Origin: an uncultured Pirellulaceae bacterium
GTDB lineage: Bacteria; Planctomycetota; Planctomycetia; Pirellulales; Pirellulaceae
DNA: 64,000 nucleotides
Direction of reading: 5' to 3'
Assembly: GCA_937928555.1 (NCBI GenBank)
Contig: CALFWR010000035.1
Span: 1-64,000 of the forward strand
Positions 1 through 64,000 of the stretch are shown piece after piece. The stretch's first letter is position 1; each line of letters begins with the position of its first letter. The notes under the pieces are model-generated. The model was not told the origin of the DNA, did not search any database, and worked only from the letters and a program-made list of their open reading frames with translations. Position numbers and translations under genes: made by a program.

Positions 1-3
1 GGT

Positions 4-187
4 CCGGATTATTCACAAGGCGTGGGCGTCAGAATCAGTTCCGGCACTGATCCGCGATCCGGATGCGTTGAAACGATCGCTGTGGTTTTCATCTACCAGA
101 TGATTCAAATTTCTTGTTGAAATTCAACTTTTCCCTTGCTCGTGTTGGCCAGACGTAGAATCAACGCCCGTCGTCGTGAATAATCCG
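4..187 (+). mobile_element. MITE-like dispersed element, copy A (TIR CCGGATTATTCAC...GTGAATAATCCGG)
   Basis: Ends are inverted repeats; sequence recurs at 23931, 36924 and, inverted, at 21121, 26862, 27055. Confidence 0.75.
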
Positions 188-409
188 GGCTCAAAAGCGA
201 AAGCCGCCGACAGGAAACATCAACTTTCGGTGCTTCACTTGTTGGTTGGCACGGCATGGGTAGCAGTAGCGTTTGCGATTGCCAACGCCTTGGGTCGCCC
301 GGAATTCGGCATCGCGACAGCGGCATGGTTCGTACTACAGGCGATCATTTTGTTGGTTGCAAAACAATTCTTTCGCCCAAAGAACACTGACCACTCGGTT
401 GGTCCGTAG
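176..409 (+). pseudogene. Truncated paralogue: C-terminal membrane segment of the 909-1634 protein, GTG start lies inside the element's right TIR
   Basis: HQLSVLHLLVGTAWVAVAFAIANALGRPEFGIATAAWFVLQ aligns with HKLSVFHMLMATMWISITFAVANAFGGPEFGIAAAAWFVLQ. Confidence 0.6.
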
Positions 410-678
410 CATGCTTTTTGTTTGGCAGCGTTTGTAGCCCTCTCAGGTAAAGCTCACCGCAGATGGGCGACCGTTTTCTGCTTTTGGATCACACACAGAA
501 GACAACGACAACCAACACTATTTTGAATTGGCCAGCCTTCTCGCGGCAAGTCAGCCGCCGTGTTGCATGGTAATTTCGGCACCGTTTCAGAGCAGATGCG
601 AAGTGGTCACTGATTCCGGTTTTTCCCGCTACGCGGTCAGCACCAAAATGGATGCGCCCGTAGAATGGATAGATTGAG

Positions 679-864
679 CCCGGATTATTCACGAGGCGTG
701 GGCGTGACTTTCAGTTAACCCAATGATTCCGGTATCAGCTGAAAGGCAAAGCCGGTTTTGGACTTCATCAGCGAGGTGAACCGAAATCCCGGAGGCGATC
801 CTGCTTTGGGATACGCCTGGTGTGACTTAAACGCAATCAACGCCCGTCGTCGTGAATAATTCCG
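679..864 (+). mobile_element. Element with same TIRs but divergent interior (copy B)
   Basis: CCCGGATTATTCACGAGGCGTGGGCGT at left, AACGCCCGTCGTCGTGAATAATTCCGG at right; middle does not match other copies. Confidence 0.65.
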
Positions 865-908
865 GTTGAGAACTGAGGATAGCCGTTAACGGTTTCGAGA
901 ACGTTACT

Positions 909-1634
909 TTGGATGCCCGTAAAGAATTGAATCCACCGGCAGAGCCTGGCGGAAAATTCGTCAAGACGTGGGATGATCCTGCCCGGTTCGAGCAGGAACA
1001 TACGCATTTGGCTTGCGCGACTGCTGCTTTGGGCGGGATCATTGTCGCCGGAATGATCTATCCTGCCTGTTTGTTCCTGGTCGCGATCATGCCCCAGATG
1101 CAAAGCATCCGTATTGGGCCGGCAGAATTCCTGATTCTGTTCGTGATGGCACTGTTCGGTGGTGCGACGGTTGGCTCATTGGTGAGCATGGTAACGGGTT
1201 TGTTGTCGATCATTATCGTTCACGCCATCAATCGCTCGCTGGGCTATCCGCTGAACGAACTTTCTGCCTCGATTTCTGCGGGAAGCATGGCAGGGTACAT
1301 GCCGACGGTGGCAGTTGTTTTTTTGGTTGGCGCATCCGGACGAGTCCCGGACATTTTGATGGCTGGCGTCATTGGACCGTTACTGGCGATGTGCCTTGGT
1401 GCGGCGGGTGCAGCTTGGGGGGCAAAAAGATGGGGAGGGTTTGACTTGTCCAATCTTCCTTCACGGCAACACAAGCTTTCTGTATTTCATATGCTCATGG
1501 CCACGATGTGGATATCGATAACGTTCGCGGTTGCCAATGCGTTTGGTGGCCCGGAGTTCGGAATTGCCGCTGCCGCGTGGTTCGTGTTGCAGGGCCTGAT
1601 GCTGGCCGCAAGAAGCATGCTGCTGCGTAAATAG
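909..1634 (+). CDS. Multi-pass membrane protein, unknown function
   Basis: Open 241-aa ORF with several hydrophobic segments; TTG start. Confidence 0.65.
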   Translation: MDARKELNPPAEPGGKFVKTWDDPARFEQEHTHLACATAALGGIIVAGMIYPACLFLVAIMPQMQSIRIGPAEFLILFVMALFGGATVGSLVSMVTGLLSIIIVHAINRSLGYPLNELSASISAGSMAGYMPTVAVVFLVGASGRVPDILMAGVIGPLLAMCLGAAGAAWGAKRWGGFDLSNLPSRQHKLSVFHMLMATMWISITFAVANAFGGPEFGIAAAAWFVLQGLMLAARSMLLRK

Positions 1635-1734
1635 TTGCTGCCGTTGGATAAAGCAGAATTATTTGCGCCGACTGGAAAAGTTGGGCAAAATGCCTTATTT
1701 TTGACGCATTCATTCGACCGTGCGTGGAGCAAAA

Positions 1735-2064
1735 ATGATCGTCGTCAACACCGAAACTGTCGCGGGATACCGTGTCGTGGAAGTCAAAGGAATTGTTCAG
1801 GGAAACACCGTCAGGTCCAAAAACGTGGGTCGCGATATCGCTGCGGGCTTCAAGAACCTGGTAGGTGGTGAGCTGAAAGGATATACCGAACTGTTGACCG
1901 AATCCCGTCGCCAGGCCATTGAACGCATGATGAGTCAGGCTCAACAGCTGGGTGCCAACGCGGTTGTCAACGTTCGATTCACAACCAGCGCGGTAACATC
2001 TGGTGCAGCAGAGCTTTACTCCTACGGCACCGCGGTTGTGATCCAACCTTTGACGCAGGGGTAA
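1735..2064 (+). CDS. YbjQ/UPF0145 family protein
   Basis: ETVAGYRVVEVKGIVQGNTVRSKNVGRDI...RRQAIERMMSQAQQLGANAVVNVRF typical of family. Confidence 0.85.
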   Translation: MIVVNTETVAGYRVVEVKGIVQGNTVRSKNVGRDIAAGFKNLVGGELKGYTELLTESRRQAIERMMSQAQQLGANAVVNVRFTTSAVTSGAAELYSYGTAVVIQPLTQG

Positions 2065-2067
2065 AAA

Positions 2068-2574
2068 ATGGAACTTCTGTTTACCCTGGGCATCACCGTA
2101 TTTTTATTGGTGCTTGGTTTGGTCTCCGGTTCGATCGCCGAAAAGCGGCACTTCAAACGACTTCGGCAGCGCGAGGGCCTGAACATTCAAATGCTGCAGA
2201 CGCAGTCGAAGATTTTTCTTTCGCCAAAGCCCGGCGGGAAGGCGCCGACGCTGGTACACAGTGAAATGGTGGTCGCGAGTGACTACTTCAAGAACTTCCT
2301 GAGCAACATTCGCAAGTTCTTTGGCGGCGAGATGAAGAGCTATCATTCGCTGATGGAACGGGCACGGCGTGAGGCTCTTGCGAAGATTATCGAACAGGCT
2401 CGTGCTCAAGGGTACAATGCAGTCTGCAATGTGCGATTGGAGCCTGCGGATATTGCAGGTGCGATTTACGGAAAAAAAGCTGCGGTGATGGTGTGTATCA
2501 TTGGCACTGCGACGGCCTATGAGACGACGATGGTTACCACTGCGCAACCGGTTGCGGCTGAGCCTGTGAAGTAA
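2068..2574 (+). CDS. Membrane-anchored YbjQ-like protein
   Basis: N-terminal TM segment then GGEMKSYHSLMERARREALAKIIEQARAQGYNAVCNVRLE; adjacent to YbjQ. Confidence 0.75.
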   Translation: MELLFTLGITVFLLVLGLVSGSIAEKRHFKRLRQREGLNIQMLQTQSKIFLSPKPGGKAPTLVHSEMVVASDYFKNFLSNIRKFFGGEMKSYHSLMERARREALAKIIEQARAQGYNAVCNVRLEPADIAGAIYGKKAAVMVCIIGTATAYETTMVTTAQPVAAEPVK

Positions 2575-2723
2575 ATTGGAATCCCGTTGTTGCGTGGCGT
2601 GGTTGAGGCTTCTAGCGGCAAGCATTGGCAGAGATCATTCATTCATTCATTGGAGACAGCAAGCGAATTGAACCACGGCATCGCTTGCCTTGAACTTTTG
2701 TGCTTTCTGCGAACGACAGCTTT

Positions 2724-3593
2724 ATGACAATTCATATACCGGTGCTGATGAACGAAGTCCTCGACGGCCTGGCACTCGAAGGTGACCGGACAATCGTGGA
2801 TGGGACGCTCGGCGGTGGCGGTCACACTGCGGCGATCCTCCAGCGACTGGGCCCCGGCGGAAGGGTGATCGCGTTTGATCGCGACCTCGATGCCGTCGAA
2901 GAGGCCGAAGAAAAGTTCGATGACCCTCGGTTGACGCTGATTCATTCGAACTACGCCGACTTCCCGGAACACCTCGCGGCGATGGATATCGAAAAAGTCG
3001 ACGGGGTGTTGTTGGACCTTGGCTTTTCCAGCGATCAACTTGCCGACGAAAACCGGGGGTTCAGTTATCAGAGCGAGGGCGACCTTGATTTGCGCTTCAA
3101 TCGCCTGGAGGGCGAACCGGCGTGGCGATTGATCAACCGCCTGAGTGAAAAACATTTGGCCAACATGATTTATGAATTTGGCGAAGAAAGACTCAGTCGG
3201 CGGATCGCTCGCAAGATCTGCGCTGCTCGTCAGGAGAAGCCTGTTAGAACCGCCAATCGGCTTGCCAAAATTGTTCGCTCCTGTGTTCCGCGGTCAAGGA
3301 ACCATTCGATCGACCCGGCCACGCGGACGTTTCAGGCGGTTCGCATCGCGGTCAACGATGAACTGAAGTGGATCAAAGTCACGATGAAGCGGGTGGCTGA
3401 CTATTTGAATGTCGACGGACGGTTAGCCGTGATCAGCTTTCATTCATTGGAAGATCGGCTGGCCAAACAGGGGATTGTGGAAAGCGACTTGCTGGAACCG
3501 ATCAATCGCAAACCGATCATGGCCAGCGAAGAAGAGGTCCACGAAAATCCGCGCTCTCGCAGTGCGAAGTTGCGGGTGGCGAAGCGGGTGTGA
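2724..3593 (+). CDS. rsmH: 16S rRNA (cytosine(1402)-N(4))-methyltransferase
   Basis: HIPVLMNEVLDGL, VDGTLGGGGHTAAIL, DLGFSSDQL, FQAVRIAVNDEL, SFHSLEDR motifs. Confidence 0.96.
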   Translation: MTIHIPVLMNEVLDGLALEGDRTIVDGTLGGGGHTAAILQRLGPGGRVIAFDRDLDAVEEAEEKFDDPRLTLIHSNYADFPEHLAAMDIEKVDGVLLDLGFSSDQLADENRGFSYQSEGDLDLRFNRLEGEPAWRLINRLSEKHLANMIYEFGEERLSRRIARKICAARQEKPVRTANRLAKIVRSCVPRSRNHSIDPATRTFQAVRIAVNDELKWIKVTMKRVADYLNVDGRLAVISFHSLEDRLAKQGIVESDLLEPINRKPIMASEEEVHENPRSRSAKLRVAKRV

Positions 3594-3861
3594 GTGTTTT
3601 TTGTTTTGGGTTGACCCATTCAAAAAGGCGCTGAAGTGGATTCACACTCTTTGGATTTGCGTGTTCATGCAAACGTGAATCCAAAGCAACATTGGTCCGC
3701 AGGCAAAGTCTGGAAAAGCCGAAGACGAAACCCCCTCACGCCCGGCCCTTCTCCCCAAGAATTCGCTCAAAGATTGATTTCGGTAAAGAGCTCCCGGGTC
3801 CGAACTTTCGCGGAAAGGGAGCGTGGTTGGTAGGTGAGCACCACTGGGCTTTGGCAACAAA

Positions 3862-3894
3862 AAAAAGCCCGGCAGAGAACCACCGGGCTTTGTT
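3862..3894. terminator. Rho-independent terminator hairpin
   Basis: AAAAAAAGCCCGGcagagaaccaCCGGGCTTTG; just 3' of the minus-strand metalloprotease. Confidence 0.75.
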
Positions 3895-3911
3895 CGAAAC
3901 TGGAATCCCTG

Positions 3912-6881
3912 TTACTTGTTGTCAGGGTTTCCTTCCTGTTGCTTAAAGAGGAGGCTGAAAGGGAAACTTCCGCCGCCGCCTTGAGACTGGTTAATCACGT
4001 AGGTCGAATCGATAAACTTCTTGACACGGTTCTTTGAGTCCACAAGGTGGGCTTTGGTGTAACCGTCGAGTTTTCCGGCATCGGCCTTTTCCAGCTTTTC
4101 GTGAAGCTCATTAAGCTTCAGGGCAGCAAGATTGGAAATTGGCTTCATCGCCGCGTAGGACGAATCGTGCTCTCTGGCCAGATCAAACAGGCGGTTGATG
4201 TACTCCGTCTGCAGGTTTCGACGCAGGCTGCTGATCGCTGGCTTGCGGTCGGTGAACTTGCCTTTGGGAAGATCATCAAGTTCTTTCCACATCGCTTTGT
4301 CGATCTTGCCCATCAACTCGGTCAGAGTCAAAGCGTCATCTTTGGCATCGACGCGGTACTCGTTGTCGTACACGCCACGAAGCTTGCGAGGGCTGAGAAC
4401 TGACGACAGAGCCGAAGCTTGCAGGTCCATGACGCGATCATGAATAGGCCAGGCAGGAGAATCGCCAGCCGAGAAATGATCTTTCGCCATGTAACGCAGC
4501 AACTCTGGTGTCAAACCGAATGCCTCATCCTCGAACATGGTGTCGACCACGAAATCAAGTGCCTCACGCTGGGCTTCTGCATCGACAGGAACCAGTGGGG
4601 GCCGCCCGTTCGGGTCACCCTTCTTGTCACGATTGACAAACGCACCACCGATCCAGTTGGCCATCATGAAAGCTGATCGCGACTGCATCGTCAACGTGGT
4701 CTGATAGCCCTTGCGAGCCTGGGACCATGGTTCGCCTTTTTTGACGAACTTTTCGATGATGTTGCCGCGATGTTTTTTCGCCAGCGAGACCTGTTCTTTG
4801 GCAAAGTCCAATGGGTTTTTGCCAAAGTCATAGCGTCGTGCGAGCGGGTCAGGACCGGACGTGTCTTCGTCGGTTCCGTACACAAGCATCGGTTCGGCGA
4901 CCCTCGAAAGGATCTTGGGCAGCTTTTTCTCGTCCAGGCAGTAGCCGTACTCGATCGCCCACATGTCGTAGGGACCGACGCCGATCATTGCATAGTCACC
5001 CTGCATTTCGCCTTCTTTGACAAAGAAGTTCGTCGGGTTGTAATCCATGACGCTTCCGGTGAACGGCTTTTTGCCTTTGAGATCCTCGGAGTTCATTTCG
5101 GAAATGTCGTAGATCGAAGACGCCTTGAAGTTGTGTCGAAGGCCCAGCGTGTGGCCGACTTCGTGGCCGACCAGGTCCGCCAGCAGGGAACCAATGAACG
5201 ACTCCGGCATGCCGTCGAGGATTTGCTCTTTCAGCAAGTCGTCCTCGTCATCGTCATCGGAGTCCTCGTCATCGGAGTCCTCGTCATCGTCGTCTCCATC
5301 TTCATCGGAGTCCTCATCGTCGTCTCCGTCCTCGGATTTATTCTTCTTGCGACGTTTCTTGCGACGCTTCTTTTTCTCTTGCTCTTCTTCCTGCTGGATC
5401 ATTCGCATTGTCATTGCCATTCGCATGAAAGCAACATCCATCGAACGTCCGTCGGCAGCGAAGCAACCGCTGTTGTTGATACTGACTGGCACGTCCGTTT
5501 TCTCAAACGACTCACCCTGCATTTTTGCTTGGTAAGCCTGTTTGGCTTGGAGTTGCAGTTTTTGCTGGAACTCATGGGCAATCTGCTGGCGAACGAACTC
5601 ACGTTTGGCAGGATCTGCGAGGCGAACCCGCGGATCCCATTCGGGATGCGTTGCGTACCATGCGAGGTCTTCTTCAGAAGCACCTTGCATCGCCAGTTTT
5701 GGCATGATGTTGTTAAATTGGTACTCAAAAGTCCGAATCCAGCCGTCGGTCAAAATGATGTCTGCATCAAGGATCTCGCCGGTTTTTGGATTGACGCGGC
5801 TGGGTCCGATCGCGGTTGACACATTGTTGTTAAGCCAGCGTACGAAGTTGTAGCGAACGTCTTCGGGGTCTTTGTCCATGTGCTCGCCGCTTTCGCGGTC
5901 CTGCTGACGGACTTCGATCGCGTTGACGATTCCGACTTTCTCGAAAGCCTTGTTCCAAAACAGGATGCCATCGCGAACGAAGCGACGGTAGCGAACCGGC
6001 GTCGTGTGTTCGATGTAGAAAATGATTGGAGCAGACGGCGGGCTCAGGCGAAGCTCGGGGCTACGCTTTTGCAAGTGCCAACGGTTGATGTAGCGGATTT
6101 CGGTTTCTTCTTCCTTGTACTTCCCGTAGTCGCTGTACTGGGTAAGAAAGTAACCGACGCGTTGGTCGGCTTTACGTGGCTTGAAACCTTTTGAACCTTC
6201 GACCTTGCTGACAGAAAAGTGTAGCGTTTTGAGTGCTCCGTTGAACATCGGGACTTCGTAGGCGATCTCGATATTCTTCGGGAACGATTTGGCTTTGTCG
6301 ATCGACACCAAGCTGGTGCGCGGTGCCACGAAAGAGCTGAAAAAATCGCCAGCGTTGGAAAGAAACGCTTGGTTCAGATTGATAACCGGGCAACCACCTT
6401 CCATGGCGAGGATTGGAACATCGAAAAGGACGCTGTCGGTGAACAATCGCTTCACCGAGGAAGACGATTCGGCGTCAGAGCCTTTGATGTCCAGATTCTC
6501 TTCCATCAAAGCAAGACGTTTGCCGAACTTGCGCCAGTAAACGTATCGCTCGCGCGATTGCAGACCAGCGAAAATCTCACCGCCAGAAACGGTCGGTGCA
6601 ATATAATGCCGAGCCGTTGCGTAGTCCTTGGGTAGTTTGGCCAGAATCTGGCCGGTTTTCTTGTTGGTCCAGAGATCGTAAAACCCCTTGGGTTCTTCGT
6701 CTTTCTGTTTGCCCTGGGGTTCAACTTTCGTAAACCCATCAGTGACTTTGCTCAATGATGGAAATTCGGGCTTCTTCTTCTTTGCTTCCGCTTTTGACTC
6801 ATCGGCAAAAGCGAGTGATGCAGAAATTGACCCCATCATCAGGGTCAGCATCAGCAATTGAAGGCAGCGATATACTCGCAT
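3912..6881 (-). CDS. Secreted zinc-dependent metalloprotease (DUF5117/DUF5118-like)
   Basis: Signal peptide; HEVGHTLGLRHNF zinc site; long Lys/Arg then Asp/Glu linker. Confidence 0.85.
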   Translation of the reverse strand: MRVYRCLQLLMLTLMMGSISASLAFADESKAEAKKKKPEFPSLSKVTDGFTKVEPQGKQKDEEPKGFYDLWTNKKTGQILAKLPKDYATARHYIAPTVSGGEIFAGLQSRERYVYWRKFGKRLALMEENLDIKGSDAESSSSVKRLFTDSVLFDVPILAMEGGCPVINLNQAFLSNAGDFFSSFVAPRTSLVSIDKAKSFPKNIEIAYEVPMFNGALKTLHFSVSKVEGSKGFKPRKADQRVGYFLTQYSDYGKYKEEETEIRYINRWHLQKRSPELRLSPPSAPIIFYIEHTTPVRYRRFVRDGILFWNKAFEKVGIVNAIEVRQQDRESGEHMDKDPEDVRYNFVRWLNNNVSTAIGPSRVNPKTGEILDADIILTDGWIRTFEYQFNNIMPKLAMQGASEEDLAWYATHPEWDPRVRLADPAKREFVRQQIAHEFQQKLQLQAKQAYQAKMQGESFEKTDVPVSINNSGCFAADGRSMDVAFMRMAMTMRMIQQEEEQEKKKRRKKRRKKNKSEDGDDDEDSDEDGDDDDEDSDDEDSDDDDEDDLLKEQILDGMPESFIGSLLADLVGHEVGHTLGLRHNFKASSIYDISEMNSEDLKGKKPFTGSVMDYNPTNFFVKEGEMQGDYAMIGVGPYDMWAIEYGYCLDEKKLPKILSRVAEPMLVYGTDEDTSGPDPLARRYDFGKNPLDFAKEQVSLAKKHRGNIIEKFVKKGEPWSQARKGYQTTLTMQSRSAFMMANWIGGAFVNRDKKGDPNGRPPLVPVDAEAQREALDFVVDTMFEDEAFGLTPELLRYMAKDHFSAGDSPAWPIHDRVMDLQASALSSVLSPRKLRGVYDNEYRVDAKDDALTLTELMGKIDKAMWKELDDLPKGKFTDRKPAISSLRRNLQTEYINRLFDLAREHDSSYAAMKPISNLAALKLNELHEKLEKADAGKLDGYTKAHLVDSKNRVKKFIDSTYVINQSQGGGGSFPFSLLFKQQEGNPDNK

Positions 6882-7339
6882 GGTGTAACTCCTTCTCTTT
6901 CTGAAAATGGGAAAGGTGAACAGCGGCGTTCACTCCCGATCAAGGTTGATAATCCGTCGTCCAAATATAAATCTCGACTATCGGGACGAATACAGTGTGG
7001 CAGGAAATGGTACAAAAACCACTGAAAACCAGCGGCTTCTGGGGGTTTTGTGACCTGTGTCGTGTTCGCTGGCAGACCGCTTGAATGGCATACCCACACA
7101 ACCGCTCAGGCTTCACAGAGGATCATTGTTCAGTTTGAGTCCGGTCCCGGAAAAATATTCCGAAAATGACGAAAACTCGGAAACAAAATTGAAACTCGGT
7201 TGGCACTTCGACGGCCAGCAAATTGGTCCCCAAAGCGGGCAAGCCGCGCCCGTTTTTGCTATACTCATGAAATGCAAAATGTCTTGCGGGGTTTCGATCG
7301 AAATTCCCTGCGGACGAAAGTTGACTGGGAACGGACTGG

Positions 7340-10300
7340 ATGGCAGGCATGGGCTTTGAGATTCACTTTGATCGCCCGATGTTTCTTGCGCTGTTCCTAC
7401 TGCTGCCGGTCATCTGGCTGATCAGCTTCAAAAGCTTGGCGGGGCTAGGTCCGTTTCGGCGTTGGATTGCGATCCTGCTGCGTTCCACTGTGTTCAGCCT
7501 GCTGGTGTTGGCACTCTCACAAATGCAGTGGCAGCAAAAGACCGATCGGCTGACGGTTCTTTATCTGTTGGACCAGAGCGAAAGCATCTCCAAGGAGAAG
7601 CGGCAGTTGATGCTGGAGTATGCCGCCCGCGAAGTCCGTGAGCATCGACGCAACGAAGCCAACGACATGGCTGGCGTGATTATCTTTGGCCGCAGTGCGA
7701 AAATCGAATCAGCGCCCTTTGATGGCGATCTGCCTACCGCGGGTTTCATCGAATCGTCTTTCGACCTAGACGTGTCAGGGACTTCGATTGAAAGCGCTTT
7801 GAAACTTGCATCGGCCACCTTCCCCGAAGCCACCGCGCGCCGTGTGGTGATCATCACCGACGGCAACGAGAACGTGGGTGACGCGTTGGCGATCGCTCAA
7901 GCGATGGCCGATGACGGGATCGGGATCGATGTGCTGCCCATCGAAAAGATCGGTGGGGCGGATGTCGAAGTCGAAAAGATCGTGATGCCTTCGGAGCTTC
8001 GCAAGGGGCAGGAGTTCGAAGCCCGAATCGTCGTCAACAACGTGGCGTCCGGCGGCGAAGAAGCCAGCCCGGTCAAAGGCAAACTGGTCCTGACGCCGAC
8101 TTCGAACAATTCCAACTTGCCGACGCTCGAAAAGGACGTCTCGCTCAAGCCTGGCAAGAACATTATCGGTTTCCAACACAAAATCGAACAAGCCGACGTT
8201 TTCACTTTCGAAGCCACCTTTGTTCCTGAAGAGGGCGAACCGGATCTGATCGCGCAGAACAATTCGGCGACTGCGTTCTCGCATGTGCGAGGCAAGGGCC
8301 GCGTTTTGCTGGTTGAGGATGGCTACAACGAGGGCGAGTTTCAGAGCCTGATCCAGACGTTGCAGACCAACGCCATCGAAGTCGATGTGATTTCGACGCG
8401 GAATCTGTTTTCGACCGCAGCGGAGCTTCTGCAATACGATTCGATCATTTTGGCGAACGTCCCCAAGGCTTCTGGCACCGAAGATCCCGACCCCGACCAG
8501 CCTGCTTCGGTTCAGGCGTTTTCCACTGCCCAGATTCAGATGCTGGTCGACAACTGCGAGCAGTTCGGTTGTGGGCTGTTGATGATCGGCGGCGATCGGG
8601 CGCTTGGTGCCGGCGGTTGGTCCAATTCCCTGCTGGAAAAAGCGATGCCAGTGGACTTTCAAATCAAAAACGACAAAGTCTCGGCGGTGGGCGCATTGGC
8701 GATGATGATGCATGGCTGCGAGATGGCCAATGCGAATCATTGGCAGGTCATGATCGGCAAGGAAGCCCTCAAAGTGCTCGGCCCGATGGACTACTGCGGT
8801 GTGATTGACTGGAGCGACTTTGGCGGCAAACCCCGGTGGATGTGGGATTTCGATGGCGACAAGGACGGCGTTGACCGTGTCTTTGGGAATCGCAGAAAGA
8901 TGCAGGGGATGATGTCGCGGATGAACACCGGCGACATGCCGGACTTCAACGCGCCCATGCGGCTGATGCTCAACTCGCTGCGCAAGGTCAACGCGTCGAT
9001 GAAGCACGTGATCATTATCAGCGATGGCGATCCGACCCCGCCAACGGCAAGGCTTCTACAGGGATTCAAAGATCAGAGGATCAAAATCTCTACCTGTGCC
9101 GTGGGAACACACGGCGTGGCCGGCAGCACGCCGCTAAAGAATATCGCCAACCAGACCGGTGGCAGCTACTACGTGATCAAGGACCCCCGGGCGCTGCCGC
9201 AGATTTATCAACGCGAAGCCCGCCGCGTGTCCAAACCGGTGATTCGGGAAAGCCGTGATGGGATGGCGGCGATCACGACGTCCCAGGGCAGGGGGCACGA
9301 AATTCTCTCCGGCGTCGATCTCGATTCGGCACCGCCGTTCATGGGTTACGTCATGACGACGATCAAAAAGAACAGCTTGGTCGAACAGTTGGCCGTTGCC
9401 AGCGATCCCGACGACGGTGGAGAAAATTCGACTTTGTTGGCGTCGTGGCGATACGGTAACGGACGCACGACGGTGTTTACTTCTGATGGGGGTCATCGGT
9501 GGACCAGCGGTTGGCTCGAAGGTGGTCCCTACGACAAGCTGTTCGTGCAGGCTGTCCGCCATTCGATGCGTCCGATTACCCAGCAGGCGAATTTCTCTGT
9601 CGCGACCGAACATCGCGACGGCGTGGCACGGGTTGTGGTCACGGCTCTGGATGAAAAAGACGAATTTCTGAATTTCCTGGACATCGGCGGCACTGCGATC
9701 GGGCCGGACGGGACGAACCTGCCGCTGCAATTCGAGCCTCTGGGGCCGGGTCGCTATGTTGCCGAAACGCGGGTCCGTGGATCGGGGAACTTTTTGGCAT
9801 CGATCTTTCCCGGTGAAGGCTACGAGCGTCTGACCACCGGTGTCAACATTTCGACATCGGCCGAGTACTCCGATCGCGAAACGAACCTTGCATTGATCCA
9901 GTCGTTGGCTCAGTTCAAACCACGCGGTGGCGAAGAAGGTACTGTGATTCCGGGCGAGGTCTCCAAGTCCGGATTTGAAGACTTGCTCAAGCACAACAAT
10001 TTTCGACCGACGCTGACGGCGGCTTCTGGCATCGAGGATATCTGGCCGCTGCTGGTGCTGCTGACGGGTTTGACTTTTGTGGCGGACGTTTTTGTCCGCC
10101 GCGTGGCGGTTACCTTTGAGTGGTTGGGGCCGGTGTTTGAGCGAGTTCGAAACGCGGTCGGGATTGGCAAGGGCGAACAAAAAGAGGCTCCCGCGATTTC
10201 GAGGCTGAAAAGTCGCAAAGCCGAAATCGAAAAAGAGATTGAAAGCAAACGGGCGTCGACGCGATTCGAACCCGACCCTGAAATGCAGATTAGCGGCAAA

Positions 10301-10468
10301 GAGAAACTCGACGAAGTCCTTGCCAGTGAGATTGCGAAAACGCCAGCGGCCCCGCCAAAACTTGAACGCAAGGAACAGGACAACCCGCAGGAAAAATACA
10401 CTTCGCGGTTGCTCGCTGCGAAAAAGAGGGCGCAGGAGAAACAGAACCGCGGCAAGAGCGACCAATAG
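7340..10468 (+). CDS. VWA-domain membrane protein (BatA-like N-terminus, glutamine-amidotransferase-like region)
   Basis: Two N-terminal TMs, LLDQSESISKEKR VWA-like motif, IISDGDPTPP, C-terminal TM. Confidence 0.85.
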   Translation: MAGMGFEIHFDRPMFLALFLLLPVIWLISFKSLAGLGPFRRWIAILLRSTVFSLLVLALSQMQWQQKTDRLTVLYLLDQSESISKEKRQLMLEYAAREVREHRRNEANDMAGVIIFGRSAKIESAPFDGDLPTAGFIESSFDLDVSGTSIESALKLASATFPEATARRVVIITDGNENVGDALAIAQAMADDGIGIDVLPIEKIGGADVEVEKIVMPSELRKGQEFEARIVVNNVASGGEEASPVKGKLVLTPTSNNSNLPTLEKDVSLKPGKNIIGFQHKIEQADVFTFEATFVPEEGEPDLIAQNNSATAFSHVRGKGRVLLVEDGYNEGEFQSLIQTLQTNAIEVDVISTRNLFSTAAELLQYDSIILANVPKASGTEDPDPDQPASVQAFSTAQIQMLVDNCEQFGCGLLMIGGDRALGAGGWSNSLLEKAMPVDFQIKNDKVSAVGALAMMMHGCEMANANHWQVMIGKEALKVLGPMDYCGVIDWSDFGGKPRWMWDFDGDKDGVDRVFGNRRKMQGMMSRMNTGDMPDFNAPMRLMLNSLRKVNASMKHVIIISDGDPTPPTARLLQGFKDQRIKISTCAVGTHGVAGSTPLKNIANQTGGSYYVIKDPRALPQIYQREARRVSKPVIRESRDGMAAITTSQGRGHEILSGVDLDSAPPFMGYVMTTIKKNSLVEQLAVASDPDDGGENSTLLASWRYGNGRTTVFTSDGGHRWTSGWLEGGPYDKLFVQAVRHSMRPITQQANFSVATEHRDGVARVVVTALDEKDEFLNFLDIGGTAIGPDGTNLPLQFEPLGPGRYVAETRVRGSGNFLASIFPGEGYERLTTGVNISTSAEYSDRETNLALIQSLAQFKPRGGEEGTVIPGEVSKSGFEDLLKHNNFRPTLTAASGIEDIWPLLVLLTGLTFVADVFVRRVAVTFEWLGPVFERVRNAVGIGKGEQKEAPAISRLKSRKAEIEKEIESKRASTRFEPDPEMQISGKEKLDEVLASEIAKTPAAPPKLERKEQDNPQEKYTSRLLAAKKRAQEKQNRGKSDQ

Positions 10469-10569
10469 CGGCGTCCACCGCGACGCTTCACAGCGATGGT
10501 GCATGCTTCACAGCAAGCCAGTTGTTACCAACACAAACCGGAATAACTTTAACGATCCGAAACACAACT

Positions 10570-11568
10570 ATGAACGACGAACTTCACTTTGAACAGCAAG
10601 CCAACAAGTTCCGCGATCGCTACATGGCGGTTAAGGACGAAGTCGGCAAAGTCATCGTTGGCCACGACGAGATCGTGCACGGCGTTTTGACTTGCATGAT
10701 GATTGGCGGCCATTGCCTGCTCGAAGGGGCTCCCGGTTTGGGAAAAACTTTGCTGGTATCGACGCTCTCCAAAGTCCTCGATTTGGACTTCAACCGAATC
10801 CAGTTCACGCCCGACCTGATGCCGGCGGATATTCTCGGCACCAACATGGTGGTGGAAAACCCTGACGGCGGTCGCGAGTTCCAGTTTCAAAAAGGGCCGA
10901 TCTTCACGCAAATTTGCCTTGCTGACGAAATCAACCGGGCGACGCCAAAGACCCAGTCGGCGATGCTCGAAACCATGCAGGAAGGCACCGTGACGGCATC
11001 GGGAACCCGCTACACGTTGAAGAAGCCGTTCTTTGTGTTGGCCACGCAAAACCCGATCGAGCAGGAAGGAACCTATCCGCTGCCCGAAGCCCAGCTTGAC
11101 CGTTTTCTGTTCAAGCTCAATGTGGGGTATTCGAATCGCGAAGAACTTTCCACGATTATTGAACGCACAACGAAAGGCGAATTCCACGACCCTGACAAAA
11201 TTATGGGCGGTGAAGAAATTCTGGAACTGCAACAGTTGATCCGCAAAGTCATCCTTGCCGACCACATCCGGGACTATATCGTTCGCGTTGTTCTTGCAAC
11301 TCACGCAGAAGGCCCGCATGCGGTCGATGTCACCAATCAGTACATCCGCTGGGGCTCAAGTCCACGGGGTGCCCAGACGATTGTGCTCGCGGCGAAAGTG
11401 CGGGCGTTGCTCGAAGGACGATTCAATGTGAGTTTCGAAGACGTCCGCCGGGTTTATCTTCCAGCGCTGCGGCATCGTGTGCTTCCGAACTTTGAGGCCC
11501 AGGCCGAAGGGGTAACCTCGGACCAGGTGTTGCTTGAGATTTTGGACGCTGTTCCGGAAAAGGATTAG
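10570..11568 (+). CDS. MoxR-family AAA ATPase
   Basis: LLEGAPGLGKTLL Walker A; ATQNPIEQEGTYPLPEAQLDRFLF. Confidence 0.95.
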   Translation: MNDELHFEQQANKFRDRYMAVKDEVGKVIVGHDEIVHGVLTCMMIGGHCLLEGAPGLGKTLLVSTLSKVLDLDFNRIQFTPDLMPADILGTNMVVENPDGGREFQFQKGPIFTQICLADEINRATPKTQSAMLETMQEGTVTASGTRYTLKKPFFVLATQNPIEQEGTYPLPEAQLDRFLFKLNVGYSNREELSTIIERTTKGEFHDPDKIMGGEEILELQQLIRKVILADHIRDYIVRVVLATHAEGPHAVDVTNQYIRWGSSPRGAQTIVLAAKVRALLEGRFNVSFEDVRRVYLPALRHRVLPNFEAQAEGVTSDQVLLEILDAVPEKD

Positions 11569-11639
11569 GGGACCGTCCGGCTAAATCCGGCACTCCAAAC
11601 TTCGAATTTCGCACTCCGCATCCCGCACTCGAAACTTCC

Positions 11640-12542
11640 ATGATTGAAACTGCAACTCTCGCTGACGAACCATTGCTTTCTCCTGCATTACTTGCGCAGT
11701 TGGAACGCATGGAACTGGTCAGTCGCAAGATCTTTCGCGGTCGGATGAAGGGCGAGCGACGAAGCAAACGCAAAGGCCAATCGGTCGAGTTCGCGGACTT
11801 TCGCAATTACGTACCCGGCGATGATTTGCGTTTCATCGATTGGAATCTTTATGCTCGCCTGGACAAACTGCTACTGAAGCTTTTCCTCGAAGAAGAGGAC
11901 CTGCACTTTTATTCCCTGATCGACGTCAGCGAATCGATGCGGTTTGGAACGCCGACCAAACTTCACTACGCGAAACAACTGGCGGCTTCGCTGGGCTACA
12001 TCGGGCTTTGCCGAAGCGACCGAGTGAAAATCGAGGCGCTTGACGGTGCCGCGGCCAGCGGGGCGCCGGTGTTTCGGGGAAAGCGTTCTCTGGGGCGAAT
12101 GGTGGACTACGTGCAATCGATTGACACGTCGGCGAATGTTCCATTGGCCGACGCAGTGAAGGCCTTTTGTTTGCGAAATCGCGGCAAAGGCATTCTGGTT
12201 CTCATTAGCGACCTGATGGACAAAACCGGATACGACGCGGCACTGAAATTCCTCGTTGCACAGAACATGGACGTGTATGTGATCCATGTGCTTTCTCAGG
12301 AAGAGATCGACCCCGAGATCCTTGGCGACCTCAAGCTGGTTGACTGCGAAGATCATGACACGGCTGAAATTTCCGTTAGCCAAAGACTGATCGATCGCTA
12401 CCGGGCGACCCTAGCGGCATACATTGAACAAACACGCGACTTTTGCCAGCGACGCGGGATCGTGTACACCATGACCAGCACCGAACGAAGCGTCGATCGG
12501 CTGGTCTCGAGATACCTTCGACACCAGGGACTTGTGCGATGA
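11640..12542 (+). CDS. DUF58 domain protein
   Basis: GRRSKRKGQSVEFADFRNYVPGDDLRFIDWNLYARLDKL. Confidence 0.93.
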   Translation: MIETATLADEPLLSPALLAQLERMELVSRKIFRGRMKGERRSKRKGQSVEFADFRNYVPGDDLRFIDWNLYARLDKLLLKLFLEEEDLHFYSLIDVSESMRFGTPTKLHYAKQLAASLGYIGLCRSDRVKIEALDGAAASGAPVFRGKRSLGRMVDYVQSIDTSANVPLADAVKAFCLRNRGKGILVLISDLMDKTGYDAALKFLVAQNMDVYVIHVLSQEEIDPEILGDLKLVDCEDHDTAEISVSQRLIDRYRATLAAYIEQTRDFCQRRGIVYTMTSTERSVDRLVSRYLRHQGLVR

Positions 12543-14542
12543 ACTGGTTTGACAGTGCACTTGCCGGACCACAGTGGTTGCTGCTGGGGTTGGTTCCAGT
12601 TGCGATTTTTCTGTTGTACTTTCTCAAATTGCGGCGGACACCGGTCGAAGTCCCCAGCACTTTTTTGTGGACCAAGGCCCTGGAAGACCTGCACGTCAAC
12701 AGCCTGTGGCAACGACTGCGGAGAAACCTGTTGATGTTCCTGCAGCTTTTACTGGCTTTGCTGCTGCTGATCAGTTGCCTGCGACCAGGGTGCCAGGGAA
12801 CGCAATTGCAGGGAACCCGATTCGTATTTCTGGTGGACCAGTCGGCCAGCATGTCGGCAACCGATACGACCAGCGGACAATCCCGCCTAGATTTTGCAAA
12901 AGACGAAGCCATCAAAACGATCGACCGGATGAAAAAAGGCGATTCAGCGATGGTGATTGCGTTTTCGGATGTGTCGCGAACTATTCAGTCGTACACCACC
13001 AACGGTTCGTTACTGAAAAATAAAATTCGCTCGATCCGCCAGACGCAGCGCAGCAGCGATATCATCGAGGCCCTCAATGCGGCATCCGGGTTGGCCAATC
13101 CGGGACGAACCAGCGATCGGGCCTCAGGGCGTGATGTTCAGGTGGCCGAAAGCAAACCCGCGACGATGTTCATTTTCAGCGACGGTGCGGTCAAGGAAGT
13201 CCCAGAATTCTTTTTGGGAAACCTGACGCCGGAGTATCGTCCAATTGGTTCCTTCGAACCGCCCAACAACGTCGGCATCATTGCTCTTTCGGTAAGCGAT
13301 CCGATTGAAAATGACAGCCAACTGCAGTGCTATGCGAGGTTGTTCAATTCCGACGACCAAGACCACTCTGTGAAAGTAACACTGAACGTCGAAGGTGACA
13401 TCTTTGATGCTCAATCTGTTGACGTTCCCCGCAATGGTGCCGTTGGGCTGGTGTTTGATTTGAATTCGCTGCTTTCGGGCCTGGATCAACCCCGGCGAAT
13501 CCACCTGGTGATTGAAGATGACGACGTTTACATGCAGGACAACGAAGCCTGGTCAGTCATCAACCCGCCGCGCGAATCCAACGTGTTGATCATCTCTGCG
13601 GGCAACGAGTATTTGGACCTTGTTACCGAAACGTCGCGAATCACCGAAGTCGCCAACGTATTTCGCGAAGACGTGGGATTCGTGGGCTCCGAAAAGTACG
13701 AAGAACAAACGACGCTTGGGTTCTACGACCTGGTGATATTTGACGGATGTGCTCCGGACAAGATGCCGCTGTGCAACACAGTGTTTTGGGGAAGCGCGCC
13801 GCCGGGCGAAGACTGGAAAGTCGCCAAGGTGACCGAACCGACATCGATCATCGATACCAACGCGTCACATCCGTTAATGCTGGCAAGCCAGATGACGAAC
13901 GTCAACGTTCTCAAAAGCAGTGTTATCGAAGGCCCCAAAGGCAGCGTTTCGCTTGTGGATGCCTCAGACGGTTCGATCATGCGATTGGGCACCCGCGGCG
14001 GGTTTCAGGATCTGGTAATTGGCTTTGCGATGCAGACGATCACGGAAGACGACGAAGTTGCGATCAACACGGACTGGATGACCAAACTCAGCTTTCCGAT
14101 TTTCATCCAGAACACCATGATGATCCTGGGCAACGGGAAAAATTATCAGGCCTCCGTTGGCGGCCAGCCCGGAGAGTTGCTGAAATTTCGAACGTCGTTG
14201 CCTTTTGACACGGTCAACGTCATCGGACCCGAAGGACGCAAAACAAAATTGCTTCCGCGGCCAGACAAAACGTTTGTGCTCAATGATACATCCCGAAGTG
14301 GGCTGTACGCGATACAGGCTCCGGTTCAGGATTCTGTTGACATCGTTCTGCCAGTGAACCTGTTTGACCGCAACGAAAGCAACGTCGTTGTGCGGGACAA
14401 GATGACGCTGGGCTACAAAGAACTTGCCGGCGAAATCGCGAGCGAGCCAACGCGGCAGCAATACTGGATGTGGTTTCTACTGCTGGCCCTGGTGATCTTG
14501 GTCCTTGAGTGGTACATCTTCAACAAGCGGATTTTGCTGTAG
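12539..14542 (+). CDS. BatA/VWA-domain membrane protein
   Basis: N-terminal WLLLGLVPVAIFLLYFLKLRR; VDQSASMSATD MIDAS-like motif; overlaps DUF58 stop. Confidence 0.88.
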   Translation: MNWFDSALAGPQWLLLGLVPVAIFLLYFLKLRRTPVEVPSTFLWTKALEDLHVNSLWQRLRRNLLMFLQLLLALLLLISCLRPGCQGTQLQGTRFVFLVDQSASMSATDTTSGQSRLDFAKDEAIKTIDRMKKGDSAMVIAFSDVSRTIQSYTTNGSLLKNKIRSIRQTQRSSDIIEALNAASGLANPGRTSDRASGRDVQVAESKPATMFIFSDGAVKEVPEFFLGNLTPEYRPIGSFEPPNNVGIIALSVSDPIENDSQLQCYARLFNSDDQDHSVKVTLNVEGDIFDAQSVDVPRNGAVGLVFDLNSLLSGLDQPRRIHLVIEDDDVYMQDNEAWSVINPPRESNVLIISAGNEYLDLVTETSRITEVANVFREDVGFVGSEKYEEQTTLGFYDLVIFDGCAPDKMPLCNTVFWGSAPPGEDWKVAKVTEPTSIIDTNASHPLMLASQMTNVNVLKSSVIEGPKGSVSLVDASDGSIMRLGTRGGFQDLVIGFAMQTITEDDEVAINTDWMTKLSFPIFIQNTMMILGNGKNYQASVGGQPGELLKFRTSLPFDTVNVIGPEGRKTKLLPRPDKTFVLNDTSRSGLYAIQAPVQDSVDIVLPVNLFDRNESNVVVRDKMTLGYKELAGEIASEPTRQQYWMWFLLLALVILVLEWYIFNKRILL

Positions 14543-14620
14543 TTGCGTCGTTGCCAGAGTCGTTTCTCGTACTTGCCAGAGTCGTTTTTGAAACGCGGCG
14601 ATGCCAAACCGGGTGTTGCG

Positions 14621-15172
14621 CTACCGAACGAAAGTCGTGCGGTCTGAACTGACGCTTGGCCCCTGGGTCGTTCTTGAGCCACCACGAATAAAGGGGCGGG
14701 TGCCGTTGTCGAACTGGCGATAGATCCCGAAATCGAAAGCAGGTACGATAGCGCCAATGTCGGCGAAGTCAGCCTGGATACGAAGGACGCGTTCGAAATA
14801 GATGAATGGAAATTTAGTTCCTGGTCGTTTCTTGTAAACCCACTGAAAACTGGTTTGCACCATGCTCGACGGCAATTTGCCGGCACGAACCAATGCCACG
14901 ATTTGCGACAGGTATTCTCTTTCTTCGTCACGGCGTGTTTTCAGAATCGCGTTTAGTTGTTGTTCGTACTGATCGAATCTGGCCTGGGTGAATCTTTCAG
15001 GTGAGAACGATTCGAAGGCTTGAGGAGTGGTCCGGTTAAGGCCGGTAGATTCCCGGGACAGGTTTTGGGATTGAAATTCCTGCCCATCACAAAGCTGGCA
15101 GAACGTCAGTGCGCCACAAAGCACCAGAAAAGCGGTCCATTGCGGGCGAAATACGATTGTTTGGTTTAGCAT
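14621..15172 (-). CDS. Hypothetical secreted protein
   Basis: ORF with N-terminal hydrophobic signal-like segment. Confidence 0.55.
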   Translation of the reverse strand: MLNQTIVFRPQWTAFLVLCGALTFCQLCDGQEFQSQNLSRESTGLNRTTPQAFESFSPERFTQARFDQYEQQLNAILKTRRDEEREYLSQIVALVRAGKLPSSMVQTSFQWVYKKRPGTKFPFIYFERVLRIQADFADIGAIVPAFDFGIYRQFDNGTRPFIRGGSRTTQGPSVSSDRTTFVR

Positions 15173-15398
15173 GGCTGTGTTCTGTACCAGTTGAATACGG
15201 AGACGAAACTGTGTTAACAGGACCTGCCTATGCGAAAAAGTGAAATATTTACAAAACTTTAGGCTTCCTGGTCGGCGTGAAATTCAAGGTTGTGGAATAT
15301 ACTTTTGGGACTGACCATTCATTCAATCAATCAATCAATCACCCAGCGGAGAATTGACCGTGGCAACGGAAAACAGTAAACCCAGTGAAGAACAGAAT

Positions 15399-16730
15399 AT
15401 GAACTCAAATCGTCGATCCTTTCTCAAGCAGGGTGCTGCCGCGACGGCAGCGGCATCGGTCGTGGCCGGTGCTCCTTCACTTTCGTTGGCTCGCAGTGCC
15501 AACGTGCGCGGTAGCAACACCGTCAAAGTTGGTTTGATCGGTTGCGGTGGTCGCGGAACCGGTGCGTCGGATCAGGCGATGAACAACGCCAGCGGAGTCA
15601 ACGTTGAGCTTCACAGTGTTGCCGACGTTTTCGAGAGTCGTGCCACACAAGCGATTGAACAGTGCACCGAAGAGCACGGCGAAAAAGTTAAAGTCAATGG
15701 TGACTCGATGCACATCGGGCTCGACGGCTGGAAGAAAGTTCTCGACTCCGATGTCGAACTGGTCATCCTCGCGACGCCCCCGGGCTTCCGCCCACTGCAC
15801 TTCGAAAAAGCCATCGATGCGGGCAAGCACGTTTTCATGGAAAAGCCTGTCGGGGTGGATGCTCCGGGCATTCGTCGTGTTCTGGCCGCCGGGGAAAAAG
15901 CGAAAGAGAAAAAGCTTTGGGTTCAGGTCGGGCTTCAGCGACGCCACGAGCCTGTCTACCAGCAGGTGATCGATCAGCTTCAGGCCGGAATCATTGGCGA
16001 CCTGATCTGTAGCCGCGTTTACTGGAACAACAATGGCGTCTGGAACCGTCCACGTGACGCCAATGACACTGAATTGATGTATCAGTTGAGAAACTGGTAC
16101 TACTTTAACTGGATCTGTGGCGACCACATTGTGGAACAGCACATTCACAACCTGGACGTGATCAACTGGCTGATGGGTGACTTCCCCGAGAAAGCTCAGG
16201 GCATGGGCGGACGGCTTGTTCGCACCGGCAAAAAGAATGGCGAGATTTTTGATCACCACGCTGTCGAGTACACCTACCCCAATGGCCACAAGATGTTCAG
16301 CTTCTGTCGCCACATGCCCAAGTGCTGGAGTGCGGTCACCGAGTTCGTTCACGGAGCCAACGGTTGGGCTCACCTTTCTGAAGGAAAGATCTACAACGGC
16401 GACAACGAAGTGATCTTCCAGACCGAAGAGAAAGGCCACAAAGGCCACCAGTGGGAGCACGACGATCTGTTCCGTGACATCGCGGCTGGAAACTATGTCA
16501 ACGAAGCCGAGTACGGTGCCAAAAGTACTTTCACCGCGATTCTTGGTCGCCTTGCGACTTACAGCGGCAAAGAGTTGAACTGGGACACTGTTCTGGCGGA
16601 AGCACCATCGCTTGCCAACGTCGACGAGATCACAAAGTTCGATGATCCGGCACCTGTTCAGCCTCTGGACGATGGCAGCTACGCGATTCCTGTTCCCGGC
16701 AAACAGGCGAAAAAGTACCTCAAGAGCTAA
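15399..16730 (+). CDS. Gfo/Idh/MocA family oxidoreductase with Tat signal
   Basis: NRRSFLKQGAAATAAASVVAGAP twin-arginine signal; KVGLIGCGGRG; EKPVGVDAPGIRRVL. Confidence 0.93.
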   Translation: MNSNRRSFLKQGAAATAAASVVAGAPSLSLARSANVRGSNTVKVGLIGCGGRGTGASDQAMNNASGVNVELHSVADVFESRATQAIEQCTEEHGEKVKVNGDSMHIGLDGWKKVLDSDVELVILATPPGFRPLHFEKAIDAGKHVFMEKPVGVDAPGIRRVLAAGEKAKEKKLWVQVGLQRRHEPVYQQVIDQLQAGIIGDLICSRVYWNNNGVWNRPRDANDTELMYQLRNWYYFNWICGDHIVEQHIHNLDVINWLMGDFPEKAQGMGGRLVRTGKKNGEIFDHHAVEYTYPNGHKMFSFCRHMPKCWSAVTEFVHGANGWAHLSEGKIYNGDNEVIFQTEEKGHKGHQWEHDDLFRDIAAGNYVNEAEYGAKSTFTAILGRLATYSGKELNWDTVLAEAPSLANVDEITKFDDPAPVQPLDDGSYAIPVPGKQAKKYLKS

Positions 16731-16731
16731 A

Positions 16732-16786
16732 CCGGAATGATTCGCGACGACGGGCGTTCCTCAAAAGCAGGATCGTGAATAATCAG
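16732..16786. mobile_element. Minimal (about 55 bp) derivative of the TIR element
   Basis: CCGGAATGATTCGCGACGACGGGCGTT...GATCGTGAATAATC. Confidence 0.45.
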
Positions 16787-16817
16787 CTAGAGTCGGAGTG
16801 AAAAATTTGACACCCCT

Positions 16818-16877
16818 GGAAGGGCGAAGTTTCTGTTGAACCGTGGTGGTTCGACGGGAGCTTCGCCCTTCCTTTTT
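16818..16877 (+). terminator. Rho-independent terminator
   Basis: GGAAGGGCGAAG...CTTCGCCCTTCC followed by TTTTTT, after the oxidoreductase. Confidence 0.8.
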
Positions 16878-16944
16878 TCATCGGTTTGCATCGAATCACT
16901 CCGCCCCATCGGTACACCCTTGGGATGCCCGGATCTGACGTTCA

Positions 16945-18813
16945 CTAGATCTGACGTTCACCGCGAATCAGCTCTTCGACGTAGTTGGCTGCCAGATACA
17001 AGGCACCGCCAACGACGGCACAAATAATGGCAATGACCCTCACTTCGTCACTGTCTCGGTCGTTCTCGAATTGATTGATTACCAACAGGATCGGGCAGCC
17101 AAAGATACAAACGACTGCAAACATCCTCGCGATCGTCCCAATAATGGTCGCGTTGTGAAAGTCTGCCAGTTCTTCGGCGGTTGCTTCCGGCGGACGCACG
17201 CCCAGCAGAATTCGTACGTTCCCAAGCTGACTCCAGAACAGGCCGGCGGCAATCGCTGTCAGGACGCCAACCATCCTTATTTCATCTGTTTCATGGACAA
17301 AATCCATACTCGAGAGCAAAAACAAAATTGGAATGGCAATCGTGACCAGCATGCAAAACGCCTGATAGGCCAGCACCAAACCGCGCCGCCAAAAGGCAGC
17401 CTGTTTGGTTTTGCTTTTGAGGGGAGGTTGGGCGCTGGGAGCAGGGGCACGCGTGGTGCGGATTTCGCAACCGCCCATCATGCCGAACGAACGAATCCGG
17501 ACTCGCATCGGCGCGTCAACCTGCACCGTTGAATTCACTTTATTGTCCGTTGCACCCATGATGAACAGGCCATCGACGTCCACGATCGCGCCGTGCGGCA
17601 CCACGATTTCGCAGCCACCCATCAGGACAAAGGAAACGATGCTGACCTGTTTGGCTTTGACTTCCGACAGATCAAGGCAAGTCCCGCCCATGCAAGTCAA
17701 GGCAAGGCTGGGGCTGCCCGGAGTCCACTGGCCTTTCTTGTCACATCCACTCATGAACGCTACGTGCAAACGCATCCCGGTTTCGGCCTGGTAGTAGTTC
17801 GGGTTGGTTTCGGCGTAGGCACCCGCGTGCATCGCGGCTTGCTTGACCGGTGCAACCGGTGTGCGGTGAGGCATCGCAGCGACACCAGGGCTGGCGGCGA
17901 CCGATGCAAATCCCGTCTTGAAATCGCTGGCCTGCTGAAATCGTTTGGCAGGATCTTTTTCCAACGCCCGCAAAAGGATCTCATCAATGCGGGCATCGAC
18001 CTGGGCTTTTTCTGAGGGAATCGGGAAGCGTCCCAACGGAAGTTCGCCGGTGAGCATCTCGTAGATCACCACGCCCAAGGAGTAGATGTCCGCCCGGTGG
18101 TCGACTTCGGTGGGACGCTCTTTTTGCTCGGGAGCCATGTAGTTCCACGTTCCCATCACCTGCCGGGTGTGCGTCAATCCATCGCCCATGCCGGGATTAG
18201 TTAGCTTTGCCAGTCCAAAGTCCGCGATGCGAATGTTGCCACGAGCATCCAACAGAATGTTTTCTGGCTTGATGTCGCGGTGAACGACGCCTTCTTCGTG
18301 AGCATACTGCAGGGCGTCGCAAAGCTGCGGGACCAACTGCATCGCCAAGGCGGGATCAAGCCGCTGATCGGAGGTGATCTGACGCAGGTTCAGTCCGTCG
18401 ACAAACTCCATCAACAGAAAATGCATGTCGTCCCGCTGACCAAACTGGTGAACGGTGACAATGTTCGCGTGGTTCAACTGCCCAAGGGCGCGGGCTTCGC
18501 GGCGAAAGCGTTCCGCGAACTCGGGATCGTCGGAGCGGTAGAGGAATATCTTTAAGGCGACGATCCGGTCGAGGTCTTTTTGGCGAGCCTTGTAGACGGC
18601 TCCCATTCCGCCCTGGCCTACCAGTTCGATGATTTCAAGTTCAGGAAAGGCGTTGGCCAGACGGGAAAAAGAAGGAGCCTGTAACGGACCCAAATTTCCA
18701 CCGCGAGCAGCATTGTTGGCAGCTTTCGCCGCCATCATCAGGCAATTGGGGCACAAGCCACCGGGCAGTTTTTCGTTGTCGGTGTAACCACATTTTTGGC
18801 AGACGTCAGGCAT
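16945..18813 (-). CDS. Ser/Thr protein kinase with N-terminal zinc ribbon
   Basis: CQKCGYTDNEKLPGGLCPNC; LVGQGGMGAVYKARQKDLDRIVALKIF; VVHRDIKPENILLD; IADFGLAKL. Confidence 0.96.
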   Translation of the reverse strand: MPDVCQKCGYTDNEKLPGGLCPNCLMMAAKAANNAARGGNLGPLQAPSFSRLANAFPELEIIELVGQGGMGAVYKARQKDLDRIVALKIFLYRSDDPEFAERFRREARALGQLNHANIVTVHQFGQRDDMHFLLMEFVDGLNLRQITSDQRLDPALAMQLVPQLCDALQYAHEEGVVHRDIKPENILLDARGNIRIADFGLAKLTNPGMGDGLTHTRQVMGTWNYMAPEQKERPTEVDHRADIYSLGVVIYEMLTGELPLGRFPIPSEKAQVDARIDEILLRALEKDPAKRFQQASDFKTGFASVAASPGVAAMPHRTPVAPVKQAAMHAGAYAETNPNYYQAETGMRLHVAFMSGCDKKGQWTPGSPSLALTCMGGTCLDLSEVKAKQVSIVSFVLMGGCEIVVPHGAIVDVDGLFIMGATDNKVNSTVQVDAPMRVRIRSFGMMGGCEIRTTRAPAPSAQPPLKSKTKQAAFWRRGLVLAYQAFCMLVTIAIPILFLLSSMDFVHETDEIRMVGVLTAIAAGLFWSQLGNVRILLGVRPPEATAEELADFHNATIIGTIARMFAVVCIFGCPILLVINQFENDRDSDEVRVIAIICAVVGGALYLAANYVEELIRGERQI

Positions 18814-18923
18814 CGGAGTCCATTTTTGCTTGGGCTTGAGTTGCTTTCTACCCGTGAAATACGCAAACCGGGACGCCGGTTACAAAGAATCTGGAAATTC
18901 TTTTTTAAGGTCCGATCTGCCGG

Positions 18924-19664
18924 CTAGCCGGCGAGCGCCTGCAGCAACGCCTCCAACTCATTGTCGACATCAGCGGCTTGACCGGGATCCGCCATCGTCT
19001 CAGAAACGATATCGACCAGTGCCCTGCGATACTTTTCCTTGAGCCGGTGAGCGGCGACTTTGACTGCGACCGGGGTCATGTTTAATCCGGCGCCGATTGT
19101 TTCGCACTGTTGACTGGTTAGGGGTTCGCCCGTTAGCGTGGGCTGCAATGCATCGTAGAGGTCCGCTTTGCCGGCATCGACATGCCGCTGGCGAAGAACG
19201 GCCAGAGCTTTGGCGAGGACTTCCAGTGCCCAACGCCGGTCAAACAGTTTCTCGGCCGTCCATCCGTCGACCGGTTCGCGCTGGTATCGCTGTTCGGCCA
19301 GATCAATGTCCAGTGAGAAAGTTTGCTTGCCGCCGCCACGTTTCTGCGCGAACTGCCTGGCGGTTTGCTTGTTGACGTAGCGCTGGACTGCGGACATCAG
19401 GAACCAGCGAAAGCGGCCTTTCTCGGGAGCGACTGCGGCCAGAAAGTCCTTGTCGATCAGTTCGACGAAAAAACCTTGAACGTAGTCCGAGGCATCAGAA
19501 GCAGAGTGGCCTTTGCGGCGCAGGTAAACGAACAGCGGATACCAGTAGGACTGGTACAGTTCGCCCAGGGAATGGTTGCGAATATCGGTGTCTTCGTTTC
19601 GGGACGAAGACACGATGCTCCAGTGGGTCGTTTCAAATTCGGAACCGGGGCGAGACTTGTTCAA
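18924..19664 (-). CDS. ECF-type RNA polymerase sigma factor (planctomycete kinase-associated type)
   Basis: FETTHWSIVSSS; SDYVQGFFVELI; MTPVAVKVAAHRLKEKYRRAL; upstream of the kinase. Confidence 0.88.
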   Translation of the reverse strand: MNKSRPGSEFETTHWSIVSSSRNEDTDIRNHSLGELYQSYWYPLFVYLRRKGHSASDASDYVQGFFVELIDKDFLAAVAPEKGRFRWFLMSAVQRYVNKQTARQFAQKRGGGKQTFSLDIDLAEQRYQREPVDGWTAEKLFDRRWALEVLAKALAVLRQRHVDAGKADLYDALQPTLTGEPLTSQQCETIGAGLNMTPVAVKVAAHRLKEKYRRALVDIVSETMADPGQAADVDNELEALLQALAG

Positions 19665-19740
19665 TGAATTCGCTCAGAAGGAATTGGATTCGGTCCAGCA
19701 TATCATTGATGCGGTCGTTCGTCAGTGGATGGCCGGGATC

Positions 19741-20060
19741 CGGGTTCAGACTTTCCACAAGTTGCAGACGTCGGAATCAAACCGGGTTTAGATGTCGATT
19801 CGGATTCAAGCTTTTCACGAATTGCAGACGTCGGAATCAAACCGGGTTTAGATGTCGATTCGGGTTCAAGCTTTCCACAAGTTGCAGACGTCGGAATCGA
19901 ACCGGGTTTAGATGTCGATTCGGGTTCAAGCTTTCCACAAGTTGCAGACGTCGGAATCGAACCGGGTTTAGATGTCGATTCGGATTCAAGCTTTTCACGA
20001 ATTGCAGACGTCGGAATCGAACCGGGTTTAGATGTCGATTCGGGTTCAAGCTTTCCACAA
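19741..20060 (-). repeat. 60-bp tandem repeat, 5 units plus partial, each carrying the tRNA-Met 3' end
   Basis: Period exactly 60; each unit contains (G/A)TTGCAGACGTCGGAATC(G/A)AACCG, matching 20061-20085 inside tRNA-Met. Confidence 0.95.
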
Positions 20061-20061
20061 G

Positions 20062-20131
20062 TTGCAGACGTCGGAATCGAACCGACATTTCCGGGCTTAT
20101 GAGGCCCAGCTGGATAGCCAATCCGTCTGCA
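20062..20131 (-). tRNA. tRNA-Met(CAT)
   Basis: TGCAGAC...GTCTGCA acceptor; GGGCCTCATAAGCCC anticodon arm; TCGGTTCGATTCCGA T-arm. Confidence 0.85.
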
Positions 20132-20148
20132 CAAAACTTCTTTGCTAG

Positions 20149-20235
20149 TGGGTCGCGAAGGAATCGAACCTCTCGCCGCCACCTCAATCATCAAAGGCAC
20201 CTGGTTTACAGCCAGGCATGAGGGACACGACCCAA
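20149..20235 (-). tRNA. tRNA-Tyr(GTA)-like with long variable arm, D-arm apparently truncated
   Basis: GGGTCGT...GCGACCC acceptor; CCTGGCTGTAAACCAGG; only about 10 nt between acceptor and anticodon stems. Confidence 0.6.
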
Positions 20236-20244
20236 TCTGTTTAG

Positions 20245-20328
20245 TGGTTGGAGAGGGATTCGAACCCTCATCGCCATTGCGGCACGGCTTTCTAAGAGCC
20301 GCGTGTCAACCCGTTGCACCATCCAACC
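20245..20328 (-). tRNA. tRNA-Leu(TAG)
   Basis: GGTTGGA...TCCAACCA; CGGCTCTTAGAAAGCCG; long variable arm. Confidence 0.9.
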
Positions 20329-20373
20329 TTATCTTTTTCAGCGTGAAGCCCTGTGGCTTCAAACCTTCATCAG

Positions 20374-20446
20374 TAGCTCGTGTGGGATTCGAACCCAACC
20401 TCTTCAGCTTGAAAAACTGACAGCGTCACCAGACGCCCAACGAGCC
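20374..20446 (-). tRNA. tRNA-Glu(TTC)
   Basis: GGCTCGT...ACGAGCT; TCAGTTTTTCAAGCTGA; TTGGGTTCGAATCCCAC. Confidence 0.85.
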
Positions 20447-20452
20447 AAAAAG

Positions 20453-20525
20453 TCATCCCGGGTGGACTCGAACCACCGATCATCTGCTTGTAAGGCAGCC
20501 GCCTTCGCCGCTAGGCCACGGGACG
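20453..20525 (-). tRNA. tRNA-Val(TAC)
   Basis: CGTCCCG...CGGGATG; CTGCCTTACAAGCAG; GGTGGTTCGAGTCCACC. Confidence 0.85.
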
Positions 20526-20589
20526 ATTGAACACACGGCAATGCCATTGCATCCATTGTCGATGCCAACTCCTTCAACTTTCATGCGAG

Positions 20590-20660
20590 TACCTCACCAA
20601 GGAATCGAACCTTGTCCAACTGTTTCGAAGACAGCCATGCATCCAGCACACCCGCGAGGC
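20590..20660 (-). tRNA. tRNA-Arg(TCG)
   Basis: GCCTCGC...GTGAGGT; GCTGTCTTCGAAACAGT; CAAGGTTCGATTCCTTG. Confidence 0.82.
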
Positions 20661-20669
20661 AAATTGTGA

Positions 20670-20738
20670 TTCAGGGAGAGAGAGTCGAACTCTCGAGACT
20701 TGCTTCAAAGGCAAATCGCCATGCCACTGGATCCCTGA
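20670..20738 (-). tRNA. tRNA-Gln(TTG)
   Basis: TCAGGGA...TCCCTGA; TTGCCTTTGAAGCAA; GAGAGTTCGACTCTC; short D-arm. Confidence 0.8.
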
Positions 20739-20818
20739 GTGACCCATCGGAACAAACATTCCAGCAACTGCCGGAATTCGCAAACCAAACTGCGTCTGAT
20801 TTCAGTCAGTCAGTCAAA

Positions 20819-20894
20819 GCGACCCATACCGGATTTGAACCGGTGTCTTTGCCGTGACAGGGCAATATCAATTGCTGGCTGGACCAATGGGTCG
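20819..20894 (-). tRNA. tRNA-Asp(GTC)
   Basis: CGACCCA...TGGGTCG; TTGCCCTGTCACGGCAA; ACCGGTTCAAATCCGGT. Confidence 0.88.
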
Positions 20895-20901
20895 TAATCA
20901 G

Positions 20902-20972
20902 AGTGCCCTGCGAGAATCGAACTCGCCTGTCCAGGTTGGAAGCCTGGCACCTTACCGATCGGCCAAGAGCAC
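20902..20972 (-). tRNA. tRNA-Gly(TCC)
   Basis: GTGCTCT...AGGGCAC; CCAGGCTTCCAACCTGG; GCGAGTTCGATTCTCGC. Confidence 0.87.
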
Positions 20973-21029
20973 AAAAAGAAACTGACACGGAATTCTTCAC
21001 ACGTCCTGTGAAAAATCCAGTTTTCAACA

Positions 21030-21102
21030 GAGCACCCAGTGGGAGTCGAACCCACACTTCCGCCATGGCAAGGCAGTAGGCTACCGCTACATCATGGGCG
21101 CT
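21030..21102 (-). tRNA. tRNA-Gly(GCC)
   Basis: AGCGCCC...GGGTGCT; CTGCCTTGCCATGGCGG; GTGGGTTCGACTCCCAC. Confidence 0.87.
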
Positions 21103-21120
21103 AAATTTGTTCGTATTCAA

Positions 21121-21306
21121 CCCGGACTATTCACGACGACAGGCGTTGATTCTACGTCTGGCCGACCGGAGCAAGGGAAAAGCTGAATTTCAACGAGAAC
21201 TGCGAATCGTCCGGTAGATGAAAACCACAGCGATCGTTTCATCGCATCAGAGCCGCAACTCACTGTCGGAGCTGATTCCTAACGCCCACGCCTCGTCAAT
21301 AATCCG
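21121..21306 (-). mobile_element. MITE-like element copy C, inside the tRNA array
   Basis: CCCGGACTATTCACGACGACAGGCGTT...AACGCCCACGCCTCGTCAATAATCCG. Confidence 0.85.
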
Positions 21307-21366
21307 TATTCAATTGTCAAAGAACCGTTTGCACTTGCAGAAGTGCAGCTTGCCGTGGGCAAGCAG

Positions 21367-21438
21367 AGCATCGGGAGGGACTCGAACCCTCGTCGCCGGG
21401 TTACAAAGCCGGAATCCTGGCCGCTGGACGACCGATGC
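21367..21438 (-). tRNA. tRNA-Thr(TGT)
   Basis: GCATCGG...CCGATGC; CCGGCTTTGTAACCCGG; GAGGGTTCGAGTCCCTC. Confidence 0.8.
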
Positions 21439-21479
21439 AATTCAAATTGTCAGTTCGAAAACTTTCTACTTGTCTGTAG

Positions 21480-21552
21480 TGGGCTCGGAGGGATTCGAAC
21501 CCTCTCCGATCTGGTTAAGAGCCAGACATGCTGCCAATAACACCTCAAGCCC
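21480..21552 (-). tRNA. tRNA-Lys(CTT)
   Basis: GGGCTTG...CGAGCCCA; TCTGGCTCTTAACCAGA; GAGGGTTCGAATCCCTC. Confidence 0.87.
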
Positions 21553-21600
21553 AGATTCAGTTTTCAGTTTTCAGTTTTCAGTTTTGGGCCGGGCTCAACT

Positions 21601-21648
21601 GCCCCTCCCCGGCGGTGAACCGCCGACCCTCCCAAGGGAGAGGGTGTT
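21601..21648. repeat. REP-like G/C-rich palindromic repeat (second copy near 46184-46234, inverted)
   Basis: GCCCCTCCCCGGCGGTGAACCGCCGACCCTCCCAAGGGAGAGGGTG. Confidence 0.6.
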
Positions 21649-21655
21649 CTTTAAG

Positions 21656-21728
21656 TCGCGTGCGTGGGGATCGAACCCACAGCCTCAGGCTCCCAAAGCC
21701 CACGTGCTCCCAATTGCACCTCCACGCG
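21656..21728 (-). tRNA. tRNA-Pro(TGG)
   Basis: CGCGTGG...GCACGCGA; TGGGCTTTGGGAGCCTG; GTGGGTTCGATCCCCAC. Confidence 0.83.
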
Positions 21729-21771
21729 AGATGTTGTTTCAGTTGTTCCGCATAATGTTGGTTCGAGTGAG

Positions 21772-21843
21772 TGATCCGGGAGGTGCTTGAACCCTCGTCT
21801 TCCCGGCTTCAACGGGACGCTCTACCGTCTGAGCTACCGAATC
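21772..21843 (-). tRNA. tRNA-Phe(GAA)
   Basis: GATTCGG...CCGGATC; TCCCGTTGAAGCCGGGA; atypical T-arm GAGGGTTCAAGCACCTC. Confidence 0.8.
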
Positions 21844-21893
21844 GTTTTGTCTGTTTGGCTATTTTTAATTGTGTTTGGCGTTGGAAAAGTCCA

Positions 21894-21930
21894 CAAAAAA
21901 AGCCCGGCTCGCACTGCTACCGGGCTTTGA
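21894..21930 (-). terminator. Rho-independent terminator (minus strand)
   Basis: Minus: CAAAGCCCGGtagcagtgcgagCCGGGCTTTTTTT. Confidence 0.75.
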
Positions 21931-21952
21931 CTTCAAAATCATTCACCGGCAA

Positions 21953-22054
21953 TCAAAAGCGCATCCCTTCCGCAAACGTGGCTTTCACGCGTTCGATCGG
22001 GAGGCCCACGATCAGTGCGATGGCATATTGAGAACTGGTGATGAAAGCGAACAT
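21953..22054 (-). CDS. Candidate 33-aa small protein MFAFITSSQYAIALIVGLPIERVKATFAEGMRF
   Basis: AGGAG 11 nt upstream of ATG; terminator directly downstream; below ORF-track length cutoff. Confidence 0.4.
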   Translation of the reverse strand: MFAFITSSQYAIALIVGLPIERVKATFAEGMRF

Positions 22055-22222
22055 TGAAGTCAAAGCTCCTGTTTTGTTTTGGCCACTGTGGCCCGCCAAC
22101 GTTTAACGAATGCCGTTGGCTTGTGCAGTAATTGACGCCGATCGCCATGGATGGTTCACGGCAACAGGAAAAAAAATTAGAATTCCGTTTCCACTGAAGC
22201 TTCTCCCGTGCAGATACGGAAA

Positions 22223-23929
22223 ATGGACGAACAATCAACCGCTACCATCGACGAAACACCGAAACGGTCACGGCTTGTGGTTCCGTGGATCATCCTGGTC
22301 ATCGGACTGTTGGCTGTCGTATTACTTCGCGTATTCGATGACTACCTTGGTGACGCAATTGAGCTCGACCCCGGCGTGACGAACCTCGCGACCCTCGCCC
22401 TTCCCTGCTTGGCCGTCGTCTGTGCGAGTCTCTGGTATTTGGTGCGGCGGTTTGGCGTTTCGAAACTTGGGACCGCATTCGCAATACTGTGCATCGCGGC
22501 CCCGGTTGGCTTTTTTGCACTTTACCAACCGGCATTCGGGGGCAACGCGGATGTCGTTGGGTTCAAAGCCAGATACTGGGGCGCGGCAAAGAAAGTCGTT
22601 CAGCGGCAGGCCGAACAGAAGCAGTCGCGGCTTTCGCAAACAACGCCCTTTGATTTTCCGCAATTTCTGGGCAAAGATCGTGATGGCAAAGTCACCGGCG
22701 TGGAATTGCTTCCCTGGAAAGAGGGTCAGCCCGAATTGCTGTGGAAGCAAGCGGTCGGCGATGCTTGGTCAGGGTTTGCCATCGTCAATGGATTCGTCAT
22801 CACCCAAGAACAACGCGATGAACTTGAATGCGTCGTTTGCTACGAAGCCCAAACCGGGAACACCGTTTGGAGCCACGCTGCCAGCCGAAGGCATGAGGAT
22901 TTCATGTCGTTTGGGCGTGTCGGACCGCGTGCGACACCGACAATCCATGAAGGCCGAGTTTACGCGATGGGCGGTACTGGCATTCTCGAATGTCTGGACG
23001 GAGAAACGGGCGATCCAGTTTGGGAGTTCGATGTTCCCGCTGCGGTCGGGATTGATCAGACGCAAAAGACCAACAGCCGCGGACAGGTTTTCCAGCAGGA
23101 GACTTCGACGCTTACCTGGGGACGCTCCAATTCACCGCTGATTGTTGGCTCATGGGTTGTTGTCGCTGCTGGTGGAATATTCGACCCGGCTGGCAAACCG
23201 GTTGATCCAAACGCGGCGACGCTGATCGCGATCGATAAAGGCACAGGGAAAGAGGTCTGGCGCGGCGGGCAGCGGATGGTTTCCTACGGTTCGCCCAGTC
23301 TGGCGACGGTCGCCGGGCGAGAACAGATTTTGCTTGTCGGTGAAGACCACGCCGTCGGTCACGACGCCGCAACCGGCCAGGAGCTTTGGTCGTTTGAGTT
23401 CGAAGGCAACAGCGACTCCAACGCCAGTTGTTCGCAAGTCACGGTCGTCAACGACCATCTGGTTTTGTTGTCCAAGGGCTACAACATTGGAGCGAAGCTG
23501 CTGCGTTTGGAGGACAAGGACGGAGAGCTGACTGTCGAATCGGTCAAAACGGACCCGCGTGTGTTGAAAACAAAGTTCTCCAATCCGGTGGTCCATGATG
23601 GACATGCCTACGCGATCACCGATCGCTTTTTGGAGTGCATCGAGATCGATGGCCTCAACCGCAAGTGGCGACAAAGAGGGTTTGGGACCGGGCAACTATT
23701 GATGGTCGGCGACCATTTGCTTGTCCACGCCGAAGACGGAAAACTTGTTCTTGTTGCGGCAGATCCGGCAAGCTACCAAGAGCGAGGCCGTGTGGAGACC
23801 GTCAGCGGAACCTGCTGGAACACGATTGGGTTTTACAAAGACCTCGCGTTTGTTCGCTCCGACAAGGAGATGGCGTGCTTTCGGCTGCCGATTGGCATCG
23901 ACGAAGGAGCTGACGCGGCCCGGCAATAA
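22223..23929 (+). CDS. PQQ-binding-like beta-propeller protein
   Basis: Single N-terminal TM region then repeated GxxxW blades; DFPQFLGKDRDGKVTG. Confidence 0.88.
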   Translation: MDEQSTATIDETPKRSRLVVPWIILVIGLLAVVLLRVFDDYLGDAIELDPGVTNLATLALPCLAVVCASLWYLVRRFGVSKLGTAFAILCIAAPVGFFALYQPAFGGNADVVGFKARYWGAAKKVVQRQAEQKQSRLSQTTPFDFPQFLGKDRDGKVTGVELLPWKEGQPELLWKQAVGDAWSGFAIVNGFVITQEQRDELECVVCYEAQTGNTVWSHAASRRHEDFMSFGRVGPRATPTIHEGRVYAMGGTGILECLDGETGDPVWEFDVPAAVGIDQTQKTNSRGQVFQQETSTLTWGRSNSPLIVGSWVVVAAGGIFDPAGKPVDPNAATLIAIDKGTGKEVWRGGQRMVSYGSPSLATVAGREQILLVGEDHAVGHDAATGQELWSFEFEGNSDSNASCSQVTVVNDHLVLLSKGYNIGAKLLRLEDKDGELTVESVKTDPRVLKTKFSNPVVHDGHAYAITDRFLECIEIDGLNRKWRQRGFGTGQLLMVGDHLLVHAEDGKLVLVAADPASYQERGRVETVSGTCWNTIGFYKDLAFVRSDKEMACFRLPIGIDEGADAARQ

Positions 23930-23930
23930 C

Positions 23931-24115
23931 CCCGGATTATTCACGAGGCGTGGGCGTCAGAATCAGTTGAGACAGTGATCCGCGACTCTGATGCGATCAA
24001 ACGATTGCTGTGGTTTTCATCTTCCGAATGACTCAATTTTCTTGTTAAAGTTCAGCTTTTCCCTTGCTCCTGTTGGCCAGACGTAGAGTCAACGCCCGTC
24101 GTCGTGAATAATCCG
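23931..24115 (+). mobile_element. MITE-like element copy D
   Basis: CCCGGATTATTCACGAGGCGTGGGCGT...AACGCCCGTCGTCGTGAATAATCCG. Confidence 0.85.
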
Positions 24116-24269
24116 CGATAACATTCGAGTTCATCTCTTTCAAAGGTGGCTCGAACCGGAAACAAGTCGCCTGACGATCTGATTTCGTATGGACATCGCT
24201 ACATGCAGGCGGAAGATTCGCAAGCGATGGTTCTGAAACATTCGGTGGTTTGCATCATTCCCAAAAAAG

Positions 24270-24303
24270 AAAAACACCTCGCGACATGGGGCGCGAGGTG
24301 TTC
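24270..24303. terminator. Terminator hairpin
   Basis: AACACCTCGCGacatggggCGCGAGGTGTT. Confidence 0.65.
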
Positions 24304-24338
24304 AAGTCTGTCAATGCACTGATAAATGCGGACTAGAT

Positions 24339-25322
24339 TTAGCTTCGTCGTCTTCTCACGAACATGCCGATGACAGCAAGTCCAACCATGGCTGCCGATG
24401 ATGGCTCGGGAACTGCAGCAACGGTTCGGAAAAATCTTGGATTCGAAGATGATTTTGGAAAGAAGGGCCGGTTTGAACTGGCTGTTGGAAACACAATGTC
24501 GGTCTCGTTGAATCCTTGAACCACCAAACCGAGATCCGCAAAGCTACCCCAAGTCGCTTCTGAAACGAAAACGGGGCGATTGGTTGCATTTCCAATCAGG
24601 ATTTCTGAGCGATTGCCATTACGAGGATTGAAAAACCAGTTGTCATTCTCCCAGTGTGCCAAAGCTGTTCCCGGGCCACCCGCGTTTTCAGTCGGAACGA
24701 AGTTCGCACGAAAGTGCCCTGACTGTCGGCGAAAACCTAACAGGCCGTACTTGCCCACGTACTGCAGGGTGCCATTTCGAGCACTTAGCAGGCCCTCGCG
24801 AATTTGAGCCGGGTTTCCGTCCACGACGCCATTGCCTTGCCATGCCCCGCCAAACCCGATGGCGTGCCCCAGTTCGTGCAACACTGTGTCATTGAACTGA
24901 GTACCGGGCGTTGAAAATGCGGGATTGAAAACGAGGGAAGCTGCAGTCGGAATCGTCCACTGCTGGGTAGCAGTTGGAAAACGTCGGTCTCCAATATTTT
25001 CGGAGTGAAAGGCGCTGGCCGTAATTGTGGCGCCACCAAGAACACCCGGCCCCAAACCCTGCGGCAGGCTCGCATTAACAACCAGTCCGGGGTTATTGAC
25101 CGGAAGCTGAGCCAGCAATTCGGCTGGAAGCGATCGGGAGTAGCCAATCAAACGCGACTCCCAGAACCTTTCAGCTCTTCGGAATGCGCCCCTCAATGCA
25201 GGAGGCACACTCGCATCGAAATTGATTTGAATGTCATATTGAGCCGCCGCCTGATCAGGAGTGACCGTAGGGAGCAACAAGGCGGTAAAAGCAATGGTGA
25301 AAGCAAGTAGTAGTCTTGGCAT
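24339..25322 (-). CDS. PEP-CTERM-sorted leishmanolysin-like metalloprotease
   Basis: HELGHAIGFGG; C-terminal VPEPSSAAMVGLAVIGMFVRRRRS. Confidence 0.82.
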   Translation of the reverse strand: MPRLLLAFTIAFTALLLPTVTPDQAAAQYDIQINFDASVPPALRGAFRRAERFWESRLIGYSRSLPAELLAQLPVNNPGLVVNASLPQGLGPGVLGGATITASAFHSENIGDRRFPTATQQWTIPTAASLVFNPAFSTPGTQFNDTVLHELGHAIGFGGAWQGNGVVDGNPAQIREGLLSARNGTLQYVGKYGLLGFRRQSGHFRANFVPTENAGGPGTALAHWENDNWFFNPRNGNRSEILIGNATNRPVFVSEATWGSFADLGLVVQGFNETDIVFPTASSNRPFFPKSSSNPRFFRTVAAVPEPSSAAMVGLAVIGMFVRRRRS

Positions 25323-25625
25323 TAAAATACCCGTGTTTCCAGATTTGCGACAGTTGACAGCGTCGAATTTTAGTCGCATCGGCTCAAAAAGGCAGTCCTG
25401 TCGAACGAGAATTTTTCATGGGTAACAATCCTCAATTTCGTCAACCCCACTTCCCAGACCGCCAAAGCCACCCATTCTAAGCCCCGATTAAAGGAAAAAT
25501 CGACAGCTCCGGTAAAATCTTGTTTTCTTGCTCAACCCGTACAACCCAACACCCGATAAGTCAACTGAACGAAAAACTCGGGAGTGATCCGGAGTTGGAC
25601 CGCTGCTATCGCAGGAAGAAAGCAA

Positions 25626-26690
25626 ATGGCCTTAAAACACCTATTTACAGTCGGCTCAGTATTCACCGCTCTGCTGATCACAAGCTTCAGCACGACCGAA
25701 GCCCAGATTCACTTACCGGGACCACGGTTCGAACATCGTGACCTTGAGGGGCCTGATGAAACAGGCCCGTTAGTGACCCCGGGAGTGTTTGATTACGACG
25801 CCCAGTTGTTCGCACCGGTCGAGTTCACCAACTCGGACCAGTTGGAGTCGCGAAGTGGCTTCTACGCGTCGTACGACCGGACTTACCTGAGTGTGTCGAA
25901 ATCGCCTCGAATCGACACCAACACAAACTTTATCGATACCGGCAGCCACTTTATCTGGGGTAGCCGCTACGAAGTCGGATGGTTCACCGAAGACGAATCG
26001 GGCTGGGCGATCAACTACCAGCAGAGCGAAGGCAACGCGTTTGCAAACGGCCAGAACGAGCTTGTCCCCAACCCAACGCTCATTACCAACGCATTTTCTT
26101 CAGTCGAACTCAATCGTGTTTTCCGCCAGACGATCAGCAACGGTGGCACACTCGAACCGTACATTGGCTTGCGATACATTGGCGTCACAGACGACACCAT
26201 CGAGGACACCAGTCAGGACTTCGTGGTCGGAATTCTTCCTGCTGACAACCGCTTCATTCAAAAGGCATCCAACAGTGCCATTGGACTTCACGCCGGTGGA
26301 AGATTCGTGCGTCGCACCGGGCGATGGCGTTACAACACTGACGTTGCAATGGCGGCACTTTACAACCAGCAAAAGTACTTTGCCAGCGACATCCTTCAAG
26401 AAATCAACGGCACCAACATCGTCACCAGCGTGTCTGAATCATCTGTCGAAGACCAGTCATTCGTTCCGGCAATCGATCTACAGTTTGACATCACCTTCAA
26501 CGTGACTCGTGACATCTCACTCAAAACGGGTGTACAGACGATTTACTTGTGGAACGGAATTAACCGGGCCAACACGTTGACCACAGGGTTGAACCCGAAC
26601 TCGATCATCACTGGCTTTGGAGCGGACTCGACCAACGACAACCGCTACCTCGCAGCGGGCTTTATCTTCGGGTTCGAGTGGCGACGTTAA
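25626..26690 (+). CDS. Outer-membrane beta-barrel-like protein (BBP7-like)
   Basis: Signal peptide; alternating amphipathic segments; terminates ...AAGFIFGFEWRR. Confidence 0.65.
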   Translation: MALKHLFTVGSVFTALLITSFSTTEAQIHLPGPRFEHRDLEGPDETGPLVTPGVFDYDAQLFAPVEFTNSDQLESRSGFYASYDRTYLSVSKSPRIDTNTNFIDTGSHFIWGSRYEVGWFTEDESGWAINYQQSEGNAFANGQNELVPNPTLITNAFSSVELNRVFRQTISNGGTLEPYIGLRYIGVTDDTIEDTSQDFVVGILPADNRFIQKASNSAIGLHAGGRFVRRTGRWRYNTDVAMAALYNQQKYFASDILQEINGTNIVTSVSESSVEDQSFVPAIDLQFDITFNVTRDISLKTGVQTIYLWNGINRANTLTTGLNPNSIITGFGADSTNDNRYLAAGFIFGFEWRR

Positions 26691-26713
26691 GTCGATAGCC
26701 TGACGTAGAACTC

Positions 26714-26745
26714 CAAAAGGCAGCCCATCGGGTTGCCTTTTTTTG
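26714..26745 (+). terminator. Rho-independent terminator
   Basis: AAAAGGCAGCCcatcGGGTTGCCTTTTTTT. Confidence 0.8.
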
Positions 26746-26861
26746 TTGGCGAGTCCGGGTTGGCGGTTCTTTCCCAGAATTTTATGGGCATCCGGAAAAC
26801 CGTAGTGGGATTCCCCAGAATTCGGATGGGATACAAAGGAAATTTCGGCAAACCCTATAAA

Positions 26862-27048
26862 CCCGGATTGTTCATGACGACGGGCGTTGATTCTACCTCT
26901 GGCCAACAGAAGCAAGGGGAAAGCTGAAATTCAACAAGAAATTTGAGCCATCCGGTAGATGAAAACCACAGCGATCGTTTCATCGCATCAGAGTCGCGGA
27001 CCACTGTCTCAACTGATTCTGCCGCCCACGCCTCGTGAATAATCCGGG
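26862..27048 (-). mobile_element. MITE-like element copy E
   Basis: CCCGGATTGTTCATGACGACGGGCGTT...CGCCCACGCCTCGTGAATAATCCGGG. Confidence 0.85.
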
Positions 27049-27054
27049 ATAAAA

Positions 27055-27241
27055 CCCGGATTGTTCATGACGACGGGCGTTGATTCTACCTCTGGCCAAC
27101 AGAAGCAAGGGAAAAGCTGAAATTCAACAAGAAATGTAAATCATCCGGTAGATGAAAACCGCAGCGATCGTTTCATCGCATCAGAGTCGCGGACCACTGT
27201 CTCAACTGATTCTAACGCCCACGCCTCGTGAATAATCCGGG
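27055..27241 (-). mobile_element. MITE-like element copy F, in tandem with copy E
   Basis: Near-identical to copy E, 6 bp apart. Confidence 0.85.
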
Positions 27242-27341
27242 ATAAATTCATTGCCGGTGGCAATGGTTTACGCGATGTTCGCCCATCACTAACCCGGATG
27301 GACCTTTCATGCTCCGGATTACCGCTGCTGCTTTTTGTGTA

Positions 27342-27932
27342 CTACCCGTCGAGTCGTTCAGGACCTTGTTGTTGGCCCTTTTGTTTCAGGCGTTTGGCTT
27401 TGTTCTTCTTTGACCCGACGGGCAGGTACCAGAGGTAAAGGCCGGACACAAGCAGCACGACAAGCCCCGCGCCATTGGCAGAAAACACGAATAGCTTGAC
27501 ATAGTCCGAGAAGAATGACCCGTCGTGAAGCGATTCGATCAGGTCACTGCGTCGATAGGCCGAGGAAAGCACCTGCCCAGTGGCCGCATCAATTTGAATT
27601 TCCCATCTGTCCTTGCTGCGAACTTTGATGACCCCTTTGGAAGGGCGTACGTCGAGTCTATCGATGTCTTCCCAATTGTCGATCGTAGAATTCGGATCAG
27701 TTTTGGCGATTTCGAGCAATTGATGCCAGGAAAGCTCCGGGGTTGAACTGGATCCTCTCAAGGTCGGCGGCTGGATCCATGCGGCTTGCTTTTTGAATTG
27801 CAGTAAAAGCCCGGTCGAAAGCACGATTACTGAAGGAATAGCGACGAAAACCCCAATCCAGCGATGGATTCGTCTGGTGGCTCGCTTCAACGGATTCTCC
27901 TGCTCTGCGGTTTTGGGATCAGCAAAATTCAA
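27342..27932 (-). CDS. PepSY-domain membrane protein
   Basis: RRIHRWIGVFVAIPSVIVLSTGLLLQFKK; IQIDAATGQVLSS; ESLHDGSFF. Confidence 0.85.
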   Translation of the reverse strand: MNFADPKTAEQENPLKRATRRIHRWIGVFVAIPSVIVLSTGLLLQFKKQAAWIQPPTLRGSSSTPELSWHQLLEIAKTDPNSTIDNWEDIDRLDVRPSKGVIKVRSKDRWEIQIDAATGQVLSSAYRRSDLIESLHDGSFFSDYVKLFVFSANGAGLVVLLVSGLYLWYLPVGSKKNKAKRLKQKGQQQGPERLDG

Positions 27933-28156
27933 GGTCGAAAATTGGCCGAAACGCGGCTTTAATCAAACTTGAATTCTCTGTTTGGGGAGGACACAAGAAC
28001 TTGCCCGCACTATTTCAGCCGTTTTGAAGAAATTCGGGTCAAACAAGTGGCAATGGGGCATGGTCGGGTTAATTTATAGCCGTTTTAGATGACTTTTGCG
28101 CCTGCGGAAGAGTTGTTGATTACAGGATACCCGTAATTCAGGTAGGCACTGGCAGA

Positions 28157-28184
28157 TTGACAGTGTTTGCCGGCTAGATAGAAT
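28157..28184 (+). promoter_or_regulatory. Sigma-70-like promoter for YTV-repeat gene
   Basis: TTGACA-N16-TAGAAT; followed by leader and GAGGAGG Shine-Dalgarno. Confidence 0.55.
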
Positions 28185-28331
28185 CTCGGGTCAATCGCCC
28201 TCTTTGCCGTGAAAGCGGTGAAGACTGGACATCCCTGCGGGTGTCCAACGCCTTTGTTTTTAGATCTGTGATGTCACACCGTGTTGATATCGATTGAACC
28301 TGTTCCGAGTCTCGTTCGAGGAGGACCTTTA

Positions 28332-31300
28332 ATGTCGAAGCGTTTTTTCGGCATGTTGGTTGCTTGTTGCTTCGCTTTTGCGTCGACAGCTGCCAACGCT
28401 GACACACCCTGTGGTTGTGGCCAAGTTGCTGCACCCTGTGGTGATTGCTACGGAAGCTCCGTAGTTAGCCCATTTTCCATGGGCGGAGTTGTATACGACG
28501 GAGCGTCTTCGGGCGTTTCGTACGGCGGCGGAGTTGTCGTTGATGGTGGAGCTGGCATGGCCGGCGGCGCTGTTAGCGGTGGAGCTATCGTCGGCGGTGG
28601 AGAAGTCATCGGCGCAGCTGGTGGAGCAATTGTTGACGGCGGTGCAATCGCTGGCGGCGTTGTCTCTGGCGGCGGATGCTGTGGTCAGTCAGTTCGCTAC
28701 GAAACGCGAACTATCTACCAGAGCCAAATGACAACTCAAATGCGAACTGTTACACGCACTCGTATGCGTACAGAAACTCGCACTCAAAACTATACTGTGA
28801 ACGTACAAGTTCCAGTTCAGCAGACTCAGAACTACACCGTGATGGTGCCTGAGACTCGCTCACGAACTGAGAGCTACACTGTTAACGTTCCTTACACTGA
28901 GAACGTCACTCAGAACTACACAGTGACAGTTCCTGTTCAGCAGACTCGCGAAGAGTCGTTCTCTGTAAGCGTTCCTTACAGCGAGCCAATGACGCAGAAC
29001 TACACTGTTAACGTCCCTTACACTGAGAACGTGACTCAGAACTACACAGTTCAGGTTCCCTACACTGAGAACAGCACTCAGCAATACGAGGTAACCGTTC
29101 CCGTCACAACCATGAAGACTGAGTCTTACGCTGTTCAGGTGCCTTACACCGAGCAGGTTCCTCAGAACTATCAGGTCAGTGTTCCTTACACTGAGATGAC
29201 GACTCAGAACTACTCTGTGAACGTTCCTTACACTGAGAACATGACTCAGCAGTATCAGGTCAGTGTTCCTTACACTGAAATGACAACTCAGAACTATACT
29301 GTTCAGGTTCCTTACACTGACAGCATGACTCAGCAGTACCAAGTCAGCGTTCCTTACCAGGAAATGACGACTCAAAACTACTCTGTCAACGTTCCTTATA
29401 CTGAGAACATGACTCAGCAGTACCAGGTTTCTGTTCCTTACACTGAGAACATCACTCAGTCGTTCCAGGTTCAGGTTCCTTACACTGAGCAAGTTGCACA
29501 GCCTTACACAGTTCAGGTTCCTGTTACCACACAGGTTCCACAGACTTACACGGTAATGGTTCCAACGACTCAGCAGCGAACTGCAACCCGCATGGTTTGC
29601 CAGCCTTACACAGTTACCCGTTACCGCTCACAGTGCGTTGACGCTGGATCATTCCAGACTGTAACTCGTGTTGTTCCTGTCTACAGCAGTGCTCCAGCAG
29701 TTTCTGGTGGCGCTGTCGGTGGCGGAGCCGGATTCGGTGGCGGAGCCGGATTCGGTGGCGGCGGCATTCTCGGCGGCGGCATCCTTGGCGGCGGCGGCGG
29801 TTGTGGCCTTCTTGGCGGCGGCGGTTGTGCTTCACGTTCAAGCTGTGGTTGCTCAAGCTGTGGTTGCACTAGCAGCTGCGGTGGATGTGGCTCTGCTTGT
29901 GGCGGTGGCTGCGGCGGCGGCGGAATCCTCGGCGGCGGCGGAATCCTCGGTGGCGGTGGCCTTCTTGGCGGCGGCATCGGTGGTAGAGTTGCCAGCGGCG
30001 GCGTTGCTGGTGGTGGAGTTGGCGGCGGCTGTGGCTGCGGTCCTTCTTACCAGACTGTCACTTCACGCGTTTACGTTCCACGTCGTGTCATGCAGCAGGT
30101 TCCTTACCAGGTGACTTTGAACCGTCAGGTTCCTCAGTCTTACACGTACAACGTGACTGTTAACGTTCCTCAGACTCAGACTCGTATGGTTGCTTCGACT
30201 TCGTACCGCACTGAAACACGTAACCGCATGGTCACTGTTCAGAAGGTTCGTTGCGAAACACGTACCCGTCAGGTTCCTGTGACTCGTACTCGTCTCGAAA
30301 CCAAGACTCGCACAGTTCCAGTTCAGCGCATGCGTACTGAAACTCGTACTCGTCAGGTTCCTGTGACTCGTACTCGTCTTGAAACCCGTACTCGTACTGT
30401 TCCAGTTCAGAAAGTCCGAACTGAGACTCGCACTCGTCAGGTTCCTGTCACCAAGACAAAGATCGAATCTCGTACTCGTACTGTCGCTGTTCAAAAGTCG
30501 CGTACTGAAACTCGTACTCGTCAAGTTCCTGTAACTCGTACCCGTCTTGAGACTCGCACTCGCAACGTCTCTGTTACAAAGATGCGTACAGAGCAGCGAA
30601 CTCGTCAGGTCCCTGTTCAGAGCACCAAGATCGAGACTCGTACTCGCACTGTTCCAGTAACAAAGATGCGTACAGAGACTCGTCAGCGAACTGTTGCTGT
30701 TCAGAAGTCACGCCAGGAAACACGTACTCGTACTTTCAATGTCACCAAGACCCGTCTTGAGACACGTACTCGTACCGTTCCTTTCACGACTTACAAGACC
30801 GAGACCAAGCAGCGAACTGTTGCTGTTCAAAAGTCGCGTACAGAAACTCGCACTCGCGAAGTTCCTTACACGGTTCAAGTTCCTCAGACTCGTTCTCGAA
30901 CTGTAACTGTGATGACTTGTCAGCCTCAGACTCGTACCCGAACTTTCACAGTTCAGGTTCCTGAGACTTACACTGAGCAAGTTCCTTACCAGGTTTGCAC
31001 ACGCGTTCCAAAGACGATCACTGTTCCTGTAGTCGTCAACGACGGTTGCGGCTGTGCTCCAATGGGTGGCGGAGTTATCAACGGCGGTGCTTCTTTCGGT
31101 GGCCCTGTCATTGATGGCGGAGTCCCAGCGGGCAACGCAGTAATCGATGGTGGTGCAATCATCAACGGCGGTGCTGCGGGTGCAGTTATTGACGGCGGTG
31201 CTGGCGCTTCAGTCATCAGCAGCGGTGCTGCTGCTGGTTTCGCAACAGCTGCTCCAGTCGTAGTCGGCGGTTCTGCTGGTAGCTACGTTGGTGTTGGCGG

Positions 31301-31415
31301 CGGAGTTGCAGCCGGTTCTGGCTGTGGCCTTGGCTCACGCCTCGGTGGCGGCGGATGCCGTCTGTTCCGCGGATGCCGTCTTGGTAGCCGTCGTTCACGT
31401 TGCGGTTGCAACTAG
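28332..31415 (+). CDS. YTV-repeat protein, Cys/Gly-rich, probable cell-surface structural protein
   Basis: Repeated VPYTENMTQQYQVSVPYTEMTTQNYTV and RTETRTRQVPVTRTRLETRTRTVPVQ blocks between Gly/Cys-rich segments; signal peptide. Confidence 0.85.
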   Translation: MSKRFFGMLVACCFAFASTAANADTPCGCGQVAAPCGDCYGSSVVSPFSMGGVVYDGASSGVSYGGGVVVDGGAGMAGGAVSGGAIVGGGEVIGAAGGAIVDGGAIAGGVVSGGGCCGQSVRYETRTIYQSQMTTQMRTVTRTRMRTETRTQNYTVNVQVPVQQTQNYTVMVPETRSRTESYTVNVPYTENVTQNYTVTVPVQQTREESFSVSVPYSEPMTQNYTVNVPYTENVTQNYTVQVPYTENSTQQYEVTVPVTTMKTESYAVQVPYTEQVPQNYQVSVPYTEMTTQNYSVNVPYTENMTQQYQVSVPYTEMTTQNYTVQVPYTDSMTQQYQVSVPYQEMTTQNYSVNVPYTENMTQQYQVSVPYTENITQSFQVQVPYTEQVAQPYTVQVPVTTQVPQTYTVMVPTTQQRTATRMVCQPYTVTRYRSQCVDAGSFQTVTRVVPVYSSAPAVSGGAVGGGAGFGGGAGFGGGGILGGGILGGGGGCGLLGGGGCASRSSCGCSSCGCTSSCGGCGSACGGGCGGGGILGGGGILGGGGLLGGGIGGRVASGGVAGGGVGGGCGCGPSYQTVTSRVYVPRRVMQQVPYQVTLNRQVPQSYTYNVTVNVPQTQTRMVASTSYRTETRNRMVTVQKVRCETRTRQVPVTRTRLETKTRTVPVQRMRTETRTRQVPVTRTRLETRTRTVPVQKVRTETRTRQVPVTKTKIESRTRTVAVQKSRTETRTRQVPVTRTRLETRTRNVSVTKMRTEQRTRQVPVQSTKIETRTRTVPVTKMRTETRQRTVAVQKSRQETRTRTFNVTKTRLETRTRTVPFTTYKTETKQRTVAVQKSRTETRTREVPYTVQVPQTRSRTVTVMTCQPQTRTRTFTVQVPETYTEQVPYQVCTRVPKTITVPVVVNDGCGCAPMGGGVINGGASFGGPVIDGGVPAGNAVIDGGAIINGGAAGAVIDGGAGASVISSGAAAGFATAAPVVVGGSAGSYVGVGGGVAAGSGCGLGSRLGGGGCRLFRGCRLGSRRSRCGCN

Positions 31416-31446
31416 TGAATTGACGACTGCTTGACAGTTGAAAACA

Positions 31447-31481
31447 AGAAGGCGTGTCCTCCGGGGCACGCCTTTTTTTGT
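31447..31481 (+). terminator. Rho-independent terminator
   Basis: AAGGCGTGtcctccggggCACGCCTTTTTTT. Confidence 0.85.
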
Positions 31482-31538
31482 TAGTACATTTGCAGATGTG
31501 TGCCAAGCTCCTTGGCCAGGATTGCCTGTGTGGACTTA

Positions 31539-32480
31539 CTACTTTGCACCCCATCCGCAAAGCAACTCGATGACGTTGTCGTAGGGCTGGCCGTTCCACA
31601 TTTTCTTGCCGGCAAAATCAAGCGATGATGCACCATTGGAATTTCGTGCATCAACGTCGGCACCGAGTTCGAGCAGGCAGCGTGCGGCGTCGAGGAATCC
31701 CTCACCGCAAGCGACCATCAATGGGGTGCATTCATGGCCGGAAACTGGTCCGGCATTTTCCTCGGAGTAGGGGAAGCAGTCGCACAACATGCTTTGGCTG
31801 TTGACGTCGATTCCCTGTTGCACGTACCAGCGAAGCAGCTCGGTTCGATTTGACATCGCAGCCAGGTGAATGGGCCGATAGCCGTCCAGCGGACTTACTG
31901 CGTCGAGATCCGCTCCGTGTCCGGCAAGACAATCAACAACGGCCATGCGTGACCGGTCGAAACTCCATAGGGACGCTTGGTGGATTGGTTTCCACGGCGT
32001 GTAATGTTGATCGACGACGTCATCCTCCCAGCCGAAATAGGCCACCTTTTTGAGGCTTCGATTGGGATCGTCGCGGTGTCGCATAAGGCAGTCGATCGAA
32101 TCGACCCGCCCGGCAGTAATTGCGAATTGGAGAGGGAAGTACGTATCAACCCGGCGTTCAATAGCGGCGGGATCGTGGTTCAGGATCGAGTCGATCTGAT
32201 CGGTCATCCCCAGCCCGCAAGCAGAATGGATATCGACTGTCGCTCCGTAAGCAATCAGTTGCGACGCGGTTGCCCCTTCTTTCCTTTCCCGAATTGCCGC
32301 CAACTGGAGCAGCGTCGCACCCTTTCCGATCGAATGGTTGGTGGGGCTGTCCAAGCTGATTTTCATCGCCAACAGCTCATTCACGTCCGTCGATGATTCG
32401 AGAATCTTTGACAGGCCGGCTTCGTCACCACTGACGATCACGTTGACCAGTTCTCGCTGCAAATTTTCGTCAACAGCCAT
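31539..32480 (-). CDS. Ankyrin-repeat protein
   Basis: GYRPIHLAAMSNRTELLRWYVQQGIDVN; ECTPLMVACGEGFLDAARCLLELGADVDARN. Confidence 0.93.
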   Translation of the reverse strand: MAVDENLQRELVNVIVSGDEAGLSKILESSTDVNELLAMKISLDSPTNHSIGKGATLLQLAAIRERKEGATASQLIAYGATVDIHSACGLGMTDQIDSILNHDPAAIERRVDTYFPLQFAITAGRVDSIDCLMRHRDDPNRSLKKVAYFGWEDDVVDQHYTPWKPIHQASLWSFDRSRMAVVDCLAGHGADLDAVSPLDGYRPIHLAAMSNRTELLRWYVQQGIDVNSQSMLCDCFPYSEENAGPVSGHECTPLMVACGEGFLDAARCLLELGADVDARNSNGASSLDFAGKKMWNGQPYDNVIELLCGWGAK

Positions 32481-32546
32481 GAACCAATCCGTCCAGTAAG
32501 CAAGCTTCGTCGGAACAATGAAGGCTCCGGCCGCGAATTACAAAAT

Positions 32547-33386
32547 TCAAATCCAAACCTTGAGTCGACCGTCCAGCATTCCGGGCAGTTCTTTTTGTAC
32601 GTACTTGATGGCTTGGGATCTGGAATAGCGCGTGCTCAAATGGCCCGCGATGATGAGTTCGTTTTTGAATTCCGATTTGCGCTGCACGAAGTCGTCCAGG
32701 TGCATGTGGCCGTTCTTGTGAATCAGGTGGCGACGGTGATCAGGCGCAACGAAGGTCATTTCAGTGATCAGGATTTTGGCGTTGTAAAATTCCGGGTTGT
32801 CATCAAGGCCACGGGGTGATGTGTCACCCGTGTAGGCCACCATGGGGACGCGGACTTCTTCGGTGACGTCGGTGCCGGACTCGCGAAGGTCGCGGATTTG
32901 TTCACCGCTGAGCTCAAGGTATTCCTTTTTCAGTTTCTTGCGTCGATCGTAAATCACATAGCCCAGGCTCGTTACCGTGTGCGTTGTGCGGAACGTTCGC
33001 AGGACGAGTTCCCGCGACAATTCGAATTCTTCACCGGCGGTCAGACCGATTAGCTCGCAGGGCATGCGACCGCGATCAAGAGACTCAAAAGAAGACAGCA
33101 TGTTGCGAATCGGTTTGATCATGTAGGCCGGCATAACGAGTCGCGGCGGAGCCATCTTCATCAGTCGTCGGCGGGAAACATGCAGCGGAATGCCAGCAAT
33201 ATGGTCCAGATGAGCATGAGAGATCAACCAGGTGGGCGTGCCCATAAAGTCCCACGGGTGAGCGCCCAGATCGAATCCAAGCTTGAACTCCGGGATCCGC
33301 CAGTAACTCTGGACAGCGGCGCGCGAGTAGCCTTCGACGGTCAAGTCGCCGTGGCGGTGGGAGAGGACGGGGGCGTTTTCTGTCAT
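32547..33386 (-). CDS. MBL-fold metallo-hydrolase (RNase Z-like)
   Basis: ISHAHLDHIAGIP; YTGDTSPRGLDD; ITEMTFV; IAGHLSTRYS. Confidence 0.85.
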   Translation of the reverse strand: MTENAPVLSHRHGDLTVEGYSRAAVQSYWRIPEFKLGFDLGAHPWDFMGTPTWLISHAHLDHIAGIPLHVSRRRLMKMAPPRLVMPAYMIKPIRNMLSSFESLDRGRMPCELIGLTAGEEFELSRELVLRTFRTTHTVTSLGYVIYDRRKKLKKEYLELSGEQIRDLRESGTDVTEEVRVPMVAYTGDTSPRGLDDNPEFYNAKILITEMTFVAPDHRRHLIHKNGHMHLDDFVQRKSEFKNELIIAGHLSTRYSRSQAIKYVQKELPGMLDGRLKVWI

Positions 33387-33579
33387 TTGAAAGCAGTTCG
33401 GAAACAGGTGCGAGCAGATAGCGGTTCTGGACCGCCTTAAACTCAGCGTGTTCGCTGCAAAAAGCAGCGGGACCACGTAAAAAACACAACAATATGGCAG
33501 AAATGAGGGAACACTGGTATGTTTGTCGCGTTTAAAGCGTCCAAAAATTATCTTACCGAATCCCAACAGTTGGTCGCCC

Positions 33580-36024
33580 ATGGCTGGTCTAAAAAAACAT
33601 TTTGATTATCTCGCCAGATTCGCTTTAGTTTTGGCATTGATGCTGACGAGCACCGCGTTGGTCAGCGGGCAGTTGACCAAGTTCGGCAAGGAGTTCTCAC
33701 CCTTCGGCAAAAAGTCGGGTGGTGAAGAATTCAAGATGGAAGCTTCCTTCAAGTCCAAACCCGGCACCAATGAAGGAACGTTGACGCTTAACCTCAAACT
33801 GGGTTCGCACTGGCACATCTATTCTTTGACCCAGGAAGCCGGCGGTCCGATCCGCACCAAGATCCTCCTGGATGATTCTTCCCAGTTTGAGCTTGCCGGT
33901 GATTTTGAGCCCGATAGCGATCCGGTCACCAAGCAGGAGAGCTTTTCGGTTCCCAGTGAGTATCACGAGGGATCGTTCAACTGGACGGCGCCGGTTGTTT
34001 TTGCCGACGGCGTTGACCCGGCGACCGTCGAGATCAAGGGAAAATTGAAAGGCCAGCGTTGCCTCGATGGCGGCAGTTGTGTTTTGGTAAATGAACGCTT
34101 CGTCGCCAAGTACGGCGGCGAAGAAGCTGTCTTCAATGCGTCGAGCAAGTTTCACCCGGAAAGAACACACTTGTTGCTCAGCGGCAAAGTCATCTTGCCC
34201 GAGAGCGCCAAGGGGCTCTTGAATCCAGGCGGAACGGGCATCATCGAAATCACTGCCGAGCCAACCGATGGCTATCACCTCTACGAGCGGCAAGCCACTG
34301 CTCCGGACGAGGCCGGCAACAAGCCCGTTCTGTTGGCGGTCACCAAGTCCAACGATTGGGAATTTGGGATGATCGAGAACGTGGCTCCTTCGGCCGACAA
34401 AGTCAAAGTCAAGGCCGGCGAACTGACCAAATACAAAGGGACGGTCTCTTGGCGTGTGCCATTCACCGTGCCCAAGGATGCCCAAACCAAGGATTATCTG
34501 TTTGCGGGCGTGCTTGGATTTCAAACCTGCACCGACGCAATGTGTGATCCGCCGGGAGGCACAAAGTGGGAACTGTCGATTCCCGTCGGCAAAGCGATGG
34601 CGTCCGGCGGAGCTGCCGTGGCCTGGAAAGAGAGCTTGAGCTATTCGGATGTCGCGAAAAGCAACGAAGCCGCTCTGGCGAGTGCTAACGTAAAGGCGAA
34701 ACCCAATGCGGGTGAATATGCAGACAAGGGCGCTGCGTTTGTGTTGCCGATCGCTTTTCTTGCCGGATTCATTTTGAACTTCATGCCCTGCGTGTTGCCA
34801 GTAATCGGGCTGAAGCTCATGTCGTTTGTGCATCAGGCCGGTGAAGAGCCAGGAAAGGTCTTCAAGCTGAACCTTGTTTTTGCTCTGGGAATTCTGGCTG
34901 TATTCATGGTGCTGGCGGCCCTGGCAGTGTTCGCAAGTTTTGGCTGGGGCGAGGCTTTCGAAAGCACGCTTTTCAAAATTATCATGATCGGTGTCGTGTT
35001 CGCATTTGGGATCAGCTTTTTCGGCATCTGGGAAATTCCGATCCCAGGCCTTGCGAACTCCAGCACTGCCAATGAACTCGCTCAGAAGGACGGCTACTCG
35101 GGTCAGTTCTTCAAAGGAGTCCTGACGACAATTTTGGCCACGCCTTGCGCAGGACCAATGTTGATCCCGGCTGTCATTTGGGCGGTGGCTCAGCCAGCGT
35201 GGATGACGTTCACGGTTTTCTTGGCTTTGGGACTTGGGATGGCGGTGCCCTATCTAATCATTGGCGCATTTCCAAAACTGATCAGCTACTTGCCCAAACC
35301 AGGCCCTTGGATGGAAACGTTTAAGCATGTTATGGGATTTGTCATGCTGGCGACGGTTATCTTTCTGCTTAACGCGGTTAGCTCAAAATTGACGACGGCT
35401 GTTTTGGTGTTCCTGCTGTTCATCGCGTTTGCATGCTGGATGCTTGGTCGTGAACAGCTTGAAGGCGGATTGGCCAAGGTGTTCAAGCGTTGGGCAGTGG
35501 CGACGGCTACCATCGCGTTCGGCGTTTGGTTTTCGTTTTTCGCACTGCTATCTTCCCACGAGCTGAACTATGAGGAGTATTCCCGGGTCGCGTTGGATTC
35601 TCACCTTGCCGAAGGCAGAACGGTGCTTGTGGACTTTACTGCAGATTGGTGAACGACTTGCAAAATCACAGAGCGGTTCGCTCTGAATACAAAAGCAACC
35701 AAGTCCGCCCTCGCATCCAACGACATCATTGTCCTTAAAGCCGACAAGTCAGATGAAGCTCCCCATGTTGACGAGTTGTTGAATGATCTTGGAAACACGG
35801 AGCATTTCATTCCCTACTATGCAGTCTTTCGTCCCGGCAAGGAGCCGTTGCACTTCAATGGAGTGTTCCGTAGCCCCGGGCAGTTCCTTAGTAGGGCAGG
35901 ACTATCTGGTGATGGCGGTGAGTCATCAGTTACGGCAGTCGGAGGATCTTCATCGGAAGGCAAGGGGCAGGTCGCAGAAAGCTTTGAACCCATTCTGGTA
36001 CTGCCACAAACTGTAGAGAGATAA
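33580..36024 (+). CDS. DsbD-like thiol:disulfide reductase, putative selenoprotein (in-frame TGA at 35650-35652 read as Sec)
   Basis: NFMPCVLPVIGLKLM and ATPCAGPMLIPA membrane motifs; C-terminal DFTADW-U-TTCKITERFALNTKATKSALASNDIIVLKADKSDE... in one open frame to TAA at 36022-36024. Confidence 0.85.
35669..35685 (+). promoter_or_regulatory. Putative bacterial SECIS hairpin
   Basis: CAGAGCG-GTT-CGCTCTG: perfect 7-bp stem, G/U loop, apical G 24 nt after the UGA. Confidence 0.65.
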
Positions 36025-36049
36025 CTTCACCGCTGGTTGCGGGTTCGAT

Positions 36050-36090
36050 CATGGGCAAGTCCTCGAGTTAGTCGCGGGCTTGCCTTTTTC
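36050..36090 (+). terminator. Rho-independent terminator
   Basis: GGCAAG...CTTGCC followed by TTTTT. Confidence 0.65.
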
Positions 36091-36170
36091 GGTTCAATAA
36101 TCTTCGACGCTCCCGGTGAAATTCGTAAACGGACGGCGTGTGCGTTGCCGGTGAGAGGCTATCATTGGGT

Positions 36171-36578
36171 ATGGATTCCACGATTGAACAAGTCCTGATT
36201 GATGCTGCGGCGAATGCGAGACTTAAAGCCTACGCTCCGTACTCGAAGTTTCGTGTTGGGGCGGCGTTGCTGCTGCCCGATGGGCAGATCGTCGCCGGTT
36301 GCAACGTGGAGAACGCCTCTTATGGGTTGGCGATCTGTGCCGAGCGAAGTGCCATTTGCACCGCGGTGACGATGGGACATCGTGAATTCGAAGCGATCGC
36401 TGTCGCTGCCAGTCCACTGGCGTCACCCTGCGGTGCGTGCCGGCAGTTCATTGTCGAATTCGGCAAGGATATCGAAGTGGTTTGCTTTGATTCGGAAGAT
36501 CGCGGCCAGATTCGGCGGTGGACAAGCGGAGAACTGCTCCCGGAAAGTTTTGAGTTCGGGCAACCGGGTGCGAAGTAG
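36171..36578 (+). CDS. cdd: Cytidine deaminase
   Basis: YAPYSKFRVGAALL; GCNVENASYGLAICAER; SPCGACRQFIVEF. Confidence 0.96.
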   Translation: MDSTIEQVLIDAAANARLKAYAPYSKFRVGAALLLPDGQIVAGCNVENASYGLAICAERSAICTAVTMGHREFEAIAVAASPLASPCGACRQFIVEFGKDIEVVCFDSEDRGQIRRWTSGELLPESFEFGQPGAK

Positions 36579-36601
36579 GTGGACGCGCCTACGTGCTTGC
36601 C

Positions 36602-36900
36602 ATGACCAAAAGCGAGCAGGATGCCGACGAGTTGTCTCAGGATGCAATCGTTCGCATTCTCAATGGAGATTTTGGCGGGGGGGGACCGCGACAAAGAACG
36701 TTTTCGTGGCTTCCTTAAAGTTGCTGCTGGCAGTCAGTGGGCCACGTCCAAACGGCGGAAAATGGACGACCTTGATCCGTGCGAATTCGATACACCAGAT
36801 GAAAATACCGAAGTGGTTGATCGTGGATCTCTGATTGGCGTAACAACTCACTGGATCTTAACTGGTCGGCACTATCGAAGCACGAAGAAGATCATTCGGG
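36602..36900 (+). pseudogene. Frameshifted ECF sigma-factor-like remnant
   Basis: MTKSEQDADELSQDAIVRILNGDFGGG then a G8 run, then other frame DRDKERFRGFLKVAAGSQWATSKRRK. Confidence 0.35.
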
Positions 36901-36923
36901 CAGCATCCATTCACAGTTCTCAA

Positions 36924-37110
36924 CCCGGATTATTCACGAGGCGTGGGCGTCAGAATCAGTTCCGACAGTGAACCGCGACTCTGATGCGATGAAACGATCG
37001 CTGTGGCTTTCACCTGCCGAATGATTTACATCTCTTGTTGAAATTCAGCTTTTCCCCTGCTCCTGTTGGCCAGACGTAGAATCAACGCCCGTCGTCGTGA
37101 ATAATCCGGG
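36924..37110 (+). mobile_element. MITE-like element copy G
   Basis: CCCGGATTATTCACGAGGCGTGGGCGT...AACGCCCGTCGTCGTGAATAATCCGGG. Confidence 0.85.
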
Positions 37111-37492
37111 CTCAAACTCCGGGCTGAATCTCCTGCCGCGACCTCGACCGAGTTGGCCGAAAATCTTTCCCAGCGCATTGGCCGCGAATACCGAGCTGAT
37201 ACAACACGCCAACAACTGCGGCGGGCTCGGTTGCGATTCGCCGAATTTCTGGCCGAAGAAATCGCCAATGGAAGGGAACAGCCGGAACCCGGACGAATCC
37301 AGGAAGACCTAATTTGCCTCAGGTTGCACGAGCGTATCCGCGATGTACTGCCGAAAAAAAGGGAAGTCGTCGGTTAGCAGCGGTTTTGGTTCAAGCTGAT
37401 AAATCGGGACTTCAAAAAGGCCAGGCGATCGACACTTCGCACAGAAGCCTTGCTGTCAGCGGCTCACCTCGGCATCCTCTGTTGTGTGCATA

Positions 37493-37920
37493 CTACGGAG
37501 CCTCGTCGGAGCTTTCCATTTTGTCAATGCTCGATTCCGCGAAGTCCTTTGCCTGTCGCACAGAATTCAAAAATGACTTCTCGGTTTGCGAATGCTCGCC
37601 CAATTTCCCGGCGCGGTTAAAGGCTTCAATAGTCGCTGAAAAGCTTTTCGACATTGCCACGTAGAGCTTCCGACCACGGATTTCTTCCATGCCCTCTTGA
37701 TCCGAATCCGTGACCAGTTGAAACAGACTACTCTTCGCCAGTTAGAAATCGACTTCGCCAATCACGATAATGTCCTTGCGTTCGGGTTTCTCACGCTCGA
37801 TTAGTTTCCGCAGGACGTCAAGCTGCTCCTGGTTGGACCGCTTGAGAGACTCGTGTTGGCTCGACCAAACAAAAAGACACGCCAGTGGCGTGCCCATGTT
37901 TATCGATAGTCGCTGAAGCG
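37493..37920 (-). pseudogene. Decayed ORF remnant (two same-frame pieces separated by one TAA)
   Basis: ...IEREKPERKDIIVIGEVDF*LAKSSLFQLVTDSDQEGMEEIRGRKLYVAMSKSFSATIEAFNRAGKL... in one frame. Confidence 0.4.
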
Positions 37921-37922
37921 GA

Positions 37923-38780
37923 CTAAGCCTTCTTGATCCATTCGCCTTTGAGGTTTTCGAGCAGCCCGGGCACTTTGGAAGCCACGAGTTCTGTTCGTCC
38001 GATGTCGGGCGTGTCATATTGCCGACGATAGAAGATTAACTTGATTTCGGCAAATCCACACCAGCTAAGCATATCGGCACAGACTTTGGGGCCTGTTGGA
38101 TACCACTTGAGGCCGTGAACGCCGGACATGACGTTCTCTTTGCTTTCCCAGCCGGCTTTCATGAAACCGTCTTCAATTTCCCACGTTGTTGCGGTGTTAA
38201 AGAACATGACTTCGTTGGTCAAATCGGCAGCGATCTTCAGGCCCGAAACAGGATCGGGCAGGTGGTAGAAAATCCCTTTGAACATCGTGATGTCGGATGG
38301 TTCAAGGTTCAGTTTTGGCACATCGTAAAGATCCGTAACGCGAAACTGAATTCGATCCGTCGGTGCGATTTCACGATGCATCTTGACGAAGCGTGCTTGC
38401 GAAATCCAGTGCTCGCGAACGTCGAATCCATAAGCCAGCTTGGCGTCCCGCTCACGCATCCAGAAGCAATAGCCTCCCGAGTTGCAGGCACAGTCCAGAA
38501 ATGTTTTGTCGCTAACGCCGTCAGGGTAGATCGAATCGATCTGCTTGAGATACGCGTCTCGCAGTGGAAGCAAACTCACGCCGCCGTTCTGCGGACGGTC
38601 GCGAATCTCGCCCTGGTCGCTGAACACCTGACCGGTGTTTAGCTCTTCGGTCAGCTGAATGTTCATGTGCCACGGACCAAGAGCTTTGATGCGGCGAATT
38701 TTGCCTTCGCGGTCCAGCTTTTGAGGAACGGATGTTTCTTGTGCGGTATTCTGAGACTCAGGAGAGGGGGCGATGCTCAT
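37923..38780 (-). CDS. SAM-dependent methyltransferase, DUF1698/CmoB-like
   Basis: FLDCACNSGGYCFWMRERDAKLAYGFDVREHWISQARF; FKGIFYHLPDP. Confidence 0.8.
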   Translation of the reverse strand: MSIAPSPESQNTAQETSVPQKLDREGKIRRIKALGPWHMNIQLTEELNTGQVFSDQGEIRDRPQNGGVSLLPLRDAYLKQIDSIYPDGVSDKTFLDCACNSGGYCFWMRERDAKLAYGFDVREHWISQARFVKMHREIAPTDRIQFRVTDLYDVPKLNLEPSDITMFKGIFYHLPDPVSGLKIAADLTNEVMFFNTATTWEIEDGFMKAGWESKENVMSGVHGLKWYPTGPKVCADMLSWCGFAEIKLIFYRRQYDTPDIGRTELVASKVPGLLENLKGEWIKKA

Positions 38781-38857
38781 TTTTTCCTCGGCAACTTGAA
38801 GGGATCGTTTCCGCCGGACAGTATCAAACCGGGGCGCAGTTCCCAAGCCCGATACCG

Positions 38858-39769
38858 CTAGCGATTGCGGGTCGTTTGGGCGAAGCAACCGAGCACGTGG
38901 CCGACGCAGGGCACACTGACCGAGTTTCCGATCAGCTTCCAGAACTGCCTTGCTGAAAGTCCGTCGGGCAGCTGGTAACACGACGAGAACCCAAGCAACC
39001 GCAACGATTCAGTGGGGCTCAGTCGCCTGAAGCGATTTTGGCCGTTTGAATTTTGGAACTTCAAGTAGGAGCCGCTCTGCACATGGCTCTTGCCGTAAGC
39101 CGATGTAAAACAACGAGTCAAAGTCGATTTTTGATCAACCACATTGATGCCGTCTTCGTATTTGCAGACAAATGCAGAATCAACTTCGACTTGACCATGC
39201 CAGCGTTTGGCTTGTTCGGATGAATCAAGAAAATTTACCAGTGGTTCTGGAGCAACAAACGGCGGTGGTGAAAGTTCTATTTCCTCGTCCCGCGATGCGA
39301 CAACAAAGAACCTTGGCCGTGCATTGGGCAACCCGAACATCGTCGAACACAACTGAGCCCGATGGTAACGGTAGCTCGCTCGGACAAAGATTTCGCGGAT
39401 CGCTGCCCATGCCGGTGAGCTTTCGAATCCTACGACGTTTTCCAAAACGATGGCTTTGGGTTGGAGATTTTCTATCGCGTCAAAGACCCGCAGCATGGGT
39501 TGGGCCCGTGGGTCGTCGGCACCCTGTTGCTTGCCCCGACGTGTAAACGGCTGACATGGCGGTGACATCCACCACAGATCCGCACCAAATTCGCCCAGCT
39601 CATCATCGCTCAACGAAGCGATCTCTCGGGTCAGGTAGCGATGGTCAAAGTTCGCCCGGTAGACCGTTTTCGCGTTTTCGTTGATGTCGATCGCCGCAGC
39701 GATTTCGTACCGCTCCGATACCGCGTGGGCCACAGCACCGATGCCGGCGAATAGTTCAAGGATTTTCAT
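38858..39769 (-). CDS. DNMT2-type C5-cytosine methyltransferase (probable tRNA methyltransferase)
   Basis: LELFAGIGAVAHAV; MSPPCQPFTRRGKQQGADDPRA; IVLENVVGFE; CFTSAYGKSHVQSGSYL; FWKLIGNSVSV. Confidence 0.82.
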   Translation of the reverse strand: MKILELFAGIGAVAHAVSERYEIAAAIDINENAKTVYRANFDHRYLTREIASLSDDELGEFGADLWWMSPPCQPFTRRGKQQGADDPRAQPMLRVFDAIENLQPKAIVLENVVGFESSPAWAAIREIFVRASYRYHRAQLCSTMFGLPNARPRFFVVASRDEEIELSPPPFVAPEPLVNFLDSSEQAKRWHGQVEVDSAFVCKYEDGINVVDQKSTLTRCFTSAYGKSHVQSGSYLKFQNSNGQNRFRRLSPTESLRLLGFSSCYQLPDGLSARQFWKLIGNSVSVPCVGHVLGCFAQTTRNR

Positions 39770-39906
39770 GACAGTGAGCCGCAGGCTGGAATGCCTTGGG
39801 TTGAGGTGGTTTCCTTTTTCTGACGCCGCCGGGTTGGGGGTCGTTTCTGAACGTGTTTTCCCTGTGTTTTCTTCGTTATTTTGCCTTATTTGCTACTTTA
39901 CCGGCA

Positions 39907-39928
39907 TAAGTGTAAGTTTGTACACTTA
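39907..39928. promoter_or_regulatory. Palindromic operator candidate upstream of imuA
   Basis: TAAGTGTA-AGTTTG-TACACTTA, perfect 8-bp arms. Confidence 0.55.
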
Positions 39929-40049
39929 ATGAGCTAGCGGAGCATTTTGACCCGATTTCCTGTGTGGGTGACCAGATGTGTCTCCGAACCGAATTCCAAT
40001 AAGCCCACTTCAAGAGCAATTCGACAAACCATCGGGCAGGGACGTTTCT

Positions 40050-40811
40050 ATGGCAGATCAGGCACTGATTCACAAGCTCCAGCAACAGATCGAACGGATC
40101 GAAACCACCTCGCGCGCTGACGACGGTAACACGTTTTCTTCCGGCAGCGCGACCATGGACCGGATGCTTCCGGCGGGCGGTTACCGACGGGGGGCTTTGG
40201 TGGAATGGATCGCGGCTCCCGACAAATCACGCCGCAGATCAAGTTTCAGTGGAGGCTGTGCTGTTGATTTTCTTTCCATGCTCGCTGCGGCGAATGCCTG
40301 TGCCGATGGAGGGGCGTTGGTCATCGCGGATCGCGACTGCCAGTTTTACCCGCCGGCCGCCGCCGCGTTGGGGATTGAGCTTGGCAACGTTGTGGTCATT
40401 CGTCCCGGTGCGGACTTTCGGCGATCAGCCGGAAACCGCCGCTACGATGAAGAGTTTTTTTGGGCGGTTGATCAGTCATTACGCTGCTCTGCCGTCGCTG
40501 CTGTTTGGGTCGCTGCGGCGCACATTGGTGAAAGGTGGTTTCGCCGTTTCCAATTAGCCGCCGAATCCAGCGGCACCGTGGGCTTGTTCGTTCGTCCGCC
40601 ATCGGCGCTGGGCCAGCCTGGTTGGTCGGAGGTGCAGTGGAAAGTCCAACCTGTGCCGAACACTCGCAGTAACGGTCCGGCATCGCGAGCGATTCGTTTG
40701 CAGTTGTTGCGCTGCCACGGCGGCAAGTCCGGCAGTGTCGCTAACCTTCAGATCGATTCAGTCACCGGTGGGTTGAGTACCGAGTACCGAGTACCGAGTA
40801 CTGAGTACTGA
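40050..40811 (+). CDS. imuA: ImuA-like mutasome protein
   Basis: SGSATMDRMLPAGGYRRGALVEWIA; followed by imuB and dnaE2; last 11 codons are within the GAGTACY repeat. Confidence 0.85.
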   Translation: MADQALIHKLQQQIERIETTSRADDGNTFSSGSATMDRMLPAGGYRRGALVEWIAAPDKSRRRSSFSGGCAVDFLSMLAAANACADGGALVIADRDCQFYPPAAAALGIELGNVVVIRPGADFRRSAGNRRYDEEFFWAVDQSLRCSAVAAVWVAAAHIGERWFRRFQLAAESSGTVGLFVRPPSALGQPGWSEVQWKVQPVPNTRSNGPASRAIRLQLLRCHGGKSGSVANLQIDSVTGGLSTEYRVPSTEY

Positions 40812-40816
40812 GTATT
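40775..40816 (+). repeat. Heptamer array (GAGTACY), about 6 units
   Basis: GAGTACC x3, GAGTACT x2, GAGTATT. Confidence 0.95.
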
Positions 40817-40817
40817 C

Positions 40818-40901
40818 CATTCCTCATTCCTCATTCCTCATTCCTCATTCCTCATTCCTCATTCCTCATTCCTCATTCCCCATTCCCCATTCCTCATTCC
40901 C
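40818..40901 (+). repeat. Heptamer array (CATTCCT/C), 12 units
   Basis: CATTCCTCATTCCT...CATTCCCCATTCCC, period 7. Confidence 0.97.
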
Positions 40902-40913
40902 CCACTTGGCATC

Positions 40914-42668
40914 CTGAAAACTTCACACTTCCTCTCCCTCTGGTTTCCCAACTGGCCGATTCAGCGAATCGTCGCCGCGGAGCCCGAGCTGCGCAAAACG
41001 CACTTGGTGCTTTTTTACCGCGACCCGCGCCGGGGCAACCGCGTCGCGGCCGCGTCTCCTTTGGCATCGATCGCCGGAGTGCAAGTTGACATGCCGCTGA
41101 CGGAAGTCAAACAACTGCTGCACCACAGCGGCAAAAAGCAACAAACGTGGACTCATCGCATGCATCCGCGCACCCAACACCAGCAGTTGGCAAAGCACGG
41201 AATCGACTCCGTCGCTCAGCAACCGCGTCACTCCCGCAACCCGCCGACAGGACAGCGATCCCAAAAACTGCCTCGGTCTTCCCACGATTTCGAAAACGGG
41301 TTCTTCATTCTCGAACACGACCCCGTCGCTGACCGCCAAGCCCTAGAACGGCTTGCCGATTCGCTTCACATTTTCAGCCCCATTGTTGGCGTCGAGCAAA
41401 CTGATGCGCCCGAATCGTGCTTTCTGGACATCACCGGCCTGGAAAAGCTTTTCTCAAGCCACGCCAGTCTCCGCGCGCGGGCGATTCGCTTCCTTAAAGA
41501 AAAAGGCTTCACCGTTTTTTCAGCCATCGCCAACACCCCCGGCATGTCCTGGGGTCTGTCGCGTTACCACCCCAGTTCACGTGGCGACGAAGTCCCACCC
41601 GATCAGCTTCGTCGTGACTTTCGCAACCTCCCCGTCGCCGCGCTCAGGCTCCAGCCCGACACGCTCGACACGCTGCATCGCCTGGGCATCCAGACCATCG
41701 CCCAGTTGGTTTCCATCCCCCGCTCCCACCTGACATCTCGCTTCGGCGACGAATTGAATACGCGGATCGACCAGGCTTGGGGTAAAACCGAAGAACCCAT
41801 CGTCGCCCGCCACCGCCCTGCCGAATTTTCCGCCCGGCAGTTTATCGAATTTCCAACACGCGACCGCGAAACCATCAGCGTGATTCTTTCCCGTCTGCTC
41901 AGCGACATCTGCAAGCAACTCGTCGCCCGCCAAAAAGGAGCACTGCAATGGACGATTGGCCTGGACTGCGTCGACGCACCGACGATCGAATTCAAAGTCA
42001 ATCTTTTTCAGCCCACCGCCACCGTCGAACACGTGATGCAACTGGTGGAGCTTCAGTTGGAATCAGTTCTCAAGCCTTACCTTCGCGGCAAGCGAAAGAA
42101 AACCGACAGTAAGTCCAACGTGGCTCGAACCGTGACTAACATTTTGGTCCAGGAGATTACGGTGCGGGTGACTTCCTGCGTGTTATTGGTGGACCGACAG
42201 AAGCAGCTTTTCGACGAAAGCCCACGGCTGGACAAGCGATCTTTGGCTCACCTGATCAACCATCTGACCAGCCGCCTTGGCCAGGACAGTATTGTTTATC
42301 CGACACTGCAATCGGGTGCCCAACCGGAGCATTCTTTTCGCTTCAAGCCACTTGTTGATCCGCTGCGGATGCGGACGCGAAAGCGACAGATCACTCGCGA
42401 TCGTTCGCACAAACTCGCCCGTCCGTTTCGCTTGCTCGAACCGGTTTTAATCGCCGACCGGCCCGTCGCGCTGCCATTTTCGTTTCGCCATCAGGACGTT
42501 TGGCACTCGGTCGTCCAGCACTGGGGGCCCGAGCGTATCGAAACCGGCTGGTGGCACGGTCCGACGACTCGCCGCGACTACTGGCGCGTCGCCTCAGACA
42601 CCGGTCAGCACTTTTGGGTCTACTTCGATATCTGCCGCAAGAGGTGGTTTTTGCAGGGAGAGTTCTGA
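40914..42668 (+). CDS. imuB: ImuB, Y-family DNA polymerase-like mutasome protein (start codon uncertain)
   Basis: [35 protein letters not shown] begins upstream of ORF-track start 41004; [38 protein letters not shown]. Confidence 0.85.
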
Positions 42669-42736
42669 GTACCGAGTACCGAGTACCGAGTACTGAGTAC
42701 TGAGTACTGAGTACTGAGTTCTGAGTTCTGAGTTCT
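42660..42736 (+). repeat. Heptamer array (GAGTACY/GAGTTCT), 11 units
   Basis: GAGTTCT GAGTACC x3 GAGTACT x4 GAGTTCT x3. Confidence 0.95.
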
Positions 42737-42764
42737 GAATGTTCAGTTTCCATTCCCCAGGCTG

Positions 42765-42890
42765 CATTCCCAATTCCCAATTCCCAATTCCCAATTCCCA
42801 ATTCCCAATTCCCAATTCCCAATTCCCAATTCCCAATTCCCAATTCCCAATTCCCAATTCCCAATTCCCAATTCCCAATTCCCAATTCCC
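42765..42890 (+). repeat. Heptamer array (AATTCCC), 18 units, abutting the dnaE2 ATG
   Basis: CATTCCCAATTCCC... 126 nt, period 7. Confidence 0.97.
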
Positions 42891-45800
42891 ATGTTCTCCG
42901 AACTCCACTGCAAAACAAACTTCTCCTTCCTCGCTGGCGGATCGCATGCTGACGAACTGGTTGCCACTGCTGTCGAACTGGGCTACTCCGCCCTGGCTGT
43001 CACTGACCAGAACACCCTCGCCGGTGTCGTCCGCGCTTACTCCGCTATCCGCGACATCCAAAGAACGCTCGACACCGAAAACCGGGCCGCCCACAATCTG
43101 AAACTGATCATCGGCGCCGAAATCGTCCTCAAAGATGGCCTTCCGGTCGTCCTCTGGGCGACCGACCGTGCGGCCTACGCCAACCTTTCCACGCTTCTGA
43201 CTGTCGGGCGCCGCCGGGCCCCCAAAGGTGAATGCTGGTTGAACTTCCAGGACATCGCTGACCACCACCAGGGCCTGCTCGCCGGTGTCGTTCCCTTCCT
43301 TCCCGGTGACACCCCGCGGATGGCTCACGTTGATTCCACCCACCCCAGCTACCGGTGGTTCGGCTGCGACCCCAGGCATCAAACTGACCAGGCCATGAAA
43401 GCCTTCGCCAAACGAAACCTCCACTCTCCGGTGCACCAGTACGATGCTTACCGCGAAGTCTTCGGCGACCGCGCCCACCTGCTGGCCAGCCTCTACAAAG
43501 GCATCGATGACCGTTGGCGAATCGAACAACTTCGCTCCATCGCCACGCAGCACAACCTCGCACCGGTTGCCGCCGGTGACGTTCTCTATCACAAGCCCGC
43601 CCGCATGCCGCTGCACGACGTCCTGACCGCGATTCGTCACCGCACCACCGTTCCGCTGGCCGGCGACCTTCGCATCGCCAACTCACACCGCCACCTCCAG
43701 TCCATCACCCGCCGCCAGCAGCAATTTTCACTGTTGCCCGAATCGATCGCCAACGCAAACCACATCGCCAGCCAATGCAGCTTCGACCTTGGGCAACTGC
43801 GTTACGAATACCCGCGCGAACTGGCTCCCGATGGCCAACAGCCGATCGACTACCTCCGCGAACTGGTCCGGAAAGGCTCCCGCTGGCGATACCCCAATGG
43901 CGTTCCCAAGAAAGTCTGCGACCAGATCCGCCACGAGATGGGCTTGATCCATGAACTGAACTACGAAGCCTACTTCCTGACCGTCTGGGACCTCGTTCGT
44001 TTCGCCCGCAGTCGCGACATCCTCTGCCAAGGCCGCGGCTCTGCGGCGAACTCCGCCGTCTGCTACGTCCTTGGCATCACCTCGGTCGATCCCGACACCA
44101 CCGACCTTCTCTTCGAACGTTTTATCAGCAGAGAACGCGACGAAGCCCCCGACATCGATGTCGATTTTGAACACGAGCGTCGCGAAGAAGTCCTCCAGTA
44201 CCTTTACGAAAAATACGGCCGCGACCGCGCTGGCCTAGCCGCGACGGTGATAACTTACCGCAGTCGCAGCGCCATCCGCGACGTCGGCAAAGCCCTTGGG
44301 TTGTCACTTGACCGCGTTGACGCACTGGCCAAACAGGTCGACGGCTACCGCAACGTCGACGACCTCCAGAGCCGCTGCGAAATTGTTGGCATCGATCCGA
44401 ACTCGCAACAGGGAAGCCGCCTCTGTCATCTGGTCAACGAAATTCTGGGCTTTCCTCGCCACCTGTCGCAGCACGTCGGCGGGATGGTGATGACCGAAGG
44501 CAAGCTTCACGAACTGGTGCCGATCGAAAACGCTGCGATGGAAAACCGCACCGTGATCCAGTGGGATAAAAACGACCTGGAAGAATTGGGCCTGCTCAAA
44601 GTCGACTGTCTGTGCCTTGGCATGCTGTCCGCGATCCGCAAATGCTTTGCGATGGTCAAATCTCACTGGGGCGACGAGCTAACCCTGGCCAACATTCCCC
44701 AGGAAGACCCCGTGGTCTACGACATGATCTGTGACGCCGACACCGTGGGCGTGTTTCAGATCGAAAGCCGAGGCCAGATGAGCATGCTGCCGCGTCTCAA
44801 GCCACGAACGTGGTACGACCTTGTGATCGAAGTCGCGATCGTGCGGCCGGGTCCGATCCAGGGCAACATGGTGCATCCGTTTTTGCGTCGTCGTAACGGA
44901 GACGAAGAAGTCACCTATCCCAACGAAGCCATCAAAGCGGTTCTACATCGAACGCTCGGAGTGCCGATCTTCCAGGAACAAGCCATGAAACTGGCTGTCG
45001 TCGCTGCGGGTTTCACGCCCGGTGAAGCCGATCAACTCCGCCGCGCGATGGGTGCGTGGCGAAAGACCGGAGTCATCGACAAATTCCAACACAAGCTGAT
45101 GGACGGGATGGCGAAAAATGGGCTCTCTGGCGAATTCGCCCAGCAGGTGTTCCGGCAAATCCGGGGCTTCGGCGAGTACGGCTTTCCTGAATCTCACGCC
45201 GCCAGTTTCGCACTGCTGGTTTACGTTTCCTCGTTTCTCAAGTGTTACTACCCGGCTGCGTTTTGCGCCTCGTTGATCAACAGCCAGCCGATGGGCTTTT
45301 ACCCACCCGCCCAGTTGATCTCCGACGCCCGCCGCCACGACGTGGAAATCCTCCCCGTCGACGTCAATCACAGCGACCGGGACTGTACTCTTGAACGCGG
45401 CGAAAACGGAATCGACTGGGCGGTGCGAATGGGCCTGCGAATGATCTCGGGCATGCGAATGAACGTCGCCGAACTGATCCTGGACGCACGCCAAAACGGA
45501 GACTTTGCCAGCATGGTAGACTTCACCCGCCGCACCGGACTGGGACAAGCCACCATCGCGACGCTCAGCAAAGCCGACGCGTTTGGGTCGGTCAATCAGG
45601 ACCGCCGCCAGGCCCTGTGGCAGGCTTTGGCTCAGGAAAAGAAACCCCAGCATCAACCGCTGTTCTCGGGGCTTGACGACCAGGACGACAACGCGGCTTA
45701 CCTTCCGGACCTCACGCCGCAGCAGCAAGTCACCGAAGACTACCGCACGGTGGGCCTGTCACTGCGCGCCCACCCGGTGTCGTTTCACCGTGATTCACTG

Positions 45801-46133
45801 CAGCAGCTTGGCATCGTCACCCATCAGGGGCTGTCCGATTGCAACGACGGAGACCAAGTTCGTGTGGCGGGTTTGGTGATCCTTCGTCAGCGCCCCGCGA
45901 CCGCCAAGGGCATTACTTTCGTGACGCTCGAAGACGAGACCGGCACCGCCAACCTGGTGGTCAAGCCCCGGATTTGGGAGAAGTTCTACCAGACCGCTCG
46001 CCGCAGTGCCGCCTGGATCGTCCACGGCAAACTCGAACGCCGCAGTAACGTCACCCACGTCGTGGCGACGCGAATCGAAGACATGGCCGGCCGCATTGGC
46101 CAGCTGAATCTGAAATCCCGGGACTTCCGCTAA
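42891..46133 (+). CDS. dnaE2: Error-prone DNA polymerase III alpha subunit
   Basis: [64 protein letters not shown]. Confidence 0.96.
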
Positions 46134-46183
46134 GTGTCAGGAAATCGGCAAAAGTCAGCCGCTGGCCGCGATTTTGTCGAGCA

Positions 46184-46234
46184 CCCTCCCATCCGGGCCA
46201 TCCGGGAGGGTCGGCGGCTCACCGCCGGGGAGGG
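46184..46234. repeat. REP-like palindromic repeat
   Basis: CACCCTCCC...GGGAGGGTCGGCGGCTCACCGCCGGGGAGGG; inverted match to 21601-21648. Confidence 0.6.
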
Positions 46235-46493
46235 CTGCGCGGCTGTCATTGCCAGAGGGAGAGCATTGGCAGAGGGAGAGCATTGGCATGGCGGTGAATA
46301 AATCACAGCATCTCCGAGTAAAGTTTTACGCCTTGGCGTGCTACTTATTTTCACAGCCTCGGAAAGGCGAGCCAATTAAGAAAGCGACTCTGAATCCGAG
46401 GCGGAACAAGGCACGAAGGAAACAAGTCTTTCGACAACCCAACCCGATGCCTCACGGCCAGCGGCTCTGTTGCGCGGAAACCCGAGGCCTTAC

Positions 46494-46615
46494 TTCGACT
46501 TTCGCAATCGTTCTTTTTCTTCATAAATTTAGAAGAAATCGAAACCCGAAGCGTGAGCGAGGCACCGTAATTTCCTCGCTCACGCGTCGGGTTACCAAAA
46601 AGTGCGAAAGTCGAA
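46494..46615. repeat. Nested inverted-repeat element
   Basis: Outer arms TTCGACTTTCGCA / TGCGAAAGTCGAA; inner hairpin 46543-46593 AACCCGAAGCGTGAGCGAGG / CCTCGCTCACGCGTCGGGTT. Confidence 0.75.
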
Positions 46616-46653
46616 CTTTCGGCCAGCGGGGCACTGATCGACGCCTGTGCGTT

Positions 46654-47667
46654 TTAGTCCAGCGCCTTGCGATCGAGCGCAGCATTGTTGGGCGTTGCCA
46701 GATCGGAAATCAGACCGATCTTTTGCAAACTCGCCAACGTCAGATACGTGACGTCCACTTCCCACCAGCGGTGTCCATGCCTGGCACTTCTTGGATCGGC
46801 GTGGTGATTGTTGTGCCAGCCTTCGCCGTTGGTCAGGATCGCGAACAGCCAATTGTTGCGACTGTCCTCGCGAGTTTCGTAATTGCGATAGCCCCACATG
46901 TGCGCGGCGCTGTTGATCGCCCAAGTGACATGCCACGTAAAGACCGTTCGCATGACCACGCCCCAGAAAAAGAACTGAACCGTCGTGCGAACCATCTCGC
47001 CGGTGAACAAACCCGCGATCATCCCCAGCGGGATGAACGCCAAGGCATGCAGCACGTAAACTAAAATCCACTTTTGGCCACGCTGTAGCCACATGTAATA
47101 CTTGTCCCGCATCAGATCTTTGACGTAGCGATCATAAGCCGAAGCGGTGCTGGTGGCTTTGTTGTCCACGAACAACCAACCCATATGCGCCCAAAACCCA
47201 CTCACCCGTGGCGTGTGCGGATCCGGTTGGTGGTCAGAGTGTTGATGGTGAATCCGATGAACCAGAACCCACCGCGCCGGAGAATCCTGAAAACTGCAAA
47301 CTCCCAGCGTGGCCAGCGTGTACTCAAACCACTTCGGGCAGTTGAAGCCCTTGTGTGTCAGCAGGCGATGGTACCCCGCTCCGATTCCGATCGAAGTAAA
47401 GATGTAATTTCCCACGAACAGGAACGCCACGCCCCACCACGAAAAGAAATAACCAAAGAAAGCCAGCGGAATCACCGCGTGAAACAGCAGCACCGGAATC
47501 ACATAGCTCCAAAGGATCGCCGATTCATCGACCTGCTCGGGCTTGGGGATCCGCTCATCGCGACCCAATTGCTGGCCTTCGACGTGGATGTCTTTAGCCT
47601 GTTGGTCAACGGAGCTTGTGGACTCCGGCGGTCGTTTATCGTTTGTCTTGGAGACTTCGGTCGCCAT
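46654..47667 (-). CDS. Acyl-CoA/fatty acid desaturase
   Basis: [23 protein letters not shown] histidine boxes. Confidence 0.95.
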
Positions 47668-47781
47668 TGGGAACCCATGATTCGTGTTAAGATTTCGACG
47701 ATTTTAACCCGATTGGCGTCAGGACAAAACGTCAAAACAAAGGCCTGCTGCACAAATGGGGAGCCGGTCACGTGTTCTCAA

Positions 47782-47843
47782 CCGGGATTGTTCACGCTGG
47801 CGGGCGCTGATGGTAGTTGATTCACCCGCGTGAATAATCCGGG
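47782..47843. mobile_element. Minimal (62 bp) derivative of the TIR element
   Basis: CCGGGATTGTTCACGCTGGCGGGCGCTG...TTCACCCGCGTGAATAATCCGGG. Confidence 0.6.
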
Positions 47844-47948
47844 TCCAAAAGGCACAAGCGGCGGTTCATCGGGAGAAACCGTCGATCGCGGCGAAGTGTA
47901 ACTTCGGTTGATATGTCACACCCAAACGCTGGCTTGCTGGTCCGCTGG

Positions 47949-48947
47949 CTATCCCCGGCGACCGCCACGTTCTTCCATCTTCTTGTAGTAGTTTCGGGCA
48001 TTAAGGGAATCCATGAACGCTTTCCCCAGGGCACCGCACACCACCACACGAATCGCCCATCCCCATATCGAAAACAGTGCGAACGGGTTCAGAATGATCC
48101 CGACGATTTCAAGCCCAAGGTACAAGATCAACCCGACCAGGCTGCAGGTCATTGGGAAAACCTGAACTCCAAACGCGAGACCGATGTAGACGACGCCCAG
48201 CGAGATCCCAATCCCGTAGATGACTCGTTGTACCGACGTCAATTTATCGGACAGTTCTTTGATTTCATCGTCACTCAACGCGGGTTTACCGGCAGCGACG
48301 TCCTGCTCATTTGACCACTTGGCCATTTCCAGGCTTTCCGAGCCGACCGAAAAGAACAAAAATCCGTAGACCAATGCGACGAGCACGCCCATGATCAACA
48401 ACGTCATCGTGGCCTTATCCAGGGAATCCTTGACCGCCCCGTGGACTTTTTGCTTTTTATTGCGTCGCTTTTTTTTGCCCTTCCCGCCACTGACAAAATC
48501 ATCATCCTGATCAAACTGTGACTTGTGTCGCTGCCGGGCTTCTTCGGTGACAAAGGGATTGGCAACAACGTCGGCGACTTGATCGTTGCCAACGTCGATC
48601 GTGGCAGCGGCAGGATTGGTCGTCGAAGAACCCCCGGGGCTGAATCCCGGGTCCTGGACGACGTGATTACGAAGCGGATCGGGTCCTGCGGGGCTTGGCC
48701 CACCAAAGATTTCCGGTTGCTTGCGGATTGCTCCCAGTCCCATCTTGGCCAAAGTATCCGGGGCCGGCCCAGTTCGCGACGCAGCAGTCTTTCGGCCGGT
48801 TTGAGTTGCCTTGGTTTGAGTTGCTGTGGAAGCCGCTTTTGCCGAAAAGGCCTTGTTGCAGGAAGTGCATTTCACCTTCTTGCCCAGAGCCTTTTCCGGG
48901 ATTTTGTAGCGGGTTTGGCAGTGTGGGCAGGCGATATTCAGCGACAT
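47949..48947 (-). CDS. MJ0042-type zinc-finger membrane protein
   Basis: ACPHCQTRYKIPEKALGKKVKCTSCNKAF; TM segments at C-terminus. Confidence 0.8.
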   Translation of the reverse strand: MSLNIACPHCQTRYKIPEKALGKKVKCTSCNKAFSAKAASTATQTKATQTGRKTAASRTGPAPDTLAKMGLGAIRKQPEIFGGPSPAGPDPLRNHVVQDPGFSPGGSSTTNPAAATIDVGNDQVADVVANPFVTEEARQRHKSQFDQDDDFVSGGKGKKKRRNKKQKVHGAVKDSLDKATMTLLIMGVLVALVYGFLFFSVGSESLEMAKWSNEQDVAAGKPALSDDEIKELSDKLTSVQRVIYGIGISLGVVYIGLAFGVQVFPMTCSLVGLILYLGLEIVGIILNPFALFSIWGWAIRVVVCGALGKAFMDSLNARNYYKKMEERGGRRG

Positions 48948-49271
48948 AATTGCGTTCTAAAGCAAGCGAAATGGATTGCATCGAGTCTAACCGATCGGCT
49001 TGCAACTTGTAGGCAGATTCCTGACCTTCGGCCAATCGAAGCGATCCGAATAGTCATGGCGTCCCAGTCAGAAGGCTTGTTCTATTTGTCCTGATCGCGT
49101 GAACGAGCGTACAATTGGCGATAAGCTTGCCTTCGACCGGCCGCAAAGCGCATTGCTTCACACCAATGCCCAAAAAAACGTGGCAAATCCGGCGTCGCAC
49201 ACGCTAATTCCGGATTAGAATTGTGGGACTTCCGGAAACCTTCGGTAAAAGAACCATCAGACGGTGCATTG

Positions 49272-50816
49272 ATGCTAAATCGACTTTCTTTCAGCCTGTT
49301 GTTTTTGACTCTCGCGTTGACCGCCAATCTGGCTTTCGCGCAGCGGGGCTTCGTCTCCAACGCAAACGCATCGGCGGCAGGTTTGAATGTGGCCTGGTCC
49401 ACCCAGTTGGGAATCAGCGCCCGGGGCAAACTGGTCGACTGGCAACTGATTGTCGATGAAGACAATTCGACGGTCTACTACGTCGTCACCGCCGGCAATC
49501 GAAGAGAACTCTACGCCCAGTCGGACCTGAATCCATTCGGTCAGCCATGGGGCGTCGATGGCGCCAAAGCAAAAGCCGAAGAACGCAAAGAGCTTTTGGA
49601 TCTGGAGTACAAGTACTACGAAAAAGACATCGAAGTCACCGTGAGCAGCTTCGTGGTTCCCAACACCACCATTTTGGCATTGGGTGGCGACGGCCGAGTC
49701 GTTTCGATCGACGGGAACACGGGGGCCGTGAACTGGACCCAGGCTGTCGGCGACCCCACTCTTCCCAGCTCCGGGCTGGGAGCCAGCAAGAAACATGTCG
49801 CGGTCACCAACGGCTCACGCGTCTACTGCCTGGACTTCGACACAGGAAGAACGCTCTGGGATCGGAAATGTAAACACTCAGTTGTTTCGTCACCGATTTG
49901 CTCGGAAGACAACGTCTACGTTCCTCTGGCCAACGGTAGGCTTCAGGCGCTTGGGATGGAAAAACTCGGAGTCGACACTTTCACATTGGTTGGACACGGC
50001 GAATCGAGAGCAAGGCCGGTCATTACAGAGCAAAATGTGGTTTGGACCAACGAAGGCGGCGATGTCAACATTGCTCCCATCAGCGGTCGTCGGACGGTCA
50101 GCTTTCGACTCAACGCCTCCGCGCCGATCGTATCTGCTGCCACGGCAGGCCTTGGATTGATCTACTCAGCGTCGGTTGACGGATTCGTGTATGGAATTGA
50201 TGAACAGGTCGGCAAGCTGGATTGGAATGTCTCGACCGGAGCCGGCGTCACACAGTCCCCTGTCCTTCACGGCGGACACCTGTATGTGGTCACCGACGCG
50301 GACAAGCTGTTCCGCCTGGACGCCAAAGAAGGCCTTTTCAGTGATCGCTGGCAAGATCCTCTTTCGGGCATCAAAAAAATCGTTGGCTTTGGCAAACAAA
50401 CCATCTACTGCCTCGACTCCGGCGGCGGCCTGGTGGGCGTGGATCGCGAAACCAAAGCCGTTACCAAGCGTATTGCCTCTTCCAATATCGAGTTGGTCCT
50501 GACCAATGACATCACCGATCGCCTGTTTCTGGCAACGGAAACGGGTTTTGTCCAATGCCTTCACGAGACCGCCAGTTTGCAGCCCAAACTGCTTGACGCC
50601 GAAGGCATGGGGTCGGGAACCAGAGGATCCGGGTCGAAAGACGGTTCCGGGACCAAAGGCTCTGGCACCAAAGGCTCTGGCACCAAAGATGGCTCTTCAA
50701 CGAAAGACAGCGACAATCCGTTTGGGGAAAGTTCCGACGACGACGGCAGCAATCCGTTTGGAGAAAGTTCCGACGAAGACGAAGACGAAGACGACAGCAA
50801 CCCGTTTGGTGGCTAG
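49272..50816 (+). CDS. Secreted PQQ-like beta-propeller protein with acidic NPFG tail
   Basis: Signal peptide; GDGRVVSIDGNTGAVNWTQ blades; NPFGESSDDDGSNPFGESSDEDEDEDDSNPFGG. Confidence 0.82.
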   Translation: MLNRLSFSLLFLTLALTANLAFAQRGFVSNANASAAGLNVAWSTQLGISARGKLVDWQLIVDEDNSTVYYVVTAGNRRELYAQSDLNPFGQPWGVDGAKAKAEERKELLDLEYKYYEKDIEVTVSSFVVPNTTILALGGDGRVVSIDGNTGAVNWTQAVGDPTLPSSGLGASKKHVAVTNGSRVYCLDFDTGRTLWDRKCKHSVVSSPICSEDNVYVPLANGRLQALGMEKLGVDTFTLVGHGESRARPVITEQNVVWTNEGGDVNIAPISGRRTVSFRLNASAPIVSAATAGLGLIYSASVDGFVYGIDEQVGKLDWNVSTGAGVTQSPVLHGGHLYVVTDADKLFRLDAKEGLFSDRWQDPLSGIKKIVGFGKQTIYCLDSGGGLVGVDRETKAVTKRIASSNIELVLTNDITDRLFLATETGFVQCLHETASLQPKLLDAEGMGSGTRGSGSKDGSGTKGSGTKGSGTKDGSSTKDSDNPFGESSDDDGSNPFGESSDEDEDEDDSNPFGG

Positions 50817-50966
50817 TCGTGGAGCGGCTAATCGTTGGGCGACCGGTAGTCGGAGCGTTTTGTCGACCGGGCAACAACTTTGCTGATGCTGTAATTGCGT
50901 GGCTTGACGTTCTGCTTTCGGGCACCACAATCATCGCTTTCACTCTCGAATCCGGGCGAATGATTT

Positions 50967-52538
50967 ATGGACTCCTCTGCGGTCAAGCGTGCACTCATTA
51001 GCGTCAGCAACAAGCTGGGCATCGTCGATTTCGCCAAAGGCTTGGTTGAATCGAATGTTGAAATTTACAGCACCGGAGGAACACGCAAGCATCTGGAACA
51101 AGCCGGCGTCGAAGTCATCGACGTTTCGCAGTACACCGGTTTCCCGGAAATGATGGATGGCCGCGTCAAAACGCTCCATCCCAAAATCTTTGCCGGAATT
51201 CTGGCTCGCCGTGACCGGACCGATGACCTCGAATCCATGTCCGACCATGAAATCGTTCCGTTCGATCTGGTCGTGGTCAACCTGTATCCCTTTGCCGCGA
51301 CCATCGCCAAACCCGATGTGAAAATCGAAGAGGCCATCGAGCAAATCGACATCGGTGGTCCCAGTCTGATTCGTGCTGCGGCAAAGAACAGCGACTACGT
51401 GACCGTCGTCTCCAACCCGAACCAGTACGCGGAAGTTCTGGACGAAATCCAACGTGAAGGCAATACCACGCATGAGCTTCGCCGTCGTTTGATGGCCCAG
51501 GCTTTTCAGCATACCGCCAACTACGACCTGTTCATCGCCGATTACTTTTCCGGCCAGTCCGAAAGCGGTGCTTTCCCGGCGACGATGACGCTTGTGATGA
51601 GCCGCAAGTCGGGGCTTCGATACGGCGAGAACAGCCATCAACGTGGTGCCGTCTACAGGCAGGAAGGCAGTCGTGACGCCTGCATCGTGAACTCGCGCCA
51701 GCTTCACGGGAAAGAGCTTTCCTACAACAACTTCCTCGACCTGGACAGCGCACTGAACATCGTACGCTGCTTTCCAGGCCCGGCTTGTAGCGTGATCAAA
51801 CACAACAATCCCTGTGGTGCAGCGTTGGCAGAGAACCTCGTTGACGCAGTGCGTAAAGGCTTCGCCGGCGACCCGATCAGTGCCTTTGGAAGCGTCATTG
51901 GGCTGAATCGAAACGTGGACAGCGAAACGGCTGAATTTCTCGCCGGAGAAGATTTCTTCGTCGAAGCCATCGTAGCGCCCGGCTTTGACGACAAAGCCCT
52001 CGAAATTCTCGTGACCAAACCCAAGTGGCGGAAAAACGTCCGGCTTTTGAAAGTCGGCGAACTTGAGCCTCTGGTCTCCAGTCAGGAGATCCGGCAACTC
52101 GTCGGCGGCGTGTTGGTTCAGGACAGCGACACGCTGGCAGACGAACCGGAACAATGGAAAGTCGCAACCGACAATCAGCCGTCCGAGCAGTTGATGCAAG
52201 AACTCGCGTTTGCGTGGGCGATGGTTCGGCACGTCAAATCCAATGCCATCCTGCTGGCCAAAGACTTTTCACTTGTTGGCGTCGGGGCGGGGCAGATGAG
52301 CCGCGTTGATTCGGTCAACATTTCGATCCAAAAAGCTGGCCCGGAGCGAGCCAAGGGAGCAGTTTTGGCTTCCGATGCGTTTTTCCCGTTTGCCGATTCG
52401 ATCGCCCAGGCGGCAGAAGCTGGTGTGGCGGCCATCATTCAACCCGGTGGAAGTATCCGCGACCAGGAAGTCATCGATGCTTGTAATGAGCACGGTATTG
52501 CGATGGTGTTGACCGGTCGCCGACATTTTCGGCATTAA
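50967..52538 (+). CDS. purH: Bifunctional AICAR formyltransferase/IMP cyclohydrolase
   Basis: [60 protein letters not shown]. Confidence 0.97.
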
Positions 52539-52568
52539 CAAATCTGATCCTCTTTTGAACTGGAAATT

Positions 52569-53051
52569 GTGGTGGACATTGGTGAACTACTGGCGATCCT
52601 CTCGCGATGGGTACATATTCTTGGTGTCATCGTGCTCGTTGGAGGAACGTTTTTCCTGCGGTTTGTCGTTCTGCATGCCGGAATTCCGGAAGAGAATCGA
52701 CAGGCGATGCGTAAGCCATGGGGCATCATGGTTGGCGCCGCGGCGCTGTTGCTGATTGTCAGCGGCCTGTACAACTTCGCACTCAAAGCGGTTGGGTTTG
52801 AACTCGCTGGGATCTACAACGGCCTGGTGTTACTCAAAGTCGTACTGGGGCTGTTTGTGTTTTGGCTTTCGGCAGTACTAACGGGTCGCAGCGACAGGGC
52901 GCAGAGGTTTCGTCAGCGGGAGAAGTTTTGGCTGAACATCGCCTGCGGTGGCCTGTTGGTTATCGTTTTGGCCGCTGGTTTCATGAAAATGGATTCGGCA
53001 AGCTACACCAAGAAGGTCAAATCAGACAAAAGCCAGGTTGAAGCAAAGTAG
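52569..53051 (+). CDS. CopD-like four-TM membrane protein
   Basis: ILSRWVHILGVIVLVGGTFFLRF and further hydrophobic segments. Confidence 0.6.
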   Translation: MVDIGELLAILSRWVHILGVIVLVGGTFFLRFVVLHAGIPEENRQAMRKPWGIMVGAAALLLIVSGLYNFALKAVGFELAGIYNGLVLLKVVLGLFVFWLSAVLTGRSDRAQRFRQREKFWLNIACGGLLVIVLAAGFMKMDSASYTKKVKSDKSQVEAK

Positions 53052-53144
53052 TAGGCAAACGCCGTGTGCCGTCCATTATTGAAAAGATGGCACACGGAGT
53101 GAGCCTAATCTGACCGCAACGGCACACTGAGTGTGCCTACTACT
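53048..53144. repeat. 97-bp inverted-repeat element between convergent genes
   Basis: Arms AGTAGTAGGCAAACGCCGTGTGCCGT / ACGGCACACTGAGTGTGCCTACTACT. Confidence 0.65.
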
Positions 53145-53871
53145 TTTCCACCGCGAACGGTGGCTCTTCGTCCGCCAACTGGGCAAGCGCATTGGCGGCG
53201 GCACGCTGTTCGGCTTCTTTCTTGTTGCGGCCCCAAGCCGGAGAGAAATCGCGTTTGTTCACATGAGCCGCAATCAGGAACTCTTTCTTGTGGTCCGGAC
53301 CACGGGCTTCCACCAGCCGATAGTTGGGCGGGATGTTGAACCGCCGTTGGGAATATTGCTGAAGCTCCGACTTGTAGTTGATCTCCAAACGGCCTTCGAC
53401 CGCCGCATCCACATGACGCTCAACGAGCGGCATCAGTATCTCGCGGACCGCTTCCATTCCACCGTCGAGATAAATCGCACCCACGATCGATTCGACAGCG
53501 TTGGCGACCAGTGAGCGGGGGACCTTGCCCAGCGAACCAACTCCCTTGCCAACCACGAGGATTCGCTCGATCCCTAATTCCATCCCCATTCGCGTACACG
53601 TCTGACGGGACACAACGTTGGATTTGACTTTCGTCAGTTCGCCTTCAAGCCAATTCGGATAGCGATGGAAAAGATACTCGCAAACCGTGAAACCCAGAAT
53701 TGAATCGCCTAGGAATTCCAGCCGCTCGTAAGAGTTCACACGCTTTTCCGCGTAGGACGAATGCGTGATCGCTTCGGCCAGCAGGCTTTTGTTTTGAAAA
53801 TGGTAGCCCAGCAGCTCTTCGCAGGACTCTACGAGGCTTTCTTGCGAATCAGGTTTACGAGTTGTATCCAA
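53140..53871 (-). CDS. rnc: Ribonuclease III
   Basis: ERLEFLGDSILGFTVCEYLF; C-terminal dsRNA-binding KKEAEQRAAANAL. Confidence 0.95.
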   Translation of the reverse strand: MDTTRKPDSQESLVESCEELLGYHFQNKSLLAEAITHSSYAEKRVNSYERLEFLGDSILGFTVCEYLFHRYPNWLEGELTKVKSNVVSRQTCTRMGMELGIERILVVGKGVGSLGKVPRSLVANAVESIVGAIYLDGGMEAVREILMPLVERHVDAAVEGRLEINYKSELQQYSQRRFNIPPNYRLVEARGPDHKKEFLIAAHVNKRDFSPAWGRNKKEAEQRAAANALAQLADEEPPFAVEK

Positions 53872-53898
53872 TGACGCAATTCCGTGCTTTGCTCACCC

Positions 53899-55263
53899 TT
53901 AAGTGACTACATTCTGATCGGACTTGAGCTGATCCGCAATCAGGAAAGCTACTTCCATGGCCTGATCGTAATTTAATCTCGGGTCCACGGCGCTCTTATA
54001 CGCCTTCACAAGGTCCGGTTCGCCGATCTGACCCTGCCCACCGATGCATTCGGTCACATTGTCGCCCGTCATTTCCAGATGAATACCGCCCAAAATCGTG
54101 CCTTGTTGTCGATGAATCCGAAACTGTTGCTGAATCTCTTCAATAATCCGGTCAAAACTGCGGGTCTTGATGCCGGCGTTGGTGGAAAAAGTATTTCCAT
54201 GCATCGGATCGCAGGTATGCAGCACCCCTACGCCTGATTCTTGGATCGCGTCAAGAATCACTGGCAAACGTTCAACCACTTCGTCGACGCCGTAGCGGTG
54301 GATCAACGTTACTTTTCCGGCTTCGTTTGCAGGATTCAGAGTCCGAATCAGGGCCACCAATTCTTCTGGTTCAAATTTTGGCCCGACTTTGATGCCAATC
54401 GGATTGTCGATCCCGCGAAAATACTCCACATGCGCCCCATTGGTGTCCCTTGTTCGGTAACCGATCCACGGAAAGTGAGTGCTCATGTTGTACCAACCTT
54501 CGCGGCGCGGAACCCGCCGCGTCTGAGCCTGCTCATAGCTCAGGTGCAGACCTTCATGCGAGGTGAATACATCAACCGATCCGCTGTTGCGGAATTCTGC
54601 GCCGCGGACAACTTCCATGAATTGCAACGCGTCGGTGATCGACGAAACCATTTTCTGGTACTTCGTCGACAGGTCCGAGTCTCCCACAAAATCAAGCGAC
54701 CAGTTTTCGGGATGGTGCAAGTCAGCGAATCCACCACCACAAAGCGAGCGAATAAAGTTCAGCGTCAAAGCTGCTCTTTCGTATCCGCGAAGCAACAGTT
54801 CAGGATCCGGCTTGCGATCGGATTCGGTAAATCCGCTTCGGTTGACAATGTCGCCACGGTAGACCTCCAGAGTCACGCCGTCGCGAGTTTCAGTATCGCT
54901 GGATCGCGGTTTGGCATACTGGCCGGCAACCCGTCCAACCCGGACGACTTTTTTCATACCGCCATAGATCAACACAAAGCTCATCTGCATCAGAACTTTG
55001 AGGTTCCGAACAATCGAATCATTGTCGCAATCATCAAGGCTCTCACTGCAGTCGCCCGCTTGCAACAAAAACGCTTCGCCTCGGGAAGCCGCAGCCAATT
55101 GCGATTTCAAGCTTTCGATTTCCCAACTGGTTACCAACGGCGGAAGCTTTGCCAGCTTTTGAAGCGCGTCCTGAAGCTGTTCTTTGTCCGGATAAGTCGG
55201 CTGCTGCAGCACAACTTTTTGTTGCCACGAACCGGGAGTCCAGTTGTCAGGGTTGGTTGCCAT
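53899..55263 (-). CDS. Class II 3-deoxy-7-phosphoheptulonate synthase
   Basis: EAFLLQAGDCSESL; VGRVAGQYAKPRSSDTE; CDPMHGNT; GIHLEMTGDNVTEC. Confidence 0.96.
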   Translation of the reverse strand: MATNPDNWTPGSWQQKVVLQQPTYPDKEQLQDALQKLAKLPPLVTSWEIESLKSQLAAASRGEAFLLQAGDCSESLDDCDNDSIVRNLKVLMQMSFVLIYGGMKKVVRVGRVAGQYAKPRSSDTETRDGVTLEVYRGDIVNRSGFTESDRKPDPELLLRGYERAALTLNFIRSLCGGGFADLHHPENWSLDFVGDSDLSTKYQKMVSSITDALQFMEVVRGAEFRNSGSVDVFTSHEGLHLSYEQAQTRRVPRREGWYNMSTHFPWIGYRTRDTNGAHVEYFRGIDNPIGIKVGPKFEPEELVALIRTLNPANEAGKVTLIHRYGVDEVVERLPVILDAIQESGVGVLHTCDPMHGNTFSTNAGIKTRSFDRIIEEIQQQFRIHRQQGTILGGIHLEMTGDNVTECIGGQGQIGEPDLVKAYKSAVDPRLNYDQAMEVAFLIADQLKSDQNVVT

Positions 55264-55367
55264 CCAGAGAATCGCCAAACACGGGGACAGTTTGATAATC
55301 GGGGATTAGAATATCCGGCTGCCTTTTTTGAAAGCCAGTTCTTTGCAGTGCTCCCGAGGAATCCACG

Positions 55368-56021
55368 TTGGCAAAAAGCTCCACATTGATCATCGGTATT
55401 GCCGGTCCATCCGCCTCTGGCAAAAGCTTGTTCGCCCAAAATCTGCAATCCAAACTTGCAGAACAGCTTTCGGTCGCGATTCTCAGCGCCGATTCGTACT
55501 ATCGGTCGCAAGCCCATCTGACAGAAACGCAACGCACCCAAATCAATTACGACCACCCCGATGCGATCGAACATGCCCTTCTGATCCAGCATGCCCAAAG
55601 TATCGCCAACGGCGATTCAGTCGACGTGCCGGACTACAGTTTCCGCAAACATGACCGAACCGCAGAAACTCGCCGAATCGGTAAAGTCGACGTTCTGATT
55701 GTCGAAGGAATCCTCGTCCTTCACTGGAAACAACTCCGCGACCTGATGCAGCTCAGGATCTTCATTGATGTCCCCCTGGAAGTCTGCCAGAAGCGAAGAA
55801 TTGAACGCGATGCGACCCACCGTGGGAGGTCTGTTCGGTCTGTTATCGAACAGTTTCAGCGGCAGGTTCGCCCCATGTATTCTCAGTTCGTCAACCCTTC
55901 GATGCGCGAGGCAGATCTAATCGTGCCCGGAGGCGGAAACAACGGCAAATGCGTCAATGTCGTGTATGCGTGGTGTCTTTTTCGAAAATCCGCGGTTCAG
56001 TCGGTCAAAAGGAATAAATAG
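55368..56021 (+). CDS. udk: Uridine kinase
   Basis: IGIAGPSASGKSLFAQNL; DYDHPDAIEHALL-like region; DVLIVEGILVLHW. Confidence 0.9.
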   Translation: MAKSSTLIIGIAGPSASGKSLFAQNLQSKLAEQLSVAILSADSYYRSQAHLTETQRTQINYDHPDAIEHALLIQHAQSIANGDSVDVPDYSFRKHDRTAETRRIGKVDVLIVEGILVLHWKQLRDLMQLRIFIDVPLEVCQKRRIERDATHRGRSVRSVIEQFQRQVRPMYSQFVNPSMREADLIVPGGGNNGKCVNVVYAWCLFRKSAVQSVKRNK

Positions 56022-56184
56022 GGAATCTGACCGGAACGGAACCGGCGGGACGCGTCCCGTTTACTTGTTTTTTGTGCGCACAATCAAATAGAATGGGATT
56101 GTTGTGCTCTGGCAATTACAATGCTAGCGGGGCCTTATCTTGCACTTTCTTCCAGTTTTCAACGCCCTCCAAAATTTTCGCGTC

Positions 56185-56523
56185 ATGTCTCAAACACCAA
56201 AAGTAGAACCACCTGCCGTCGATGGCGTCGAACCTGCTCCTCGGCCAGTTCAGAGTTCAGAGGCATCCGAGGGCCGTCGCAAGTCACGTAAGAGACGCCG
56301 CCTGATTTGCTTTCACTGCAATCGACCCGAAGGCCACTACGTCCCTTACAAGGGATCGTGGTTCTACTCTTTCTTTGTTGGCATGTCCTTTGGACTGGTG
56401 AACATATTTGGCCCCTACCGTTGCCAATGTTGCGGAAAGCAACGTCTGATGTTCACGAATTGGCTTAATCCGCTCTACCACATTCGCGGCTTCCGACACC
56501 GCGTGGCCACACGCCGCCGATAA
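56185..56523 (+). CDS. Hypothetical protein with two CxxC motifs
   Basis: ICFHCNRPEGHYVPYKGSWFYSFF...YRCQCCGKQR. Confidence 0.6.
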   Translation: MSQTPKVEPPAVDGVEPAPRPVQSSEASEGRRKSRKRRRLICFHCNRPEGHYVPYKGSWFYSFFVGMSFGLVNIFGPYRCQCCGKQRLMFTNWLNPLYHIRGFRHRVATRRR

Positions 56524-56603
56524 TTCTCCCAATCGCCTCACGCTGTGTAGCAATGCTGCGGGCTCGCCCGAGGGCTGGCAGTTTGTTGGCTTGGTTGCCG
56601 AAA

Positions 56604-56675
56604 TGGCATGACAGTCGCAAAATGGCATGACAGTCGCAAAAGGGCATGACAGTCGCAAAAGGGCATGACGGTTGC
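56604..56675. repeat. 19-bp tandem repeat, 4 units
   Basis: GGCATGACAGTCGCAAAAT/G recurring at 56605, 56624, 56643, 56662. Confidence 0.95.
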
Positions 56676-56693
56676 TTAACGCTTGGCGATAGC

Positions 56694-57383
56694 TCAACCC
56701 TGTTCACGGAACCGGTAGCCGATGCCGCGAACGGTCTGGATGAAGTCGTTGTCGTCGCCGATCTTCTTGCGAAGCGAACGAATGTGGACGTCGATGGTAC
56801 GCTCCAGAACCAGAGCGTCGCCGCCAAGGGCCGCTTCGATCAGCTCGCTGCGGTCAAACGCCCTGCCCGGCTGAAGGATTAGCGTGTTCAACAATCGAAA
56901 CTCGCTGGGGGTCAACTCGACGCCTGTCCCGTTGACGGTGACTCGGTGGCGGATGCGGTCGATCGTGATTCCGCCCAATGTCGTGATGTCGCCAGAACTG
57001 CTCCTGCTGTTGCGACGACGTAGCAGCGATTTGATTCGCTCCATCAGAATCTTCACGCTGAAGGGCTTGACCACATAGTCGTCTGCTCCAACAGAAAATC
57101 CAACGATCTGATCGGTCTCTTCGCCCTTTGCGGTCAGCATCAAAATCGACGCGTCCTGCGTTTCGGGTGCCGCCCGCAACCGTTTACAGACCTCTAGGCC
57201 GTCGATCACCGGAATCATCAAATCCAGAATCACAACATCAGGCAGCCTCAGCCGAGCCTGATTCAACGCGTCCAGGCCGTCGGTTGAGGTGATCGTTTCG
57301 TAGCCCGCGTTGTCCAGGTTGTATCGTAGAACTTCCGCAATCGCGCGGTCGTCTTCGACAATAAGAACGGTGGCCTTAGGCAT
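56694..57383 (-). CDS. phoB: PhoB-type response regulator
   Basis: VLIVEDDRAIAEVLRYNL; LDLMIPVIDGLEVC; winged helix ELTPSEFRLLNTL. Confidence 0.92.
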   Translation of the reverse strand: MPKATVLIVEDDRAIAEVLRYNLDNAGYETITSTDGLDALNQARLRLPDVVILDLMIPVIDGLEVCKRLRAAPETQDASILMLTAKGEETDQIVGFSVGADDYVVKPFSVKILMERIKSLLRRRNSRSSSGDITTLGGITIDRIRHRVTVNGTGVELTPSEFRLLNTLILQPGRAFDRSELIEAALGGDALVLERTIDVHIRSLRKKIGDDNDFIQTVRGIGYRFREQG

Positions 57384-58068
57384 TTCCGGTTTCTTTTTTC
57401 GTGGGTTCAAAATCGCTGTGCTGATGACGGACGATGTCGCCATCAACCAGATAAATGACGTCCTCGGCAATGTTTTCTGCAAGGTCGGCGACTCGCTCGA
57501 TGTGACGCGAGGCCGAAAAACAGTGCAGCGCCGGTTCCACCAGCGACGGATCCTTTCGCATCAACGTTTTCAGTTCGCTGATGATTTCGAGGTTGTAGCG
57601 GTCCACTTCGGCGTCGAGCGATATCACGTGACGCGCCAGGTCGGCATTAGAATCGACGAACGAATCCAGGGCCGTGCGAATCATCTTTTTGGCTTCGTTA
57701 ACCATCGTCGGCAATTCGTCGGGCATCGGGAAGTAAGGATGCTGATGCATGCATTCGGCTCGTTCGGCGATGTTGCAGGACAAGTCCGCCATGCGTTCGA
57801 GTTCCACGTTGATTTTCATCACCGTTGCGATGCGGCGCAGGTCGCCAGCAAAGGGCTGGTGCAAGGCAAGGATTTTCAGACAATCCTCTTCGATTTCGAC
57901 TTCCATGGTGTTGACCAGCGTGTCGGCTTCGATGACTTCTTTGGCCAAATCGACGTGCTTCTCGCAAAGGGCACGGACGGCTTTGTCGATCATCTTTTCA
58001 ACGATCCCAAAAAGGTTCATCAGCTTCTGGTGAAGCAGATGAATGTCGCGTTCGAGATGTTTTGACAT
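57376..58068 (-). CDS. phoU: Phosphate signalling protein
   Basis: IHLLHQKLMNLFGIVEKMIDKAV; RRIATVMKINVELERMADL. Confidence 0.95.
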   Translation of the reverse strand: MSKHLERDIHLLHQKLMNLFGIVEKMIDKAVRALCEKHVDLAKEVIEADTLVNTMEVEIEEDCLKILALHQPFAGDLRRIATVMKINVELERMADLSCNIAERAECMHQHPYFPMPDELPTMVNEAKKMIRTALDSFVDSNADLARHVISLDAEVDRYNLEIISELKTLMRKDPSLVEPALHCFSASRHIERVADLAENIAEDVIYLVDGDIVRHQHSDFEPTKKETGNA

Positions 58069-58233
58069 AGGGGAAACTCAATCCTGTTTGAGTAAGTCGG
58101 TTGCAATGACGAGCCACGAGTTGTGTGACTTCGGGTGCCCGGCAAAAAATTGAGCCGTTGGCCACAAGGCCTCGGGTACCTGCTCAAAAAGTGGTCCGCT
58201 TGATATCGACACCAGCCTACACGCCTTGGCTCA

Positions 58234-59067
58234 CTAACCGAATTTGCCGGTAACGTAATCTTCTGTTTGCTTGTTCTGCGGATTGGTGAACAGGTCTCGC
58301 GTCGGGCCGGCTTCGATGATTTTTCCTTCAAAGAAAAAGACCGTCCGGTCGCTGCAGCGGGCTGCCTGCTGCATGTTGTGCGTCACAATCACAATCGTGT
58401 ATTGCTTTCGCAATTCAAAAATCAGATCCTCGATCTTTGACGTCGAAGCCGGATCGAGCGCCGAACAGGGCTCATCCATCAGCAGAATTTCAGGACCGAT
58501 CGCGATCGCACGGGCGATGCACAGTCGCTGCTGCTGACCGCCGGAAAGCCCCAACGCTGACTGGTTGAGTCGATCTTTGACTTCTCCCCACAGCGCCGAT
58601 TTTTTCAGCGACCATTCAACGAGATCATCAAGGTCCGCCCGGCTCAACCCTTTGTAATGCAAACGAGGTCCGAAGGCGATGTTTTCGTAGATCGATTTGG
58701 GAAACGGATTCGGTTTTTGAAAGACCATCCCGATGCGGCGCCGCAGTGCGACCACGTCCGTCGATTTGGCAAGGATGTCGGTGTCGCCAAGCTGCAACGT
58801 TCCTGCGGCGCGAGCGATTGGAACGACATCGTTCATCCGGTTGATCCATTTCAGCAACGTACTTTTGCCGCAACCGCTGGGACCGATGAAGGCCGTGACA
58901 CGCTTTTCGGGAATGGACAGGTTCAGGTCATGCAGTGCCTGAAAATCTGCGTACCACGCATTAAAGTTCCGCATCTCGACCATGATATTTTCGCTGGTCT
59001 GATCCGGTTCGCTCGACACCATGAATGTCGTCGGCTTGGCCACGGCAATCGTTTCTGTTTGATTCAT
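58234..59067 (-). CDS. pstB: Phosphate ABC transporter ATP-binding protein
   Basis: [49 protein letters not shown]. Confidence 0.97.
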
Positions 59068-59078
59068 AATCTGCCTGT

Positions 59079-60275
59079 TCAGGAGTTTTGTTTTTGCGTG
59101 AATTGGCGAATGATGACGGCGACTGAATTGAATAAAAATAAAATGCCCAGCAGCAAAATGATGCCCGACGCGGCGAGGCTGTGGAATTCTTTGATAGGTC
59201 GGCCAGCCCAATCAAAAATCTGTAGCGGCATCACGGTAAAGTTATCCATCAGGTTGCCGGGACTGGCTGTCAGGAAAACGGCTCCCGCCAAAATCAGAAT
59301 CGGAGCCGCCTCACCGATCGCCCGGCTCATCGACAGAATCGCGCCGGTCATGATTCCTGGAATGGCTGCCGGCAGCGTCACGTTGCGAACGACTTGCCAG
59401 GGCGTCGCGCCGAGCCCAAGGCCTGCTTCGCGAAGCGATCTCGGCACCGCGCGAATCGCCTCCTGGCTGGAGATGATGACCACCGGCAAAATTACCAGCA
59501 TCAACGTGAAGGCTCCCGCCAGCACGCTGCGGCCAAAGGGCAGCCGGAAATAGTACCAACTAGCTTTCTCGATTCGCCCCGACTCCCTGCCGGAAATCAA
59601 AGCGTACTTTCTGGCTTCGGCGTCTTTTGGCAAACGGCGACGGGACTTCACGACGTTCACATCGACCCACTCGCCGTCAGTGTTCATGGCCTTCATGCCT
59701 TCGGTGACAACCGTCGCAGGAGCACTCGCGTCCTCGATCGGAATCAGCAACGCCTTTTCACCGGCAGAGAAAAACTGGTCAAAGTAATCCACGCCGACTG
59801 AAACCGCTGGCTCCTTGGGAGTCCCGAACACCCCAGCCATTGAAACGAACAGAGTCAGTCCCAAAATCCCGTAAACCACACTCGGCACCCCGGCGAGGTT
59901 CGTGATATTGAGCTGCACAAAGGAATGAAATTTTCGCAACCAGCGATTACGTGGCTTGAACTCTTCCAGAAAAATCGCTGTCGCCACGCCGGTCGGCAAC
60001 GCAAGGCAACCGCAAACGATGCAAACCCAGATCGTGCCCCAGATCGCTGGACCAATCCCGGCGTTCTCAGGCAGCGGTTCGGGATAGTGAGTCAGGAAAT
60101 TCCAGTTGAGCGTTTTCACGCCGATCAACAGGACCGAACCCAACAGCACCAGCAAGAAGAAAATCGACGTCGAGGCCACGAAGATGCACAGCCAGCGAAA
60201 GGCGCTGTCCCAGAACTTGCGATTCCGCGGTTCGAGCCCTTCTAGGCGTTCGAGCGGGTGAACTTTATCGTTCAC
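59079..60275 (-). CDS. pstA: Phosphate ABC transporter permease
   Basis: Permease motif [26 protein letters not shown]; internal hydrophilic insertion. Confidence 0.95.
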
Positions 60276-61387
60276 TGGTACTCCTCCCGAAAGCGACTTC
60301 TGACGATGTTACCGGTGAAGGTCAGTGCCAGGGTGATCAGGAAAAGAACAGCCGCCACGGCGTACATCGAAAGGTATTCAACGTCGTAGTTGGAAACGTC
60401 GCCAAGTGCCATCTGGACCATCCAGCCGGTCATCGTTTGCATGTCGTTTCGCGGGTCGAGCGAAAGTTGGGGGCGGCTGCCGACCGCCAGGGCGACGATC
60501 ATCGTTTCGCCGACAGCCCTAGAAACGGCTAACAGGAAAGCCGAAATAATACCCGAGAGCGCCGCCGGAACAACGACTTTGGTGGAGACTTCAAACTTCG
60601 TGGCACCCAAACCGTAAGCACCTTCACGAAGCGCCCGCGGAACCGCCTGTAGGGCATCTTCGACCAGTGAACTGACGATCGGCAGGCACAGGATGCCGAC
60701 GGCAATTCCTCCCGCCATCGCGTTGAACGTGCCAAAACCACCGTGAAAAATCTGTAGCGTCGGAGTGATCACCGTCAGGGCAAAGAACCCGTAAACCACT
60801 GTCGGAATTCCAGCGAGCACTTCCAGAGTCGGCTTGATCGTGGCACGGACTCGCGGGCTGGCATATTCGCTCAGGTAGATCGCTGTGATCAGCCCCAACG
60901 GCAACGCGAGGCACATCGCGATGCCGCTGACCATCAGCGTGGCCGAAATCAGAGCCCAGACTCCGAATTCCTTTTCGCTTTCACGACCCAGCAAGGGGTT
61001 CCACTTCGTCCCCGAGATAAAATCAACCACGGTGATTTCGGCCGGCATCATGTGCATGTGACCGCACTCAGGACAAGCCTGTTCGGTTCCGGCTGTGATT
61101 TTGGTTGACGTCCCGACGAAGGCCTTGCAGACCCGGTCGCCGTCTTCTGCGATGACCGCGTCGCAGTAAACGTTGTCGTGTTGAAAGAAACGGGTGGCTT
61201 CGGTGAAGAGCACCGCGACGATGGCGAACGTGGTGAATATCGACAGCGTCGCACAAACCAGCAGCAGAGATTTCACACCCCACTCTTTGATGTACGTTGA
61301 TCGCAAGGAACGAAAGCGGAAATCCGTTTTCCGCTTTGGTGTGCCCTCGGATTCCGTGTCGGATTCAGGCTTGGTCAGTGTTGCCAC
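60272..61387 (-). CDS. pstC: Phosphate ABC transporter permease
   Basis: EGAYGLGATKFEVSTKVVVPAALSGI; insertion with CPECGHMHM. Confidence 0.95.
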   Translation of the reverse strand: MATLTKPESDTESEGTPKRKTDFRFRSLRSTYIKEWGVKSLLLVCATLSIFTTFAIVAVLFTEATRFFQHDNVYCDAVIAEDGDRVCKAFVGTSTKITAGTEQACPECGHMHMMPAEITVVDFISGTKWNPLLGRESEKEFGVWALISATLMVSGIAMCLALPLGLITAIYLSEYASPRVRATIKPTLEVLAGIPTVVYGFFALTVITPTLQIFHGGFGTFNAMAGGIAVGILCLPIVSSLVEDALQAVPRALREGAYGLGATKFEVSTKVVVPAALSGIISAFLLAVSRAVGETMIVALAVGSRPQLSLDPRNDMQTMTGWMVQMALGDVSNYDVEYLSMYAVAAVLFLITLALTFTGNIVRSRFREEYQ

Positions 61388-61391
61388 AAAG

Positions 61392-62477
61392 TTACTTTGT
61401 AAGGTTTCCTGGCGTGTAAACTTCTGTCACAGGTCCCGAACGTTTTTCCATTTTGGCGTCCAGGTAATGGGTTCCCACGTTCGCGTCCAGATAGTTACCG
61501 TACGCCTGAGCGTAAACAGAATCCGGAAGCGCCACGTACTTGACCGCTTTGGCAAACTCACCAGCGTTGGCCAGGTAAAAGTCAACAAACTTCTCAACCT
61601 GAGCTTTGTTGATTGACTTTGAGTTGATGTAGATAAATAACGGACGGCTGAACGGTGCGTACGTTCCGTTTTCGATCGTCTCGTCAGACGGTGCGATTGC
61701 CTTGCCTGTTTTTGGGTTGACGATCTTGACCGCTTTCAGCTTGTCGGTGTTTTGGAAATAGTAAGCCGCTCCAAAGAATCCGATCGAAAACTGGTCGCCA
61801 GCGACTCCGTTGACCAGCACGTCGTCGTTTTCACTGGTCGACATGTCAGCCCGAATGGCACCCTTTTTTCCAGCGATGACTTCCTTGAAGTAATCAAAGG
61901 TTCCCGAATCGGTGCCCGGAGCGTGAATCTTGATCTGCTTGTCAGGCCACTGCGGGTTGACGTCTTTCCAGGTCTTTGCGGCTTTGTCGGCAAGGAAAAT
62001 TGTTTTCAGTTGTTCGACCGTCAACTCGTTAACGAAATCGTTGTCCTTTCGCACGACAACTGTCAGGCCGTCGTACGCCACAGGGATTTCGATGAAGGCA
62101 ACCTTGTTCTCTTTGCAGCCCTTGAGCTCTTTGGATTTAATCGGCCGTGACGCATCGGAAATGTCCGTTTCGCCAACGGTGAAACGCTTGAACCCGCCGC
62201 CGGTTCCCGACTTGCCAACTGTCACGTTGACTTTTGGGTAAATCTTCTTGAACGCAGCAGCGGCCGCTTCGGTGATCGGGTAAACGGTGCTCGAACCGTC
62301 GATGTCGATCTTTCCAGAGAGTTCCGTGTTAGGTTTCACGGCCTTCCAGGTGGCTTTTGCTTCGGTAAGCAAATCCTGATTTGATTCCTGAGCGTTAATC
62401 TCGCTAACGAGCGTCATCAGGAGGAAAAAACCGAGTAAAGAAACACCGAAAGCTTTCATTTTCTGTCCCAGATCCAT
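61392..62477 (-). CDS. pstS: Phosphate-binding protein
   Basis: IDGSSTVYPITEAAAAAF; GTGGGFKRF; APGTDSGTFDYF. Confidence 0.95.
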   Translation of the reverse strand: MDLGQKMKAFGVSLLGFFLLMTLVSEINAQESNQDLLTEAKATWKAVKPNTELSGKIDIDGSSTVYPITEAAAAAFKKIYPKVNVTVGKSGTGGGFKRFTVGETDISDASRPIKSKELKGCKENKVAFIEIPVAYDGLTVVVRKDNDFVNELTVEQLKTIFLADKAAKTWKDVNPQWPDKQIKIHAPGTDSGTFDYFKEVIAGKKGAIRADMSTSENDDVLVNGVAGDQFSIGFFGAAYYFQNTDKLKAVKIVNPKTGKAIAPSDETIENGTYAPFSRPLFIYINSKSINKAQVEKFVDFYLANAGEFAKAVKYVALPDSVYAQAYGNYLDANVGTHYLDAKMEKRSGPVTEVYTPGNLTK

Positions 62478-62537
62478 AAGGGTAACTCAAAAGACTAGCC
62501 AGCCATTGCCGCTGACGCCGGAAGAGTAACCGCAGTT

Positions 62538-62565
62538 TGTTAAGAAATTGTTAAGGATTTGTTAA
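62538..62565 (-). promoter_or_regulatory. Candidate Pho box: three TTAACA direct repeats, period 11 bp
   Basis: Minus strand TTAACAAATCCTTAACAATTTCTTAACA between phoR and pstS. Confidence 0.65.
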
Positions 62566-62613
62566 CTTCCCTAGAAACTGGGCCGGTGCCCCGGTAGGGC
62601 TAATATTCACGCG

Positions 62614-64000
62614 TTATTGCATGAACTTGGGCAACTTAATCCGGAAAGTCGTCCCTTCGCCGGGTTCACTTTCGAACTCGACATTGCCCCCAAAGGACTG
62701 TGCGAGGTGCTTCACGATCGACAGCCCAAGGCCGGTGCCACCCTTGTCGCGAGAACGGGCTTTGTCAACCCGATAGAAACGCTCGAAGATTCGGGCATGG
62801 TGTTCCGGAGCGATCCCAATTCCGGTGTCGCTGACTTCCAGCACCGCCGAATCATCCAGATAGTAGGCCGCCAAACGGACCACGCCGCCCTCAGCGGTGT
62901 AGCTCAAGGCATTGCTGACGAGATTTCCCAACAGCGTTTGAATGCCTTCGGCGTCGGCCCGGGCTCGCGGGTGATCGTCGCCGGGTTCAAATTTGAGTTC
63001 CACGCTGCCGTTGGCGGCAAGGGTTTGGAACTTGCTGACGCAAAGCTGCGTTTCGCGGTTCAGGTCAACCGATTCGATATCCCAGACGTTGTTGCCCGAT
63101 TCGATACGGGCGATCTGCAGCAAGTCCTGAATCTGCTGGTTCAGAAAGTCAGCCTGTCTTTCGATCTCTTCGACGAATTGCAGGTTCTTTTCTTTGTCGT
63201 TGATCGCACCCATCTTCAACGTTTCTGCATAGGCACGAATCGAGGCCAGCGGAGTTTTCAGTTCGTGCGAGACGTTGGCTGCGAAATCGCGCCGCATCAG
63301 TTCAAGGTTTCGCAGGTCGGTGATGTCGTTGAGCACCACCACGACTCCCGGCGTATCGTCATCTTCGGAGCTTTGCACCGGAAGCACCGAAGCGCGGGCG
63401 CTGATTGTCCGTCGACTGTCTTCGACAGTTGTTTGCAGTTCCGTGGTCGCAAAAGTTCTTTCGTTTTGTGCTTTTAACAGTGCCGCCGCAAGGTTGGGGT
63501 CGCGGACGACTTCGATGAATTTTCTGGTTCGCAGTTCGGTTTCTTCTACGCCAAACATTTTGCAAGCTGCACGGTTGGCGATGCGGACTTCTCCTGATGG
63601 TGAAACCGCAACGACGCCTTCGATCATACTGCTCAACACTGCCTGTAGCCGGTCACGTCCGCGAACGATCCGCTGTTCACGCGTTTCCATTTCGCTCTGC
63701 ATCGTCCGAAACGCGTCCGATAGCGAACGCCACTCATCGTTTCGATTCAGCAGCGACGGAAACGATTCGTAGTCACCCACGCCGATCTTCCGCGCCGCGT
63801 CAGCGAATTGTGACAGCGGCTTCATGCTTTGCGATGCAAAGATCGCCATCAGTAGTCCTGTCAGCAAACCAAGGCCAATCGCGAATATCCAGAAGTATTT
63901 CTGCGCTGCTCGGATTGCAGAACGACTTTCCGATGCTTTGCTGGCGACGCGGACATATCCGCGACCTTCCGGGTGCGCGTCAGAGGTGAGCGGAATGGCC
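62614..64000 (-). CDS. phoR: PhoR-type sensor histidine kinase, 5' end beyond window
   Basis: HAMP/PAS/HisKA/HATPase: FAANVSHELKTPLASIRAY; DTGIGIAPEHHARIFERFYRVDKARSRDKGGTGLGLSIVKHL; frame open to window edge. Confidence 0.93.
   Translation of the reverse strand, partial: AIPLTSDAHPEGRGYVRVASKASESRSAIRAAQKYFWIFAIGLGLLTGLLMAIFASQSMKPLSQFADAARKIGVGDYESFPSLLNRNDEWRSLSDAFRTMQSEMETREQRIVRGRDRLQAVLSSMIEGVVAVSPSGEVRIANRAACKMFGVEETELRTRKFIEVVRDPNLAAALLKAQNERTFATTELQTTVEDSRRTISARASVLPVQSSEDDDTPGVVVVLNDITDLRNLELMRRDFAANVSHELKTPLASIRAYAETLKMGAINDKEKNLQFVEEIERQADFLNQQIQDLLQIARIESGNNVWDIESVDLNRETQLCVSKFQTLAANGSVELKFEPGDDHPRARADAEGIQTLLGNLVSNALSYTAEGGVVRLAAYYLDDSAVLEVSDTGIGIAPEHHARIFERFYRVDKARSRDKGGTGLGLSIVKHLAQSFGGNVEFESEPGEGTTFRIKLPKFMQ

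Follow-up and report, generated by a model that had tools for sequence, protein, structure and literature searches.

The closest described system to the locus presented here is the tyrT-tyrV rtT (rttR) region of Escherichia coli K-12: in strain MG1655 (NC_000913.3), three repeats occur at a 178-bp spacing, the last one running into tyrV, and the rttR RNA is annotated there. RtT RNA has been tied to amino-acid limitation in passages of a secondary source (PMC4986893), and no further tRNA-tail tandem arrays were found in the literature searched, which mostly does not cover the classic papers. Degenerate tRNA clusters are also relevant, and are of a kind reported for many planctomycetes (PMC4807772), as are bacterial minisatellites, or VNTRs. 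Here, these systems are compared with a short-unit array lying beside a tRNA cluster of an uncultured Pirellulaceae bacterium, in a window of 64,000 nucleotides (the whole stretch of DNA that was analysed).

A 60-bp array starting inside a tRNA-Met gene

The array is built of highly similar units of one fixed length, arranged head to tail, with a spacing of exactly 60 nt throughout (repeat search), 93% matches and no indels (TRF). On the minus strand, each unit is made of CGGTTYGATTCCGACGTCTGCAA (23 nt), corresponding to the final 23 nt of the tRNA-Met gene and ending at its discriminator base, followed by a 37-nt spacer. Full units are identical at 55 to 60 of their 60 positions when compared pairwise (92–100%), and the tRNA tail is reproduced exactly in three of the five extra copies, the T-loop substitution being restricted to the two distal ones. 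Chance similarity is ruled out as the source of the repeats by this exact period and unit identity, a repeated exact 22-mer being expected only about 1e-4 times in 64 kb.

The 60-bp repeats with the tRNA-Met 3' end in each unit, as described by a previous sequence-only reading, are therefore real, with five extra tails at constant spacing. Their placement immediately 3' of tRNA-Met holds for these five copies, but the array itself starts inside the gene, because the gene itself supplies the initial copy of the repeat, and a partial sixth spacer closes the far end.

Table 1. Features of the tRNA-Met locus, with positions in the window.
Feature	Coordinates	Strand	Evidence or remark
Gene for an ECF-type sigma factor, immediately downstream of the array	18924..19664	-	Pfam Sigma70_ECF at E 9.9e-4, slightly short of the cut-off
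60-bp tandem array, 5.8 copies, starting within the tRNA-Met 3' end	19737..20084	-	TRF score 605; repeat search
Diverged partial sixth spacer, closing the array	19737..19761	-	3 additional differences within the unit's first 48 nt
Extra tRNA 3'-end copy 5, T-loop C->T	19762..19784	-	Sequence comparison
Extra tRNA 3'-end copy 4, T-loop C->T	19822..19844	-	Sequence comparison
Extra tRNA 3'-end copy 3, identical to tRNA tail	19882..19904	-	Sequence comparison
Extra tRNA 3'-end copy 2, identical to tRNA tail	19942..19964	-	Sequence comparison
Extra tRNA 3'-end copy 1, identical to tRNA tail	20002..20024	-	Sequence comparison
tRNA-Met (CAT), closing the cluster; no encoded 3' CCA; its final 23 nt serve as the first repeat copy	20062..20131	-	ARAGORN; Rfam tRNA; covariation
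Host cluster: 13 ARAGORN tRNA genes and an unlisted tRNA-Tyr-like gene (about 14)	about 20062..21843	-	ARAGORN; Rfam

The host cluster, its neighbours and the distribution of the array

The tRNA-Met gene scores 28.9 bits against the Rfam tRNA model, just below the cut-off, and is a "degenerate" tRNA under structural constraint, whose stems covary strongly: in an alignment of nine distinct relatives' sequences, which takes in four hand-cut sequences from loci without an ARAGORN tRNA-Met call, 97.5% of the cells pair, changes on both sides are found in 12 of the 22 pairs, and none of 500 shuffles reaches this level. The D-loop of the cluster's tRNA-Met is only 4–5 nt long, and the T-loop lacks TTC in three of the relatives' sequences (alignment A1). 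Many low-scoring tRNAs (24.6–61 bits in Rfam) are clustered beside a canonical dispersed set, as the dispersed tRNAs of the same genome mostly score higher, up to 77.5 bits, and similar clusters with the same tRNA-Met occur in several genomes of the genus. The tRNA-Tyr-like gene (anticodon GTA, about 20149–20235) was missed by ARAGORN, and Rfam gives only a weak tRNA-Sec match there.

Other repeats are found in the window and beyond. A dispersed repeat of about 190 bp, apparently a MITE-like element or an interspersed element of another kind, occurs at 21118–21310 (inside the tRNA cluster), 23916–24119 (inverted), 26859–27051 and 27052–27244; it is present in high copy number, with at least 42 matches (40 scored of 740 first-look candidates in the genome), full-length copies being 88–92% identical among the matches listed. 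Tandem arrays of a 7-bp unit (up to 18 copies) lie at 40775–40900 and 42660–42891, and also between tRNA genes of related genomes (clusters L054, L057 and L058), while the long 42/84-bp repeats detected by TRF at 28866–29489 and 30254–30683 probably code for repetitive proteins.

The array ends 72 bp before the start of the sigma factor gene, on the same strand. In relatives, this gene is not beside the tRNA cluster: in the two nearest genomes, G015 and G025, both its ortholog and the downstream kinase gene are located elsewhere, and in G025 tRNA-Met is followed by further tRNAs, which suggests that the array lies at a junction rearranged in this lineage. Among named sequences, the neighbouring kinase is matched best by one from an uncultured Pirellulaceae MAG (59% identity), which places the genome in the Pirellulaceae or close to it. 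The minus strand showed no terminator-like site from tRNA-Met to the sigma gene, so that read-through from tRNA-Met may be possible.

The array occurs once in its genome. It was not found in 27 other genomes of the genus, G015 and G025 included, where only the single tRNA tail was matched, and inspection of the 3' flanks in G015, G025, G014 and G012 revealed no second tail 3' of tRNA-Met. A pattern of three T-loop motifs 36–66 bases apart, a spacing too close for whole tRNAs, matched this genome alone among 398 genomes of the order and 395 of the phylum, two samples with a slight overlap; arrays of longer period, or with other T-loops, would escape this pattern. A search of plasmid records gave no match. 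The earlier reading had asked whether the units are conserved among relatives sharing the array; what stands is that the array is absent from every relative compared, with no array-sharing relative among them.

Origin of the array and competing explanations

We consider it quite probable that the array is a lineage-specific minisatellite that arose through slippage or unequal exchange. The spacers were all copied from a single sequence, in two types, A and B, that differ by four substitutions and are ordered A, B, A, A, B, A' from the tRNA, the most diverged unit being the distal one, farthest from the tRNA. Type B is identical in units 2 and 5, which are not adjacent, and block copying is therefore needed to account for its spread. 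Judged from the sequence, recurring variants and a diverged distal unit are the pattern expected of tandem-duplication turnover with later block exchange, and other tandem repeats abound in this genome and in its relatives (TRF).

We infer the following course, and with it an absence of function. A 60-bp segment comprising the final 23 nt of tRNA-Met and 37 nt of its 3' flank would have been duplicated in tandem by slippage or short-homology exchange, then expanded to 5.8 copies by multi-unit unequal exchange. The tRNA 3' end would be repeated because it lies inside the duplicated segment, and the real tRNA-Met would stay intact because the first copy completes the gene. The array would now sit at the present end of the degenerate planctomycete tRNA cluster, at a synteny break before the ECF sigma gene, and if the cluster is transcribed, the units of the array would be trimmed away as a 3' trailer. 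A native 3' flank in common with G025, AAAAGCTTG, is weakly supported (p 0.005 for type B, 0.04 for type A). The possibility that the spacer holds an inverted T-arm remnant was also considered and set aside as weak (best result among four tests: p 0.004 with type B and 0.07 with type A).

Could the units nevertheless act as RNA? The array might be an rtT-like element, transcribed with the cluster and trimmed to repeat RNAs, which would serve as small RNAs or as ligands of tRNA 3'-end enzymes. The layout is that of E. coli tyrV/rttR, where every repeat includes the 3' end of the tRNA and there is an annotated RNA, the link of that RNA with amino-acid limitation points in the same direction, and the minus strand is free of terminator-like sites as far as the sigma gene. 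We nonetheless regard this explanation as unlikely, since the array is not conserved in the genus, order or phylum samples, the Rfam RtT family gives no match even at E 5 (and no other Rfam family reaches its gathering score in the array), and the T-stem is broken. The extra tails lack the 5' acceptor strand and keep only three of the five bases of the 5' T-stem strand (CGG, from GTCGG in the tRNA and CCCGG in the units), and hence cannot form the T-arm/acceptor unit seen by tRNA 3'-end enzymes. The units and the array fold no better than shuffled sequences (z-scores -0.9 to +0.5), and a structured RNA in the units was rejected on this ground; the earlier proposal of decoy 3' ends, deprived of two of the five T-stem bases and of any unusual fold, is weakened and finds no support. 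The tRNA-end part is not depleted in variable sites (1 of 22) relative to the spacer (4 of 38; p 0.64, for few sites and with little power), so it shows no sign of constraint. A protein-coding array was rejected, with no Pfam match and ORFs that run through the tRNA genes; three to four of the six frames are open across the array because 60 is a multiple of 3.

The array separates the cluster from the sigma gene, shares their strand and stops a short distance before the start of that gene, with no terminator-like site in between; this position may also recall a contingency repeat, that is, a variable spacer or leader that would tune read-through from the tRNA cluster into the ECF sigma gene. 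This is improbable, as this genome alone has the arrangement and the sigma gene of relatives lies elsewhere. Even less probable is an assembly artefact: the genome is a draft of 168 contigs, so the copy number may be misassembled, and the 348-bp array exceeds typical short reads, but the differences between units are orderly (A/B spacers, C/T in the T-loop), both flanks are unique and the array is mid-contig. Least likely of all are tandem att sites left as scars of repeated site-specific integration and excision, one form that the previously suggested traces of recombination could take. Integrases commonly target tRNA 3' ends and each unit has 23 nt of tRNA tail, but separate integrations would leave different DNA, whereas a single 37-nt sequence is copied in every spacer, and none of the nine integrase-domain matches of the genome is on the contig of the array. 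Tandem duplication is the best fit.

Taken together, these results make the array look like a recent tandem duplication of an ordinary kind and not like a novel RNA device, and, by itself, it most likely reflects neutral turnover beside a tRNA cluster.

Comparison with known systems

The parallel with E. coli tyrT drawn by the sequence-only reading is apt, as the MG1655 repeats likewise carry the tRNA 3' end: in both loci, head-to-tail repeats are found directly 3' of a tRNA gene and start inside its 3' end. The units here are indeed shorter and more numerous (60 bp and 5.8 copies, against a 178-bp period and about three copies), the tRNA is a different one, there is no match in sequence or to the Rfam RtT covariance model, and the array is known from DNA alone. 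The array is thus not a member of the RtT family and works like a trailer minisatellite, while representing a second, independent case of the rtT layout, in a phylum distant from that of E. coli, with a unit that is much shorter. Do tRNA 3' ends favour tandem duplication? This second case makes it possible to ask the question, and by analogy with E. coli, a duplicated piece starting neatly in a tRNA 3' end could hint at a bias towards such ends, a point that counts against the minisatellite reading. We give only a small chance to a stronger version, in which the array would be an independently arisen rtT-like locus, seeded by a tRNA 3' end, whose trailer repeats would be processed to tRNA-tail RNAs that bind tRNA 3'-end enzymes or tune the sigma gene.

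The host cluster resembles those of other planctomycetes in its dense low-scoring tRNAs beside a dispersed canonical set, and such clusters recur in relatives; in contrast, tRNA-tail arrays go unmentioned in the accessible part of PMC4807772. With bacterial minisatellites and VNTRs, the array shares a fixed unit length, high identity, variants common to blocks of units, a diverged edge unit and a restriction to one lineage. Their copy number varies between strains, while the present array is known from one genome, and it differs from them in that its unit contains functional tRNA gene sequence.
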